Shown: piece after piece, positions 1 to 64,000 of the stretch | How positions within the stretch are numbered: the stretch's first letter is position 1 | How the letters are laid out: the number at the start of each line of letters is the position of its first letter | The notes under the pieces: generated by a model | What the model saw: only the letters and a program-made list of their open reading frames with translations | The model's database searches: none | What the model was told of the DNA's origin: nothing | Translations under genes and position numbers: made by a program | Origin: Exiguobacterium artemiae 255-15 | Lineage (GTDB): Bacteria > Bacillota > Bacilli > Exiguobacteriales > Exiguobacteriaceae | Direction: 5' to 3' | Assembly (NCBI RefSeq): GCF_000019905.1 | Contig: NC_010556.1 | Span: 2,320,001 to 2,384,000, forward strand | Length of the DNA: 64,000 nucleotides

Positions 1-316
1 CGTCTTCGAGATTTCCGACTTCGATTAACTCAATTAATTGTTTGGAAGCGAGTGGGGCCGGATTTTGTTTCAACAGCTTTTGCCGGTTGTCGCGGGCAAT
101 TCGTGAGCGGACTGCCGCATCTTCCAGCGTCAATCCTTGTTTCGTCTCCTGCGCGGTTAATTCTTTTGGTACGATATCAAGCATCAATGTCCGGATTCCC
201 GCGTTCGCAAGGTGTGCGGCAATTCCTGCCCCCATGACCCCTGAACCGATAATGACGGCGAATTGAATATGTTTCGTCGTGTGTACTGTGGTCGGCTGAC
301 CGATTTGACTCGCCAT
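1..316 (-). CDS. fadN: 3-hydroxyacyl-CoA dehydrogenase FadN, 5' part
   Basis: N-terminal 105 residues of a fatty acid beta-oxidation enzyme; the gene runs off the left edge. The Rossmann NAD-binding motif GSGVMGAGIAAHLAN starts at residue 24, followed by the FadN-typical LMLDIVPKEL and the KLLKQNPAPL stretch. This resembles B. subtilis FadN (about 790 aa, dehydrogenase plus hydratase), which is operonic with fadA and fadE. The start at 316 is set by an AGGGGG ribosome site just upstream. Upstream lie a sigma-A promoter and two TGAAT/ATTCA inverted repeats, fitting control by a FadR-type repressor. The hydratase half is not visible, so the full architecture is inferred. Confidence 0.88.
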   Translation of the reverse strand, partial: MASQIGQPTTVHTTKHIQFAVIIGSGVMGAGIAAHLANAGIRTLMLDIVPKELTAQETKQGLTLEDAAVRSRIARDNRQKLLKQNPAPLASKQLIELIEVGNLED

Positions 317-337
317 GATAGACCCCCTGATTCGTAA

Positions 338-357
338 TTGAATGAACAACCATTCAT
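338..357. promoter_or_regulatory. FadR-like operator in fadN leader
   Basis: TTGAATGAACAACCATTCAT has TGAAT and ATTCA arms eight bases apart. It agrees at most positions with the Bacillus FadR consensus as I recall it (WTGAATGAMTANTNATTCAW). It lies about 20 nt upstream of the fadN start, downstream of the promoter, where a bound repressor would act as a roadblock. Confidence 0.65.
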
Positions 358-366
358 TATTCTGAC

Positions 367-399
367 AAAAAAAGAAGCCGTCCGTTTTTCCACTGCTTC
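367..399 (-). terminator. Terminator-like hairpin in fadN leader
   Basis: On the minus strand GAAGC pairs with GCTTC (374-378 with 395-399) and is followed by seven T. It lies between the fadN promoter and start codon, so it would be the first structure in the leader. It could be an attenuator or a chance hairpin; the stem is short. Confidence 0.4.
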
Positions 400-412
400 C
401 TTCTACATCTCT

Positions 413-441
413 ATCATAAATGAATTATCATTCAGTAGCAA
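413..441 (-). promoter_or_regulatory. fadN sigma-A promoter
   Basis: Minus strand reads TTGCTA, 17 nt, TATGAT. The spacer is filled by the palindrome at 421-434, so a repressor bound there would block RNA polymerase. Confidence 0.65.
421..434. promoter_or_regulatory. Palindrome in fadN promoter spacer
   Basis: TGAATTATCATTCA has the same TGAAT/ATTCA half sites as the 338-357 operator but a four-base centre. It sits exactly between the -35 and -10 boxes of the fadN promoter, so it is probably a second FadR-type site. Confidence 0.55.
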
Positions 442-501
442 TAAAAAATCAGCTATTGGTCAAATTTTCCTGTTAGACTGAAATCAAAAGGGGGATTTCT
501 T

Positions 502-1137
502 ATGAAATCGACAGAACAATTATGGGATCAACAAGCGACGGACTGGGCCGACCGGTCGGAGATGATGTGGACGACAGGCAGCCGGAAGACGATTATTCCG
601 TTTTTAACATCGGTCATCGCGTCCGGCAAGTTACTCGATTTAGGATGCGGCGACGGCGCCGCCTGCCGGTTGCTCGCTGAGGCGTTTCAAGTGACGGGTC
701 TTGATCTGTCGGAAGAGATGATCCGGATCGCCCGTGCCAAATCGCCGGCACTCGACTTCGTCGTCGGAACCGGTGAAGCATTGCCGTTTGCAGATGAGAC
801 GTTTGACGTCGTCCTTGCCGTCAATTCACTCGAATGGTCGACGCAACCTGTCACGGTCCTGAACGAAATCAGCCGTGTCTCCCCGCTCGTCGTCATCAGT
901 TTGCTTGGACCGACGGCAGCACCACGGGCATTGTCCTACCGTCGCCTGCACGGGGAAGAGGCACCGATGGGCAATACGATGATGCCGTGGGAACTCGTCC
1001 AACTGGCAGACGAACTCGGATGGACGTTGCTTGACGAAGCCGTCATTCAAAAGGAAGGTGCCGTCATGACCGGTCACCGGTTGCTCGATCAGGCCCATGC
1101 GTTTTCCTGTTTGTTTGCGTTTCGGACAAAGGGTTAA
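502..1137 (+). CDS. Class I SAM-dependent methyltransferase
   Basis: 211-residue soluble enzyme of the UbiE/COG2226 type that transfers methyl groups from S-adenosylmethionine; the substrate is unknown. Motif I (LLDLGCGDGA, about residues 45-54) is followed by the acidic post-I VTGLDLSEEM, and motif IV-like DVVLAVNSLEW lies near residue 110. An AAAAGGGGGA ribosome site lies about 5 nt upstream. It is a single gene divergent from fadN, with the repeat pair downstream. The family includes quinone, small-molecule and tRNA methyltransferases, and nothing here decides among them. Confidence 0.8.
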   Translation: MKSTEQLWDQQATDWADRSEMMWTTGSRKTIIPFLTSVIASGKLLDLGCGDGAACRLLAEAFQVTGLDLSEEMIRIARAKSPALDFVVGTGEALPFADETFDVVLAVNSLEWSTQPVTVLNEISRVSPLVVISLLGPTAAPRALSYRRLHGEEAPMGNTMMPWELVQLADELGWTLLDEAVIQKEGAVMTGHRLLDQAHAFSCLFAFRTKG

Positions 1138-1163
1138 AAAATGATCTATTTGCAACAGACGTA

Positions 1164-1276
1164 TGTCCACCCGCTTTTCTCGTGCGGGACGCAAGCCGCG
1201 CCTATCTAACGATGACCGGGTCTTGCCTGTCCCTGACGGAAGCAAGCTTTCTTTTCCCGCAGAAGTCGGATGGACA
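1164..1276 (+). repeat. Structured repeat, unit A1
   Basis: First of four related units in this window. The basal stem is TGTCCA (1164-1169) with TGGACA (1271-1276). Inside, GGGAC and GCAAG pair with GTCCC and CTTGC to form one arm, and a small GAAG/CTTT hairpin forms another. It aligns with the reverse complement of unit B1 (1342-1479), for example CAAGCC...GGGTCTTG and CTGTCNCTGAC in both. Short reading frames through it look spurious. Confidence 0.75.
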
Positions 1277-1341
1277 CGTCTTTTTGCTGATAAAACCCAT
1301 TCAGTGCAAGCGTTCATCTGTTCACACGTATCAAGTAGAAA

Positions 1342-1479
1342 AAATCACTCGATTCATGCAACTCCTTCAGGAAAAAGCGCATTTTTTTGCGCTGTCAGAG
1401 ACAGACAAGACCCGACTTGCGAACAGCAAAGTTTGGCTTGTGTCTCGCCTGAGGAAAGGGCATGAATAACGAGTGATTT
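1342..1479 (-). repeat. Structured repeat, unit B1 (inverted copy)
   Basis: Same family as the unit at 1164-1276, in the opposite orientation. The outer stem is long: AAATCACTCG + ATTCATGC (1342-1359) pairs with GCATGAAT + AA bulge + CGAGTGATTT (1460-1479). Internal arms are GAGAC/GTCTC with ACAAG/CTTGT, a tip hairpin, and AGCGCA/TGCGCT. It fills most of the 460-nt gap after the methyltransferase gene, which holds no convincing gene. Confidence 0.78.
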
Positions 1480-1545
1480 CTTTTGAGTCTCCCTAGCCAT
1501 ATTGGCTACGAAAAGCACGGGAAGAGAAAAATCTTTCAAACGATA

Positions 1546-1580
1546 AAACAAAAAGATGAAGCTATGACAGCTCCATCTTT
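1546..1580 (-). terminator. Terminator after proline dehydrogenase
   Basis: AAAGATGAAGCT pairs with AGCTCCATCTTT (1552-1563, 1569-1580). On the minus strand it is followed by a T-rich tract (TTTTTGTTTT). Confidence 0.75.
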
Positions 1581-1600
1581 CACTTCTCTATTATTTGTTA

Positions 1601-2521
1601 TTATCCTTTAACCATTCCTTTAAGGACAAACGCCACGTTTGCCGGACGTTCCGCTAAGCGGCGCATGAAGTAGCCGTACCAGTCACGACCGTAAGGGACG
1701 TAAACACGGACTTTATAGCCGAGCTTCACGAGTTCAAGCTGACGTTCGACGCGGATGCCGTACAGCATCTGGAATTCGAACTTGTCGTTGCCGATGCCGT
1801 TTTCTTTTGCATAACGGATGATCTGTTCAATCATCGCGTCGTCATGCGTTGCGACCGCAGCATAGTTACCGAGTGACAGTTGAAGTTTTACGAGTTTGAT
1901 GTAGTTGTGGTCCACATCTTCTTTTTCCGGGAAAGCAACCGTTGCCGGCTCTTTATAGGCCCCTTTAACGATTCGCAAATTCGTCTCGAATCGTCCGACA
2001 CGTTTGATGTCGTCTTCCGAACGGTACAGGTACGACTGGATGACCGTTCCGATGTTATCAAACGATTGACGCAATTCTTCAAACAATTGGATCGTTTTTT
2101 CACAACGCGGCTCGTCTTCCATATCGATCGTCACGAAGACACCGACTTCTTTCGCCCGTGTCAAAATTCGTTCCATGTTCGAGCGAATCAATTCGTCCGA
2201 GATATCAAGACCAAGTGACGTCAGTTTCAGTGAAAGTTGCGAGTCTAATTTCTCTTCCGCAATCATTTCCACTGCACGAATACATTCCTGCGTCATCATT
2301 TCCGCTTCCGCAACCGTCGAGATGAATTCACCGAGGTGATCCATCGTGACGCATAATCCCTTGGAGTTCAAATCCTGGATTGCCCGTTTTGAAGCTTCAA
2401 GTGAGTCCCCTGCCACAAAGCGCCCTGCGCCGAACTTCAAGCCGTACCGTTTTGCCAGACCATTCAATGTCTTATTTTGCGATAAGAAGATAAAACCATC
2501 CCGTAATACTCGTTCCATCAC
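1601..2521 (-). CDS. Proline dehydrogenase
   Basis: 306-residue FAD enzyme that oxidises proline to pyrroline-5-carboxylate, the first step of proline breakdown. The PRODH (alpha/beta)8 barrel is recognisable from FVTIDMED-type strands, the IVKGAYKE motif (about residues 184-191) and the C-terminal YVPYGRDWYGYFMRRLAERPAN, with the substrate-binding Arg pair in RRLAER. Length matches monofunctional Gram-positive PRODH. A GGGGGA ribosome site lies about 11 nt before the first of two adjacent ATG codons (2521 or 2518). B. subtilis also has a PRODH (yusM) beside fadN, so the location is conserved. Confidence 0.9.
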   Translation of the reverse strand: MMERVLRDGFIFLSQNKTLNGLAKRYGLKFGAGRFVAGDSLEASKRAIQDLNSKGLCVTMDHLGEFISTVAEAEMMTQECIRAVEMIAEEKLDSQLSLKLTSLGLDISDELIRSNMERILTRAKEVGVFVTIDMEDEPRCEKTIQLFEELRQSFDNIGTVIQSYLYRSEDDIKRVGRFETNLRIVKGAYKEPATVAFPEKEDVDHNYIKLVKLQLSLGNYAAVATHDDAMIEQIIRYAKENGIGNDKFEFQMLYGIRVERQLELVKLGYKVRVYVPYGRDWYGYFMRRLAERPANVAFVLKGMVKG

Positions 2522-2602
2522 TCATTACTCCCCCTAAATAAATGCTAGGCTGTTTTACCGTGTCGGTTCACATCTCTGCATTCATATTATGACATAAAGC
2601 GC

Positions 2603-3277
2603 TTACATGTGCTCGATGTTTTGTTTTTTTCGTAGTTTTCGCTGGGCAAAAAAACCAACGATGAAAAAGAACAGGTACAAGAAAATCGCAAAGAAAAATT
2701 GCCAGGAAAACGGATCGCGCAGGCTCGCCCCGATATTGTTGTAAACGAAAGCTCCGGGAATGATGCCGAGGTAACTGGCGAGCGCAAACTGACGGAATTT
2801 AATTTTCGACAGACCGGACGCATAACTGATCGCGTCAAACGGAAATAGTGGAATCAGCCGGACCGTTAAGACGACGAAGAATCCATTCGTGGCAATCCGT
2901 TCATCAAGAATCGTCAACTTACCGGTTCCGATGATTTTTTCGATGCCGCGCCGACCGAGCAGACGGGCAATCCAAAAACTTAGCAAACTGCCGGTCCCTG
3001 CCCCAACGACGTCAAGCAGTGTGCCAACCCACGGACCGTATGTATAACCACCAAACACCGTCAGCAGACTCGCCGGAAAAAAGACGAGCGGACGGATCGT
3101 ATACGCCAATATGTACAGCAACATGCCGAAAGCGCCCTGCTGACGAATCCAGTCAGACAAGGCCTGAATATCAAACTGCTCCATCATTCCCGAAAAACGG
3201 AAATACAGGAGCAGTCCGGCACCCATCAGCATGTAGAGGGTAAACGGGAGCCAGTCCCGTAACTTTAAGTTTTTCAA
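2603..3277 (-). CDS. TVP38/TMEM64 (DedA-like) membrane protein
   Basis: 224-residue integral membrane protein of the VTT/SNARE-associated family, probably involved in lipid or small-solute handling; the exact role is unknown. It shows several hydrophobic segments and the family core FPASLLTVFGGYTYGPWVGT plus RLIPLFPFDAISYASGL. The start chosen is a TTG at 3277 that overlaps the stop of the upstream hemolysin III gene (TTGA), implying translational coupling. A longer frame to a TTG at 3361 exists but would overlap the neighbour by 88 nt and adds a Cys/Arg-rich leader unlike the family. The first ATG is deeper, inside the first membrane segment. Confidence 0.8.
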   Translation of the reverse strand: MKNLKLRDWLPFTLYMLMGAGLLLYFRFSGMMEQFDIQALSDWIRQQGAFGMLLYILAYTIRPLVFFPASLLTVFGGYTYGPWVGTLLDVVGAGTGSLLSFWIARLLGRRGIEKIIGTGKLTILDERIATNGFFVVLTVRLIPLFPFDAISYASGLSKIKFRQFALASYLGIIPGAFVYNNIGASLRDPFSWQFFFAIFLYLFFFIVGFFAQRKLRKKQNIEHM

Positions 3278-3993
3278 GACAGCGGCGCCGGTGCCGGAGC
3301 AACGTAATAGAAAATCGATAAGAAAATCAGGACGCTGCCGGCAAGGACAAACAGATGCCAAATCGCGTGATTATAAGGCAAGCGGGCCCAGACGTAAAAG
3401 ATGACGCCGAGTGAATAGGCGAGACCGCCGCCAAGCAAAAGTAAAAATCCTTGTAATCCGAGTGCTTCATACATCGGCTTGATCGCAAACAGACAACACC
3501 AGCCAAGAATCAGGTACGAGGCATTCGAAATCCAGACATGTTTACCGGTCGAATACAGTTTCCAGATGATGCCGAGTATCCCGACACCCCAGACGATTCC
3601 GAGCAATGTCCAACCGAGCGGTCCCCGTAACGTAATCAGGGCGAACGGTGTATAACTGCCGGCAATCAATAAGTAAATGCCCGCGTGATCGAGAATTTGT
3701 AATACTTTATTGGCTTTCGTATGCATAAGCGAATGCATCAACGTCGAGAACAGATACAGTAAAATCATCGTTGCCCCGAAAATACTGACGGCGGTGATGT
3801 TCCAGGCACTGCCTGACTTCGTTGCCTGCAAAATCAACATGACAAGCGCGACGATACTGAAGATGACACCGAGCCCGTGGGTAATGGCACTGGCCACTTC
3901 TTCTTTCAGCGAATCGCCTTTGGCAAGCAACTCCTCAATCGTTTCTTTTGACTGGTCTTTGATCGTTTTCGTAATTTCTTTTTTTGTAACCAA
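3274..3993 (-). CDS. Hemolysin III family (PAQR) protein
   Basis: 239-residue seven-helix membrane protein of the hemolysin III/YqfA group, related to PAQR receptors. Family signatures are ASAITHGLGVIFSI (about residues 36-49), STLMHSLMH near 85, LDHAGIYLLIAGSYTPFAL near 102-120 and the C-terminal YNHAIWHLFVLAGS. The conserved Ser/His/Asp residues of the metal-dependent hydrolase core are visible. The 40-residue hydrophilic N-terminus is longer than in many homologues. The start is a TTG at 3991-3993 behind AGGTG. The cellular role in Bacilli is unknown; haemolysis is only a historical name. Confidence 0.85.
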   Translation of the reverse strand: MVTKKEITKTIKDQSKETIEELLAKGDSLKEEVASAITHGLGVIFSIVALVMLILQATKSGSAWNITAVSIFGATMILLYLFSTLMHSLMHTKANKVLQILDHAGIYLLIAGSYTPFALITLRGPLGWTLLGIVWGVGILGIIWKLYSTGKHVWISNASYLILGWCCLFAIKPMYEALGLQGFLLLLGGGLAYSLGVIFYVWARLPYNHAIWHLFVLAGSVLIFLSIFYYVAPAPAPLS

Positions 3994-4118
3994 TACAACA
4001 CCTACTTTCTGAACAAACCTGCTATGTTCTTGATTATACGCCCGCTTTCTACTAAATGCCTATCAAAATGTTCTGACGATTTATTGACAGTTTTCTTTTG
4101 TATTTCCCCGTTTCTACA

Positions 4119-4155
4119 TAAAAAAACTCTACATCCGGTTTTCGGAATGTAGAGT
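4119..4155 (-). terminator. his operon terminator
   Basis: ACTCTACAT (4126-4134) pairs with ATGTAGAGT (4147-4155). On the minus strand it is followed by seven T, immediately after the hisE stop. Confidence 0.88.
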
Positions 4156-4161
4156 CGGTCA

Positions 4162-4464
4162 TTACCATTTTTCGATATCCGGACGATCCTTAAAGGTCGA
4201 TTTCGTTCCGTGACGTTCGTTTAGAACAGCTTCGACGTCGGTAAACGAAACACCCCGGTCCGCGAGAAGCACAGTCAGGTGATACAGCAGATCCGCTGTC
4301 TCTTCCGCGAGCGTATCGTCGCCCGCGAGGACGACTTCAAACGCTTCTTCCCCGAATTTCTTGGCGATTTTTTCGCGGCCTGCTTTGACCAGATAATTCG
4401 TATAAGACGCCTCATCCTGTGACGCGATTTTTTCTTTTACAGTTTTTTCGAGTTCATGTAGCAT
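4162..4464 (-). CDS. hisE: Phosphoribosyl-ATP pyrophosphatase
   Basis: 100-residue all-alpha MazG-like enzyme for step 2 of histidine synthesis, cleaving PR-ATP to PR-AMP. The family pattern KKFGEEAFEVVLAGDD...EETADLLYHLTVLLADRG (about residues 35-75) carries the Glu/Asp metal ligands. It is the last gene of the his operon and overlaps the end of hisI by 11 nt. In many bacteria hisI and hisE are fused; here they are separate frames. Confidence 0.95.
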   Translation of the reverse strand: MLHELEKTVKEKIASQDEASYTNYLVKAGREKIAKKFGEEAFEVVLAGDDTLAEETADLLYHLTVLLADRGVSFTDVEAVLNERHGTKSTFKDRPDIEKW

Positions 4465-4777
4465 GCGGCACCTCCACTTCAGTATAGAAACAAGTCCGGT
4501 TGCCGGTATGGCACGTCGGTCCGTTCGCTTTCACGGTAATCAATAAGCTGTCCTGATCACAGTCGATCCACATACGGCGCAGTTCGAGCGTATGTCCGCT
4601 CGTCTCGCCCTTCGTCCAGAGCCGGTTTTTCGTCCGCGAGAAAAAGGTGACGAGTCCGGTTGCAAGCGTCTTATCATACGCGGCCTGATCCATAAAACCG
4701 ACCATCAGGACATCATTTGTTGTTTCATCCAAGATGACAGCCGCGACGAGTCCTTTTGAAAAATTCAATTCGATCAT
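4454..4777 (-). CDS. hisI: Phosphoribosyl-AMP cyclohydrolase
   Basis: 107-residue zinc enzyme that opens the adenine ring of PR-AMP, step 3 of histidine synthesis. Signature residues are [15 protein letters not shown] (about 24-38), the [18 protein letters not shown] segment (45-62), DCDQDSLL metal-binding Asp residues and the zinc cysteines in [12 protein letters not shown] near the end. The length is that of the single-domain form without a HisE domain. It overlaps hisF by 4 nt. Confidence 0.95.
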
Positions 4778-5523
4778 CGGACGTTGACTCCTCTCGCCTT
4801 CAGGTAGTCTTTTGTTTCCGGCATCGTATAGGTCGCTTCGTGAAAAATCGAGGCAGCAAGTGCTGCATCGGCTCCCGCTTCGAGTCCTTCCGCCAAGTGT
4901 TCGAGTGTTCCGACCCCGCCGGACGCAATCAACGGAACGTTGACGACCTCACGCAAACGTTGAATCAACTCGAGATCGTAGCCATCCTTTGTTCCGTCGG
5001 CGTCCATCGACGTGACAAGCAGTTCACCGGCTCCAAGCGAGACCGCTTCCTTCGCCCATTCGATTGCATCCCGTCCGACGGCTTGCGTACCGCCGTGCGA
5101 GAAAACACCCCATGAGTCCCCTGTCCGTTTAGCATCAATCGCGACAACCGTCGCCTGAACACCGAACAGGCGGCTGATGTCCTGAATCAGTTGCGGATTC
5201 TGTAACGCCGACGAATTGAGGGAGACTTTATCGGCACCGGCACGGATCAAACGTTTTGCATCTTCGAGTGTCTTGATCCCGCCGCCGACCGTAAACGGCA
5301 TGTAGATGACTTCCGCCACCCGTTCGACGATATCGAGCATCGTGTCGCGGCCTTCCTGTGTCGCCGAGATATCAAGTAAGACCAACTCATCGGCTCCTTG
5401 TTCGTAATAGTATTTCGCGACGGCGACCGGATCGCCGAGGTCACGCAGATTTTGAAACTTCACGCCTTTGACGACGCGTCCCTCCTTGACGTCAAGACAG
5501 GGAATGATCCGTTTCATCAACAT
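4774..5523 (-). CDS. hisF: Imidazole glycerol phosphate synthase, cyclase subunit
   Basis: 249-residue (beta/alpha)8 barrel that uses ammonia from HisH to turn PRFAR into imidazole glycerol phosphate and [20 protein letters not shown] (residues 5-19) contains catalytic Asp11, and [16 protein letters not shown] carries the second catalytic Asp (about 130). Phosphate-binding GGGIKT and SGGVG loops are present. The length is typical. It overlaps hisI and hisA by a few bases on either side. HisF and HisH form the heterodimeric synthase, and hisH lies two genes upstream in the same operon. Confidence 0.97.
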
Positions 5524-6221
5524 ACGCGAAGCACCTCTTTCAACGACAACGAACCGTCGAGCAAGGCACGACCGATGACGGCACCGTCCATCCCGATCTC
5601 TTTTAAGCGGGCGACGTCTTCAACCGTCGTCACACCCCCGGACGCAATCAGTTCAACGCCGTCCCGTTTTAAAAGGTCGAGTCCGTCGACATCCGGTCCC
5701 TGCATCATCCCGTCGCGGGAGATGTCCGTGTATAAGAACGTCTTAATGCCTTTTTGAATCAAGTGTTCGATCGCCCGTTCGAGCGTCCAGTCACTCGCTT
5801 CGAGCCAGCCACGTGTCTGAACGATGCCGTCTTTGGCATCAAGTGCCACAGCCAACTTATCACCGGCCCGCTCAATCATCTGTTCGAGCAACGCTTCGTC
5901 TTCGAGTGCGACCGTGCCGATTAAAATCCGATCAATCCCGGCGCCGACGTAGGCTTCGACCGTTTCGATGTTGCGGACGCCGCCGCCGGCTTCAACGAAC
6001 AAACCGGTTTCTTTTTTGATGTCCGCGATCAGGCTCAAGTGAAGAGGTTCACCGGCTTTTGCGCCATCGAGATCAATCAGGTGAATCGCTGTCGCACCGT
6101 CTTCTTTAAACCGTCTCGCAATCGTCAACGCATCCCCGAAAAAGGTCTGCTGTTGAAAATCACCTTGTTTGAGCCGGACGGCCTGTCCGCTCATTAAATC
6201 GATTGCTGGGTAGAGTTGCAT
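5517..6221 (-). CDS. hisA: ProFAR isomerase
   Basis: 234-residue (beta/alpha)8 barrel that isomerises the aminoaldose ProFAR to the ketose PRFAR, step 4. [20 protein letters not shown] (residues 3-22) has the catalytic Asp8 and the RL.QGD substrate motif; [14 protein letters not shown] holds the second Asp, and SGGV binds phosphate. The start is placed at 6221 because GGAG lies 9 nt before that ATG, while the ATG at 6236 has its AAGGA directly abutting. The 5' end overlaps hisH by 28 nt. Confidence 0.94.
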
Positions 6222-6781
6222 GTCGTCTCTCTCCATTCCTTAAGTAATTTCAGTCCGACTTCGCCACTCTTCTCCGGGTGGAACTGCATCCCTGTCACCA
6301 AGTCCTTTTGGACGATGGCCGGGACGAGTCGTCCGTATTCGACCGAGTCGACGATCCAGTCCGGATCACAGACCGCACCGTACGAGTGAACGAAATAAAC
6401 CGCTTCGCCGTGATTCTTCAATTGATGCCAGCCCATATGCGGCAAGCGGACGTCACTTGGCAACTTTTCGACTGTTCCCGGTAAAATACCGAGCCCTTCT
6501 GTCTGTCCGTCTTCATCGCTTGATTCAAACAACAGTTGCATCCCGAGACAAATCCCGAGGAATGGTTTTTTCGTCGCTTGTTCCTGTAAGAACTCAATCA
6601 ATCCCGTCTCTTCTAACCGGGCCATTGCCGGCGCATAGGCACCGACCCCCGGTAAAACGAGCGCTTCCGCCTGTCCAAGTAATTCCAGATCACTTGTGAC
6701 GATGACGGCTTCTCCGAGCTCTTTTAACGCCCGTTCGATGTTTGCGATATTGCCGACACCATAATCTACGATCGCGATCAT
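6194..6781 (-). CDS. hisH: Imidazole glycerol phosphate synthase, glutaminase subunit
   Basis: 195-residue class I glutamine amidotransferase that supplies ammonia to HisF. The nucleophile is in PFLGICLGMQLLFESS (Cys near residue 77) and the His-Glu partners are in GMQFHPEKSG near the C-terminus. MIAIVDYGVGNIANI is the family N-terminus. It overlaps both hisA (28 nt) and hisB (4 nt), so translation is tightly coupled. Confidence 0.96.
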   Translation of the reverse strand: MIAIVDYGVGNIANIERALKELGEAVIVTSDLELLGQAEALVLPGVGAYAPAMARLEETGLIEFLQEQATKKPFLGICLGMQLLFESSDEDGQTEGLGILPGTVEKLPSDVRLPHMGWHQLKNHGEAVYFVHSYGAVCDPDWIVDSVEYGRLVPAIVQKDLVTGMQFHPEKSGEVGLKLLKEWRETTCNSTQQSI

Positions 6782-7359
6782 TGGTCAATCAGTCCTTTCG
6801 TCGACGGGACGCCGTCACCGGTTACGGCAACTGCTTGACGGACAGCCCGCCCCAGTGCCTTGAACAGTCCTTCGATCATGTGGTGTGTGTTCGATCCGTA
6901 AAGGACTTGGGCATGAATCGTCATCCGGGCACTGCGGGACAAGCCTTGGAAAAACTCTTCCGCCAGTTCCGTATCAAAATCACCGAGCTTCGGATTTTTG
7001 AATTCGGCGAGGAAGACCGTATACGGACGACCGCTGAAGTCGAGGACGACCGAGGCAAGCGTCTCGTCCATCGGCACACGTGATTCGCCGTACCGTTCGA
7101 TGCCGGCTTTGTCGCCTAACGCTTCCGTCAAGGCAGCTCCGAGAACGATGGCCGTATCTTCAACCGTATGGTGGGCATCGATCCAGAGATCGCCCTTCGC
7201 TTCAATCACAAGACCAATCCGGGCCTGGAAGGCAAACAACGTCAACATGTGGTCAAAGAAGCCGACACCTGTCTTAATCTCAACCGGTCCGCCACTGAGG
7301 TCGACCGCGACCTTGATTTCTGATTCTGAACTTACTCGTTCACTTGTCCCACGACGCAT
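6778..7359 (-). CDS. hisB: Imidazoleglycerol-phosphate dehydratase
   Basis: 193-residue manganese enzyme for step 7 (IGP to imidazole acetol phosphate). The duplicated metal motifs DAHHTVED (about residues 64-71) and SNTHHMIEGLFKAL (about 160-173) are both intact, and GVGFFDHML is the signature. The start is the ATG at 7359 behind GAGGAGG; the longer frame to 7416 would run deep into hisC. This is the monofunctional dehydratase, so histidinol phosphatase activity must come from another protein (see the PHP gene at 11082). Confidence 0.95.
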   Translation of the reverse strand: MRRGTSERVSSESEIKVAVDLSGGPVEIKTGVGFFDHMLTLFAFQARIGLVIEAKGDLWIDAHHTVEDTAIVLGAALTEALGDKAGIERYGESRVPMDETLASVVLDFSGRPYTVFLAEFKNPKLGDFDTELAEEFFQGLSRSARMTIHAQVLYGSNTHHMIEGLFKALGRAVRQAVAVTGDGVPSTKGLIDQ

Positions 7360-8303
7360 TGCAGTTCCTCCTCTACACATTTCTCTAAGATTTCCATCGC
7401 TTCCGTCGAACCGCAACTGACACGGAAGGCTCCGTCAAACAAACGGATCCGCAGTCCGGCGTTGGCACAACGTTCGGTGAAGCGTTCAGCTTGATCGTAT
7501 TCGACGTAAACAAAATTCGCAGCACTCGGGTACGTTCTACCAAGCGGTTCGACCAGACGGGCAATCGTGTCCCGGCTCGCGAACGTCTCTTCCAAGACGA
7601 GATCCAGTTCCGGCTCTGCCATGATGGCAATCCCGACCGCAGCCGAGAGTCCAGAAACGTTATACGGCGACTTGATTGATTCGACTTCCGCGACGACCTG
7701 TTCACTCGCAATCAGGAAGCCGAGTCGCAAGGACGCGAGGCCAAACGCTTTCGACAACGTCCGGAGAATGATCGCGTTCGGATACTCGTCGAGTAAACCG
7801 ACCATCGATTGCTCAAAGGCAAAGTCGATGTAAGCTTCATCAATCACGACATATTTTCCACTGTCGAGCAATCGGCGGACATCCGCTTCCTTGCGTAAAA
7901 TCCCCGACGGATTATGCGGGTGACTGAGGAAGATGATGTTGCCCGGTGCAGCGAGCAGTCCGTCGACATCGAGTGCCATCCCGTCGAGCAACGGGACTTT
8001 ACTGAAGTCGGCCCGTGCGCGGTCGGCATAAAACTGATACATGACGAAGTCTGGTTGCGAGGCGATGACCGGTGACTCTGGACCGGCGTAGCGGGCACAG
8101 AGGTAGCCAATCAGTTCATCGGAGCCATTCCCGGCCACGAGTTGCGTCGGACGGACACCGGCATAGGCGCTGTACGATGCTTTCGCTTGGTCGATGACTT
8201 CGACCGGGTATTCATTGATCGGAAACGTCTCGACGAGTTGTTTGATCGTCTCGATTCCAACCCGGCTGTGTGCCGTAAATCGTTCGTTTTGGTGTAATCG
8301 CAT
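7332..8303 (-). CDS. hisC: Histidinol-phosphate aminotransferase
   Basis: 323-residue PLP enzyme of fold type I that transaminates imidazole acetol phosphate with glutamate. The Schiff-base lysine lies in RTLSKAFGLASLRLGF (about residues 182-197). NGSDELIGYL, NPHNPSG-like HPHNPSGI and VIDEAYIDFA are conserved, and the C-terminal FRVSCGS has the substrate-binding Arg. It is 25-30 residues shorter than most HisC proteins because the protein starts directly at MRLHQNE, but the active site is complete. The start overlaps the hisD stop by one base (TGATG). Confidence 0.95.
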   Translation of the reverse strand: MRLHQNERFTAHSRVGIETIKQLVETFPINEYPVEVIDQAKASYSAYAGVRPTQLVAGNGSDELIGYLCARYAGPESPVIASQPDFVMYQFYADRARADFSKVPLLDGMALDVDGLLAAPGNIIFLSHPHNPSGILRKEADVRRLLDSGKYVVIDEAYIDFAFEQSMVGLLDEYPNAIILRTLSKAFGLASLRLGFLIASEQVVAEVESIKSPYNVSGLSAAVGIAIMAEPELDLVLEETFASRDTIARLVEPLGRTYPSAANFVYVEYDQAERFTERCANAGLRIRLFDGAFRVSCGSTEAMEILEKCVEEELQCVVGQVNE

Positions 8304-9520
8304 CAGTTCTCCCTCACTTCTATCGCTTGTGCGTGTGCTTCGAGTCCTTCGACCCGGGCAACGGTTTTCGCGGCATTGGCTAGTCGAGCGACACCTTCCC
8401 GCGTCGCTTCGAGCATCGTCTGGTGACGTAAGAACGTTCGTGCCGATAAGCCGGACGCAAAGCGGGCTGTCCCGGATGTTGGTAAGACGTGGTTCGTCCC
8501 GGCGACGTAATCGCCCAGCGTTTCCGGTGTTTCATGTCCGAGGAAAATCATCCCCGCGTGACGGATCAACTTGACGACCTCTTGCGGGTTCGCGACAGCG
8601 AGCTCCAAGTGTTCGGCTGCCAAGCGGTTGGCTTCTTCAATCGCATCATCAAGTGAGGCAACGAAGACACCACCGTTTTCCATCGCCCGGCGTGCAATCT
8701 CCTGGCGCGGTAACTGTTGCAGCCGGCGTTCAATGTTCGCATCGACGTCCGCTTTCATCGCTTCCGTCGGGACAAAGGCAATCGCAACCGCATCCCGGTC
8801 GTGTTCTGCTTGTGCGAGGAGATCCGCAGCAATCCGGTCCGGATGCGCCGTCTCATCAGCGATGACGACGACTTCCGACGGTCCGGCGACCGAGTCGATG
8901 CCGACGATGCCGTAGACTTGACGTTTCGCTTCGGCAACAAACCGGTTACCCGGTCCGACGATCAAATCAACTGCTTGAATCGATTCCGTACCGAACGTCA
9001 AGGCAGCGACGGCTTGGGCGCCACCGATCGTATAGATTTCTGTCACACCGGCAATTTTCGCCGCGACCAATACTTCCATGCTGAGTCCAGTGACCGGTGT
9101 CACCATGACGACCCGCTCGACGCCGGCGACTTTAGCCGGAATCGCGTTCATCAGGACGGTCGACGGATAACTTGCTGCTCCACCCGGGACATAAATCCCG
9201 ACCGAGTCAACCGGAACAAACCGTTGGCGACGGGTGACGTCCGCTTCGACGAGCTCGATGTCGGACGGCAATTCTTGTTCGTGCCACTCAACGAGTCGAG
9301 TCGCCATCAGTTTTAACGAGTCGACCAGATTCGGATCGGCTTGATCAAACGCTTCTTGAATCTTCGTTTCATCCAAACGGAAGTCTGTCAAATCAACACG
9401 GTCAAATTCACTTGTATAGCGACGAACGGCTGCATCGCCGTCGTTTGCCACTTGTTCCAGAATCGACCGGACGGCTTGCTCCGTCTCGCGGTCGACACTG
9501 AAGTTTTTTGTCGTTGCCAT
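8303..9520 (-). CDS. hisD: Histidinol dehydrogenase
   Basis: 405-residue zinc, NAD-dependent enzyme catalysing the last two oxidations from histidinol to histidine. YVPGGAASYPSTVLMNAIPAKVAG (about residues 105-128) and VDSVAGPSEVVVIADE are family hallmarks; AQAEHDRDA and the GAVNHVLPTSGTARF-like segment GTNHVLPTSGTARF carry zinc and catalytic His residues. The start is the ATG at 9520 overlapping the hisG stop by one base (TAATG), 10 nt after AAGGAG. The frame continues upstream to 9592, but that part overlaps hisG and is not HisD-like. Confidence 0.96.
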   Translation of the reverse strand: MATTKNFSVDRETEQAVRSILEQVANDGDAAVRRYTSEFDRVDLTDFRLDETKIQEAFDQADPNLVDSLKLMATRLVEWHEQELPSDIELVEADVTRRQRFVPVDSVGIYVPGGAASYPSTVLMNAIPAKVAGVERVVMVTPVTGLSMEVLVAAKIAGVTEIYTIGGAQAVAALTFGTESIQAVDLIVGPGNRFVAEAKRQVYGIVGIDSVAGPSEVVVIADETAHPDRIAADLLAQAEHDRDAVAIAFVPTEAMKADVDANIERRLQQLPRQEIARRAMENGGVFVASLDDAIEEANRLAAEHLELAVANPQEVVKLIRHAGMIFLGHETPETLGDYVAGTNHVLPTSGTARFASGLSARTFLRHQTMLEATREGVARLANAAKTVARVEGLEAHAQAIEVREN

Positions 9521-10128
9521 TACCGTGTCACTCCTTCTGTCAGCTGTTCGAGTAATTGAATCACTTCGACGCGTTTGCGTTTCAACGTCCACTCGCTTGT
9601 AAAGAATCGGGCGTTGATATCGATGATTTTTTCATATTCGTTGAGACCGTTCGCCCGGAGTGTTTCACCCGTTTCAACGATATCGACGATCGCATCGGCA
9701 AGACCGAGCAATGGTGCCAGTTCAACCGAACCGTTCAGCGGCACGATATCGACATCGACACCAAGTTCACTGAAGTAACGTTTCGCGATGACCGGATATT
9801 TGGTCGCAATCCGGACCCGGCGTCCGCCTTCGAACTGCAACGGCTCTTTCGCACAAACCGACATCCGGCAAATCCCGAATGGCAGTTCGGCCAGTTCCGA
9901 CAATTCCTGATCCGATTCGAGCAGGATGTCGCTGCCGGTGATCGCGACGTCGAGGACACCTTGGGCGACGTACGGAATCAAATCCGACCCTTTCATGAAG
10001 ACGAATTCGTGTTCGCCGCGTTTGACGATCAATTCACGTTCAATCGCCCCCCACGTTTCGACGCCCGCTTCTTTTAAATACCTTTCCGTCGTTTTCGACA
10101 GCCGGCCTTTCGTAATCCCAATCCGCAT
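9520..10128 (-). CDS. hisG: ATP phosphoribosyltransferase, short-form catalytic subunit
   Basis: 202-residue enzyme for the first, feedback-controlled step (ATP + PRPP). It is the short form lacking the C-terminal histidine-binding domain, which needs HisZ as partner; hisZ is directly upstream with no spacer. The periplasmic-binding-like fold shows ITGSDILLES and the PRPP loop ADAIVDIVETGETLRANGL (about residues 145-163). The stop codon of hisZ and this ATG are adjacent. Confidence 0.96.
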   Translation of the reverse strand: MRIGITKGRLSKTTERYLKEAGVETWGAIERELIVKRGEHEFVFMKGSDLIPYVAQGVLDVAITGSDILLESDQELSELAELPFGICRMSVCAKEPLQFEGGRRVRIATKYPVIAKRYFSELGVDVDIVPLNGSVELAPLLGLADAIVDIVETGETLRANGLNEYEKIIDINARFFTSEWTLKRKRVEVIQLLEQLTEGVTR

Positions 10129-10950
10129 TTAGAGCACCTCCGCGAGTCGTTCGACGGAAAATCCGATCCCGAACGCTTGTTGTTCCTGACCAAATTGTTC
10201 GTACAGCCGGTCGTATCGTCCTCCGACCAACACCGGCTCGGTCACACCTTCGATGAAACCGTGGATCGTCACGCCATCATAGTATGTCTGCAGCCCCATC
10301 TGTCCGAAGTCGAGATCGGCATTGACGGCGTCCGCTAAATCAATGACGGCATTCAAGCGGGTTTCGTCGACATACGGCAAAATCTGTTCCGCCCCTTCGC
10401 GACCAAACAAGAGCGGGAGTTTCGCAAGCAAGGCATCATCGAGTTCCCGGGCAATCCGTTTCAGTTCGATGACGTTCCGTAACCGCAACATCTGTGTCAC
10501 TTGATCCCGCAGGTGGTGATCACCGACCCGCGTTTCAATCAGGTGTTCAATCAATCCGGCGTCGCCGATCGACAACGTCACTTCTTTTCCCGTCAACTCT
10601 TCGACGAGTCGGACGGCAAGCTGAATCGCTTCGACTTCCGCGATGACACCGCGTTCTTCAAAACCAACCTGGAACTTCTCTTCCGGCTGGAAAACCGATC
10701 CGCTGTAAAAGACCCGTTTATATTGTTCGCGGCCCCGCTCACTGAGCGCCCGCGCGACACTTGTCGTAAAATCCATCCGAATTTGTTCCCGGCCACCGAC
10801 TTCTTCAATTAAAGGGGTGATTAATCGGGTATAGTTAGATTGTTCGAGTCCATCCTCGAGTTGGCGGATGACACGTTGCAGGCGTTCAGCTGATGGCCCG
10901 ACGTAGTCCGTCGCCCCGTCTTTGAGTCGAATCGTAGAAAATGATTGCAT
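10129..10950 (-). CDS. hisZ: ATP phosphoribosyltransferase regulatory subunit HisZ
   Basis: 273-residue paralogue of histidyl-tRNA synthetase core that activates and regulates HisG. Recognisable class II synthetase motifs are MDFTTSVARALSER (motif 2 region, about residues 59-72), VFYSGSVFQPE, and at the end GGRYDRLYEQFG plus GIGFSVERL (motif 3). It is much shorter than the usual 380-400 residues: the protein ends right after motif 3, so the C-terminal region is missing. AAAGGAG lies 8 nt before the ATG. First gene of the his operon. Confidence 0.92.
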   Translation of the reverse strand: MQSFSTIRLKDGATDYVGPSAERLQRVIRQLEDGLEQSNYTRLITPLIEEVGGREQIRMDFTTSVARALSERGREQYKRVFYSGSVFQPEEKFQVGFEERGVIAEVEAIQLAVRLVEELTGKEVTLSIGDAGLIEHLIETRVGDHHLRDQVTQMLRLRNVIELKRIARELDDALLAKLPLLFGREGAEQILPYVDETRLNAVIDLADAVNADLDFGQMGLQTYYDGVTIHGFIEGVTEPVLVGGRYDRLYEQFGQEQQAFGIGFSVERLAEVL

Positions 10951-11003
10951 GTCGCCACTCCTTTATCTTGTTATCACTGTACCATGCTAAATTATTTAAC
11001 GAT

Positions 11004-11033
11004 AAGATACCTTTTTTGTGGTTTGATTGTCAA
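11004..11033 (-). promoter_or_regulatory. his operon sigma-A promoter
   Basis: Minus strand TTGACA (11028-11033), 18-nt spacer, TATCTT (11004-11009). The leader to hisZ is only about 45-50 nt, which leaves no room for a T-box. Confidence 0.72.
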
Positions 11034-11081
11034 TCCTTTTGCCTGTTTTCGTACTGAAAAAAACATATTGGAGGTTTTGTC

Positions 11082-11876
11082 ATGCAATTGATTAAATGGG
11101 ACGGTCACGTCCACAGCCCGTATTGTCCGCACGGAACAAAGGATCCACTTGAAGCGTATATCGAACGCGCCCTGGTACAAGGTCTCGAACGGATCAGCTT
11201 CACCGAGCACGCTCCGCTTCCGGAAGGACTCGTCGATCCGGCACCCGACAACGATTCCGGGATGTCGTTTGCGACAGCCGAACGCTACATCGAAGAACTG
11301 AAGACGTTACGCGACACATACAAAAACGATATCGACATCCGGATCGGGATGGAGTTTGACTACTGGGAACATGACGTCGACGGCACGCGCGACATCATCG
11401 CCCGTTACGGTCCCGAGCTGACGGACGGCATCCTGTCGCTCCATTACCTCTGGATCGAGGACCGGTATTACATGGTCGACTTCAGCAAAGAAAGTTTTGG
11501 TGAGATCGTCACGGCGACAGGCAGTGTCACGGCGGCTCATGAACGCTATTACGAAGGTATCCAGGCACTCGTCATGACGAACCTCGGCACGCATCAACCA
11601 AAACGTCTAGGTCACCTGACGTTGCCGACGAAGTTCATTCAAGCTTATCCGCTCGAGCAGACGCCGGCAAACTTGGATGAGACGGTTCGGAAAATCCGGC
11701 AGGCCGACTTTACGCTCGATCTCAATACGGCAGGATTGCGGAAACCGTTGTGCGGTCTTTCCTATCCTTACCCGGAACTCCTACAACTCACGCAGTCTTT
11801 AGGGATTCCGCTCGTTTACGGATCAGATGCGCATTTGGCGAAAGACGTCGGGGCTGATTTTGACATGAAGTGGTAA
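11082..11876 (+). CDS. hisJ: Histidinol-phosphatase, PHP family
   Basis: 264-residue metal-dependent phosphatase that makes histidinol, the step missing from the adjacent operon. WDGHVHSPYCPHG (residues 6-18) is PHP motif I with the HxH ligands. FTEHAPLP (motif II), GMEFDYWEHD (motif III) and YGSDAHLAKDVG near the C-terminus (motif IV) complete the metal centre. The length matches B. subtilis HisJ (about 268 aa). TTGGAGG lies 7-8 nt before the ATG. It is divergent from hisZ, so the whole pathway is here on two transcripts. Confidence 0.93.
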   Translation: MQLIKWDGHVHSPYCPHGTKDPLEAYIERALVQGLERISFTEHAPLPEGLVDPAPDNDSGMSFATAERYIEELKTLRDTYKNDIDIRIGMEFDYWEHDVDGTRDIIARYGPELTDGILSLHYLWIEDRYYMVDFSKESFGEIVTATGSVTAAHERYYEGIQALVMTNLGTHQPKRLGHLTLPTKFIQAYPLEQTPANLDETVRKIRQADFTLDLNTAGLRKPLCGLSYPYPELLQLTQSLGIPLVYGSDAHLAKDVGADFDMKW

Positions 11877-11890
11877 GACATTAAATATGT

Positions 11891-11951
11891 AAAAAAAGAA
11901 TCGCTCGTTTTCATCAACTCTGTCAGGAGATGCGGGAAACGGCGATTTTTT
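11891..11951. terminator. Convergent terminator hisJ / lipoprotein gene
   Basis: AATCGC(T)CGTTTTC pairs with GGGAAACGGCGATT and is flanked by A7 on the left and T7 on the right, so it can end transcripts from both directions. Confidence 0.75.
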
Positions 11952-12718
11952 TATTCTGCTTCAGGATACGGAAACAATCCTGAGTTCACGGAAGGCAATG
12001 ATTCCGCAAGTATTTTAAGACTGGCAAGCGGGACGTTACCACCTAAGAGAACCGTCTGTTCGCCATCCTGATAAGACAAGCTGGCTTCCCGCCTCGTCTC
12101 GTGGGTGTATGCTGTGATGCCATTTGATAATGTCACACTTGCTGACCGCTTATCGTCGATCGTCTGCTGTGACAGCTTCGAGACTGTGATAATAGACTGT
12201 TTCCCGGTAAACGTCCACGTGGTCGAAGCGTCTTTTTCGTCATTCCAGACCATTTCATTTTTCTTAAACGTTTGAAACGGAAGCTTCAAGCCACGTGATT
12301 TCGAACGTTCGGACTTACTTGGACCTGCCACTGGAAGAATCCCGGTTAATGTCCAGCGATTAGACCGTTCGTAAAATAAGATGATGTAATTATTCTGTGC
12401 TTTCGGTGCATGCAGACTGACAACCGCTTTTTGACCGAGAATTGCTTCCGACAAGACATCGTCTTCGGTCGGGACAGCCGTTTGTCCATTTTTAAATGTC
12501 AGTTGAATCTGTTCGACGGCCGCTTTTCCCGGTGTATCCGCATCTTTCGATGGCTCTTTGATTAAAAATTCCTCCACCTCATTTTTTTCTTTAACTGGTT
12601 TTACTGATTTAACGTCAGCAGGCGGTTTCACGACAGGTTCTTCCGTCTCAGACATGCATCCCGACAGGAGACAACTGCTGATCAATACGATGATTGTCAT
12701 CGGCTTTACAAAACGCAT
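11951..12718 (-). CDS. Predicted lipoprotein, unknown function
   Basis: 255-residue secreted protein. The first 20 residues form a signal peptide with lipobox LSGC, Cys at residue 21, so it should be diacylated and anchored outside the membrane; Lgt is encoded in this window. After an acidic, Pro/Lys-rich linker (about 24-65) comes a beta-rich part with LTFKNGQTAVPTEDD and YSDGEQ-like segments; GerMN- or DUF-type extracellular folds are possible but not established. GGAGG precedes the ATG by about 8 nt. I do not recognise the family. Confidence 0.7.
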   Translation of the reverse strand: MRFVKPMTIIVLISSCLLSGCMSETEEPVVKPPADVKSVKPVKEKNEVEEFLIKEPSKDADTPGKAAVEQIQLTFKNGQTAVPTEDDVLSEAILGQKAVVSLHAPKAQNNYIILFYERSNRWTLTGILPVAGPSKSERSKSRGLKLPFQTFKKNEMVWNDEKDASTTWTFTGKQSIITVSKLSQQTIDDKRSASVTLSNGITAYTHETRREASLSYQDGEQTVLLGGNVPLASLKILAESLPSVNSGLFPYPEAE

Positions 12719-12825
12719 TCCCCGTCCTCCTTTCTACCCCTTCGTTTCTCTCATTATTACAAGTCGATTCTTTCTGTCATCCGAATAAACTCACACAAAT
12801 GGGAATACCTTTTTGAAAATTATAC

Positions 12826-12866
12826 CAAAAAGACCGGCAAACGTGTCACACACGTCTACCGGTCTT
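12826..12866 (-). terminator. hxlAB terminator
   Basis: AAGACCGG (12830-12837) pairs with CCGGTCTT (12859-12866), extended by ACGTGT/ACACGT. It is followed on the minus strand by TTTTTGG. Confidence 0.85.
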
Positions 12867-12876
12867 ATGATTTCTT

Positions 12877-13425
12877 CTATTCCAAATTAGCATGTTTGCC
12901 GTACATCGTTTGTGAATCAAGTTGTTTCGCCGCCATGATGTGAAGAATCAATGCGTCGTAAAACAGCAACATCGTTTGTTCAAACAATGATCCCATCGGC
13001 TGAACCGTTTCATCCGCCGTGGCTGTTCGCTCTTTCGGCACTCCCGGCAGTTTGACGGTTAAGTCCGCTAACTTCGCCAGTGTCGACGTCGGCTCAATCG
13101 TGACGACCGCGACGGTTCCACCGATCTGTTTCGCCTTCTCGACGATCGGGACGAGTGTTTTCGTCTCACCGGATCCTGATCCGATGATCAGCAAGTCTCC
13201 TTCACGCAAGTTCGCTGTAACCGTCTCACCGACGACGTACGCATCGAAGTTCATGTGCATCAGGCGCATGACAAACGCTTTGCCCATCAAGCCGGAGCGA
13301 CCGGCTCCAGCGAGAAAGATCCGGTCTGCCTTCAGAACGGCTTCGGCGAGTTGCGTCGTCTCGGCTTGATCAATCGCTTCGACCGTCGACGTCAGCTCTT
13401 GTAAAATCGTTTGAATATGTGTCAT
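12877..13425 (-). CDS. hxlB: 6-phospho-3-hexuloisomerase
   Basis: 182-residue SIS-domain enzyme that converts hexulose 6-phosphate to fructose 6-phosphate, the second step of the ribulose monophosphate route. FLAGAGRSGLMGKAFVMRLMH (about residues 32-52) and DLLIIGSGSGETKTLVPI (72-89) are the phosphosugar-binding loops. The length equals the family norm. It starts one base after the hxlA stop, so the two are cotranscribed. The pair detoxifies formaldehyde by fixing it into central sugar metabolism. Confidence 0.95.
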   Translation of the reverse strand: MTHIQTILQELTSTVEAIDQAETTQLAEAVLKADRIFLAGAGRSGLMGKAFVMRLMHMNFDAYVVGETVTANLREGDLLIIGSGSGETKTLVPIVEKAKQIGGTVAVVTIEPTSTLAKLADLTVKLPGVPKERTATADETVQPMGSLFEQTMLLFYDALILHIMAAKQLDSQTMYGKHANLE

Positions 13426-14064
13426 TTACGCCTCTTGCAGCATCCGACGCATCGTTGACGCTGTTCCTTGTTTGTCGTCTTGTCCGGTAATTCCGCCACC
13501 GACGATGATGAGGTCTGGGCGTGCTGCGATGACTTCCGGTAATGTCTCCATCTTGATGCCGCCCGCAACTGCTGTTTTTGCATTTTTAACAACTGATTTG
13601 ATTGTTGCGAGATCCTCGAACGAGTTCTGACCGACGGCTTGAAGATCGTAACCTGTGTGGACACAGATGTAGTCAACACCGAGTTCATCAAGTTCTTTCG
13701 CACGTGTCGCGATATCTTTGACAGCAATCATATCAACCAAAATCTTCTTGCCTGATTTTTTCGCTTCTTCAACGGCACCTTGGATCGACATATCTTCGGC
13801 TGCTCCAAGAATCGTCACGATGTCAGCACCGTGTGCGACAGCTTGGCTGACTTCATAGCCGGCAGCATCCATGATTTTTAGGTCGGCGAGAACCGTTAAG
13901 TTCGGGAATGCCGCTTTCATTTCTTTAACGGCACGAAGCCCTTCGTTGATGACGACCGGTGTCCCGATCTCAACGATATCCAAGTTTTCTTCCCCAATTT
14001 CTTTGACTAAAGCGATGGCACCTGCTGTATCTACTAAATCGATTGCTAATTGTAATTTCATCAT
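13426..14064 (-). CDS. hxlA: 3-hexulose-6-phosphate synthase
   Basis: 212-residue (beta/alpha)8 barrel of the OMP decarboxylase superfamily that condenses formaldehyde with ribulose 5-phosphate. LQLAIDLVD (residues 4-12) and VLADLKIMDAAGYE (about 57-70, with the catalytic Asp-x-Lys-x-x-Asp) are diagnostic, and VAGGIKMETLPEV and IVGGGITG bind phosphate. GGGAGAG precedes two adjacent ATG codons (14064 and 14061). Upstream, the promoter has no good -35 box but has HxlR-type direct repeats, so it is probably activator dependent. Confidence 0.95.
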   Translation of the reverse strand: MMKLQLAIDLVDTAGAIALVKEIGEENLDIVEIGTPVVINEGLRAVKEMKAAFPNLTVLADLKIMDAAGYEVSQAVAHGADIVTILGAAEDMSIQGAVEEAKKSGKKILVDMIAVKDIATRAKELDELGVDYICVHTGYDLQAVGQNSFEDLATIKSVVKNAKTAVAGGIKMETLPEVIAARPDLIIVGGGITGQDDKQGTASTMRRMLQEA

Positions 14065-14182
14065 TGATCTCTCCCATTCTTCTCTCTATTTATGAATCCT
14101 GGCACTTCCTTCTGACGTTCGTGAAGGAACATGACTAAATATAATCCTCATAGACGAAATTGGGAAGTACGCACTTTTAATT

Positions 14183-14212
14183 TACATAGTGCGATTTTTC
14201 ATACATAGTGCG
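14183..14212. promoter_or_regulatory. HxlR-type direct repeats
   Basis: TACATAGTGCG occurs at 14183-14193 and 14202-14212, 19 bp apart, with an inverted partial copy GCACT just to the left (14171-14175). It lies between divergent hxlA and hxlR, nearer hxlR. HxlR in B. subtilis binds two sites ahead of hxlAB; that these are the sites is inference. Confidence 0.6.
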
Positions 14213-14265
14213 GAAAAGTATACTGTCGATGACAAGAGGGCTATACTAAAAAAGGAGGTGGGACG

Positions 14266-14631
14266 ATGCCACATTTTGAAGACCGGCAGTTTAACTGTGA
14301 AAAAGAATTGACCCTATCGATCATCGGGGGGAAATGGAAGATGCTGATTCTTTGGCACCTTGGGAAAGAAGGCACCAAACGCTTCGGAGAGCTGAAAAGT
14401 CTGATGCCCGGCATTACGCAACGGATGCTCGTCAATCAGTTACGGGAACTGGAAGATCACCATATCATCCACCGGGAAGTCTATCCGGTCGTTCCGCCGA
14501 AGGTCGAATATTCATTGACGCCACACGGCTACAGCCTGATGCCGATTCTGGATGCGATGTATGACTGGGGCAAGGATTATGCCAAAAATGTCCTCGAAGT
14601 CGAGTTCGAACAACAAAAATTATCCCAATAA
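14266..14631 (+). CDS. hxlR: HxlR, formaldehyde-responsive activator
   Basis: 121-residue winged-helix regulator of the MarR-like HxlR family. [16 protein letters not shown] (about residues 18-33) and [20 protein letters not shown] (39-58) form the helix-turn-helix; [12 protein letters not shown] is the wing. Cys11 and Lys13 (FNCEKEL) match the residues reported in B. subtilis HxlR to form a formaldehyde crosslink, so sensing is probably conserved. AAAGGAGGTGG is the ribosome site. It is divergent from hxlAB, its expected target. Confidence 0.93.
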
Positions 14632-14688
14632 AAAAGATGCTCGTCTGTCCCGTCTCAATCTGAGAGGAGGCAACCGAGCATCTTTTTT
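14630..14688. terminator. Convergent terminator hxlR / acetyltransferase
   Basis: AAAAAAGATGCTCG pairs with CGAGCATCTTTTTT at the two ends of a 59-nt segment, with A and T runs on both sides, so it works in both directions. Confidence 0.85.
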
Positions 14689-15196
14689 AGATTTCTTCTG
14701 TTGTAAAAATCTTCGACATCGCCAGTTCGTCGACGTACTCGCCGTCAATGAACAGCGAGGCAATTCGTGTGCCTTCGATGTTAAAACCAAACTTATGATA
14801 AAGCTCGATTGCCCGCAGGTTATCTTTCCGGACTGTCAGTTCCATCCGGACGAGTCCCGCTTCAACGGCAAAGGCATCGACTGCTTCGAGTAATCCGGCA
14901 CCAAGCCCGCGCCCCGTATAGGCATCGAGCAAGCCGATGACAAGGTTCGCCCGGTGACGGATTCGACTTGGTTTTCCACCGACGACCAGCACATAGCCGA
15001 CAAGTTGTTCATCGACATCGACGACGAAGATATCTGAGTTTGCTGCCTGACCAAATCGTTCAATGAACGCTTCTGCCTGTTCCGTCGACATGCTGCGTTC
15101 TTCCGGTTCATACAACATATATTTCGTTTCCCGATCAATCCGTCGCATCAAGTCCGATAAGGCTTTTCCGTCCATCAAGGTGGCACGTCGTATCAT
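14687..15196 (-). CDS. GNAT family N-acetyltransferase
   Basis: 169-residue acetyl-CoA-dependent transferase. The acetyl-CoA loop is NLVIGLLDAYTGRGLGAGLLEAV (about residues 84-106; core R-G-L-G-A-G), and ELTVRKDNLRAIELYHKFGF (about 118-137) is the motif B region. The full-length GNAT fold is present. The substrate cannot be told from sequence; RimI-like protein and small-molecule acetyltransferases both fit. GGAG lies about 10 nt before the ATG. It has normal base composition, so the foreign island begins to its right. Confidence 0.85.
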   Translation of the reverse strand: MIRRATLMDGKALSDLMRRIDRETKYMLYEPEERSMSTEQAEAFIERFGQAANSDIFVVDVDEQLVGYVLVVGGKPSRIRHRANLVIGLLDAYTGRGLGAGLLEAVDAFAVEAGLVRMELTVRKDNLRAIELYHKFGFNIEGTRIASLFIDGEYVDELAMSKIFTTEEI

Positions 15197-15256
15197 AGAT
15201 GTCAGCTCCGTTTCTTACACTCGATCTTGAGTATAAAACTAACAATATAAGGTAAC

Positions 15257-16735
15257 CTATTTTAATAACATAGATAATTGTTTTATTTCTTTACTGTACC
15301 CTTTTTTCTCATATTTCTCAGCTGGTAACATTTCATAGTCTTCGTATTTTATCTTCACATTACTTAAGAGCGGTGGAATATCTTTATCAAATTCAGAGAT
15401 CAAAGATTTACTTTTAACTAACTCGAAGAAATTTTTGATGTCAACCACGGAAACAGAATTAGTAGTGTTACCTTGTGTATATACATTTAATACATTGGGT
15501 ATTTGGTCTAGGAGTAAAGACATTTCTTCTACTAGAAGAACATTTACATTTACAATTAAACCATACTTAGTGAACGGTGCTTTCGAAATCAATTCTAATA
15601 TCTGATTTTTAGCTTGAACAATAGTCTCCTTATCATTCCAAACAAAATAATAATCCACTTTCCCTATTGTTTTATTTTTTAGTGAAACTTCATTTTTCTC
15701 AAGTTTATTTTCAATAGCGATTATTAATGAAAAATTATTAGCAACCCAACCAGGATTTTTTTTTATAGCATTTCTCATTGATTTTATAACAGCTTTAGGA
15801 TATTTCAAAACTCTCAATTTATAAATAGATTCTTCTAAAATTTTTTTTAATCGATTTTGATAGTTGTAGTACGATTCAATTTCATTCCATTTTTCATCTA
15901 CTAACTCTTTCGTAACACTTTCAAAAACTTTTTTATAATCCGGGTTTGTGTCAAACCCTAAAAATCGTCTATTCATTTTTTCAGCAGTTGCTAAGAGTAC
16001 ACCAGTACCCGCAAATGGATCAAAGACGACATCATTTTCGTCTGTTGCCAATAATATCAATCTTGCCATCATTTCAGGAGGAAATGGACATGCATGCCGA
16101 AATTCTTCCTCACCAAAGTCTTTTTTTGAACCCCAACTTCCTTGAGTAGGAATATAAAATTCCCAAATGTTATCTGGTACTTTCCCCTGTGGACCATATC
16201 TTTCTGGATAATCTATCCACCATTCTTTCAGTTTATCAGTGGTTTTTATTCTATCTATATAGTACTTATAGCTAGTCGATTTTCCTTTAGTAAACATTAA
16301 AACATATTCAAAAACATTTCTCATCTGACCTTTTCTAGACCAAGGTAATGTTTTCCCTTTATCCCAGATAATAGTATCTTGATGAACCCACCCTACTGTT
16401 TCAAGCTCTCTTGATATATCATCTGGGAGCCTAATCATTCTACCGTCTCTTTTCATAGTATCAACAATAACAAACATTGATGCACTATCTTTAGCTATAT
16501 GATAAACACCTTCAAATATTTTCTTTATATCTTTTAAATAAGCAGCATACTCTTGTCCAAAACCGGTTTGTTCTTTAACTTCTCCGTAATCTTTCATATC
16601 CCAGTATGGTGGAGAAGTAACTATGAGATCAACGAAAGGTATAGTTTTTTCAAAATATTCCTTCAGGAACAAAGAGCTTCCATTAATATATTGATTTAAA
16701 TCTTGCATATTTAAATTTTCGACAGAATTTAACAT
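15257..16735 (-). CDS. DNA (cytosine-N4 / adenine-N6) methyltransferase, BglII-type system
   Basis: 492-residue modification enzyme. TSPPYWDMKDYG (residues 40-51) is catalytic motif IV with the SPPY form usual for N4-cytosine enzymes, and FDPFAGTGVLLATAE (about 237-251) is the SAM-binding motif I. Motif IV before motif I means the beta class. It should protect the site cut by the endonuclease at 17073; a BglII/BstYI-like GATC-centred hexamer is likely. The methyltransferase core ends near residue 275, and a further 215 residues of unknown function follow, long compared with M.BglII (about 360 aa). GGGGG lies 7 nt before the ATG. Confidence 0.87.
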   Translation of the reverse strand: MLNSVENLNMQDLNQYINGSSLFLKEYFEKTIPFVDLIVTSPPYWDMKDYGEVKEQTGFGQEYAAYLKDIKKIFEGVYHIAKDSASMFVIVDTMKRDGRMIRLPDDISRELETVGWVHQDTIIWDKGKTLPWSRKGQMRNVFEYVLMFTKGKSTSYKYYIDRIKTTDKLKEWWIDYPERYGPQGKVPDNIWEFYIPTQGSWGSKKDFGEEEFRHACPFPPEMMARLILLATDENDVVFDPFAGTGVLLATAEKMNRRFLGFDTNPDYKKVFESVTKELVDEKWNEIESYYNYQNRLKKILEESIYKLRVLKYPKAVIKSMRNAIKKNPGWVANNFSLIIAIENKLEKNEVSLKNKTIGKVDYYFVWNDKETIVQAKNQILELISKAPFTKYGLIVNVNVLLVEEMSLLLDQIPNVLNVYTQGNTTNSVSVVDIKNFFELVKSKSLISEFDKDIPPLLSNVKIKYEDYEMLPAEKYEKKGYSKEIKQLSMLLK

Positions 16736-16749
16736 TTACAAACCCCCAG

Positions 16750-16768
16750 ATGTGTGGTTATCACACAT
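16750..16768. promoter_or_regulatory. Palindrome between methyltransferase and controller genes
   Basis: ATGTGTG-GTTAT-CACACAT is a perfect 7-bp inverted repeat. To its right, TATACT (plus) and TATAAT (minus) -10-like boxes overlap around 16780, so one site could affect both divergent promoters. It is the best candidate for the controller protein's operator (C-box). Confidence 0.55.
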
Positions 16769-16833
16769 TTTAACATGAAAATTATACTAAAATCAAATAA
16801 AAGAATCTTTATAAAATAAGGTGCATACAATCC

Positions 16834-17073
16834 ATGAACAATATTAGAAATTTAATTGGAAAAAATTTAAAAAGAATAAGAAAAGAAAATTGTATCACAC
16901 AAGAAGAACTTTCTGCAAAACTGCTTACTTCCGGAACTAATTTAGATAGACCTATGATATCAAAAATTGAAAATCAAACTCGAGAAGTAACTGATATTGA
17001 GCTAGTTGCAATCGCTAATGTATTATCAACTTCTATTGACTCACTAATTGAAAAAAGTAAGGATGAGAACTAA
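16834..17073 (+). CDS. XRE-family controller (C) protein of the R-M system
   Basis: 79-residue helix-turn-helix protein. IGKNLKRIRKENCITQEELSAKL with MISKIENQTREVT (about residues 8-52) is a complete lambda-repressor-type HTH, and ALANVLSTSIDSLIE-like C-terminal helices give the dimer face. Size and position, overlapping the endonuclease start by one base (TAATG), are those of C proteins that delay endonuclease synthesis until DNA is methylated. Its operator is probably the palindrome at 16750. Confidence 0.85.
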   Translation: MNNIRNLIGKNLKRIRKENCITQEELSAKLLTSGTNLDRPMISKIENQTREVTDIELVAIANVLSTSIDSLIEKSKDEN

Positions 17074-17627
17074 TGAAAATTGATGCTATCTATTCATTCA
17101 ACAATGGTAACAGTGTTATAAAAGAATCTTATTCAAATGAACTTAATGAAATTCTCAGCGCGATCAAATCGATCGATGCTTCTAAATTTAAAACAAAAAT
17201 AAGTAAAGAAAAAACATCCCTAGGCAAGATGCTATATAGTCCCGTAGCATTGAACAAAGAACTAAAAAAAATTTTAAATCCTTTGGGCTGGAAAGAATTA
17301 AAGCACGAAGCTATTTATTCTAGCGATAATCCAGATATTTCTGACACTTTAGCTCATAGAGAAATGGACTTTGTTAAAAATGAAGTTGGTGTCGAAGTAC
17401 AGTTCGGAAAGTATGCTTTTATGGCATATGACATCTGTAGCAAGATGCCGATATTTAAAAATAAAGGTTATATTGAAGTTGGAATTGAAATCGTTCCTAT
17501 GAAAGCTTTTGCAAAATACATGTCAACAGGAGTCTCTTATTACGAACAAATTACATGGGATTTAGAAAATCGTGGTGTTTCAAATTTAGATATTCCTGTA
17601 ATAGTAATCGGCATTGATGCAGATTAA
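17073..17627 (+). CDS. BglII/BstYI-like type II restriction endonuclease
   Basis: 184-residue nuclease. Asp99, Glu108 and Gln110 in MDFVKNEVGVEVQFGKYAF have the same spacing as the BglII active site (Asp84, Glu93, Gln95), and the following DIC...GYIEVGIEIVPMKAFAKYM and GVSYYEQ segments also resemble BglII. The likely target is an A/RGATCT/Y-type site, not proven. It is about 40 residues shorter than BglII (223 aa). Its start overlaps the controller stop, and the AIPR gene follows after 27 nt, so all three form one transcript. Confidence 0.87.
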   Translation: MKIDAIYSFNNGNSVIKESYSNELNEILSAIKSIDASKFKTKISKEKTSLGKMLYSPVALNKELKKILNPLGWKELKHEAIYSSDNPDISDTLAHREMDFVKNEVGVEVQFGKYAFMAYDICSKMPIFKNKGYIEVGIEIVPMKAFAKYMSTGVSYYEQITWDLENRGVSNLDIPVIVIGIDAD

Positions 17628-17654
17628 TAATTCCTTAAGAAAAAGGTGAGCTTA

Positions 17655-19442
17655 GTGGCGTCGGTAAACGAATATAAGATTGTTAGAGATAACAGTAAAA
17701 AACTTTTAAAATTACTATTAAAGAATGATCAAACTCGAATTTCACAATTGAGTGAAGAGAATTTAGCACGGTACGGATTTTATCATTTGATATTGGAAAA
17801 TGTTTTAGGTTTTCAAGATGATTTTGAAAATAATGATTTTGAAATTGTAGATGATACTTTAACTAAAATTATAGACGTTAGATACTTAAACGAGATCAAA
17901 GGAATTAACACACAAGGTATGGATGACTATGGAATAGATGTAGTCAACATATCAGAATTATCAGGTTCTCAAATAAATATAAATTTATTTAATTTTAAAT
18001 ATAGAAATAGATTTAGCGAAAGTCATATTAGTGATACAGATATAAATAGAAGCACAAAATTTTTAGATTTTTTGTTTGAAGAAACAACTACTTTAGATGA
18101 GTCAGTAAATTCATACACACATAGGATTTTAAACATTTTAAAAACGTATACGAATAGCGATAGTAAATTTATTTGCAATATTAATTTATTTATGGTTTCT
18201 AATGAAAACAATGGTATTCATCCACAGAGCGAAAGTTACGTTGATACTCTACGTAAAAAGTACAATTTGACTGTTAATAGTATTACTTTAGAAGAAATAA
18301 TGTCTTTTTACAACGACTCTACTAATAATAAAAAAGCTGTTTTTGTAATACCAAATGAAGATTTAATATCGTTTAATTTAGATAGCCAAACCACTAGTCT
18401 TTCACAAATAGTTAAGCTTCCTATAAACGAAATTTTTAGATTAACTTGTAAGGATGATTTATTCCCTATTGAAATAAATCCCCCTCTAGAAAAATGGAGA
18501 ACTGCTTATTCTTTAAAAATGGATCAGTCTTTACTTTACGATAATGTTCGAGGATTCTTAGGAAATACTCCTTATAACAAAAAAATATTGAGTACTTTAG
18601 AAAAAGAACCTGATAAATTCTTTTTATATAATAATGGAATTACAATTGTCGCAGAAACAATAGAATCTGTTAAGCGAATAAATAAATTTGAAGTCAGCTT
18701 ATCTAATTTTCAAATAGTGAATGGTGGACAAACACTTTCTTCAATATTTAATTTTGTAAATAATCTTAAACTAAACGGAAAAACTGATGACGAAATTAGT
18801 GATATCTTAACTCCTATTTTTAATTCTCACGTTTTAGTAAGGCTTTATAAAGTCCCTACAGAAAGTGACTTAAAAAACTTAATTGCAGAATACACTAATA
18901 GCCAAAATTCAATTTCTGATTTAAATCTCAAATCTATCAGTAAAATTCAGATACTTATTGAAAAACACTTAAAACAACATAATATTGTTTATGCACGCAA
19001 AGCTGGTGTAGTAGGTACGGATATAGAACATCCAGTTTTAAGGATTGATATGGCCGAACTTGCTCAAATAATTTATTCCGCAAATGGAAATCCTGAAAAA
19101 GTCAGTAGCCAAAAGAAAAAACTATTTAGAGAATTATATCAAGAGATTTTCCCTGAAAGTCTAAATTTAGATGAAGTGTTACAGTTAATTTACCTTAGAG
19201 AAGACATCAGAATAGAGTACATTAATTCTAAATTCTCACAATCAGAACAAAAGGTTTTTTATATTCTGTATATGTATTTAAATCACGATTTAGCAATAAA
19301 ACATTGTATCGACTTACTTGAGTACATGATTAGAACTTTCCATACTACAACTCCGATAAGTGATACTAGAAAATTGATTCAGGTTAAATTTAAAACACAG
19401 TTAGTAAATTTTTTAGACCCATCTCAAATACCAATAGTATAA
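17655..19442 (+). CDS. AIPR family protein (abortive-infection phage resistance)
   Basis: 595-residue protein. The AIPR core is seen around residues 295-375: VRGFLGNTPYN, FFLYNNGITIVAE and FQIVNGGQTLSSIFN. AIPR proteins are known from abortive phage infection loci; their biochemical action is not settled. The N-terminal 200 residues are a mixed, acidic region with no motif I can name. The start is GTG at 17655, 5 nt after AAGGTGA; an in-frame GTG at 17646 lies within that ribosome site. Being 27 nt behind the endonuclease suggests a second layer of defence coupled to the R-M system. Confidence 0.85.
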   Translation: MASVNEYKIVRDNSKKLLKLLLKNDQTRISQLSEENLARYGFYHLILENVLGFQDDFENNDFEIVDDTLTKIIDVRYLNEIKGINTQGMDDYGIDVVNISELSGSQININLFNFKYRNRFSESHISDTDINRSTKFLDFLFEETTTLDESVNSYTHRILNILKTYTNSDSKFICNINLFMVSNENNGIHPQSESYVDTLRKKYNLTVNSITLEEIMSFYNDSTNNKKAVFVIPNEDLISFNLDSQTTSLSQIVKLPINEIFRLTCKDDLFPIEINPPLEKWRTAYSLKMDQSLLYDNVRGFLGNTPYNKKILSTLEKEPDKFFLYNNGITIVAETIESVKRINKFEVSLSNFQIVNGGQTLSSIFNFVNNLKLNGKTDDEISDILTPIFNSHVLVRLYKVPTESDLKNLIAEYTNSQNSISDLNLKSISKIQILIEKHLKQHNIVYARKAGVVGTDIEHPVLRIDMAELAQIIYSANGNPEKVSSQKKKLFRELYQEIFPESLNLDEVLQLIYLREDIRIEYINSKFSQSEQKVFYILYMYLNHDLAIKHCIDLLEYMIRTFHTTTPISDTRKLIQVKFKTQLVNFLDPSQIPIV

Positions 19443-19592
19443 ATTAAAAAATCAAATTGTCATAAACAAATAAGTAAAATATCAATTCACTAGATATGAT
19501 ATTCGGATTAAATAAATAATCCAATTCTAAACATTCGAAAAGTCTACTTCAAATTAGTTGTTGTATACATGACACTTAAATTATTTACGCAT

Positions 19593-19630
19593 AATAAACC
19601 CTCATTTCGGTATAGAAATGAGGGTTTATT
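19593..19630. terminator. Terminator downstream of ssrA
   Basis: AATAAACCCTCATTTC pairs with GAAATGAGGGTTTATT (16 bp, six-base loop). It lies between the AIPR gene and the ssrA 3' end and may serve both. Confidence 0.75.
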
Positions 19631-19690
19631 TACAATCTGGTATCAACCATCTGAAGTTGATTGTTCTGAAATTCTTAAAATTTCAGGGTA

Positions 19691-20046
19691 TGGAGACGGT
19701 GGGAGTCGAACCCACGTCCGAAGGCATCGTATACTTAAGCTTCTACGTGTGTAGTCAATTTATTGGGATCTCGTCGTCAGGCTGCCAATTGACAGGCGTC
19801 CGTCCGACCAGTCTGATTCCATCTCTTCTCTTTCCCTCCAGACGGAAGGGTCCAAGCGTAGCCTGTTTAAAGTGAGACCCTAGAAATCAGCCGACCAGGC
19901 GACGGCTGCTAGGATCCGTAGTAGCTATTAAGCTGCTGCGAGTTGTGTGTTAGTTTTGCCAGTTATGGCTGATGCGTTTTAACGAGGCCGACCCCTCGAC
20001 ACGCCACAGAAGACCGAACTACCCCCGTCGAATCCGTAACGTCCCC
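19691..20046 (-). ncRNA. ssrA: Transfer-messenger RNA
   Basis: 356-nt tmRNA that rescues stalled ribosomes with SmpB. The 5' GGGGACG pairs with CGTCTCC before the encoded CCA to give the tRNA-like acceptor, and the T arm GTGGGTTCGACTCCCAC is intact near the 3' end. The 5' segment GGATTCGACGGGGG is the conserved D-loop region. The tag frame is GGC AAA ACT AAC ACA CAA CTC GCA GCA GCT TAA, encoding GKTNTQLAAA, unusually short and ending in AAA rather than LAA. smpB lies just upstream, as in other Bacilli. Confidence 0.96.
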
Positions 20047-20104
20047 AAGATATAAAATTGGGGCTTTCCGAATACTATTATAATAGCAGAAAAGTGTTAC
20101 GGGT

Positions 20105-20575
20105 TCAATACTTTTGCTTGTCGCGTAATGCGCGGTCGATATCTCGCTTCGCATCCTTTTTCTTCAGATCGTCGCGTTTGTCGAATTTCTTCTTCCCGCG
20201 TCCGAGTCCGATCAGGCATTTCGCGTAACCGTTCTTGATGTATATCTTCAGCGGTACGATCGTGTAACCGTCGCGCGAGACCGATCCCATCAAGGTCGCA
20301 ATCTGTTTTTTATGCAGCAACAGTTTCCGCGGACGGAGCTGTTCGTGGTTGTACCGGTTCCCTTGTTCGAAGTGCGCGATGTTCGAGTTCCAGAGAATCG
20401 CTTCCCCGCCGTCGAACCGGACGAACGCGTCGCCGATACTGATTTTTCCTTTACGGACCGATTTGATTTCGGTTCCCGTCAAGACGAGACCCGCTTCGAT
20501 CGTATCTTCAATCGCATAATCAAACGACGCCCGTTTGTTGTTGGCTAATACTTTTGAACTTGTACCTTTTGGCAT
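20105..20575 (-). CDS. smpB: SsrA-binding protein
   Basis: 156-residue OB-fold protein that delivers tmRNA to stalled ribosomes. [22 protein letters not shown] (about residues 10-31), [19 protein letters not shown] and the basic C-terminal tail with [20 protein letters not shown] are the conserved parts; the tail enters the empty mRNA channel. Typical length. It lies between rnr and ssrA, which keeps the two rescue partners together. Confidence 0.97.
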
Positions 20576-20607
20576 CTCTCTTCCACCACATTTCTAAACA
20601 GAAGCGC

Positions 20608-22965
20608 TTATTTGCGCTTCCGTTTTTTATTCGAGACCGCTTTATGGAACGGCGGTTTATCCTTCTTGTCCTTCAGCGCGAAGCCTTTGCCTTTCGACTG
20701 GTCCTTCGGCTTACTCGGACGCTTCGACTTCCCGCGACGGTCGTCTTTCTTGTCGTCGCGTTTTTGTCCCGGACGGCCGCCGCTTGAACGGATCGTCTTC
20801 GACTCAAAGCGTTTTTTCGGTTGGCGTTCCGGCATCCCGACGACTGCGAAGTCGATCGTCTTCTCATCGATGTTGACACCGGTGACTTTGATCTCGACGA
20901 CGTCGCCGATCCGGAACTGTTGTTTCGTCCGTTCGCCCATCAATTGATAGTTCGCTTCGTCATACCGGTAGAAGTCATCCGTCATCGCCTGGATGTGAAC
21001 GAGTCCTTCGATCGTGTTCGGTAACTCGACGAACATCCCGAAGTTGGTCACGCCGCTGACAACCCCTTCAAACGTCTCACCGATGTGTTGTTCCATATAC
21101 TCGGCTTTTTTGAGCGCATTCGTTTCGCGTTCCGCGTCAACGGCACGACGTTCCCGTTTTGAGGCGTGATCGGCGATTTCCGGCAGGATCGCAGAATAGC
21201 GGTCCTGTGTCTTTTGCGATTTATCATTAAAAATGATGTACTCGCGCAGGAGACGGTGGACCATCAAGTCCGGATACCGGCGGATCGGTGACGTGAAGTG
21301 CGTGTAGAAATCGGTCGACAGACCAAAGTGACCAATCGGTTCGACGTCGTATTTCGCTTGTTGGAGCGACCGTAACATGACCGTACTGACGACAGCTTCT
21401 TCCGGTTCACCTTCCACGGCGTTCAGGATCGATTGCAACGTCTTCGGTGCGACCGACTCGCCTTTGCGTTCAACATTGATCCCGAAGTTAGCGATGAACT
21501 TGAAGAACGTATCGAGACGTTCTGCTTTCGGCTCATCGTGGATCCGGTACATGAACGGCAGTTTTTGGTGTTGGACGTGTTCCGCCACCGTTTCGTTCGC
21601 GGCGAGCATAAACTCTTCGATCAGTTTTTCAGCAACCGACCGTTCGCGGAGGATAATTTCGCTTGTCTTGCCTTCTTCGTTGACGAGGACTTTTGCTTCC
21701 GGGAAGTCGAAGTTGATCGCGCCACGGCGCGAGCGGCGTTCGCGGAGAATCGCAGCCAGTTCCGCCATCTGATCGAAGTTAGCGACGAGATCGTGATATT
21801 TCGCGACCACTTCTTCGTCTTCGCGTTCGATGATTTTACGGACATCGGTATACGTCATCCGTTCCGTCGTCTTGATGACACTCTGTAAAATCTCATGATT
21901 GACGACAGCACCGTTCTGGTCGATTTCCATGATGCAGCTCAGTGTCAACCGATCAACGTGCGGGTTGAGTGAACAGATCCCGTTCGACAGACGGTGCGGA
22001 ATCATCGGAATGACCCGGTCAACGAGATAGACACTGGTTCCGCGTTCGCGGGCTTCTTCGTCGAGCGGTGAATCTTCCTTGACGTAATGTGAGACGTCGG
22101 CGATGTGAACACCGAGCTCGTAGTTGCCGTTGCTGAGCTTCTTGACGTGGACTGCGTCATCCAAGTCTTTTGCGTCAGCACCGTCAATCGTGACCGTGAC
22201 TTCCTTGCGTAAGTCGACGCGACCGACAATATCTTTCTCATCGATTTGATCTGGAATGTCATTTGCTTCCGCAATCGCTGCGTCCGAGAAGTCGACATTG
22301 ATGCCGTGCTTGTGGACAATCGACAGGATATCGACACCCGGATCGTTTTTATGGCCAATGATTTGTAAGACTTTTGCGGTTCCGGCGTAACGGCCGTCCG
22401 GATACTTCGTGATCCGTGCGAGGACTTTATGCCCGTCGACGGCACCAAGCGTATCTTCGTTTGCGACGACCGGTAAGAACGTCAGCTTCGAATCATCCGG
22501 CTCGATGTAGGCAATCGACTCAATCCGTCCTTTTGGACTGACGAACGTTCCGACGAAATCAGCCGGTCCGCGTGAGAGAATCTTGAGTAACTTGCCTTCG
22601 CGGCGGTCTCCGCCGTTTGATTCAGCAAAGACTTTGACGAGGACACGGTCCCCGTTGTAGACATTGCCGAGTTCCGGTGCCGGCAGGAAGATATCGCCTG
22701 CTGAACCGTCCTCCGGTGAAACGAATCCGAATCCGCGTTGGTGGACCGAGATTTTTCCGGCGACTTGCCCGATTTGCGCCAGTGTCCCGTATTTGTTCGA
22801 ACGGGTCCGTGCGATGAGTGCTTCATCTTCCAGCTCATTTAATGTCCGGATCAGTTCCTTGAACTGTGCCGTATCTGTTAATTCCAGTTTTTTCGTTAAT
22901 TGATCAATCGACAACGGACGTTCTTCCGCTCCGATGACCTCTAGTATTCGTTCACGTAATTCCAA
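20608..22965 (-). CDS. rnr: Ribonuclease R
   Basis: 785-residue 3'-5' exoribonuclease that degrades structured RNA and takes part in tmRNA-linked mRNA decay. Order: N-terminal HTH (residues 1-60), cold-shock domains (about 70-230), RNB catalytic domain with TIDGADAKDLDDAVHV (about 257-272, the Asp metal site), S1 domain (about 630-710, GETFEGVVSGVTNFGMFVEL), then a Lys/Arg-rich tail (about 720-785). The tail is longer and more basic than in many homologues. Between smpB and the esterase in the standard secG-est-rnr-smpB-ssrA order. Confidence 0.97.
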   Translation of the reverse strand: MELRERILEVIGAEERPLSIDQLTKKLELTDTAQFKELIRTLNELEDEALIARTRSNKYGTLAQIGQVAGKISVHQRGFGFVSPEDGSAGDIFLPAPELGNVYNGDRVLVKVFAESNGGDRREGKLLKILSRGPADFVGTFVSPKGRIESIAYIEPDDSKLTFLPVVANEDTLGAVDGHKVLARITKYPDGRYAGTAKVLQIIGHKNDPGVDILSIVHKHGINVDFSDAAIAEANDIPDQIDEKDIVGRVDLRKEVTVTIDGADAKDLDDAVHVKKLSNGNYELGVHIADVSHYVKEDSPLDEEARERGTSVYLVDRVIPMIPHRLSNGICSLNPHVDRLTLSCIMEIDQNGAVVNHEILQSVIKTTERMTYTDVRKIIEREDEEVVAKYHDLVANFDQMAELAAILRERRSRRGAINFDFPEAKVLVNEEGKTSEIILRERSVAEKLIEEFMLAANETVAEHVQHQKLPFMYRIHDEPKAERLDTFFKFIANFGINVERKGESVAPKTLQSILNAVEGEPEEAVVSTVMLRSLQQAKYDVEPIGHFGLSTDFYTHFTSPIRRYPDLMVHRLLREYIIFNDKSQKTQDRYSAILPEIADHASKRERRAVDAERETNALKKAEYMEQHIGETFEGVVSGVTNFGMFVELPNTIEGLVHIQAMTDDFYRYDEANYQLMGERTKQQFRIGDVVEIKVTGVNIDEKTIDFAVVGMPERQPKKRFESKTIRSSGGRPGQKRDDKKDDRRGKSKRPSKPKDQSKGKGFALKDKKDKPPFHKAVSNKKRKRK

Positions 22966-22979
22966 CGTGACACCTCCAA

Positions 22980-23720
22980 TTAGTGGCTCCAGTTCAAGCC
23001 GTCCAGAAATTCATGGATATCTTGGTGGAGCGTTTCTTTTTCTTTGTCGAGCGTAATGACATGACCTGAGTTCTCATACCAGATCAAATCTTTTTGTAAG
23101 GCACTGACACCGTCGTGAATGATGTTCGCTGAATCGGTGTTGATCATGTGATCGTTGCGGGCCTGGATGACAAGCGTCGGTGCATAGACATCTTCGAGTG
23201 AATCGCGTGTGTCTTTCAGCAAGCCTTGCAAATCTTTTAAGGTCGGCATCGGTTCGAACACTGCCATCTCCTGCTCGATTTCTTCCGCCGATTTTCCTTC
23301 TCGCTTCTTAAATTCTCTTGCATACTCCGTGACTCCTGCATACATGACCTCTTCACTTTTGATGTAAGCCGGCGCACACATCGGAATGACCGCTTTGACC
23401 GGACGATGCATCGAAAGTCGAAGCGACATGACTCCGCCGAGCGACAGTCCGCAAACGGCAATCTCGTCATATCCTTTGGCTTTTAATTCTTCATAGCCAT
23501 CGAGAACATCTTGCCACCAGTCGGCTGGCCCGGTCTTCGTCAGCTCTTCGGGTGGGGCAGCGTGCCCCTTATATTGTGGTGCGAGTGAAGTATATCCGTG
23601 TTTTTGCAAGTAACGTCCGAGCATCCGGACATCGGCGCTTGATCCGGTAAAGCCGTGTAACAACAGAACAGCCCGGTTGCCGCCTTCAAAAAAGAATGGT
23701 TTTGGTAATGTGATTTTCAT
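22980..23720 (-). CDS. est: Carboxylesterase (alpha/beta hydrolase)
   Basis: 246-residue esterase of the thermostable Est30/YvaK type. The nucleophile motif is [12 protein letters not shown] (Ser near 93). [21 protein letters not shown] supplies the oxyanion loop, and Asp/His come from [11 protein letters not shown] (about 192-202) and [12 protein letters not shown] (about 218-229). Length matches the family. It lies between secG and rnr, the usual place in Bacilli; its physiological substrate is not known. Confidence 0.93.
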
Positions 23721-23780
23721 AAAATGATTCCCCCTCTAACTCTATACCCCAAAATGAAAATTTAGAAATCGAGAAATACG

Positions 23781-23814
23781 AAAAAACGACAGCGCGATCG
23801 GACGGCTGTCGTTT
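23781..23814 (-). terminator. Terminator-like hairpin after secG
   Basis: AAACGACAGC (23784-23793) pairs with GCTGTCGTTT (23805-23814), followed by TTTCG on the minus strand. It may end or reduce transcription between secG and the esterase gene. Confidence 0.65.
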
Positions 23815-23820
23815 CAGTAC

Positions 23821-24054
23821 TCACTTATAAAAAGCGACGAGTAACGCCAAAATAAAGAATAATGCCCCTAAGATAGACGCTACACGGTTTAGGACCGCAT
23901 CCAAGCCACGGGCTTTTTGGCGACCAAATAATTGTTCTGCTCCACCTGTCAGTGCTCCGAGTCCAGCCGTACGGCCCGACATCAAGAGAACGACGATGAT
24001 GAGAAGAACGGAAACGACGATGAGGCCGACAAGAGCCACGTTATGAATGATCAT
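23821..24054 (-). CDS. secG: Preprotein translocase subunit SecG
   Basis: 77-residue membrane protein of the Sec translocon. Two hydrophobic segments (about residues 4-24 and 52-74) flank the cytosolic loop SGRTAGLGALTGGAEQLFGRQKARG, whose LTGGAEQLFG motif is the SecG signature. The start is the ATG at 24054 just behind AAGGAGG; upstream in-frame ATGs (to 24105) lack a ribosome site. First gene of the secG-est-rnr-smpB cluster. Confidence 0.94.
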   Translation of the reverse strand: MIIHNVALVGLIVVSVLLIIVVLLMSGRTAGLGALTGGAEQLFGRQKARGLDAVLNRVASILGALFFILALLVAFYK

Positions 24055-24148
24055 CGATGATCCTCCTTCAGTAATATACGCTTCTTTCATTATAGAGAAA
24101 AACAACTACGGGAACAAGGTATAGATTCATGAAGTTCATCTTACCTTC

Positions 24149-24186
24149 AAAAAAACACCAGCCGGCTGACAAAATCAGACGGCTGG
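24149..24186 (-). terminator. rbs operon terminator
   Basis: CCAGCCGGCTGA (24158-24169) pairs with TCAGACGGCTGG (24175-24186), and the minus strand continues into a run of T, about 10 nt past the rbsB stop. Confidence 0.85.
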
Positions 24187-24195
24187 CAGTGATGC

Positions 24196-25110
24196 TTATT
24201 GTTTGATGAGATCAAGTTCGACCGGAATGTTCTTGTCGACTTTCTCGCCTTTTAAGTGTTTGATCGCTGTATCGATACCCATTTTACCGATTTCTGCCGG
24301 TTTCTGAGCAACGGTTCCTGCCATTTTACCGTCTTTGACTGCTTTGACTGCATCGTCTGTTGCGTCAAATCCGATGACTTTGACATCATCCATGCCCGCT
24401 GCTTTCAACGCTTCAACCGCACCGAGTGCCATTTCATCGTTGTGCGCGAAGACGGCTTTGATATCTTTGTTGTTTTGAAGAATGTTTTCCATGACCGACA
24501 GACCTTTCGCCCGGTCAAAGTTTGCTGATTGTTTCGCCACGACGTCAAGTTTACCGTCGACTGCTGCGTGGAATCCTTCACCGCGGTCACGAGTTGCAGA
24601 AGCACCTGGAATTCCTTCAAGTTCAACGACTTTCGCTTTGTCCCCAACGAGTTCGATCATGTATTCACCGGCTTGTTTTCCACCTGCGACGTTATCCGAC
24701 GCGATGTGCGCGATGACGTCACCGGCTTCTGCGTTCCGGTCAACCGTGATGACCGGGATGTCAGCATCGTTTGCTGTCTGAACCGCTGCACCGACTGCTG
24801 CTGAATCTGTTGGGTTGATCAGGATGAGATCGACTTTTTTCTGAATCATATCTTCGATGTCACTTGCTTGTTTCGCCGCATCATCTTGTGCATCTGCGAC
24901 TTGAAGTGTTGCGCCTTGTGCTTTTGCTTCTTTTTCCGCGCCGTCTTTCAGTGAAACGAAGAACGGGTTGTTGAGTGTCGAAATTGACAGACCGATCTTA
25001 AAGTCTTTTGTTTTCTTTTCCTTTTCCGTGTCACTGCCCGGTTGTTCCGTCGAACAAGCCGCTGCGAAGACCATTAACGCCATCATGACAAGTGCGAGCA
25101 ATTTTTTCAT
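24196..25110 (-). CDS. rbsB: Ribose ABC transporter substrate-binding lipoprotein
   Basis: 304-residue ribose receptor. The signal peptide ends in lipobox FAAAC with Cys19, so it is membrane-anchored, as usual in Gram-positives. An acidic/Lys linker leads to the type I periplasmic-binding fold: IGLSISTLNNPFFVSLKDGA, ILINPTDSAAVGAAV, VITVDRNAEAGDVIAHIASDNV and VIGFDATDDAVKAVKDGKM carry the sugar contacts. Last gene of the rbs operon, 28 nt after rbsC. Confidence 0.95.
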   Translation of the reverse strand: MKKLLALVMMALMVFAAACSTEQPGSDTEKEKKTKDFKIGLSISTLNNPFFVSLKDGAEKEAKAQGATLQVADAQDDAAKQASDIEDMIQKKVDLILINPTDSAAVGAAVQTANDADIPVITVDRNAEAGDVIAHIASDNVAGGKQAGEYMIELVGDKAKVVELEGIPGASATRDRGEGFHAAVDGKLDVVAKQSANFDRAKGLSVMENILQNNKDIKAVFAHNDEMALGAVEALKAAGMDDVKVIGFDATDDAVKAVKDGKMAGTVAQKPAEIGKMGIDTAIKHLKGEKVDKNIPVELDLIKQ

Positions 25111-25137
25111 ATCAATATCCTCCTTTTGGATGGTAAA

Positions 25138-26106
25138 TCACGTAGTTTGTTTCCGGTCCGCGAGTACGGCGAACAGGATGACGAGCCCTTTGACGACAAG
25201 CTGGAAGAACGACGACACACCAAGCAGGTTGAGTCCGTTGTTCAGTGTTCCGATGATCAAGGCGCCGATTAATGTCCCGACAATCCAACCGCGTCCACCG
25301 GATAAGCTCGTTCCGCCGAGGACGACGGCTGCGATGGCATCAAGCTCATACGATGTTCCGGCCGTCGGTTGCGCCGAGTTCAGACGCGACGTCAGGATGA
25401 TTCCGGCGAGTGCTGCCATTAAACCGGACAGCGCGTAAATCATAATCTTCACTTTGTTGACTTGAATCCCCATCAGTTTTGCTGCTTCTTCGTTACCGCC
25501 GATCGCATATGTGTAACGCCCGAACGTCGTTTTCTTCAGGATGAAGTAAAGAACTGCAAAGGCGATCAACATCGTGACGACCGGGACCGGGAAGATCCAG
25601 AAGTAGCCGCGTCCGAACAGTTCGAACCAGCCGCCCTGGCTGAGTCCCGTGATTGGCTTCCCGTCCGTGTAGACGAGTGTCAGACCACGGAAGATTGTCA
25701 TCGTCGCGAGGGTCGCGATGAACGGTGCGACTTTCCCGAGTGAGATGACCATTCCGTTTAACGCGCCCATGATTGCCCCGACGATCAAGCCGGCGAGGAC
25801 AGCAAGAATCGCTGACGTTCCGTCGGTCATCAGACCGGCGACGAACGCGGATGACAAGGCGAGAATCGAGCCGACCGACAAATCAATGCCACCCGTCAGG
25901 ATGACGAACGTCATTCCGAAGGCAATCAAGGCGTTGATCGAAACTTGGCGTAAGATGTTAAATAAGTTATTAAGCGTTAAAAAGTCCGGTTCCATGATTG
26001 AAACGACGAGAATGATGGCGAACAGTCCGGCGAGCGGACCCAGCTTTTGACCAATCCCAAGTCGTCTCGGTTTCTTTTCTGTCAGTTTCCCTTGCATCAA
26101 TTCCAT
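25138..26106 (-). CDS. rbsC: Ribose ABC transporter permease
   Basis: 322-residue membrane channel of the carbohydrate-uptake-2 family with about eight to ten hydrophobic segments. The signature is FVILTGGIDLSVGSILALS (about 75-93). VGAIMGALNGMVISLGKVAPFIATL and YAIGGNEEAAKLMGI (the ATPase-coupling loop) follow. The start is ATG 26106, 8 nt after GGAGG and one base after the rbsA stop; an upstream in-frame TTG at 26127 lies before that ribosome site. Confidence 0.95.
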   Translation of the reverse strand: MELMQGKLTEKKPRRLGIGQKLGPLAGLFAIILVVSIMEPDFLTLNNLFNILRQVSINALIAFGMTFVILTGGIDLSVGSILALSSAFVAGLMTDGTSAILAVLAGLIVGAIMGALNGMVISLGKVAPFIATLATMTIFRGLTLVYTDGKPITGLSQGGWFELFGRGYFWIFPVPVVTMLIAFAVLYFILKKTTFGRYTYAIGGNEEAAKLMGIQVNKVKIMIYALSGLMAALAGIILTSRLNSAQPTAGTSYELDAIAAVVLGGTSLSGGRGWIVGTLIGALIIGTLNNGLNLLGVSSFFQLVVKGLVILFAVLADRKQTT

Positions 26107-26107
26107 G

Positions 26108-27586
26108 TCATTGTCCTCCTGTCGCAAGCGTCATGATACTCTCTTGCGTTGCCTCTTCTTGGTTGAGCATGCCGCTCATCTGTCCTTCGCGCATTACATA
26201 GACGCGGTCACTCATGCCGAGAATTTCCGGCAGATCCGAGCTGATCATGATGATCGCGACACCCGTTGCGGCGAGTTCGTCCATAATCATATAAATCTCT
26301 TTTTTCGCCCCGACGTCGACACCGCGTGTCGGCTCGTCGAGAATCAGGACATCCGGCTTCGTGCCGAGCCATTTTGCGAGAACGACCTTCTGCTGGTTTC
26401 CGCCGGACAAGGATTTTGCCGGTTGGTCCATCGAGCTGTGGCGGACGGATAACGACTTCAGATAGCCTTCCGCGAATTGCCGCTCCGACTGATCGGAGAT
26501 GACACCGGACTTCGATAACGACCGGATTGTCGGAAGCGAGATGTTTTCCCGGAGTGAAAAGTCGAGGAACAAGCCTTCGCCTTTGCGGTCCTCCGTCAGG
26601 AAACCGAGTCCTTGTTTGATTGCATCATGCGGTGATTTGATTTTAATGGTTTTACCGTTCAAGCTGATCGTTCCGGCTTTCATCCGGTCGATCCCGAACA
26701 AGCCGCGCATGACTTCTGTCCGTCCTGCGCCCATTAAGCCGGAAAAGCCGACGATTTCCCCAGCCCGGACAGAGAACGACACGTCTTCGAACCGTTTTCC
26801 GGTCGCCCCGGTCACTTCGAGGACCGTCTGACCGAGCGTCACTTGCCGCTCCGGATACCGTTCCCCCATCTCACGTCCGACCATTTCACGGACGATCTGT
26901 TCAAACGAAGTGTCGGCAATCCGGTGCGTCGAAACGGAAACCCCGTCCCGTAAGACCGTGATCCGGTCACACAGTTCGAAAATTTCTTCCATCCGGTGCG
27001 AGATATAAACGATCGAGACTCCCTGCTCGCGTAAAGCTGTCGCGACACTGAACAGAGCGCGGATTTCGCGTTCCGTCAAAGCGGCCGTCGGCTCATCCAT
27101 GATGATGACCTTCGCGTCCGTCATCAACGCTTTGGCGATTTCGATCATCTGCTGTTGTCCGACTGATAACGTCCGGGCGAGCTGATTAACGTCCATGAAG
27201 ACGTTCAGTTCCGCCAGCTCCCGTTCAGCGAGCCGTTTCATTTCCGCCTGTTTCAGGACACCGAAGCGGGACTTCAGTTCCCGTCCGAGAAACAGATTTT
27301 CCGTGACCGTTAAATCCGGCAGAATGTTCAGTTCCTGGTGAATGAAGGCAATCCCCGCTTCTTCCGCCAGTTTCGGATTTTTATATTGCTGTTCGACGCC
27401 GTCGACGAGAATCGTTCCTTGATCGGCTTTATGAACGCCGGTCAGAATTTTCATCAAAGTCGATTTTCCGGCACCGTTTTCTCCCATTAAGGCATGAATC
27501 TCACCGGTCGCGAGGGTGAAGTCGACTCCCTTCAAGACGGGAACGGGACCAAACGCTTTTGTGATACCTGTCATCTCAATTTGCAT
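26108..27586 (-). CDS. rbsA: Ribose ABC transporter ATP-binding protein
   Basis: 492-residue protein with two fused ABC domains. The first has Walker [14 protein letters not shown] (about residues 34-46), signature [15 protein letters not shown] and Walker [12 protein letters not shown]. The second has the degenerate loop [15 protein letters not shown] (about 285-299, Lys replaced by Arg), but intact [15 protein letters not shown] and [16 protein letters not shown]. That asymmetry is known for RbsA-type ATPases. It overlaps no gene but sits 14 nt after rbsD. Confidence 0.96.
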
Positions 27587-27600
27587 CGTACTTCCTCCCC

Positions 27601-27990
27601 TTAAAAAATGACGCCGGCGTGTAAGATGACGTTCGCATACGGTGTCGCTTCACCTGTCCGGATGATGACTTTCGCCTGCTTCGTCAATTCCTTGAATGCT
27701 TCGTGCGACACATAGTCTTGCGGTACGTCGAGTTTCATCACGGCCTCGAGTGCAACCGGATTAGCTGCTTTGATTTCTGTCGCCAGTGTCACCTGTTCAA
27801 CGGCCATATCGTCGGCAACGATCCGGACGACATCGACGAACGATGGTGTTCCGAGTTCAAGTGCCAAGTCAATCCGTGCTACACCGGCCGGAATCGGCAG
27901 ACCGCAGTCGGCAATGACAATCGTATCGGTATGACCAAGATCGGCTAAGACTTTACTGATCTGACTGTTTAAAATGCCGTGTCGTTTCAT
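27601..27990 (-). CDS. rbsD: D-ribose pyranase
   Basis: 129-residue enzyme that interconverts the pyranose and furanose forms of ribose, so that RbsK gets the furanose. [22 protein letters not shown] (residues 1-22; catalytic His20) and [19 protein letters not shown] are conserved, and the C-terminal [12 protein letters not shown] closes the decamer interface. It overlaps rbsK by 4 nt and precedes rbsA. Confidence 0.95.
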
Positions 27991-28865
27991 GCTTCAACCT
28001 CCATCTGTTCATGTGTCGGCATCCCGCCTTGTGCGCCGAGCGCGCGGACGGACATACCGGCTGCTTTATTGGCAAAGCGAATTGCTTCAGTTAATGTTGC
28101 CCCGTCGGTCAGACTGACTGCGAGTGCACCGTTGAACGTATCACCGGCACCTGTCGTATCGACGACGTCCGTCTTGATCGCAGGAACCGTCACGATGGCC
28201 TCGCCGTCATAAAAGCGGGCACCCCGGCTGCCTTCCGTCACAATCAATTTATTCGGGTATTGCGTCAACCAATGTTCGAGTGGTTGCTGTTGTCCGAAAA
28301 TCAAACCACATTCATGTTCATTTGGAGTCAAATACGTCACGTCTGCAAGTAACTCGTCGTCAAGGACGATGGCTGGCGCCGGATTCAAGACAACGGGAAT
28401 CCCGTGGGTCTTGCCGTAACGCGCCACCTGTTTGACGGTCGCGAGCGGAATTTCGAGCTGTAACAAAATCATGTCTGCCTGACCAAGCAGGCTGTCGAGT
28501 TGATTCTCGTCATAGACAACCGCTAAGTTCGCCGACTGGACGACGACGATTGAATTATCGCCTTCTGCCAGCGTAATGTGTGCTGTTCCGGTCCGTTGAT
28601 CCGCAATCGTCTGCAGATGGGTCGTCCCGACGTGCTCCGTCTCGAAGTTTTGACGGATTGCCACGCCGTTCGCATCGTCGCCAATACAGCCGACCATTTC
28701 GACGTGACCGCCGAGCCGGGCAATCGCAACCGCTTGGTTCGCCCCCTTGCCTCCCGGTACCGTATGGAAAGCGGATCCGATAACCGTTTCGCCTGCTGAC
28801 GGACGACGATCGCTTTCGACGACTAAGTCCATCGAGATACTTCCGACTACACTGATTTGTTTCAT
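27987..28865 (-). CDS. rbsK: Ribokinase
   Basis: 292-residue PfkB-family kinase that makes ribose 5-phosphate. [22 protein letters not shown] (about 39-60) is PfkB signature 1, and [17 protein letters not shown] (about 238-254) is signature 2 with the catalytic Asp. VLNPAPA is the ribokinase-type adenosine region. It overlaps rbsR by 4 nt and rbsD by 4 nt, so all three are translationally coupled. Confidence 0.96.
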
Positions 28866-29842
28866 AACTGTTCATCCTTCCGCTTCGTTGTTTCCCGTTC
28901 AATGACTTCGACCATCAGTTCGTGATGGACGGCTGCAATCTCGTTTCCTTCAATCCGTTGAATCAGTAATTTTGCCGCCAGCTCGCCCATCTGATAAATC
29001 GGTTGGGCAATCGTTGTCAGGGGCGGCGAAATCATCTGTCCGAGTTCAATCCCGTCATAGCCGATGATTTGCAACTGTTCCGGAATCGCGATTCCCCGCT
29101 CCGCTGCGACCTGGATCGTCGCTGCTGCAATGACATCGTTTGCTGCAAAAATCCCGTTACAGTCGTAATGGTCAAATAAGTAGTTGGCTGCTCCGAGCGC
29201 CCCCTGAAAATGAAACGGCGACTCGATACTTGCGACGAGGTGTTTCCCGGCAACTTCCTCAAATCCATCCCGGCGTTTTTTAATCGTCGGCAATTTCGAC
29301 GGACCGCTGATGACGACCAGTTCGGTTGCCCCGTGATCGAGCAGAAACTGAGCGGCTTTTTTTCCGCCGTCATGCCCGTTTGAGGTCACTGTCGGAATCG
29401 CTCCCTGTAACACACGGTCCAGGGCGACGATCGGTACTTCGAGTTTTTCATAGTTCGGATTGTTCGAATAGTTGGTCGTGATGATCAATCCGTCAACATG
29501 CATCGCTTCGAGTGACTGAATATATTCTTGTTCTTTCTGAAACTGTTCATCCGTGTTACACAAAATCACCTGAAATCCGTGCTGATGTGCCATATCTTCC
29601 ACAGCCCGTGCGAGTTGCGGGAAAAAAGGATTGGTGATGTCCGGGACAATCAGACCAATCAGACCAGATCGTTTTTGGAACAACGACCGGGCGACCCGGT
29701 TCGGTCGATAATCGAGCTGCTTAATCGCTTGCAGGACTGCTGTTCTTGCTTTTTCGCTGACATATCCCTTCTCATTCATGACACGTGAGACGGTCGCAAC
29801 GGAGACATTTGCCACTTTCGCTACTTCCCGGATGGTCGACAT
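28862..29842 (-). CDS. rbsR: Ribose operon repressor RbsR
   Basis: 326-residue LacI-family repressor. TIREVAKVANVSVATVSRVMNEKGYVS (residues 3-29) is the HTH with hinge helix start. The rest is the ribose-sensing periplasmic-binding-like core (LIGLIVPDITNPFFPQLARA, YDGIELGQMISPPLTTIAQP). The start is ATG 29842, 6-8 nt after AGAGGTG; an in-frame GTG at 29851 is part of that ribosome site. Same length as B. subtilis RbsR. It should bind the 18-bp palindrome at 29889 and control its own operon. Confidence 0.94.
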   Translation of the reverse strand: MSTIREVAKVANVSVATVSRVMNEKGYVSEKARTAVLQAIKQLDYRPNRVARSLFQKRSGLIGLIVPDITNPFFPQLARAVEDMAHQHGFQVILCNTDEQFQKEQEYIQSLEAMHVDGLIITTNYSNNPNYEKLEVPIVALDRVLQGAIPTVTSNGHDGGKKAAQFLLDHGATELVVISGPSKLPTIKKRRDGFEEVAGKHLVASIESPFHFQGALGAANYLFDHYDCNGIFAANDVIAAATIQVAAERGIAIPEQLQIIGYDGIELGQMISPPLTTIAQPIYQMGELAAKLLIQRIEGNEIAAVHHELMVEVIERETTKRKDEQL

Positions 29843-29861
29843 GTTCGCCACCTCTTTCTTT

Positions 29862-29875
29862 TGATAACGCTTACA
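29862..29875. promoter_or_regulatory. cre site (CcpA) of rbs operon
   Basis: On the minus strand TGTAAGCGTTATCA matches the cre consensus TGWAANCGNTNWCA at every position. It lies just downstream of the predicted start of transcription, a typical spot for catabolite repression by roadblock. Confidence 0.85.
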
Positions 29876-29881
29876 ATATGT

Positions 29882-29910
29882 ATCATATTGTGTAACCGGT
29901 TACACATCAA
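29882..29910 (-). promoter_or_regulatory. rbs operon sigma-A promoter
   Basis: Minus strand TTGATG (29905-29910), exact 17-nt spacer, TATGAT (29882-29887). The RbsR-type palindrome occupies the spacer. Confidence 0.85.
29889..29906. promoter_or_regulatory. RbsR operator
   Basis: TGTGTAACCGGTTACACA is a perfect 18-bp palindrome with a central CCGG, typical of LacI-family operators. It covers the promoter spacer ahead of rbsR, so binding would block initiation. Confidence 0.82.
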
Positions 29911-29951
29911 TCTTTTTTACGAAAATATATTTTATTTTTTTCGGAATACAA

Positions 29952-29999
29952 CAAAAAAAGTCCGGATAAACGTTGCAGCAGAACGTTTGTCCGGACTTC
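29952..29999 (-). terminator. Terminator of small membrane-protein gene
   Basis: AAGTCCGGATAAACGTT pairs with AACGTTTGTCCGGACTT (one mismatch) and the minus strand runs into TTTTTTTG. It lies between the 30001 gene and the rbs promoter. Confidence 0.85.
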
Positions 30000-30000
30000 T

Positions 30001-30339
30001 TCAGTGATTGGGATGGCGTTTTTGATATAACCGTCGAAACAAGGCGACAAGAAATGCTAAAATCGCGAGCGGCTCCAATAAGTAAATCAACAGGAATGTA
30101 ATGTCGATGATTGCATCTTCCGGGTTATACCGCAGAATATAGATGGCTCCCGGTAGAAGCGCAATCAGACCCGTGATGCCAAGGACCGTTCCGAGAATCA
30201 TGCTTTGACGTGAAAAGCGACTCGTAATCTGATACAGACCGATAAAGAAAATCAGTTCCGTAAAATAGATGATTCGTAATTGAATGTCGTCAATCGCGGG
30301 GTCCATACCCAAAAATAAATAACGAAATAGCATATTCAT
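30001..30339 (-). CDS. Small integral membrane protein, unknown
   Basis: 112-residue protein with about four hydrophobic segments (residues roughly 2-12, 18-40, 44-64, 76-102) and a basic end LFRRLYQKRHPNH, so the C-terminus is probably cytoplasmic. No motif I recognise. The start is set at ATG 30339 with AGAGG 8 nt away; an ATG two codons later (30333) fits AGGGGGG equally well. It has its own strong terminator. Function unknown. Confidence 0.65.
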   Translation of the reverse strand: MNMLFRYLFLGMDPAIDDIQLRIIYFTELIFFIGLYQITSRFSRQSMILGTVLGITGLIALLPGAIYILRYNPEDAIIDITFLLIYLLEPLAILAFLVALFRRLYQKRHPNH

Positions 30340-30472
30340 CCCCCCTACCTCTTTCTGTACCCGGTTATTGAATCCGTTAATGCACCGATTCCAGTTTGTC
30401 TGCATATCCTATCTGACTTTAGGGAATAGCTTGATAGTAACAGCTACTTAAAAAAAGTTGGGGGTCCGACCG

Positions 30473-30793
30473 ATGAAAGAAGAACATTCAATGAAGGTCG
30501 TCAGTTGCTTAAACGACTTTTTTCAACGCAACGAACAACCACTTCAGGTCGACTTACTACGCGGTCTTCCTCCAGTCGTTTTATTGTTAAAAGATGAAGC
30601 CAAACGTTCCTTCGCAGCGGAAGCGAACTTGCACGATGAATTACTCAGCGATATCAAACGTCTCGTCCAGGAGTGTCTCGATCCGCAAACTTTACGTGAA
30701 CTCGATATCGATGTCAACTTACCCGAGTTCTTCGTCACGCGTGCTCCACTCTATTCTGCCCATCATTACCTCGTTACGTTTATCGAGGATTGA
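30473..30793 (+). CDS. Hypothetical protein, 106 aa
   Basis: Short soluble protein without signal or membrane segment. The start is ATG 30473, 8 nt after GGGGG; codon use looks normal and a plausible terminator follows at 30825, so I take it to be real. It has acidic and hydrophobic patches (PLQVDLLRGLPPVVLLLKDEA, DIKRLVQECLD, YLVTFIED) but no motif I know. Divergent from the small membrane-protein gene, it is followed by the second repeat pair. Confidence 0.6.
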   Translation: MKEEHSMKVVSCLNDFFQRNEQPLQVDLLRGLPPVVLLLKDEAKRSFAAEANLHDELLSDIKRLVQECLDPQTLRELDIDVNLPEFFVTRAPLYSAHHYLVTFIED

Positions 30794-30824
30794 TTTTAAG
30801 CAGTATAATTCTATTTTGATACTA

Positions 30825-30856
30825 CGGGATGCGACGTTTAGTCGGTCTCGTTTTTT
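30825..30856 (+). terminator. Terminator after 106-aa gene
   Basis: CGGGA..CGAC pairs with GTCG..TCTCG (30825-30850), followed by six T. The stem has a small bulge. Confidence 0.65.
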
Positions 30857-30875
30857 ATATGTACCCAAAATTATT

Positions 30876-30997
30876 CATTCGCTCGCTTTTCTAGGGCGGA
30901 ACGCGAGCCGCGGATTTTTTTCAGATCTCCGGATATCGCCTGTTCCTGACGGAAGCGTTGCTTCCTTTTCCCTTAGAAGTAAGTCGAGCTATGAATG
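30876..30997 (+). repeat. Structured repeat, unit A2
   Basis: Second plus-oriented copy of the unit at 1164-1276. The basal stem sequence differs, CATTC-GCTCG with CGAGC-(TAT)-GAATG, yet still pairs. GGAAC/GTTCC replaces the GGGAC/GTCCC of A1, and GGAAGC/GCTTCC replaces the weaker A1 hairpin. Shared blocks include CGCTTTTCT, CTGACGGAAGC and TTTTCCC. Confidence 0.75.
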
Positions 30998-31025
30998 TTT
31001 TTCCGCTTTCCTATGAAACTGTTAT

Positions 31026-31167
31026 CACGCATTTCACGCGACTCCTACAGGAAAAAGCGCAAGCCTGCTTGCGCTGTCAGAGACAAACAAGACCCGATTG
31101 CCTGACTCAATGAGGCAGACAAACTGGCTTGTGTCTCGCCTGAGGAAAGCGCGTGAAAAAAAGCGTG
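31026..31167 (-). repeat. Structured repeat, unit B2 (inverted copy)
   Basis: Inverted partner of unit A2, related to B1. The outer stem is CACGC + TTTCACGCG with CGCGTGAAA + GCGTG, of different sequence from B1 but paired. AGCGCAAG/CTTGCGCT and a TGCCT/AGGCA tip hairpin are present. Conserved blocks are ACTCCTNCAGGAAAAAGCGC, GCGCTGTCAGAGACA and GGCTTGTGTCTCGCCTGAGG. The gap from 30857 to 31231 holds no other feature I can see. Confidence 0.78.
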
Positions 31168-31231
31168 CTCTCTTTGCACCTAACCTTAGAAAAGAAAACG
31201 AACGGCTAGTTTTGTCAAACCATACTCAACG

Positions 31232-31265
31232 CAAAAAAACAGCCTCCCGCCAAGCGGGAAACTGT
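31232..31265 (-). terminator. Terminator of desaturase transcript
   Basis: ACAGCCTCCCGC pairs with GCGGGAAACTGT, with a CAA loop. On the minus strand the stem is followed by a run of seven T. Confidence 0.85.
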
Positions 31266-31289
31266 CAACTCAATCCGTAGATTACTTAC

Positions 31290-31544
31290 TTAATTTTCGA
31301 CTTCAAGAATAGCTTCGATTTCTGCCTCGACTTCTTTATTCACCATCTGCGAACGTTTTTTTCTTAATTCAAGATCCATTTCCTGATCAATGAACTCGTT
31401 CGTATGCTTGTCAAAACAGCTGTAACAAATCGGATAAAAGTCTTTTTCTTCTGTCTTCAACGAATTGAATTCCCACGTGTTCAGTTCCAAATAACTGACT
31501 TGGTTATTCGTTTCTTTTCCGCATATTTCACACGTCATTTTCAT
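31290..31544 (-). CDS. Small protein with paired CxxC motifs
   Basis: 84-residue protein. Two CxxC pairs, CEIC (about residues 5-8) and CYSC (about 41-44), suggest a single zinc ribbon; the C-terminal third is a charged helix (DLELRKKRSQMVNKEVEAEIEAILEVE). The start is ATG 31544 behind GAGGGGAGA; earlier in-frame codons to 31565 overlap the desaturase gene and lack a ribosome site. It begins 14 nt after the desaturase stop and shares its terminator, so the two are probably cotranscribed. Function unknown. Confidence 0.7.
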   Translation of the reverse strand: MKMTCEICGKETNNQVSYLELNTWEFNSLKTEEKDFYPICYSCFDKHTNEFIDQEMDLELRKKRSQMVNKEVEAEIEAILEVEN

Positions 31545-31557
31545 TATTCTCCCCTCG

Positions 31558-32460
31558 TCATGCATCGATCTTATTTTTTGCTGATTGGCGATCCTTGATT
31601 CGTTTCAAACGCCCGTGATATTTCATGATGTTCGCTTGTGATTGTTTGGCCTCTTCGCTCGTCGGTTGCAAGTTCTCAATATCCCAGTATTTCACGACGA
31701 CATCTAATACCTGGTCAAAGTATTGAAGGGGTCCGTAATTTGTATCAATCGCAATGGTCTTCATACGCTCGGTAAAGTCCGGCATGATCGCACCCGGCAT
31801 CGAGAAATTGATGATGACATCTTCAAAGAACACGATGAAGTTTGGATCGAGTTCAAGGTGCGCTTTCACCGTGTCGCGGTAGAACGCATAATGAAGGGCT
31901 TCATCTTTTGCCAAACGGCGGAGCAGTGTCGCCAGGTCTTTATCGTGTGCTCCGGCTACTCGCGCTACGTTGTTATAGAAAACGAGTGTCGCAAGCTCCT
32001 GGAGCGACGTATACGCCATCGTCGCCAATGGATTCGTAAAGTCCGGGAACCAGCCGCTTTCAACGACGCGTCTTCTTAATTGATGCAGTCGTGTCGGATT
32101 GACGTTTCGTGTTACGAGTAAATACGTTTCGAGTAAGCTTGAGTGCTGGTCTTCTTCCGCCGTCCACGTGCGGACGAAATCATTGATGACTTCCATCGAG
32201 TTTTTAAACGTGTAATCCAAATGTGACGTATACCAAGGTAAGTTCACTTCTGTCAGTAAGGCGGTTTCTACGGCAACGATGACACCTTCCGGAAGCGTGA
32301 CTTGACTCTCTTCCCAAGGAACCCGTTTGAACGACATCGCCTTGTCCCATGGAATGAATTCGTGATAACTCCAGTCAATATTGGCTGAACGCTCCTTATG
32401 TAGTCGGTACAACTCTTTAATGCGTGGTTCTAAACGTATATCTAAATCTGAATTTAACAT
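31558..32460 (-). CDS. Acyl-[acyl-carrier-protein] desaturase (soluble diiron)
   Basis: 300-residue ferritin-like desaturase of the plant stearoyl-ACP/DesA type, introducing double bonds into ACP-bound acyl chains with O2 and ferredoxin. Diiron motifs are TAEEDQHSSLLETYL (about residues 100-114, EExxH) and DEALHYAFYRD (about 183-193), with Glu ligands in VETALLTEVNLPWY and LQELATLVF. The start is ATG 32460, 8 nt after AAAGGAG. Such enzymes are common in actinobacteria and plants but rare in Bacilli, where membrane-bound Des is the rule; a role in cold-membrane fluidity is likely. Confidence 0.88.
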   Translation of the reverse strand: MLNSDLDIRLEPRIKELYRLHKERSANIDWSYHEFIPWDKAMSFKRVPWEESQVTLPEGVIVAVETALLTEVNLPWYTSHLDYTFKNSMEVINDFVRTWTAEEDQHSSLLETYLLVTRNVNPTRLHQLRRRVVESGWFPDFTNPLATMAYTSLQELATLVFYNNVARVAGAHDKDLATLLRRLAKDEALHYAFYRDTVKAHLELDPNFIVFFEDVIINFSMPGAIMPDFTERMKTIAIDTNYGPLQYFDQVLDVVVKYWDIENLQPTSEEAKQSQANIMKYHGRLKRIKDRQSAKNKIDA

Positions 32461-32547
32461 GATCATTTCTCCTTTAGATGTTTTTTGAACCTTCATCCGT
32501 TCAAATGTAGTTAAGCCTTATAATGATTGTGCTTAAACTTATTTATA

Positions 32548-32576
32548 ACTATAACATTTTAATGACCAGGTAGTAA
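32548..32576 (-). promoter_or_regulatory. Desaturase sigma-A promoter
   Basis: Minus strand TTACTA (32571-32576), 17 nt, TATAGT (32548-32553), giving a leader of about 80 nt. The stretch from here to the eno terminator (32577-32701) shows no gene or clear site. Confidence 0.55.
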
Positions 32577-32701
32577 AAGAAAGGTCCTAAAAATTTGATT
32601 TTTGTAACGGTTAGAACTAAGTCGGCTCATTGTGAGCGATCGAAACCGGCGTTTGCATTTTGGAGTGAACTCAATTCCTTTTACTAAATTGATCATAGAT
32701 A

Positions 32702-32734
32702 TAAAAAAACCTCCTATTCGTATGAATAGGAGGC
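32702..32734 (-). terminator. Glycolytic operon terminator
   Basis: CCTCCTATTC pairs with GAATAGGAGG (32710-32719, 32724-32733). The minus strand then runs into seven T. It lies 50 nt past the eno stop. Confidence 0.92.
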
Positions 32735-32783
32735 ATCGGCTGTACAGTGAATGTACAATACACTTTAAATCATCAACCCAAAA

Positions 32784-34076
<1,293 letters not shown>

Positions 34077-34149
34077 TTAAATTCGCTCCTTTTTGTTTGA
34101 GAAAGATTAGTTTGTAGTGAGACAGTGACAAGTCCATCGATTGACGGGA

Positions 34150-35697
34150 TTATTTCTTTAATACAATCGATTTCCCGGTCATTTCTGCCGGTTGATCTGC
34201 TCCGAGTAAATCGAGAACAGTTGGTGCCAAGTCTGCCAGTACGCCAGTCAATGGCTTAAGGAGTTCGACGTCCTCGACCGTGACGATACATGGAACAGGT
34301 TCTGTCGTGTGCGCCGTCATCTTGCTGCCATCGGCGTTGAGGACTTTGTCCGCGTTTCCGTGGTCGGCTGTGATGATGGCTGCGCCACCTTTGCTGATAA
34401 TCAAGTCAACGACTTGCCCCAGACATTTATCCACCGCTTCGATTGCCTTTTTCGTCGGCTCGAGCATACCCGAGTGACCGACCATATCGGGATTGGCGAA
34501 GTTGAGGATGATCGCGTCATGTTTGTCCGAGTTGATTGCGTCAACGAGTGCTTCTGTGACTTCATAGACACTCATTTCCGGTTTCAAGTCGTATGTCGCG
34601 ACCTTTGGAGATGGGATCAGAATCCGATCTTCTCCTTCGTACGGCTCTTCACGTTGACCGTTAAAGAAAAACGTGACGTGCGGGTACTTTTCAGTTTCCG
34701 CAATCCGTAATTGTTTAAGGCCTTGTTTTGATAACGTTTCACCGAGCGTGTTTTTGATATCTTCCGGTGGGAAGACGATGTCCGTATCAATCGCATCCGA
34801 GTACTTCGTCATGGAGACGAGCAGCAGGTTCTTCGGTACGTTGTCCGGCAATTCAAAACCGGTGAAGCCTGTTTTTTCTTTATACGTCTTGGCGAGCTGA
34901 ATCGCACGGTCCGGACGATAGTTGAAGAACATGATCGCATCATTATCGTGGATCGGTGCTACTGGAGTACCGTCTTCCTGCACGACTACCGTTGGTTCAA
35001 TAAACTCATCTGTCACGTCTGTTTTGTACGAAGCTTCGACCATCGCGATTGGGTCTTTTGTTGTCGGACCGTCTGCGAACGTGATGACGTCATAAACTTT
35101 CTTGACGCGTTCCCAGCGGTTGTCGCGGTCCATCGCATAATAACGACCGGAGACACTTGCGAATTGACCGACGTTTAATTCATCCATCTTCGCTTGGGCA
35201 TCCCGGAGGAAACCGGCACCGGATTGTGGATCACAATCGCGGCCATCCGTGAAAGCATGGAGATAGACTTTTTCGATTTCGTGAAGTTTCGCGAATTCAA
35301 GCACCGCATACAAGTGGTTGATGTGACTGTGAATTCCACCGTCAGAGACCAGACCGAAGATATGAAGGGCTGAACCGTATTTCTTCACGTGACCTGCCGC
35401 ATCGTTCATCGCTTGACGCGAGAAGAACGAGCGATCCTTAATGGCATTGTTGATTCGGGATAGCGATTGGTAGACGACGCGACCTGCACCGATGTTCAAA
35501 TGACCCACTTCTGAGTTCCCCATTTGACCTTCAGGCAAACCGACGTATTCTCCTTTCGCATTCAACAGTGTATGCGGGTACTGTTCCCAGTACCGGTCGA
35601 AGTTCGGTTTGTTTGCTGCCGTAACAGCATTTCCGAACTCCTCGTCACGCATACCAAAACCATCAAGGATGATCAGTGCGACTGGACGTTTTTTCAT
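34150..35697 (-). CDS. gpmI: Phosphoglycerate mutase, 2,3-BPG-independent
   Basis: 515-residue manganese enzyme of the alkaline phosphatase superfamily. [14 protein letters not shown] (Asp12) and [17 protein letters not shown] (Ser62, the phosphoserine nucleophile) open the phosphatase domain. The transferase domain carries [14 protein letters not shown] and [13 protein letters not shown], and the C-terminal metal ligands are in [12 protein letters not shown] and [10 protein letters not shown]. Full length. It follows tpiA with no spacing (35697/35698) and has 73 nt before eno. Confidence 0.97.
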
Positions 35698-36450
35698 TTA
35701 AATCGCCTCCAAGAGTTTGAGGAACGATCCTGTCTCAAGACTTGCGCCACCAACTAAAGCACCGTCGATGTCAGGCTGAGCCATATATTCTTTGATGTTG
35801 TCCGGTTTGACACTACCGCCGTACTGGATGCGGACTGCTTCTGCAGCTTCCGTACCGAATTCAGCTGCGATGACATCGCGAACGAATTTACAAGAATCTT
35901 GTGCGTCTTGTTCTGTTGCTGATTTTCCTGTTCCGATTGCCCAGACAGGCTCATATGCAACAACAAGGTTTTTGACTTGATCGACTGTCAAACCTTTTAA
36001 GCTGTTCGTTGTTTGTTCACGGATCACTGATTCGAATTTTCCGCCTTCGCGTTCTTCGAGTGTTTCACCGACACAAACGATTGGCACGAGACCATGCTCG
36101 AATGCTTTTTTCGTTTTGCTGTTGATGAATGCATCAGTTTCTCCAAAGTACTCACGACGTTCTGAGTGACCGAGGACGACGTATGTTACGCCAAGTTCTT
36201 TGAGCATCACTGGGCTGATTTCACCTGTGAATGCGCCGCTCTCTTGGTCGTACATGTTTTGAGCGCCGATTTTCAGGTCCGTTCCAGCTGTCGCTTCTGT
36301 CAAGTGTGCAAGGAATACAGACGGTGCACAGACAGCCGCGTCGACTTTCGAAGAAGCGGGTACAGTTCCTTTGACTTCCTCAGCGAATGCCACAGCATCC
36401 TTGAGGGTAAGATTCATTTTCCAGTTACCTGCGATAATTGGTTTACGCAT
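35698..36450 (-). CDS. tpiA: Triosephosphate isomerase
   Basis: 250-residue TIM barrel. GNWKMN (Lys about 11), LGHSERR with catalytic His (about 96) and [15 protein letters not shown] with catalytic Glu and the mobile loop 6 are intact; [11 protein letters not shown] closes the phosphate site. The start is ATG 36450, 8 nt after AAGGGAG; an in-frame GTG at 36459 is inside the spacer. It lies between pgk and gpmI. Confidence 0.97.
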
Positions 36451-36477
36451 TGAAAACACTCCCTTGTGAACTTTAGA

Positions 36478-37662
36478 TTACTTGTCGTTAAGCGCTTCGA
36501 CACCTGGAAGAGCTTTTCCTTCCATGAACTCGAGGCTTGCGCCGCCACCTGTTGAAATGTGACTCATTTTATCTGCAAGACCAAACTTCTCAGCCGCTGC
36601 AGCAGAATCTCCACCACCGATGATCGAGTATGCATCGCTGTCCGCTAATGCTTGAGCGACACCTTTTGTTCCGTTTGCATATTTATCAAGTTCGAACACA
36701 CCCATTGGTCCGTTCCAGACAACAAGTTTCGAAGCCTTGATTGCTTCTGCATACAGTTCTACCGTTTTTGGACCGATATCGAGTGACATGTGATCCGCTG
36801 GGATACTGTCGATGTCGCGTGATCCAACATATGTTTCTTCGCCGAATTCCTTCGTGATGACACAGTCAACCGGCATCAAGAATTTCACGCCTTTGTCTTC
36901 TGCTTTTTTCATGAATTCCTTCGCCTGTTCGATTTTGTCGACTTCAAGAAGTGACGTACCGACTTCATAACCTTGAGCTTTGAGGAATGTATAAGATAAT
37001 CCTCCGCCGATGATCAACGTGTCGACGATATCAAGCAAGTGATCGATGACGCCGATTTTGTCAGCGACTTTCGAACCACCGATGATCGCTGTAAACGGAC
37101 GATCCGGGTTTGAGAGAGCTTTACCGAGAACTTGAAGTTCTTTTTCGATCAACAATCCTGCTACAGCAGTCTCGACATGATGGGCGATTCCTTCTGTAGA
37201 AGCGTGCGCACGGTGCGCTGCACCAAATGCGTCGTTGACGAAAACGTCTGCAAGTTTCGCAAAACCTTCTGCGAGTTCAGGATCGTTTTTCGTTTCGCCT
37301 GGGTAGAAACGAACGTTTTCAAGAACGATGACGTCTCCTTCTTCAAGCTTGCTGACTGCTTCTTCAGCGACCGGACCGTATGCTTCTTCAACGAGCTTGA
37401 TGTCCTTACCAAGCAGTTCGCTAAGGCGTGCTACGACTGGTGCAAGTGAGAACTCAGGGTTTTTCTCGCCTTTTGGACGTCCCATATGGCTTGCGAGGAT
37501 GACTTTCGCTCCACCGTCAACCAAGTGTTTGATTGTCGGAAGGGCAGCACGGATGCGTGTATCATCTGTGATTTTGCCGTCTTCTAGCGGTACGTTGAAG
37601 TCCACACGTGTAAACACGCGTTTTCCTTTTACATCGATATCGCGAATTGATTTCTTATTCAT
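36478..37662 (-). CDS. pgk: Phosphoglycerate kinase
   Basis: 394-residue two-domain kinase producing ATP and 3-phosphoglycerate. [23 protein letters not shown] (about residues 15-37, the substrate Arg/Asp site), [25 protein letters not shown] and the nucleotide loop [16 protein letters not shown] near the end are diagnostic. The start is ATG 37662, 8 nt after GGAGG; the longer frame to 37728 runs into the intergenic hairpins and is not Pgk-like. Confidence 0.97.
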
Positions 37663-37692
37663 ACATTCGTCCTCCGTCTCATACGTATAGTG

Positions 37693-37762
37693 AGGGGCTG
37701 ATGCGCCCCTCCAGACTTTTTTCCGCAATAAGAGCGGAGACTGTATCGTTTCCGCTCTTATT
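37693..37762 (-). promoter_or_regulatory. Tandem hairpins between gapA and pgk
   Basis: First on the transcript is AATAAGAGCGGA/TCCGCTCTTATT (37727-37738 with 37751-37762, 12 bp). Then comes AGGGGC/GCCCCT (37693-37698 with 37705-37710). The first is not followed by a clean T run on the minus strand, so a partial terminator or an mRNA-stability/processing element is more likely than full termination. Confidence 0.65.
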
Positions 37763-37785
37763 CAATTGCTATTTAATTGCTCGAA

Positions 37786-38835
<1,050 letters not shown>

Positions 38836-38846
38836 TCAAAAGGGGG

Positions 38847-39875
38847 CTACCCTTTCAAAATCGTTGTTGCTGCCCCTTCATCCGTAATCAGGATGATGTC
38901 CGGGGACTGTTTGACATACGCGTTGATGGCTTCCGCTTTGGAATGTCCTCCGGCGACGACGATGACGTGTTCGACTTGTTTTAAGTCGTCCAGTTGAAGA
39001 CCAACCGTCTTCACCCGATGCACGATCTTTCCGTCCCGATCGAAGTAATACCCAAATGCTTCTGCTACCGCGTGTTCTTGTTCAAGCTGTTCCAGTAACT
39101 CGGCTGAAGCGCGACGACGTTTTGCCATCGTTTTTGCCTCACCAATTCCATGTACCACGATTGAGGCATCTTTAATCATTTGTAACACATTTTTAATGCT
39201 TGGCTCTTCCACCATCTTCACAAACGTTTCCTTGCTGACCATGTCTGGAATGTGCAATAAGTGATAATCACTTTGTGCACGGGATGCCATCCGTGAACAG
39301 ACCGTATTCGCTTGTAATTCAAGGGTTTCACCTAAGCCCCCACGTGCCGGCACGAATGTCATCGGACGGTTTTCCTTATCAGGCGACATCATCGCCGCGA
39401 CGGAAGCCATCGTCGTACCTCCTGTGACTGCAATCGTGTTGTGTACAGATGAAGAAAGTTCTCGTTTCAAACGTGCGACCGTCGCACGTCCCATATCGCG
39501 TTGCACCCAGAAGGTTTGATCCGAATCTCCTGGTACGATGACGACATCCCGGACGCCCAGTTTTTCCTTTAAGGCTTTCGCCATATCAGAAATTCCGGCC
39601 AGTTCTGCCATCACGCTGTGCATACTTCGTAAGACGATCCGCCCTTCATCTGTCAAAGACATTCCTTGTGTCGCCACTTCGAGCAATCCCTGCTCTTTCA
39701 GGAAGTCCACTTCCCGACGTAACACCCGTTCCGTCAAGCCAAGGCTTGTCGCCAGTGTCCGCCGACCAATCGGCTGCATGAGCCGGACATAATGAAGTAT
39801 GTCGTAACGTGTCTGCATTTCTTCGATCAGATCAGGCACGATTCGTTTTTGGATCTGTACTAACTGCCGAATCAT
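38847..39875 (-). CDS. cggR: Central glycolytic genes regulator CggR
   Basis: 342-residue SorC/DeoR-family repressor that binds ahead of its own operon and is released by fructose 1,6-bisphosphate. The N-terminal winged HTH is GRRTLATSLGLTERVLRREVDFLKEQGLLEV (about residues 37-67). The effector domain has VTGGTTMASVAAMM and VVAGGHSKAEAI (sugar-phosphate loops). AGAGGAG is 9 nt before the ATG. The length equals B. subtilis CggR (340 aa). First gene of the glycolytic operon; its target is probably the repeat at 39902. Confidence 0.95.
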   Translation of the reverse strand: MIRQLVQIQKRIVPDLIEEMQTRYDILHYVRLMQPIGRRTLATSLGLTERVLRREVDFLKEQGLLEVATQGMSLTDEGRIVLRSMHSVMAELAGISDMAKALKEKLGVRDVVIVPGDSDQTFWVQRDMGRATVARLKRELSSSVHNTIAVTGGTTMASVAAMMSPDKENRPMTFVPARGGLGETLELQANTVCSRMASRAQSDYHLLHIPDMVSKETFVKMVEEPSIKNVLQMIKDASIVVHGIGEAKTMAKRRRASAELLEQLEQEHAVAEAFGYYFDRDGKIVHRVKTVGLQLDDLKQVEHVIVVAGGHSKAEAINAYVKQSPDIILITDEGAATTILKG

Positions 39876-39901
39876 GTATTCCCGCTCCTCTCAAGTTGCT
39901 G

Positions 39902-39936
39902 GACACTTTACGTCCCGCGTGTCATATCTTGTCCCA
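39902..39936. promoter_or_regulatory. CggR operator (direct repeats)
   Basis: On the minus strand GGGAC-N6-TGAC is followed, with a 19-bp period, by GGGAC-N6-TGTC. This is close to the CggR recognition pattern in B. subtilis (CGGGACN6TGTCN4CGGGACN6TGTC, from memory). It lies just downstream of the promoter. Confidence 0.78.
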
Positions 39937-39950
39937 CTTGGTACATCCTT

Positions 39951-39979
39951 ATCATAACAGCCCTCGTACAAGGATTCAA
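39951..39979 (-). promoter_or_regulatory. cggR-gapA operon promoter
   Basis: Minus strand TTGAAT (39974-39979), 17 nt, TATGAT (39951-39956). The CggR-type repeats begin about 15 nt downstream of the -10 box. Confidence 0.75.
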
Positions 39980-39989
39980 GCCTCGCCCT

Positions 39990-40253
39990 TTAACTTTTTT
40001 CAAGTAAGCGGTTTCTTATCGTCTCTGTCTCAAATTTGCCATAACTCCAAATTTCAGACTGATGCATGACGACAGGAATTTCATATAAAAACCGGAGACT
40101 GAGCGCAGCATCTTCTTCAATGTTCACTTCTTCGAATGTCCAATCCGGAAATTCATCGAGCACGAAATCAAGTAAGAAGGCGGCTTCCTCACATAGCGTA
40201 CATCCGGGACGTGAATACAGTGTTAAGGTCGTGTGTTCTTTTGATGGCATCAT
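39990..40253 (-). CDS. Glutaredoxin-like protein
   Basis: 87-residue thioredoxin-fold protein. LTLYSRPGCTLCEEAAFLL (about residues 9-27) contains a CTLC redox pair, and YEIPVVMHQSEIWSYGKF has the cis-Pro (IPV) of the fold. It belongs to the short glutaredoxin-like/DUF836 group; its partners are unknown. The start ATGATG overlaps the rpoN stop, so it is coupled to rpoN, an arrangement also seen in other Bacilli near cggR. Confidence 0.85.
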   Translation of the reverse strand: MMPSKEHTTLTLYSRPGCTLCEEAAFLLDFVLDEFPDWTFEEVNIEEDAALSLRFLYEIPVVMHQSEIWSYGKFETETIRNRLLEKS

Positions 40254-41392
40254 TCATTCGCCTCTCGTCGTTTCGTCATGTCGGACCGGGTCAAGTACAG
40301 ACCCGCCCGATACTTCGCGACTGTCCGTCTTGCGACCCGGATGCCTTCCAGGTCGAGACGGTTGACGATCTGTTGATCCGACAGCGGCGAGGTCGCTTCC
40401 TGAATCAATTGTGCGATTCGGGCTTTGATTAAAAAGCTCGATGTGCCGCTTTGCGTCTTCGAGACGAAAAAATTTTCAAGCTCGAGCGTTCCATGGATCG
40501 TCCGAATCGTTTTGTGGACGATTGCCCGACCAACCGTCGACGGATGGTATCCCGTTTGTTTGGCGACCTCTTTTTTCGTCAACGGTTCTAAATGGAGTTC
40601 CCCTTTGAACCAACGGATTTGCCGTTCCACGATGACATCGAGGATTGCACGCAACGTGTTACGCCGTCGTTCATAAGCGCTGAGAAACGGTTTTGCTTCC
40701 GCGAGATCCGTCCAGGACGTATCAATCGGCAAGGAAGACCACTGGATTTGCACCTGATCATCCGACCAACTGATATCGGCTTCCGGTATCGTCATGGTGG
40801 TGGATACTGGTAAGACCGGTGTCTTCGGCAACCGTTCCATCTTTTGCTTCATCTGTCGCCGCTCTGTTTCATCATCCAGTACGGCTTTTAACGGCTGTCC
40901 GTCCGACAGTGCAGTAAGCAAATCCATCAAACGGTCATCTTCGAGCTCGATGGCATGCAACAAGCGACACTCCGCTTCCGAGCGTGCCGCAATTCCGGTA
41001 GGTTCACATTGCTGGAGCAGTTGTCGTGCTTGCCTGATCATCGGCTCCTCACTATCAAGCAAGACCGCTAATCGTTCGTCTGTCGTTCTGAGTAATCCAT
41101 CCGCGTCTAAGTACATGATGAGTTGTTCCGCCATATATCTTATTTCCTGTCTGACCGATTCTAAACGTATTTGCTGAAGAAGTTCCGCTTCAAACGAATC
41201 AATCCGGTCTGCAACCTGCTCTAAATCCGGCGGAATCATTTTTCTTCCATTATGTTCGCTGCGTCCGGCACGACGGATGATCCGGTACAGCCGCTCCTCG
41301 AGTTCCGCCTGCGTTTCTTCCAAAACCGTCAATTGATACAACTGGGCTGCCGACATCACAAGACGTTGCGCTTGTTCCTGTCTCTGTTCCAT
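40250..41392 (-). CDS. rpoN: RNA polymerase sigma-54 factor
   Basis: 380-residue sigma-54 (SigL). The N-terminal Gln-rich activator region (residues 1-45), core-binding region (about 60-200), HTH (KKEVAKQTGYHPSTVGRAI, about 265-283) and the RpoN box VARRTVAKYR (about 358-367) are present in the proper order. It is somewhat shorter than B. subtilis SigL (436 aa), with a compact region II. The start is ATG 41392 behind GGGAGGTG. No -24/-12 promoter was noticed in this window, so its targets lie elsewhere. Confidence 0.93.
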   Translation of the reverse strand: MEQRQEQAQRLVMSAAQLYQLTVLEETQAELEERLYRIIRRAGRSEHNGRKMIPPDLEQVADRIDSFEAELLQQIRLESVRQEIRYMAEQLIMYLDADGLLRTTDERLAVLLDSEEPMIRQARQLLQQCEPTGIAARSEAECRLLHAIELEDDRLMDLLTALSDGQPLKAVLDDETERRQMKQKMERLPKTPVLPVSTTMTIPEADISWSDDQVQIQWSSLPIDTSWTDLAEAKPFLSAYERRRNTLRAILDVIVERQIRWFKGELHLEPLTKKEVAKQTGYHPSTVGRAIVHKTIRTIHGTLELENFFVSKTQSGTSSFLIKARIAQLIQEATSPLSDQQIVNRLDLEGIRVARRTVAKYRAGLYLTRSDMTKRREANE

Positions 41393-41508
41393 CCGCTCAC
41401 CTCCCGTTTCCTCGTTTAATTTGATTCCACTTTCATTATATAGGAAGGATACGTCTTCCATCGTCTCTTACGTTTTGACAAAAAATCAATAAACTCGCAA
41501 ATCTAGTA

Positions 41509-41537
41509 TTGCTTTTCTGAAAAAATGTCGGTATACT
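41509..41537 (+). promoter_or_regulatory. tRNA-Arg promoter
   Basis: TTGCTT (41509-41514), 17 nt, TATACT (41532-41537), about 22 nt before the tRNA 5' end. Confidence 0.72.
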
Positions 41538-41559
41538 ATTAATTGTTCAGTACAAACAT

Positions 41560-41635
41560 GCACCCGTAGCTCAGGGGATAGAGCACTGGTTTCCGGTACC
41601 AGGTGTCGGGAGTTCAAATCTCTCCGGGTGTACCA
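41560..41635 (+). tRNA. trnR: tRNA-Arg (anticodon CCG)
   Basis: 76 nt with encoded CCA. The acceptor GCACCCG pairs with CGGGTGT, the anticodon arm is CTGGT-TTCCGGT-ACCAG, giving anticodon CCG for CGG codons, and the T loop TTCAAAT is standard. A single tRNA gene before clpP, as in B. subtilis. Confidence 0.95.
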
Positions 41636-41649
41636 TACTTGAATCTTCA

Positions 41650-41679
41650 GGCAATGCCGTTTACGGTATTGCCTTTTTT
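41650..41679 (+). terminator. tRNA-Arg terminator
   Basis: GGCAATGCCG pairs with CGGTATTGCC, with a TTTA loop, followed by six T. Confidence 0.92.
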
Positions 41680-41741
41680 CTATACTGATATGTTTAACAG
41701 GAACTGTTTCAGGAAAAATACATAAAACCAACAGCGTATCT

Positions 41742-41771
41742 TTTGACCAATATTGACCAAAGGATTATGAT
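41742..41771 (+). promoter_or_regulatory. clpP promoter with CtsR box
   Basis: The promoter reads TTGACC (41743-41748), 17 nt, TATGAT (41766-41771). TTTGACC-AAT-ATTGACC (41742-41758) is the complement of the CtsR heptad repeat (RGTCAAA-N3-RGTCAAA) and covers the -35 box, so CtsR should block clpP until heat or protein stress. Confidence 0.85.
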
Positions 41772-41821
41772 AAGGACAAGTCGAATATGTGCTACATACC
41801 AACCATAAGGAGGCAAAGACT

Positions 41822-42400
41822 ATGTTAATTCCAACAGTCATCGAACAAACCAACCGCGGGGAACGTGCTTACGATATCTATTCACGTTTGCTCAAAGACC
41901 GGATCATCCTTCTCGGGAGCGCGATTGACGACAACGTCGCCAACTCAGTCGTTGCCCAGTTACTTTTCCTAGCAGCAGAAGATCCAGATAAAGAAATCTC
42001 GCTTTACATCAACAGCCCGGGTGGCTCAATCACAGCAGGTATGGCGATTTACGATACAATGAACTTCATCAAACCACAAGTTTCAACGATTTGTATCGGA
42101 ATGGCTGCTTCAATGGGTGCATTCTTGCTCCAAGCCGGCGCTAAAGGAAAACGTTTTGCTCTTCCTAACGCTGAAATCATGATTCACCAACCACTCGGTG
42201 GTACACAAGGTCAAGCATCGGACATCAAAATCCATGCGGAACGCATCATCAAAATGCGTGAGCACCTCAACAAAATCATGGCTGAAAACACAGGACAACC
42301 ACTTGAAGTCATCGAGCGTGATACAGAGCGCGATAACTTCATGTCTGCTCAAGCAGCAGCTGACTACGGTTTAATCGACCGCGTCATGGAACGTGCTTAA
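41822..42400 (+). CDS. clpP: ATP-dependent Clp protease proteolytic subunit
   Basis: 192-residue serine protease that forms the 14-mer degrading chamber with Clp ATPases. Catalytic triad: Ser97 in GMAASMGAF, His122 in IHQPLGG and Asp171 in ERDNF. The start ATG 41822 is 8 nt after AAGGAGG; an in-frame ATG-less extension upstream to 41789 has no support. It is a single gene with a heat-shock (CtsR-type) promoter. SsrA-tagged proteins made by the rescue system at 19.7-20.6 kb are among its expected substrates. Confidence 0.98.
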
Positions 42401-42410
42401 TCTTCACCTG

Positions 42411-42443
42411 ACCGTCTTCGCAATTTGCGAGGACGGTTTTTTT
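42411..42443 (+). terminator. clpP terminator
   Basis: ACCGTCTTCGC pairs with GCGAGGACGGT (one G-T pair and AATTT loop), followed by seven T. Confidence 0.92.
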
Positions 42444-42451
42444 GTGTGTAC

Positions 42452-42516
42452 AAAAAAGACCACTGTCCTTTGCGTCACTCTTCTCAGAACAGACGCGGAC
42501 AGAGGTCCTATTTTTT
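42452..42516. terminator. Terminator of ribbon-helix-helix gene
   Basis: GACCACTGTCC pairs with GGACAGAGGTC (42458-42468 with 42497-42507), inner GCGTC/GACGC. A-run on the left and T-run on the right make it usable from both strands. Confidence 0.75.
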
Positions 42517-42751
42517 AGTCGATCAAATCTGTGATATCAGACACGATATCATGGTTTTCGCGAATCAATGTGTAGATTCCGTTCGCATGTGGTGAAAGTT
42601 CTTCTTCCGCCTGCAATTGCTTCAGGAACAACGATGTCGCAAAGGCGACGAGCGTACTTTTTGGTACACCGATCGTTTTCGCTTTTTTCGTAAGCACTTC
42701 ATCAAACTTCGCATCAACTGTCAGCGAAATACGTTTTTTCTCATTAGCCAT
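42515..42751 (-). CDS. Ribbon-helix-helix (CopG-like) protein
   Basis: 78-residue protein. The N-terminal KKRISLTVDAKFDEVLTKKAKTIGVPKSTLVAFATSLFLKQ pattern (strand of alternating residues, then two helices with a turn at GVPKS) is an RHH fold, usually DNA binding. The C-terminal 30 residues are acidic (ISPHANG, SDITDLID). Own promoter at 42796 and own terminator. No toxin partner is next to it, so a plain regulator is more likely than an antitoxin. It takes the position where crh lies in B. subtilis. Confidence 0.72.
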   Translation of the reverse strand: MANEKKRISLTVDAKFDEVLTKKAKTIGVPKSTLVAFATSLFLKQLQAEEELSPHANGIYTLIRENHDIVSDITDLID

Positions 42752-42795
42752 TTCAAAAACTCCTTAATTCGAACATTTAGTTGCATCGACTATAT

Positions 42796-42824
42796 ATTAT
42801 AGTAGACTATGGTTCATCTCGCAA
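42796..42824 (-). promoter_or_regulatory. Promoter of ribbon-helix-helix gene
   Basis: Minus strand TTGCGA (42819-42824), 17 nt, TATAAT (42796-42801), just past the whiA stop at 42833. Confidence 0.72.
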
Positions 42825-42832
42825 GTTACTCC

Positions 42833-43789
42833 CTAAAGAGCCCCGGTCATCGACTCCCCGTTTCGGATTTTATCCGCGATTTGATCAATCTTGCGCAATC
42901 GATGATTGATCCCGGATTTCGAGATGGAACCGCTCTCGACCATCTCACCGAGCTCCTGTAATGTCACGTCTTGATGTGTGACCCGCAAGATGGCGATTTC
43001 TTTTAATTTATCCGGCAAAACGTCGAGTCCGACCGTCCGTTCCAGAAACTTGATATTCTCGACCTGGCGCAGTGCCGCCCCAACCGTCTTGTTGAGGTTT
43101 GCCGTCTCACAGTTGACGAGCCGGTTGACTGAATTCCGCATATCTTTTAAAATCCGGACATCCTCAAACCGTAACATCGAATACGTCGCTCCGACGAGCT
43201 TCAGAAAATCAGAAATCTTCTCACTTTCCTTGATGTAGAGAATATGTCCTTTTTTCCGTTCGATGGCTTTTGCATTCAAATCAAACTGATTTGTCAGGCT
43301 GCGCAAGGCGGCATTATGTTCTTCGTACAGACTGAAGATTTCCAGATGGTACGAAGACGTCGCCGGATTGTTTAACGATCCGCCGGCTAAAAAGGCGCCG
43401 CGCAGGTACGCCCGGGCACGGCGTTCATCCTTGAGAATCGAATCGCTGATTGAACGGATCATCGTAAATCCTTCCCCTAAAATCCCGAGGTCCTGTAAAA
43501 TCTTATCCGCTTGTTGTTTAACGCGGACGATGTAGACATTATTTTTCTTCAAGCGCATTTTTTTCCGGACCAGTAAATCCAGATGGACGGCATACGCCCG
43601 TTTGAGCAAGGAATAAATACGGCGGGCAATCGATGCGTTTTCCGTCGAGATATCCAGTGTCAGACCACGTCCGAGTCCGAATGAGATGGCTCCGTTCATC
43701 CGGGCCAAAGCGGCGAGTTCCGCCTTCATTTCGTGATCGGTGATGGCGATTTGCGTTAATTCTTTTTTGACTTCTGATGCAAAACTCAC
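42833..43789 (-). CDS. whiA: WhiA-type DNA-binding protein
   Basis: 318-residue protein with an N-terminal degenerate LAGLIDADG homing-endonuclease fold ([18 protein letters not shown], about residues 127-144) and a C-terminal HTH ([22 protein letters not shown], about 280-301). It influences cell division and chromosome segregation in Bacilli and sporulation in Streptomyces. Ordinary length. It overlaps yvcK by 4 nt in the rapZ-yvcK-whiA operon. Confidence 0.95.
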
Positions 43790-44787
43790 GTCAATTCCTC
43801 CTTCCCTTCGAATTGACGCACACGTCGGATGGATAGGACTTTCCGCATGACCAGGCTTGCCACGGCGTCTGAGTCATGACGGATGAAGTGGTGGTTATAA
43901 TCCACAATATCGTCCGCGAGTACTTCAATTCCAGCTTCTTCAAAACTCGATTCATCGTAGGTCACGATGTCGGCATGATCTTTTTGATACTTCCGCAGGT
44001 AACTGACATCAATCGATTCGTTGTTGACGATGATCGTATCGATGACCCCTTTGCCGAGGAACTTTTCCAGGACATTCAGGTGATCGTTTGCCGTAAAGGC
44101 TGTCGTCTCACCCGGCTGCGTCATGACGTTACAAATATAGACGACCGGCGCAAGCGATTGACTGATGGCGTCCCGGATTTCCTCAATCAGGACGTTCGGA
44201 ATGACACTCGTATAGAGACTGCCGGGACCGAGGACGATGACATCAGCATCAAGAATCGCCTGAATCGCTTCCGGAACCGGACGGACATCATCTTCCTCGA
44301 GGAAAATCCGCTCGATGACTTTGCCGACTTTCGGAATCAGGGATTCCCCTTTGACGATCGTTCCGTCTTCAAACTCGGCGCATAACGTAATCGTCCGTTC
44401 CGTCGCCGGATAGACTTTCCCTTCGGCATTCAAGAGTTGTCCCATGACACCGATCGCTTCGACGAAGGAGCCGTTACAGAGCTGCGTCGCTGCCGTCAGC
44501 ATCAAATTACCGAGTGAGTGCCCGTGCAGCCCTTCTCCCGTCTCAAAGCGGTACTGCATGATCCGGTCCATCAGCGTCTCCGATTTTGAGAGCGAAACGA
44601 TGACGTTCCGGATATCGCCCGGCGGTAACATGTTAAACTCTGTCCGCAGACGGCCGGAACTGCCCCCGTCGTCGGCGACGGTGACGATGGCCGTGATATC
44701 AAGCGGATAGTGTTTTAGCCCGCGCAAGAGAGTCGATAGGCCCGTTCCTCCGCCGATAGCGACGACTTTTCGTTCCCATTTCATCAC
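43786..44787 (-). CDS. yvcK: YvcK/CofD-like cell-shape and gluconeogenesis factor
   Basis: 333-residue member of the CofD/UPF0052 family, needed in B. subtilis for growth on gluconeogenic substrates and for proper PBP1 placement; it binds UDP-sugars. [18 protein letters not shown] (residues 8-25) and [16 protein letters not shown] with LPPGDIRN (about 37-62) are family motifs. [19 protein letters not shown] (about 209-227) is the second conserved core. It overlaps whiA and rapZ by 4 nt on each side. Confidence 0.94.
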
Positions 44788-45653
44788 TTCTCCTCCTTCG
44801 CGTGGACATAATCCCGGTGATTCGTCACGATATGGTATTGGTTCTTAAACTCTTTACTGATCGCTTCGGCAAACGTAATCGACCGGTGTTTGCCGCCGGT
44901 ACAGCCGAGTGCCACGACGAGCTGCGATTTTCCTTCCCGTTCATACTGGGGAATCAGGAATTCGAGCATGTCGACGAGCTTTTTATAAAACAGCTTCGCT
45001 TCCGGCCACTGCATGACGTACGACGAGACTTCCAGATCGAGACCGGTCTTCGGTCGGAGTTCCGGAATATAAAACGGGTTCGGTAAGAAACGTAAGTCAA
45101 ACACGAGATCAGCGTCGAGCGGCAGGCCGTGCTTAAATCCGAACGACATGACGTTGACGGTGAACGGAATCCGCTCCCCTTCTGTAAACTCTTTTAAAAT
45201 CCGTTCTTTTAAGGCAAGCGGTTTGATATCACTCGTATCCATCAGCAACTGGGCTTTATCGCGGAACCCTTCGAGCAGTGTCCGTTCCCGTTCGATACCG
45301 ATCAGCGGAGACGCAGTCGGTGCAAGCGGATGCGAGCGGCGGGATTCTTTGTACCGGCGGACGAGTACATCATTACGGGCATCGAGATACAGCATCCGGA
45401 TTTGCAGATTCGTTTTTTTCAAATCTTCATAGACGACAAAGAAACTGTCAATGAAATCACGAGCCCGTGTATCAATGGCGACGGCGATTTTCGGACGTAC
45501 CTGTCCAATGACTTCAATCAATTGCGGCAGTAAAGTAGGCGGTAAATTGTCGACACAAAAATAGCCCAAGTCTTCAAAGCTGTTCATGGCGACCGTTTTA
45601 CCGGCGCCGCTCATTCCTGTAATGATGACCAGTTGCGGTTGATTCTGTTCCAT
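44784..45653 (-). CDS. rapZ: RNase adapter RapZ / YvcJ GTPase-like protein
   Basis: 289-residue P-loop protein (ATP/GTP). Walker A is [18 protein letters not shown] (about residues 11-28), followed by [15 protein letters not shown], and the C-terminal [14 protein letters not shown] is the RapZ-like signature that binds small phosphorylated ligands. In E. coli RapZ steers RNase E to GlmZ; in Bacilli (YvcJ) the role is less clear and is tied to competence. First of three overlapping genes with yvcK and whiA. Confidence 0.95.
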
Positions 45654-45712
45654 CTCTTCGCCCTCCAGACAACAGTTCCGTGTGTATTTTTTACTCTCAT
45701 GTCAGTATAACA

Positions 45713-45760
45713 TAAAAAAAGAGCCAGCTTGATGGAAGAGCCTCCCAACCAAGCTGGATC
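45713..45760 (-). terminator. trxB terminator
   Basis: CCAGCTTG (45724-45731) pairs with CAAGCTGG (45750-45757). The minus strand then reaches CTCTTTTTTT. Confidence 0.85.
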
Positions 45761-45765
45761 TTGAA

Positions 45766-46788
<1,023 letters not shown>

Positions 46789-48273
46789 CTAACACTTTGC
46801 ACGGGCCGGGTTTAAAAGTCGTTGATAGGCACGGATCGCCGTTGCCGTATCCTCAAAGGAAACGTGGACGAGTGCCGCACAGTCTTCAATCAACATACCG
46901 TCGCGGACATCGTGGAATAAATAAATCAGAGCCGCAGCCGACTGTTCGACCGAATCAAACGTCTCACCACTCAAGACGAGTCGCGCAAACCGTTCGTAAA
47001 AATCACCTTCAAGGCTCATCCGTTCTTCATCCGAGACAAATCGTTCCGCAAGGCGGATCGTCATCAAGGCACGGTGAATCCGGGCATCGACGACGTCGTG
47101 CTCCCCGTTCATCTCATGAATGATTTGTTCCGTCAGCAAGAGGACGTCCGGATGATCCGTTACTTCCGGCATCATCGATAACGCGAGTTTCGCTTCTTCA
47201 TCATTCAGCTTGCCGAGTAACAACGCTGTAAAAATCCGTGAGACATCATCTTCCGTCTTCAAGGCTTGAATCAAAGCCGAGCGGAACTGGAGATTATGAC
47301 GGATGTCGTAAGCTTCCTGTTCTTCCCGCATACTTTGCGCTTCTTCTGATTGAAGGAACGCAGCTGCTTCTTCGACGTGTCCCGTTTTGAAAGCTGAGAT
47401 CGACAGCCAGTGTCCGAACAGCGGATCTCCACGGTAGCCGCGTCGTTCCAGTAACTTCAGTTCTTCGTAAGCCAAATCGTGACGACCGATGATCGCAAGC
47501 GTCGAAGCGACCTTGTAGCGTGTTTCAAGATTCACAGAGCGGACATGCTCGAGCTTGTTCGATAAACGATGCGCTTCTTCATCCTGTCCCATCTCGTGCA
47601 ACAGCACAAGCGTGTTACAGAGAGCATGCAGGTTTCCCGGATTTCCATCGAGGACCTGTTCCAGTGAAGCAAACGCCCGGTCGTTTTCACCAAGGTAAAA
47701 CTCGACGATGGCAAGATTGTTGTATGCCGGCCAGAAGGTCGGATACTGGACGATCAGGGATTCGAGTGTTTCCTGCGCCGCAAAGAGCATCCCTTTGTCG
47801 ATTTGACGTTGTGCCTGAGCATGTAAACGAATCAATTCATCCTCATCGTCATCTTCCATCTCTTGTTCGAGATCGATTAATTCCACGAGCGCGGCCGATG
47901 CCTCTGCGTGTTTCCCGTTTGGTGCACTGGATAAATATTCAAGCGCGTAATTTTTCGCCTCTTCATATAAAGAGACATGCGCGTAGTTATTCGCTAAATA
48001 AAACAAGGATTCCGTATTTGACTGGTCGAGCGTCCGCACTTGTTTCAAGACATCATTGGCATGATTGATTTCGCCTGTCTCGAACAAAACACGAGCGTAA
48101 CGTAAAAGATAACGGACATCACTCGGCTGAAGCGTCGTTGCTTCATCAAGGTGATAAACCGCCTCTTCCAGTCGCCCTTCCCGGTGCGCCTTCCGTCCGC
48201 GGAAATAAAAAAGTTCCGCTTGGCGCGTTGTAATCGCAAAGGGGTCTGCTTTGTATTCAGTTAATTCCATCAT
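46789..48273 (-). CDS. TPR-repeat protein, YvcD-like
   Basis: 494-residue soluble protein built of helical repeats. Tetratricopeptide-like units start near residues 18 (RQAELFYFRGRKAHREGRLEEA), 53, 86, 134, 165 and 200, with an acidic stretch EQEMEDDDEDE near 140. No catalytic motif. It is probably a scaffold; B. subtilis has a TPR protein (YvcD) at the same place before trxB. Two ATGs adjoin at 48273/48270, 7 nt after GGGGG. Function unknown. Confidence 0.82.
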   Translation of the reverse strand: MMELTEYKADPFAITTRQAELFYFRGRKAHREGRLEEAVYHLDEATTLQPSDVRYLLRYARVLFETGEINHANDVLKQVRTLDQSNTESLFYLANNYAHVSLYEEAKNYALEYLSSAPNGKHAEASAALVELIDLEQEMEDDDEDELIRLHAQAQRQIDKGMLFAAQETLESLIVQYPTFWPAYNNLAIVEFYLGENDRAFASLEQVLDGNPGNLHALCNTLVLLHEMGQDEEAHRLSNKLEHVRSVNLETRYKVASTLAIIGRHDLAYEELKLLERRGYRGDPLFGHWLSISAFKTGHVEEAAAFLQSEEAQSMREEQEAYDIRHNLQFRSALIQALKTEDDVSRIFTALLLGKLNDEEAKLALSMMPEVTDHPDVLLLTEQIIHEMNGEHDVVDARIHRALMTIRLAERFVSDEERMSLEGDFYERFARLVLSGETFDSVEQSAAALIYLFHDVRDGMLIEDCAALVHVSFEDTATAIRAYQRLLNPARAKC

Positions 48274-48351
48274 GATTCAAGCCCCCATAGATCTAAATCT
48301 GGTTTCGTAGTTGCAGAGACAAGAATAACCTATCTCGGAAACCGTTGCAAC

Positions 48352-48382
48352 AGAAAAAAACGCCGGGGTTTATCCCCAACGT
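48352..48382 (-). terminator. kapB terminator overlapping its stop codon
   Basis: AACG-CCGGGG pairs with CCCCAACGTT (48359-48368 with 48373-48382). On the minus strand seven T follow. The stop codon (TAA at 48372-48370) is the loop, so the hairpin includes the last coding bases. Confidence 0.78.
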
Positions 48383-48750
48383 TTCGCATAAATCGATTCC
48401 AGTTCCTTGTAATTCTCTAAGCATTTTTGTACGAAAGCATCCGCTTGCGGGTTTTGTCCATTCAACCGTTCGACTTCTTTGTCGAACGCTTGGCGTAAGC
48501 TTTCGGCGTAGCTCGGAATCTCACCTTCATAGGCATAAACGACACCGGGAGCAACCGTTACTTTTTCGTGCGGGTGTAAGGCAGTACGGACATGGAAGAG
48601 GGGCACGTCGACCTGATTCGGATTGTGCAGATCACCTTGAATCGGGTGTTTCTCGACGGCCAGTACCTCGACGACCAACCCTTGCGGACGTTCGGCAAAT
48701 AATCTTCCGAAATACTTTCCTGTTTTATACGTAAAGCGGATATGACTCAT
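48370..48750 (-). CDS. kapB: Kinase-associated protein KapB
   Basis: 126-residue small beta-barrel protein of the KapB family, in B. subtilis a lipoprotein-like activator of the sporulation kinase KinB. FTYKTGKYFGRLFAER (about residues 6-21) and HPIQGDLHNPNQVDVPLFHVRTAL (about 35-58) are family features, and the C-terminal third is helical. No signal peptide is seen, so it is likely cytosolic. Exiguobacterium does not sporulate as far as I know, so the KinB link may not apply. Confidence 0.85.
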   Translation of the reverse strand: MSHIRFTYKTGKYFGRLFAERPQGLVVEVLAVEKHPIQGDLHNPNQVDVPLFHVRTALHPHEKVTVAPGVVYAYEGEIPSYAESLRQAFDKEVERLNGQNPQADAFVQKCLENYKELESIYAKRWG

Positions 48751-48779
48751 CTTGTCCTCTCCTTCCTCTCACATTTTCG

Positions 48780-49262
48780 TCACATTTCGTGCCGGCGGAG
48801 CGGCTGACTCGACACGCGTTCCCCGGGCAGAATATCCCGATGGACGACGGAACCGGCTCCGACCATCGCACCGTCCCCAATCGTCACGCCGGGTAAAATC
48901 GTCACGTTTGCGCCAATCAACACGTCATTTCCGATCGTCACGTTGCCGATCCGGTATTCCGTCGTCAAATATTCGTGGCAGAGAATCGTCGTATTGAAGC
49001 CGATGACCGTATTGGAGCCGATCGTAATCCGTTCCGGGAACATCGTATCCGGCATGACCATCAACGCCAGTGCCGTCCGGTCGCCGATCTTCATCCGCAA
49101 ACACGTCCGGTAGAGACTGTTCTTGAAGCGGAGCGACGGCGAGAACCGGCCAATCGTAATGATGATGAAACACCACATGACTTTAAAGAACGATACCGTC
49201 CGATACATGTGCCAGAGCGGATTTGTCGCTCCGACGTGATACCGGTCAGTCCGCCGTGGCAT
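48780..49262 (-). CDS. O-acetyltransferase with left-handed beta-helix, YvoF-like
   Basis: 160-residue hexapeptide-repeat acyltransferase (CysE/LacA/NodL type). Imperfect [LIV]-G-x4 turns run from about residue 75 to 140 ([47 protein letters not shown]), with the catalytic-type His in CHEYL. Start 49262, first codon of [10 protein letters not shown]; the 5' end overlaps ppaX by 17 nt. B. subtilis has yvoF at this location. The acceptor is unknown. Confidence 0.87.
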
Positions 49263-49902
49263 TTTCGGCCTCGATCCAGTCACCCAACTGTTCCATCGAA
49301 TCAATGATCAAATCCGGTTCGAGCGCTTCGAGATACGGACGTCCTTTGATTGCCCAGCCGACGGCAACGGTTTTCAGACCGGCATTTTTCCCGCCGTGGA
49401 TGTCCGTATCGTTGTCACCGACCATGATTGTTTCTTCCCGTGTTGAACCGAGCAAGGCCATCGCCTTCTCAAACGGTTCGACGGCCGGTTTTTCTTCCGT
49501 CACGTCGTCTGCCGCAATGACCGCGTCAAACAGATGCGAAAGTCCAAACAGTTCGATTCCTTTTAACGCCACGCGCCGGCTTTTTGAAGTGACGATTGCC
49601 ATCTTGTAGCCTTGTTCCTTTAAGCGGCGTAATCCGTCGAGCACACCCGGATACTCAAGAACAAGTGCATCATGCATCGCGATGTTGTAACTCCGGTAAA
49701 ACGCGACCATCTCTTTCCATTGGTCCGCATTTAATTCCGAGAATGACTTTTCAAGCGTCGGTCCGATGAACGGAAGCAGTTCTGCTTCCGTAAAGGTCCG
49801 GTCCGGATAATAATAATCGAGCGTATGAGCAAAACTTTTTAAAATGAGGGGATTCGTATCAATCAACGTCCCGTCGAGATCAAAGAGAATCGTTTGAATC
49901 AT
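49246..49902 (-). CDS. ppaX: Pyrophosphatase PpaX (HAD family)
   Basis: 218-residue HAD hydrolase that splits the pyrophosphate made when HprK/P dephosphorylates P-Ser-HPr. [11 protein letters not shown] (Asp nucleophile about residue 8) and [13 protein letters not shown] are motifs I and II, and [14 protein letters not shown] is motif IV. The start is ATG 49902, the DLDGT start expected of the family; the upstream frame to 49950 overlaps lgt. The hprK-lgt-ppaX order matches B. subtilis and couples the two reactions. Confidence 0.92.
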
Positions 49903-49906
49903 CGGT

Positions 49907-50740
49907 TCATTTCGCCTCCCGTTTTGTTCCGTCCAAATAACGGACAGCATTTTTTCGGATAAACAGCATGATGACGCCGAAGATGATCAGACAGATCGAG
50001 ACGATTTGCGCCGTCCGAAGACCGCCGCCCATCATTAAACTGTCCGTCCGTAAGCCTTCGATGTAAAAACGTCCGATCGAGTACCAGATCAGGTAACCGA
50101 GGAAGACATAACCGCGTCGCGGATTAAACTTCATCCGCCAGACAATCAACAGGATGACACCGATGATATTCCAGATACTTTCATATAAGAACGTCGGAAT
50201 GTAATAGACCCCGTCAATATACATCTGATTGACGATCCAGTCCGGTAAGTGCAACGTATCCTGCAGGAAGGTCCATGTCGTCTCGCCACCGTGGGCTTCC
50301 TGGTTAAAGAAGTTGCCCCAGCGTCCGACCGCTTGTCCAAACAAGAGCGACGGTGCCAAAATATCGGCAATTTGCCAAAACGAGATGTTTTTCTTGAGCG
50401 TATAAATCAGGACGGTCAAAATCGCACCGATGATGGCACCATGAATTGCAATGCCGCCCTGGCGGATGTTGATGATTTGATCGAGATTCTGACCATAATA
50501 ATCCCATTCGAACGCCACGTAGTAAATCCGGGCACAGATGATACTGATCGGAATCGACCAGATGACGACATCGACGGCATATTCTTCGTTAAAGCCGATC
50601 CGTTTGGATTCAAAGATTGCAATCATCAGACCGACGACCGCGCCAAGCGCGATGACGATCCCGTACCAATAGATCGGAATCGGCCCGATTTCGATCGCCA
50701 CCCGGTCAAACGTCGGTTGGACACTCGCTAATGTTCCCAT
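49907..50740 (-). CDS. lgt: Prolipoprotein diacylglyceryl transferase
   Basis: 277-residue membrane enzyme that puts diacylglycerol on the lipobox cysteine of prolipoproteins, for example RbsB and the 11951 lipoprotein here. Seven hydrophobic segments, [13 protein letters not shown] (about residues 96-108, catalytic His) and the signature [14 protein letters not shown] (about 140-153, with Arg and Asn/Gln contacts) are seen. The start ATG overlaps the hprK stop (TGATG). Located between hprK and ppaX. Confidence 0.95.
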
Positions 50741-51675
50741 CAAAGACCACCGTTCCCATCTTCAATCGCTTGCGCGAGACGCCCTGCAAATTCTTCTGCT
50801 GTATTGATGCCCATGTTTTTTAGACGATAGTTCATGGCAGCCACCTCGATGATGACAGCCAGGTTTCGTCCGGGACGAACCGGAATCGTCAAGAACGGGA
50901 TTTCCGTATCGATGATTTGTAAGGTTTCCTGGTCCAGTCCTACGCGGTCGTAGACTTTCGCCTGATCCCAGATTTCCAAATTACAGACGAGGCTGATTTT
51001 CTTGTGCGAACGAACGGCACCGGCACCGAATAACGTCATCACATCGATGATACCGATTCCGCGAATCTCAAGCAGATGCTGAATCAATTTCGGAGCGGTC
51101 CCGACAAGGATGCCGTCGCCGGTCTGACGAATCTCGACCGAATCATCGGCGACTAAACGGTGTCCCCGTTTGACGAGTTCAAGAGCTGTCTCGGATTTCC
51201 CGACGCCGCTTGCCCCTTTGATGAAAACACCGACGCCGTAGATATCGACGAGCACGCCGTGCATTGCCGTTGTCGGTGCGAGCTCCGCTTCGAGGAAGTT
51301 CGTAATTTGTGATTCGACCGATGTCGTATGTCCCTTCGTCGTCAAAAGAGGGACGTTCGTTTCGTCCGCCGCCTTGACGATTGCTTCCGGTACATCAAAA
51401 CCACGTGTAATCAAAATTCCCGGTGTCTCATCCGTACAGAGAACGTTTGCCCGCTCGAGCTGTTCCTCATACGTCAGGTTGTTGAAAAACGTCAATTCCG
51501 TTTTCCCGAGAATCTGCAGACGTTCTGCCGGGTAATAGGCATAATAGCCGGCGAGGACAAGACCCGGTCGACAAAGATCAGCCGTCAAAATCGGACGATG
51601 CAGTCCTTCTTCTCCGGTAACGATTTTTAAATTGAATTGCTTTACGATTTCAGCTGTTCGCACTTTTGGTTGCAC
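50740..51675 (-). CDS. hprK: HPr kinase/phosphorylase
   Basis: 311-residue enzyme that phosphorylates HPr at Ser46 and so controls CcpA-dependent carbon catabolite repression. [26 protein letters not shown] (about residues 152-177) is the Walker A loop with the following catalytic Asp, and [15 protein letters not shown] is the HprK signature. The start chosen is GTG 51675, 10 nt after AAAGGGGC; a TTG at 51681 is an alternative. It links to the cre site in the rbs promoter of this window. Confidence 0.95.
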
Positions 51676-51795
51676 GCTCAATCAGCCCCTTTCACTTGAA
51701 GTATTGTACCATATTTTTCTCAAAATCAAGGATTTCGATTAGAAGTGGACAATCTTGGGAATGGAGTACAGATAGGAAAAAAAGGAGGTTTTATT

Positions 51796-52188
51796 ATGAT
51801 GGAATCAACAGGCAGCGGAATCGGCATTATTATCATCATGATTTTATTCGCAATTCTCGCCATCGTCGGCTTTGTTTACCTGATCATCGCCTTGATCGAT
51901 ATGTGGAAAGCCTATTCGCGCAATCAGGACCAAACGGCATTATTATTCTTCATTATCTCGATTATCGGAATCTTCATCAGCGGTTCGTTTATCTCGTACA
52001 TTTTAGCTATCATTTTCTATTGGAACCGCTCACGCCGCAAGAGCTGGATGGGAATCGGCTTGATCATTCTCTCGATCGTTCTTGCCATTGTCGGTGTCGT
52101 CACACTTTTATCGTTTGGATATGACATGAATAACTTCGAAAACATGAATTTTGACGATCCGATGATGGATCAAGACTACAATTATTAA
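51796..52188 (+). CDS. Small membrane protein, unknown
   Basis: 130-residue protein with three hydrophobic segments (about residues 6-34, 47-70 and 84-106) and an acidic tail NNFENMNFDDPMMDQDY. No motif I know. The start is ATG 51796 (or 51799), 7 nt after AAAGGAGG. It is divergent from hprK. GATTAG-N14-GGGAAT upstream is faintly like a sigma-B promoter but too weak to call. Stress-type genes of the yvl group lie here in B. subtilis, which is only suggestive. Confidence 0.72.
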   Translation: MMESTGSGIGIIIIMILFAILAIVGFVYLIIALIDMWKAYSRNQDQTALLFFIISIIGIFISGSFISYILAIIFYWNRSRRKSWMGIGLIILSIVLAIVGVVTLLSFGYDMNNFENMNFDDPMMDQDYNY

Positions 52189-52207
52189 TTCGTACCGGCA
52201 TTTCATC

Positions 52208-52248
52208 CGGCGACTCCCTATCTTCTGATAGCGGGTCGTCTTTTTTTT
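52208..52248 (+). terminator. Terminator of small membrane-protein gene
   Basis: GGCGAC(T)C(C)CTATC pairs with GATAG(C)G(G)GTCGTC, then eight T. Confidence 0.85.
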
Positions 52249-52251
52249 GGC

Positions 52252-52288
52252 AAAAAAATCCTGCCCCTTATGAATCAAGGGACAGGAC
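52252..52288 (-). terminator. Terminator of yvlB-like gene
   Basis: TCCTGCCCCTT pairs with AAGGGACAGGA (52259-52269, 52278-52288), then seven T on the minus strand. Confidence 0.88.
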
Positions 52289-52293
52289 TCGGA

Positions 52294-53400
52294 TTATAAA
52301 GCTTGCGGACTTAAGTGAACACCGTGCGTGACGGAAATCGTGCCCGTCTTCGTATCAGCGGCGACTTCAATCTTCGGAGTCCGACCACGACCTGACAGGA
52401 AGTGGAGTTTCCGGTTGACGACTTCTTTTTGATCGCGGATCAATTCCATTTCGTCGAGGTTACAGTTCAGACCGCCGAAGTTCGTTTCCAGTTCACCGTA
52501 GACTTCTGCACCGTGCGGCAACATCAAGGCGATGCTTCCGGCAAGCGACGACGCTTGGATCTTCGCATCCTGGACTGTCTTCAGTTCACACCGGACGTTA
52601 CCGTTCGCCGTCTTCAGATCAGACCGCTCAAACACGCCGGTCGCAATGACTTGACCGTTGGCCGTTTTCGCTCTTAACGACTTGATTTCCGATTCTTCGA
52701 TTTCGATCGAACCGTTGGCGGTTGACGTCTTCACTTCTTCACTGAACAGGTCACGGACATGAATTCGTCCGTTCGCTGTCATCAGTTGCACTGACGTCGC
52801 ATCAAGCGACGATAACGTGACTTCACCGTTTAACGTCTGCAAGACGAGTGATTCATAGTGACGGCGCGGAATCTTCAAGTGAACCGTCGCGCGAACGCGT
52901 TTATCCTTCAGACGAATCGATAACGTGTTCGCAGAAACAGAGTGCTGAAGTGCTGCCTGCAGTTGCTCCAGCGCTTGTTCTTCGTTCACTTGACGGAGCG
53001 GGCGACCGGTAACGGTCAACTCACACTCTTCCAAGTCACCCGGTTCGACGATGGCATTGGCATTAAATAAATCCAAATGAATCGTCTCACCGCTGAACGG
53101 GAATTGTTTGACGTACGTGACGTTCGGTCCGGACGTTTGATTGAGTGACAAGTCACTTTCTTTGATCCGGTTGACGAGGCCGTCAAAAGCTGACATGACT
53201 TTTGATGTCAAGGAGTCGACCGTATAATGGTCGACCCGGTCGTATTGTTCCGGTTCGTCCACGTATTTATGCTCACTTGAAGACGACGGTTTCTGATCGA
53301 TGGCTTCAAGGCGTTCGAGTTTATCGAGTGCTTCGTCAATCGTCAGCTTTCCTTCTTTCACTTGTTCAAGTATCAGTTGGCGCATATCCTGCTTCATCAA
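52294..53400 (-). CDS. DUF4097/YvlB-like protein with SHOCT-like N-terminus
   Basis: 368-residue soluble protein. The N-terminal 35 residues (DMRQLILEQVKEGKLTIDEALDKLERLE) form a short helical hairpin seen in YvlB-type proteins, then an acidic linker. From about 110 to 350 a chain of beta-strands repeats as short units ending in TANGxI/V (for example SVQLMTANGRIHV, VKTSTANGSIEI, LRAKTANGQVIAT, LKTANGNVRC), typical of the DUF4097 beta-helix. No signal peptide, so cytoplasmic. B. subtilis YvlB lies at the equivalent position; its function is unknown but it is linked to envelope stress there. Confidence 0.85.
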   Translation of the reverse strand: MMKQDMRQLILEQVKEGKLTIDEALDKLERLEAIDQKPSSSSEHKYVDEPEQYDRVDHYTVDSLTSKVMSAFDGLVNRIKESDLSLNQTSGPNVTYVKQFPFSGETIHLDLFNANAIVEPGDLEECELTVTGRPLRQVNEEQALEQLQAALQHSVSANTLSIRLKDKRVRATVHLKIPRRHYESLVLQTLNGEVTLSSLDATSVQLMTANGRIHVRDLFSEEVKTSTANGSIEIEESEIKSLRAKTANGQVIATGVFERSDLKTANGNVRCELKTVQDAKIQASSLAGSIALMLPHGAEVYGELETNFGGLNCNLDEMELIRDQKEVVNRKLHFLSGRGRTPKIEVAADTKTGTISVTHGVHLSPQAL

Positions 53401-53505
53401 TAGTTCCCTCCTCTGATCTGGTACACGTTAATCGATGGGACTTGCTTATTTACTTCGTTCTACTTTCCTTACTTCCCTTTTTACGATTCCTGAATCAAAA
53501 AAGTT

Positions 53506-56361
<2,856 letters not shown>

Positions 56362-56362
56362 C

Positions 56363-58330
56363 TTAGGCACCTGCTTTCAATTCTAAGATAAGGTCACGCA
56401 ATTCTGCTGCCCGTTCAAACTGCATGTCTTTCGCCGCTTGACGCATCTCTTGGTCGAGCTGCTCGAGCAACGTTTCGCGTTCCGGTTTTTTCAGTTTGTT
56501 GAACTTTTCGAGTTTTTCGACTGTATCGTCGCTCTCGATCGTCGTACTGATGACACCACGGACATCCTTTTGAATCGTTTTCGGCGTGATACCGTGTTCT
56601 TTATTAAAGGCGAGCTGAATGTTGCGCCGCCGTTCCGTTTCATCAATCGCTCGCTGCATCGAGTCGGTCATCTTATCGGCAAACAGAATGACGTGCCCTT
56701 CCGAGTTTCGGGCTGCCCGACCGATCGTCTGAATCAGTGACCGTTCCGAACGCAGGAATCCTTCCTTGTCGGCATCAAGTATCGTCACGAGTGAGACTTC
56801 CGGAATATCCAGTCCTTCCCGCAACAGGTTGATCCCGACGAGGACATCGTATTTCCCGAGCCGTAAATCGCGGATGATTTCAATCCGCTCAAGCGTCTTG
56901 ATTTCCGAGTGCATGTAGTTGACCTTAACGCCATGCTCCTTCAGATAATCCGTCAAATCCTCCGACATTTTTTTCGTCAATGTCGTCACGAGCACTCGTT
57001 CATTTTTCGCGACACGTTCGCGGATGTTATCCATCAAGTAGTCGATTTGACCGGTAATCGGATGAATCTCGATCGTCGGATCAACGAGTCCGGTCGGACG
57101 GATGATTTGTTCGACCATCTCTTTTGTATGTTCGATTTCGTAAGGACCGGGTGTCGCCGAGATATAAATCGCTTGGCTGACCTTTTCCTCAAATTCCTCG
57201 AACCGGAGCGGCCGGTTGTCCTTCGCTGACGGCAGACGGAAGCCGTGGTCGACGAGGACTTGTTTCCGGGCCTGGTCCCCGTTGTACATCCCGCGGATTT
57301 GCGGCAACGTCACGTGCGACTCATCGGCGACCAGTAAAAAGTCTTTCGGGAAGTAATCGATCAACGTGTACGGTGTCGAGCCCGGGGGCATTAAGTTCAA
57401 GTGACGGGAATAGTTTTCGATCCCCGAGCAGTAACCCATCTCGCGCATCATCTCAAGGTCATAATTCGTCCGCTGTTCGAGCCGCTGGGCTTCGAGCAGC
57501 ATACCGTCTTCCCGCATCTTCGCGAGTTGCGTTTCGAGCTCAGCCTCAATGTTCGTAATCGCTTTTTGCAGACGGGTATCCCCCGTCACGAAGTGGGATG
57601 CCGGGAAAATCGATATGTGTTCCCGGTCGGCAATGATTTCCCCTGTCAATGGGTCCATATCACGGATTCGTTCAATCTCATCTCCGAAAAATTCGATCCG
57701 GACACACTGTTCATCGCGGGACGCCGGGAAGATTTCAACGACATCCCCCCGAACACGGAACCGCCCGCGCTGGAAATCGATATCATTTCGTTCATATTGA
57801 ATGTCGATCAGACGACGCAACATCTCGTTTCGTCCCATCTCGTTTCCGACACGGAGCGACAGCACGTGGTTGTTGTACTCTTCCGGATTACCGAGACCAT
57901 AGATACACGACACCGACGCGACAATCAGGACGTCTTCCCGTTCGAACAGGGAAGCTGTCGCTGAGTGACGCAGCTTGTCAATCTCATCGTTGATTGATGA
58001 GTCTTTTTCGATGAACGTATCTGTCGACGGTACATAGGCTTCCGGTTGGTAATAATCATAAAAGCTGACGAAATATTCGACCGCGTTATTTGGGAAGAAC
58101 TCTTTGAACTCCGAATACAGCTGACCAGCAAGCGTCTTATTGTGTGCCAAGACCAGCGTCGGCTTCTTAATCTCTTTGATGACGTTCGAGACGGTAAAGG
58201 TTTTCCCTGTCCCTGTCGCGCCGAGCAACGTCTGATGGCGTTCACCGTTCTTGACGCCTGCAATCAATTTTTTAATCGCTTCCGGCTGATCGCCACCCGG
58301 TTCAAATGGTGATACTAACTCAAAATCCAT
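56363..58330 (-). CDS. uvrB: Excinuclease ABC subunit B
   Basis: 655-residue DNA helicase-like damage verifier. Helicase motif I is [17 protein letters not shown] (about residues 32-48); the beta-hairpin is [21 protein letters not shown] (about 84-104, separated here for brevity); motif VI is [13 protein letters not shown], and the UVR motif [12 protein letters not shown] at the C-terminus contacts UvrA/UvrC. Start ATG 58330, 8 nt behind AGGGGGA. A LexA-type box lies in the promoter, so it is an SOS gene together with uvrA. Confidence 0.97.
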
Positions 58331-58370
58331 CGTATTCTTCCCCCTCATCCAGTTCACAAAATCTATTTCT

Positions 58371-58398
58371 ATTGTACCACTTTGCGAACAAACATTCG
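58371..58398 (-). promoter_or_regulatory. uvrB promoter with LexA (DinR) box
   Basis: CGAACAAACATTCG (58385-58398) differs from the Bacillus SOS box CGAAC-N4-GTTCG at one base. On the minus strand it lies 8 nt before a -10-like TACAAT (58371-58376), so a bound repressor would cover the promoter. Confidence 0.72.
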
Positions 58399-58439
58399 AT
58401 TTTGAAGTGCTTTATTTAAAAGTTACCCGTTTTTCACGA

Positions 58440-58470
58440 AAAGAAAAAGTCCAGCCCGCAGGCTGAACTG
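58440..58470 (-). terminator. Terminator of minJ-like gene
   Basis: AGTCCAGCCC pairs with GGCTGAACT (one bulge and a G-T pair). On the minus strand it is followed by TTTTTC. About 25 nt past the minJ-like stop. Confidence 0.82.
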
Positions 58471-58496
58471 TTTTTACGCTGAATTTTAAACTCAAG

Positions 58497-59660
58497 TCAC
58501 TGCAGGGTCCGGATTTTCGTCCGTTTGTTTCCGGGTTCACTGACGAACAAAATCCCGAGATCATGATGATCCTGTTCATAAAAAGCCCGCTGTGCGAACC
58601 GAACATCCCCGTTGTGATTCATGACTTCCAGGCGAAGATACGGTTTGTGTTTTTGAATCGCTTCGTAAAACGACTTCTCCGACTCGACGAACTCTCCATT
58701 GACTTTATAAATCGCTTCGCCCGGGACGAGTCCCATCTCAGAAGCCGGCTTCTCCGGTAACGTTCCGAGAATGACGACCCCGCGTTTTCCGTTGAGGAAC
58801 AGCGGTGTCTGCGAGCGGTTGAGTCGTTTAATCCGCTGATGCAAAATCAGGTGAATCATGAGCAGGACCGGTAACCCGTATAACCAGACAGCCTGTCCGG
58901 TCAGGAAGGCACCTGCCGCAAGCACGACGGACAAGACGAACGTCAGCAGTCGTCCCTGGATCAGCGGACGGATTAACTGGTCCGGCAACTGTCCCGTAAA
59001 GAGGAAACTGAATCCGATCGGCAAAAACAGGACAATCGGAACGAACTCCGGAAACGACCATTGTGGAATGAGCGTTTCCAAACTGCTGCCCGGTACAAAG
59101 ACGACGAGCGGAATCAGCCACAGTTTATTCGACGAAAGTCCGCCGATGTAACGTCCCCGCTTCGATAAGACCAAGGAAGGTGATAAATTCTTTTTCCCCC
59201 GCCAGATCAACAGTACCAGTTCAGCTCCCAAGGACAAGGCCGCAAGCAACAGCCAGTCACTGACCGTGACATCCCGGAGACTGTCAACCCGGTCACCCGT
59301 CATGAACCAGGTGACGCCGGCAAGCAGGACGAGCGGTCCGAGCGGTAAATTGAAGCGGATGACACCGGTCAACATAATCAGGAACGTCAACACCATGAAG
59401 GCGATCAGAAACTCTGTTGAGACCGTCAACGTTAAACTCACACTGATGACGGATAAGACAAGACCAACCACGAAGCCCGGAATAAGCGTTTCGAAGAGAT
59501 CGGTCCGTTTGCTACGCGTGCGTGACCGGAACAGATTCCGTTCACGTTTGACACGTCGCATACTGAGTAAAAAACTGACTAGAACTGCTAACCACAAGAT
59601 TGGACTAGCGAAGAGACTAATCACTGTCCAACCGATTCCATCGAGTAATTCCACGCCCAT
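58497..59660 (-). CDS. minJ: MinJ-like membrane protein with PDZ domain
   Basis: 387-residue protein: about six to eight membrane segments (residues roughly 10-300), then a PDZ domain (about 300-375: GVVILGTLPEKPASEMGLVPGEAIYKVNGE). In B. subtilis MinJ bridges DivIVA and MinCD to place the septum at midcell. The 45-residue basic loop between the first and second segments (RRVKRERNLFRSRTRSKR) is noticeable. Symbol by position and architecture; sequence match to B. subtilis MinJ is my inference. It lies next to ctpB and ftsEX, as there. Confidence 0.8.
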   Translation of the reverse strand: MGVELLDGIGWTVISLFASPILWLAVLVSFLLSMRRVKRERNLFRSRTRSKRTDLFETLIPGFVVGLVLSVISVSLTLTVSTEFLIAFMVLTFLIMLTGVIRFNLPLGPLVLLAGVTWFMTGDRVDSLRDVTVSDWLLLAALSLGAELVLLIWRGKKNLSPSLVLSKRGRYIGGLSSNKLWLIPLVVFVPGSSLETLIPQWSFPEFVPIVLFLPIGFSFLFTGQLPDQLIRPLIQGRLLTFVLSVVLAAGAFLTGQAVWLYGLPVLLMIHLILHQRIKRLNRSQTPLFLNGKRGVVILGTLPEKPASEMGLVPGEAIYKVNGEFVESEKSFYEAIQKHKPYLRLEVMNHNGDVRFAQRAFYEQDHHDLGILFVSEPGNKRTKIRTLQ

Positions 59661-59679
59661 TCAGACCTCTTTCTGTAAG

Positions 59680-61101
59680 TTATTGTGCAGCGACTTCCAA
59701 CGCCTTGATACGCTGGACATCATTTTTTTCGTCTTCCAGTTTCTTCAGGAGACGTGTTTCCATCTCGGAAGCGGTCACCTGATTGATTTTTCCGGTCACC
59801 TCAAGCTTCGCGTCTTTTTGGAGACGCTCGACCGCCTGTTTCATCGTATCGCCGAAGTAACCGTCCTGTCCTTTCGGATCAAAACCGATCGCTTCAAGAA
59901 CCAGGTGTGCGTTTTCGACAGGCTTGCCGTAATCGCCGCTTGCAAGCGTCTTATTATCCGTCAAAATCTTCGTGACGTTAAAGTAATCCGGCTGTTTGAC
60001 TTCGACCGTCGGCTTGACGCCTTTTTTATGAATCCAGTTGCCGTCCGGTGTCAGCCATTTATTCGTCGTCAGCTTTAAATCACTGCCGTCTTTTAAATCA
60101 TAAGCGCTTTGGACGATTCCTTTTCCGAACGATTTCGTCCCGACTACTTCGGCACCGGCGCCTTCTTTTAACCCGGCGGCCAGAATTTCCGAAGCCGAGG
60201 CCGATCCGCTGTCTTCGAGGACAACGAGCTTATAAGGTTTCTTCTCTTCCGCTTTCCCGAATTCCTGCGTCCGCTCCCCTTTGTTGTCTTCCACCTGGAA
60301 AATCGGTGTGTCTTTCGGGATGAACGGCGCAATCATTTGTGAAACAGCTGTCAGCAAGCCGCCCGGATTTCCCCGGACATCGATGACAAGACCATCAATG
60401 TTTTTCTCCTCGAGGGCTGCGAGTTGTTTCTCGAACTCTTTTGCCGTCGGATCCGAGAATTGTGTCACCTGCAGGACACCAATCGTCTTGCCGTTGACTT
60501 TTTCCGTCTTCGAATAGACGGTTTCAATCGGAATCGTATCGCGGACGATTGAAATCTTCATCGGATCCTGTCCGCCGCGTTGAATCATCAAGACGACTTT
60601 CGTCCCTTTTTCGCCGCGGATTTTCTTGACCGCTTGATCCGTTTTCTGTCCTTTTGTTGATTTACCGTCAATTTCTAAAATAATATCCCCCGGTTTGATA
60701 CCGGCTTTTTCAGCGGGCGATCCCTTGATTGGTGAGACGATGACAATCGATTCGCCTTTTTGTTCGAGGGTCGCACCGATGCCTTCGAATGAAGACGACA
60801 AATTCGTGTTGAACGATGCCGTTTCCGATTCGTCCATGTAGACGGAATACGGATCGTCGAGGACTTCCGTCATTCCCGTCAGTGCCCCTTCGAGCAACTC
60901 CTGATCCGTCACGTCCTCGAGATAATTTTGGGAAATCATCTGTCTGACCTGATCAATTTTTTTCCAATCTCCCGTTGCGTTAGACGAAGAACTCGTCGCC
61001 ACTGAATCCGTTCCACCTGCCGCTAACATCCCGACAGCCCCTGCTCCAAGACCCAAACCAAACGTACTGACCGCTATGACGGCCGTTGTCGATTTTTTCA
61101 C
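59680..61101 (-). CDS. ctpB: C-terminal processing peptidase (S41)
   Basis: 473-residue secreted serine protease. A signal anchor (about residues 6-28), then PDZ (about 105-180, GSPAEKAGIKPGDIILEIDGKS), the S41 catalytic core with DSGSASASEILAAGLKE (nucleophile Ser about 295-300) and FGKGIVQS (catalytic Lys), and a peptidoglycan-binding domain at the end (about 390-440, FDPKGQDGYFGDTMKQAV). In B. subtilis CtpB regulates the SpoIVFB/sigma-K pathway; in a non-sporulating host it is more likely a general envelope protease. Start is GTG, 8 nt after GAGGAA. Confidence 0.93.
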   Translation of the reverse strand: MKKSTTAVIAVSTFGLGLGAGAVGMLAAGGTDSVATSSSSNATGDWKKIDQVRQMISQNYLEDVTDQELLEGALTGMTEVLDDPYSVYMDESETASFNTNLSSSFEGIGATLEQKGESIVIVSPIKGSPAEKAGIKPGDIILEIDGKSTKGQKTDQAVKKIRGEKGTKVVLMIQRGGQDPMKISIVRDTIPIETVYSKTEKVNGKTIGVLQVTQFSDPTAKEFEKQLAALEEKNIDGLVIDVRGNPGGLLTAVSQMIAPFIPKDTPIFQVEDNKGERTQEFGKAEEKKPYKLVVLEDSGSASASEILAAGLKEGAGAEVVGTKSFGKGIVQSAYDLKDGSDLKLTTNKWLTPDGNWIHKKGVKPTVEVKQPDYFNVTKILTDNKTLASGDYGKPVENAHLVLEAIGFDPKGQDGYFGDTMKQAVERLQKDAKLEVTGKINQVTASEMETRLLKKLEDEKNDVQRIKALEVAAQ

Positions 61102-61150
61102 GCGTAATTCCTCGTTTCTGGTGTAAACCTGCTATTTTTTTCAGTATAGC

Positions 61151-61176
61151 AAAAAAAGATAGGTTACCCTATCTTT
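61151..61176 (-). terminator. Terminator of M23 peptidase gene
   Basis: AAGATAGG pairs with CCTATCTT across GTAA/TTAC, with T7 on the minus strand. It ends the ftsEX-M23 transcript and separates it from ctpB. Confidence 0.88.
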
Positions 61177-61196
61177 TCGTCAGTCGCTCGTTGAAG

Positions 61197-62600
61197 TTAT
61201 AAGATGTACGGTGCCGGATCAACCGCATTTGGTTGTCCGACGGCCCACTCACCGCGATGGATCTCAAAGTGGAGATGCGGCCCTGTCGACCAGCCGGTTG
61301 AACCGAGTTTGCCGACGATATCCCCCGGCATGACCGTTTGTCCCGCCTTGACCGAAACCGAATCGAGATGACCGTAAACCGTCGTCCAGACTTTCCCGTC
61401 AATCAGGTGTGTAATCATGACGACATTTCCATAGCCGGTCGCACTGCCGGCCCGGAGGACAATCCCGCCGGCCGCTGCTTTAATCGGGGTTCCTTTGGCA
61501 TTAACGAGATCCAGTCCGGTATGCCGTTCCGACTTCCCGGTCAACGGGTTGTTGCGGGGACCGAACGGGGACGAGACATAACCTGTGACAGGCAACAGGA
61601 AAGGCTTTACGATTGCGCCCGGTTCCGATGTCTCCGGTTGGGCAGAAGGTGTTTCCGTCACCGGTTCCGAAGCCGTCGGTGGACGGGACGCTGGTTGATT
61701 TTGTTCTTGCTGTTCTTTTTCTGCTTTTGCTTTCTGCTCTGCCTGCCGCTCGGCTTCTGCAGCCGCCTCCGCTTCCCGGGCAGCGGCTGCTCTTTGCGCC
61801 GCTTCGGCACGTTCTTTTGCTTCCTGTTGCGCCCGTAGTTCGGCCGCACGCAACTCTTCCAACTGACGGCTGATCAGACGTTGCTGGTCTTCAAGGATCG
61901 CCGCTTCTTCCGCTTTCGTGAACTGTTCCTGTTGCAACTGTTCGACCTGACTGTTCAACCGGACGACCAACGTCCGTTTGACTTCTGATTCCGCGATGAT
62001 CCGGGTCTGCAAAATCAACAGCTTCCGCTGCTCTTTTTTTAATTGTCCGAGTACGAGTTCCTGCTCGGACCGTTGTTCGGTTAACTGTTTGACGTTCGCC
62101 TGGTACGTCTGCAGGACACCGTCGTCCTGCTTGATGATTTCGCTGACAGTACTGAAACGCGAAATCAAATCTCCGAAATCCTTGGCATCGAGCAATACTT
62201 CGATGTATTTGACATCCCCATCCCGTTGGACGGACCGCAACCGGTCCCCGATCAATTTTTCCTGTGTCCGGAGTTTCGATTCCGTTTGACTGACGGCCCG
62301 GGTGACGATCGCCAGTTCTTCTTTGGCAACAGAAACAGCCGCCTGTTGATCCGCAATTTTACTCGCTAAATCTTCCAGACGGCTGTTGACTTCATCCAGG
62401 CGCGCTTTTGCTTCCTTGCGCTCCTGTTTCGTCAAGACTAACTTCTCCGATGTCTGATTCTGCGATTGTTCCGTCTCTTGCAGACGGGACTCGACCTCCT
62501 GTTGTTCCTTCAACAAATCTTCCTTGGACGTTGCCTGAACGGATACACTTGAACCAATTAATGCCAAGCTTAGGACGGTAGAACAGAATCGGACCTTCAT
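61197..62600 (-). CDS. Coiled-coil M23 peptidoglycan hydrolase
   Basis: 467-residue secreted wall hydrolase, PcsB/EnvC/NlpD-like. Signal peptide (about residues 1-23), then a long coiled coil (about 25-245) rich in Gln/Glu, an Ala/Glu/Gln-rich linker (about 255-330) and an M23 LytM-type domain (about 340-460) with HTGLDLV and GPHLHFEIHRG, which carry the H-x(3)-D and H-x-H zinc ligands. A LysM or amidase domain is absent. Start ATG 62600; an earlier ATG at 62609 abuts the ribosome site. Directly downstream of ftsX, so it is probably the hydrolase that FtsEX activates. Confidence 0.88.
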   Translation of the reverse strand: MKVRFCSTVLSLALIGSSVSVQATSKEDLLKEQQEVESRLQETEQSQNQTSEKLVLTKQERKEAKARLDEVNSRLEDLASKIADQQAAVSVAKEELAIVTRAVSQTESKLRTQEKLIGDRLRSVQRDGDVKYIEVLLDAKDFGDLISRFSTVSEIIKQDDGVLQTYQANVKQLTEQRSEQELVLGQLKKEQRKLLILQTRIIAESEVKRTLVVRLNSQVEQLQQEQFTKAEEAAILEDQQRLISRQLEELRAAELRAQQEAKERAEAAQRAAAAREAEAAAEAERQAEQKAKAEKEQQEQNQPASRPPTASEPVTETPSAQPETSEPGAIVKPFLLPVTGYVSSPFGPRNNPLTGKSERHTGLDLVNAKGTPIKAAAGGIVLRAGSATGYGNVVMITHLIDGKVWTTVYGHLDSVSVKAGQTVMPGDIVGKLGSTGWSTGPHLHFEIHRGEWAVGQPNAVDPAPYIL

Positions 62601-62641
62601 GAGAAGCATCTCTCCTCTATCTTTTATTTGATTTTCAGAAT

Positions 62642-63541
62642 TTAAATCTTCAAGAAACGGCCAAGTGACGTCGTTGATCCCCAGACACCGATGAAGGCAC
62701 CGAGTGCGAGCAGAATGACAGACACTTGAATCGACAGTTCACCCGGTGGAATCAAGGTGAAAATTGAGGCATTCAATGATACGAGTTGTGGTTGCAATGC
62801 ATTGTACGTCACTTCGTATCCGAAGTAGACGACAGCAATCGGAATCAGTGCCCCGAGTACCCCCATCAGCAGTCCTTCGATGAAGAACGGTGCACGGATG
62901 AAGCCGTTTTTTGCACCAACGAGTCGCATGATTTCAATCTCACGGCGACGTGAGAAAATCGTGACCTTGATCGTATTCGAAATGAGGAACATCGCCATGA
63001 ATGTCAAACCGACAATCAGGATGATTCCGCCGATCCGAACCCCTTCAAGGAAGTTGAACATCTTCTCAACATAATCTTCGCCATATTCAACACTATCTAT
63101 ATTTTCCATTTTTTTGACGGTATTTGCAATAGTTTCTGTCTCATTTGGTGAAGTTGCCTTGACGATATACCGGTCGTGGAGCGGATTATCCTTCTCAACC
63201 GACTGGTAGGCCTGTGATCCTTCGCCAAGCTGTTCCTTGAAGCGGTCCAGTTCTTCTTCTTTTGAGCTGTAACGAACAGATTCAACACCCGGCATCTGTT
63301 CTAGTTTTTTTCCAACTGCATCGATTTTTGCCTGATCGGACTCTCGTTCGACGAACACTTGAATTTCGACGTCTTTTTCGACGTTATCGGAAATCTTGTT
63401 GACGTTGAACATGACCATCGCAAAAATCCCGACGAGTAATAAGGTCACGGTAACGGCACTGACGGAAGCGAATGTCATCCAGCCGTTTCGGACGAGACCT
63501 TTTGCCCCTTCCCGTAAATGACGGAATCCATTAAACTTCAT
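62642..63541 (-). CDS. ftsX: Cell division ABC transporter permease FtsX
   Basis: 299-residue membrane protein with four hydrophobic segments (about residues 25-50, 178-200, 225-250 and 275-297) and a large extracellular loop between the first two (about 60-175), the part that contacts murein hydrolases. KVTIFSRRREIEIMRLVGAKNGFIRAPF-type cytosolic loop is the FtsX signature. Start ATG 63541 overlaps the ftsE stop by 11 nt. Its partners are FtsE and the M23 hydrolase downstream. Confidence 0.94.
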   Translation of the reverse strand: MKFNGFRHLREGAKGLVRNGWMTFASVSAVTVTLLLVGIFAMVMFNVNKISDNVEKDVEIQVFVERESDQAKIDAVGKKLEQMPGVESVRYSSKEEELDRFKEQLGEGSQAYQSVEKDNPLHDRYIVKATSPNETETIANTVKKMENIDSVEYGEDYVEKMFNFLEGVRIGGIILIVGLTFMAMFLISNTIKVTIFSRRREIEIMRLVGAKNGFIRAPFFIEGLLMGVLGALIPIAVVYFGYEVTYNALQPQLVSLNASIFTLIPPGELSIQVSVILLALGAFIGVWGSTTSLGRFLKI

Positions 63542-64000
63542 AGCCGTACATTCCTTTCTCTTCGTCTCGGACGATTTTTCCACCGTCAATTGCGAGGACG
63601 CGATGACGCATCTTATTGACGATATCTCGGTTGTGGGTCGCCATTACGACCGTTGTCCCACGGCGATAAATCTCTTCAAATACTTCCATGATCTCCCATG
63701 CTGTATCCGGGTCAAGGTTTCCTGTCGGCTCATCGGCGATGACAAGTGACGGACGATTGACAATGGCTCTCGCAATCGAGATCCGTTGCTGTTCTCCACC
63801 GGATAATTCATCAGGATAGTTCCGTTCCTTGTGCTTCAACTTCACGAGATCGAGTACTTCAAGTACTTTCTTGCGGATCTGAGATTTGTCTTCACCGACA
63901 ACTTCAAGGGCGAACGCGACGTTTTCATAAACCGTCAAGGACGGGAGTAGTTTAAAGTCTTGGAAGATGACGCCGATTTGGCGACGAAGTTCGGGGATTT
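63531..64000 (-). CDS. ftsE: Cell division ATP-binding protein FtsE, 3' part
   Basis: C-terminal 156 residues of the FtsEX ATPase; the gene continues past the right edge. RRQIGVIFQDFKLLP (Q-loop), SGGEQQRISIARAI (signature), SLVIADEPTGNLDP (Walker B) and the switch His in VVMATHNRDIV are visible. The Walker A part is not in the window. It overlaps ftsX and should form a complex with it in the membrane. Confidence 0.95.
   Translation of the reverse strand, partial: IPELRRQIGVIFQDFKLLPSLTVYENVAFALEVVGEDKSQIRKKVLEVLDLVKLKHKERNYPDELSGGEQQRISIARAIVNRPSLVIADEPTGNLDPDTAWEIMEVFEEIYRRGTTVVMATHNRDIVNKMRHRVLAIDGGKIVRDEEKGMYGYEV

Follow-up and report, generated by a model that had tools for sequence, protein, structure and literature searches.

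The window is a 64,000-nt stretch of the chromosome of Exiguobacterium artemiae 255-15, a member of the genus Exiguobacterium with a genome of 3.04 Mb (G000 below). Two folded units, A and B, lie near its start in inverted orientation, with the start of unit A 18 nt 3′ of the stop codon of a methyltransferase gene. The earlier note had described an inverted pair at these positions, and a covariance model of the repeat (R1, see below) matched both units there, at 1161-1276 on the plus strand (99.3 bits) and at 1351-1471 on the minus strand (119.8 bits). The features are as follows, with the basal stems counted in for A and B.

1156..1285, plus strand: unit A (limits approximate), basal stem CAGACGTATGTCCAC (1156-1170) / TGGACACGTCT (1271-1281), then a T run
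1186..1233, plus strand: unit A arm 1, GGGACGCAAGCC ... GGGTCTTGCCTGTCCC, with a tip that varies among copies
1238..1251, plus strand: unit A arm 2, GGAAGC...GCTTTC
1337..1486, minus strand: unit B (limits approximate), outer stem AAAAAATCACTCG (1339-1351) / CGAGTGATTTCTT (1470-1482), with A/T tracts at both ends
1398..1446, minus strand: unit B arm 1, GAGACACAAGCC ... GGGTCTTGTCTGTCTC
1376..1393, minus strand: unit B arm 2, AGCGCA...TGCGCT
1481..1489, minus strand: probable remnant of a B-type terminal inverted repeat, TTTTGAGTC, from comparison with full-length copies
1512..1524, minus strand: AAAGCACGGGAAG, possibly left over from another member of the family, one that G017 and G009 still have at this place
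30873..30990, plus strand: A-like copy of the second pair, model match
31031..31162, minus strand: B-like copy of the second pair, model match

Units A and B share a 21-nt inverted match (1217-1237 with 1394-1414) that is 90% complementary. Both were predicted to fold better than dinucleotide-shuffled sequences, with z scores of −3.6 for A and of −7.8 and −7.7 for the two strands of B. The reported differences that preserve pairing are also present, with GGGAC/GTCCC in A against GAGAC/GTCTC in B, and GCAAG/CTTGC against ACAAG/CTTGT. The two further units that the note had counted were located by the model as a second inverted pair, in which the cores are ∼40 nt apart.

Unit A was found at the same place in genomes G014, G009, G017, G013 and G004, and in part in G007. 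The inverted pair had been taken for a single unit. For Exiguobacterium we rejected the idea that A and B move as one, because in G017 and G009 the A-type element is followed by ∼0.9 kb and a different element. The wider proposal, that these are structured palindromic repeats of Bacillales intergenic regions in which pairing is kept more than sequence, held. Relatives were searched for a site cleanly lacking A or B, and none was obtained; the downstream neighbourhoods differ.

Copies and common fold of the repeat family

Using blastn with the units, we found 26 matches in G000 and matches in all 19 of the genus genomes searched, and none in the sister genus or in other Bacilli. The covariance model R1, built from 39 A and B copies, gave 32 copies in G000 (E ≤ 0.01) and 20-48 in each of four relatives (E ≤ 1e-5), so the further copies that had been expected do exist. 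It also gave weaker matches in the sister genus and in several families of Bacilli. A second model, R2, built from ten distant matches, detected 12-19 copies in two sister-genus genomes and, in four further Bacilli families, a repeat of the Bacillales type with 7-64 copies in each genome; 9 of 41 genomes were positive. A Peribacillus form was found by Blast on plasmids of Peribacillus, Priestia, Bacillus and Paenibacillus.

A search of the region against Rfam 15 returned nothing up to E = 5, and a known RNA family was rejected on this basis. In the part of the open-access literature covered, where bcr1 was available by description only, we found neither the core nor these elements described, and the open-access literature likewise yielded no IS1182 MITE with such a core.

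The copies are unevenly placed in G000, where none of the 32 R1 matches falls between 1.2 and 2.2 Mb of contig C1, a third of the chromosome, and 24 lie between 2.2 and 3.03 Mb; in G001 and G016 they are more spread along the chromosome. By eye, no strand bias relative to replication was evident in the G000 list of R1 matches. At the mreB locus of G010 and G014 (L210 and L208) there are duplicated copies of a third subfamily, with the outer stem AAAAGATTCTTTCTTCCCGTG/CACGGGAAGCGAATCTTTT.

The common fold consists of an outer helix, arm 1 with its copy-variable tip, and a second arm. When 46 copies were aligned, 96.3% of cells were paired and 127 cells showed double changes, compared with 29.6 after shuffling and at most 18 with slid partners; since the structure guided the alignment, both figures lean towards it, and many of the double changes are non-independent because A and B differ as groups. 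Covariation thus exceeded the controls, as had been anticipated. The unpaired letters of the core are nearly invariant.

Element ends and terminator hairpins

Several full-length B copies of ∼240 bp occur in G000 and in G001. These have the ends AAAGGGGCTGACTCAAAA...TTTTGAGTCAGC(A/C)CC. The core occupies one side of such a copy, and a second hairpin (GGGTGGCAGATT...) the opposite side. The B end sequence was matched 12 times in G000 and 38 times in G001, and a reversed-pattern control gave no matches; 9 of the 12 and 36 of the 38 adjoin a model match. The bases outside the GGGGCTGACTC ends are A-rich and variable. The B family is thus MITE-like, being short, multi-copy and without a transposase gene, with terminal inverted repeats on the full-length copies. 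In one B-type element of G000 (L160, ∼2700-3010; C1 1972989), the ends and hairpin 2 are present and the core is mostly deleted. In the window, unit B has kept only TTTTGAGTC of one end and lacks hairpin 2 and the other end, and unit A is without any recognisable end.

Three B sites in G000 could be compared with empty sites, and the old intrinsic-terminator hairpin was gone from all three. At glpD, relatives read CGACAAAA-ACTCCTTTGC...GCGAAGGAGT-TTTT, and G000 reads CGACAAAA-element-TTTTTGC. At mreB, relatives read AATCAAAA-AGGTTCATTCC...GGAAATGAACC-TTTTTTT, and G000 reads AATCAAAA-element-TTTTTT. At deoC, Exiguobacterium sp. KRL4 has AAGCGTCC...GGGCGCTTTTTTTG, where G000 instead has an element ending in CACTTTTTG; the deoC protein beside this copy is 99% identical to that of KRL4. 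It is at these three B-type sites, rather than at the window units, that the IS1272-type pattern was found, with the hairpin absent and no duplication. Since only three B sites were compared with empty sites, it is possible that at each of them the old terminator was lost after insertion; as far as the hairpin, however, the flanking sequences agree closely. The end of an inserted B is a G+C-rich stem of its own with a T run after it, so that B can probably serve as a terminator, and A and B in the window may likewise terminate transcription.

A different outcome was seen at other elements. The sister-genus genome G019 has seven near-identical units of ∼560-580 bp whose two ends each carry a core, the cores being inverted to each other, and all seven are flanked on both sides by a locus-specific terminator hairpin of 20-31 bp, with occasional single mismatches. 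Between the paired cores of these units (L240-L246) lies ∼260 bp of conserved sequence with no convincing gene within it. Autonomous IS1182-family ISs with CAGACTGAAGACAAA ends in G009 and G011 have the whole hairpin duplicated at L293, L308, L392, L393 and L395; at L302 and L394 the flanks were checked and the duplication was absent. For plasmid ISs of Sutcliffiella, Peribacillus and Listeria, the hairpin duplications are exact over 30, 24 and 21 bp, respectively. At L402, L405 and L408 the hairpins on the two sides are unlike. The left end of the CAGACTGTAGACAAA-type IS1182 ISs (L402-L408) consists of a hairpin and a T run, apparently an inward-facing terminator. As judged by sequence comparison, the targets chosen by these elements are terminator hairpins.

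The CAGACTG and GAGGCTGGGACA kinds of element ends have IS1182-family ISs with similar ends. For B, the closest matching IS ends were found in G008 (GAGGGTGACTC), with 15 of 17 positions alike by eye between the B end GGGGCTGACTCAAAAGT and the IS end GAGGGTGACTCAAAAGT. No autonomous IS with the ends of B was found in G000 or G001 themselves; the IS1182 of G000 has GAGGCTGGGACATAACT ends and is without the core. G001 has the most full-length B copies, yet gave no match to the IS1182 transposase (PF13751), and the mobiliser would therefore have been lost or gone unrecognised there.

The probable IS1182 connection and origin of the units

With R1 and R2, the core was found inside ISs of G008, G009, G011 and others, where it follows the left end and lies upstream of the transposase gene, on that gene's strand; two Peribacillus ISs have it in the same arrangement. 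Four of the transposase types were tested and all match the NCBIfam IS1182 model (NF033551) above its cut-off, with identities among the types as low as 21-24%. In G061 there are 13 copies in a repeated unit whose ends, GAGGYTGGGACA, resemble those of the IS1182 of G000, and at L255 of G061 and L226 of G046 a core copy precedes the beginning of an IS1182 transposase.

We consider it probable that A and B are decayed, non-autonomous MITE-like elements that belong with terminator-targeting IS1182-family ISs and carry a conserved core with a three-way junction. B would be moved by an IS1182-family transposase. For the window units themselves, which have no intact ends, an origin from such elements is suggested by the homology of the core, and each copy is best taken as a mobile-element relic in its own right, at the 3′ end of a gene. 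The core would then be a cis-acting part of mobility and not a passenger.

The strongest competing explanation, plausible but less favoured, is that the core represents an independent element, mobile or structured, of the form GTTGATT...AATCAAC, which itself inserts secondarily in hairpins, such as the left-end ones of IS1182 ISs, and was captured repeatedly by MITEs and ISs. It would account for the association of the core with ends of at least three kinds (GGGGCTGACTC, GAGGCTGGGACA and CAGACTG), for its own GTTGATT/AATCAAC ends inside the Peribacillus ISs and for the stand-alone copies on Bacillaceae plasmids. There are also sister ISs without it: the core was looked for in the IS1182 of G000 and in plasmid ISs of Sutcliffiella, Listeria and Enterococcus, and was absent. 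IS1182 elements in general can thus transpose without the core, which may have become attached to these ends secondarily. Repeated capture fits less well with the equal placement of the core (left end, upstream, transposase strand) in the G009 and G008 types, which share ∼24% protein identity; such placement in distant IS1182 groups is also compatible with old shared ancestry.

The other alternative is that the units are selected 3′ elements maintained by the host (terminators, protectors of mRNA 3′ ends or protein-bound RNAs), with mobility as their origin only. This bears on where the copies lie and how well they are conserved. Gene context was taken from a simple custom gene finder, with the low-GC genome G044 left out. 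None of 46 copies overlaps a predicted gene; 44 are positioned downstream of one gene or more, and 30 occupy convergent gaps. In 39 of the 46 the upstream gene is on the copy's own strand, as a host role would favour; orientation is, however, uninformative in convergent gaps and the bias in tandem gaps is small (9 copies sense, 5 antisense). Selection against damage to genes or promoters could yield much of the gene-end placement for any mobile element. At the window locus, the identity of G000 and G014 is 90% over A and 95% over B, and that of G000 and G007 is 96% over B, against 59-61% at the four-fold sites of the two genes adjoining A and B in the same comparisons. This suggests constraint, as does the near invariance of the unpaired core letters, but the four-fold sites may be saturated, the A-B spacer is also fairly similar between species, and exchange between species or copies is possible. 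Moreover, the sites differ between species, with the mreB gap holding different subfamilies or none across 19 genomes, and at least one A copy (L093) has separate terminators alongside. Maintenance by the host is, on balance, rather unlikely as the explanation of the units. Mobilisation as REP-like repeats by a Y1 (RAYT/IS200) transposase would suit structured, intergenic, high-copy sequences but is very improbable, as the ends and target behaviour fit IS1182/IS1272 and PF01797 was found in 9 of 19 genus genomes, mostly as IS200-type proteins of 137-140 aa, when the repeats occur in all 19.

Returning to IS1182-linked elements as the preferred reading, the most likely course is that the transposase would recognise the element ends together with the hairpin target, and that joining would occur at the base of the target hairpin, which would afterwards be lost or copied. 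Where the ends are of the GGGGCTGACTC type, the element has taken the hairpin's position; where they are of the CAGACTG type, the whole hairpin is left on both sides of the element.

That IS1182 elements target terminators was already known. In the accessible parts of two reports (PMC5678879, PMC4923244), IS1272 and TnSha1, IS1182-family elements of staphylococci with 16-bp inverted ends, take the place of stem-loops or terminators and leave no target duplication, and their hairpin targets are often terminators just downstream of genes; duplication of the whole stem-loop is put forward as one pathway by Wan et al. in the accessible part of their paper (PMC5678879). By these partial accounts, the B elements give the same outcome at three sites, removal of the hairpin. 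The present units differ in being ∼110-240 bp long, without a transposase gene and with a conserved multi-arm core, and no such core is described for IS1272 or TnSha1 in the published descriptions as far as accessible. The CAGACTG-type IS1182 ISs (Exiguobacterium G009/G011, Peribacillus, Sutcliffiella, Listeria) have an IS1182 transposase and, like B, are inserted at terminator hairpins, and in several of them the core lies upstream of the transposase gene; however, the whole hairpin is duplicated rather than removed, the ends are unlike those of B, and some lack the core.

Among structured intergenic repeats of Bacillales, bcr1 of the Bacillus cereus group, Bhal-1 of B. halodurans and comparable stem-loop families occur in tens of copies according to a table in the accessible part of one source (PMC2267715). 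BOX, RUP and SPRITE of pneumococcus and MITEs are, in the accessible part of another, short non-autonomous structured elements, some of them terminator-like (PMC10969869). All of these were compared by description, and the descriptions, as far as accessible, mention no IS1182 link.

These results link a folded repeat that is common in Bacilli and has had no name with a family of transposons, and the repeats would sit behind genes because the elements land on transcription terminators. They also add new examples of both outcomes proposed for hairpin targeting, removal and whole-hairpin duplication, and provide a conserved module now open to direct testing for a role in mobility or termination. 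More tentatively, the core could be a Bacilli-wide structured module with a specific cis function for IS1182-family elements, such as recognising hairpin targets or protecting against read-through. If so, terminators in Bacilli would have been swapped repeatedly for folded terminators that are mobile and share a conserved recognition surface.
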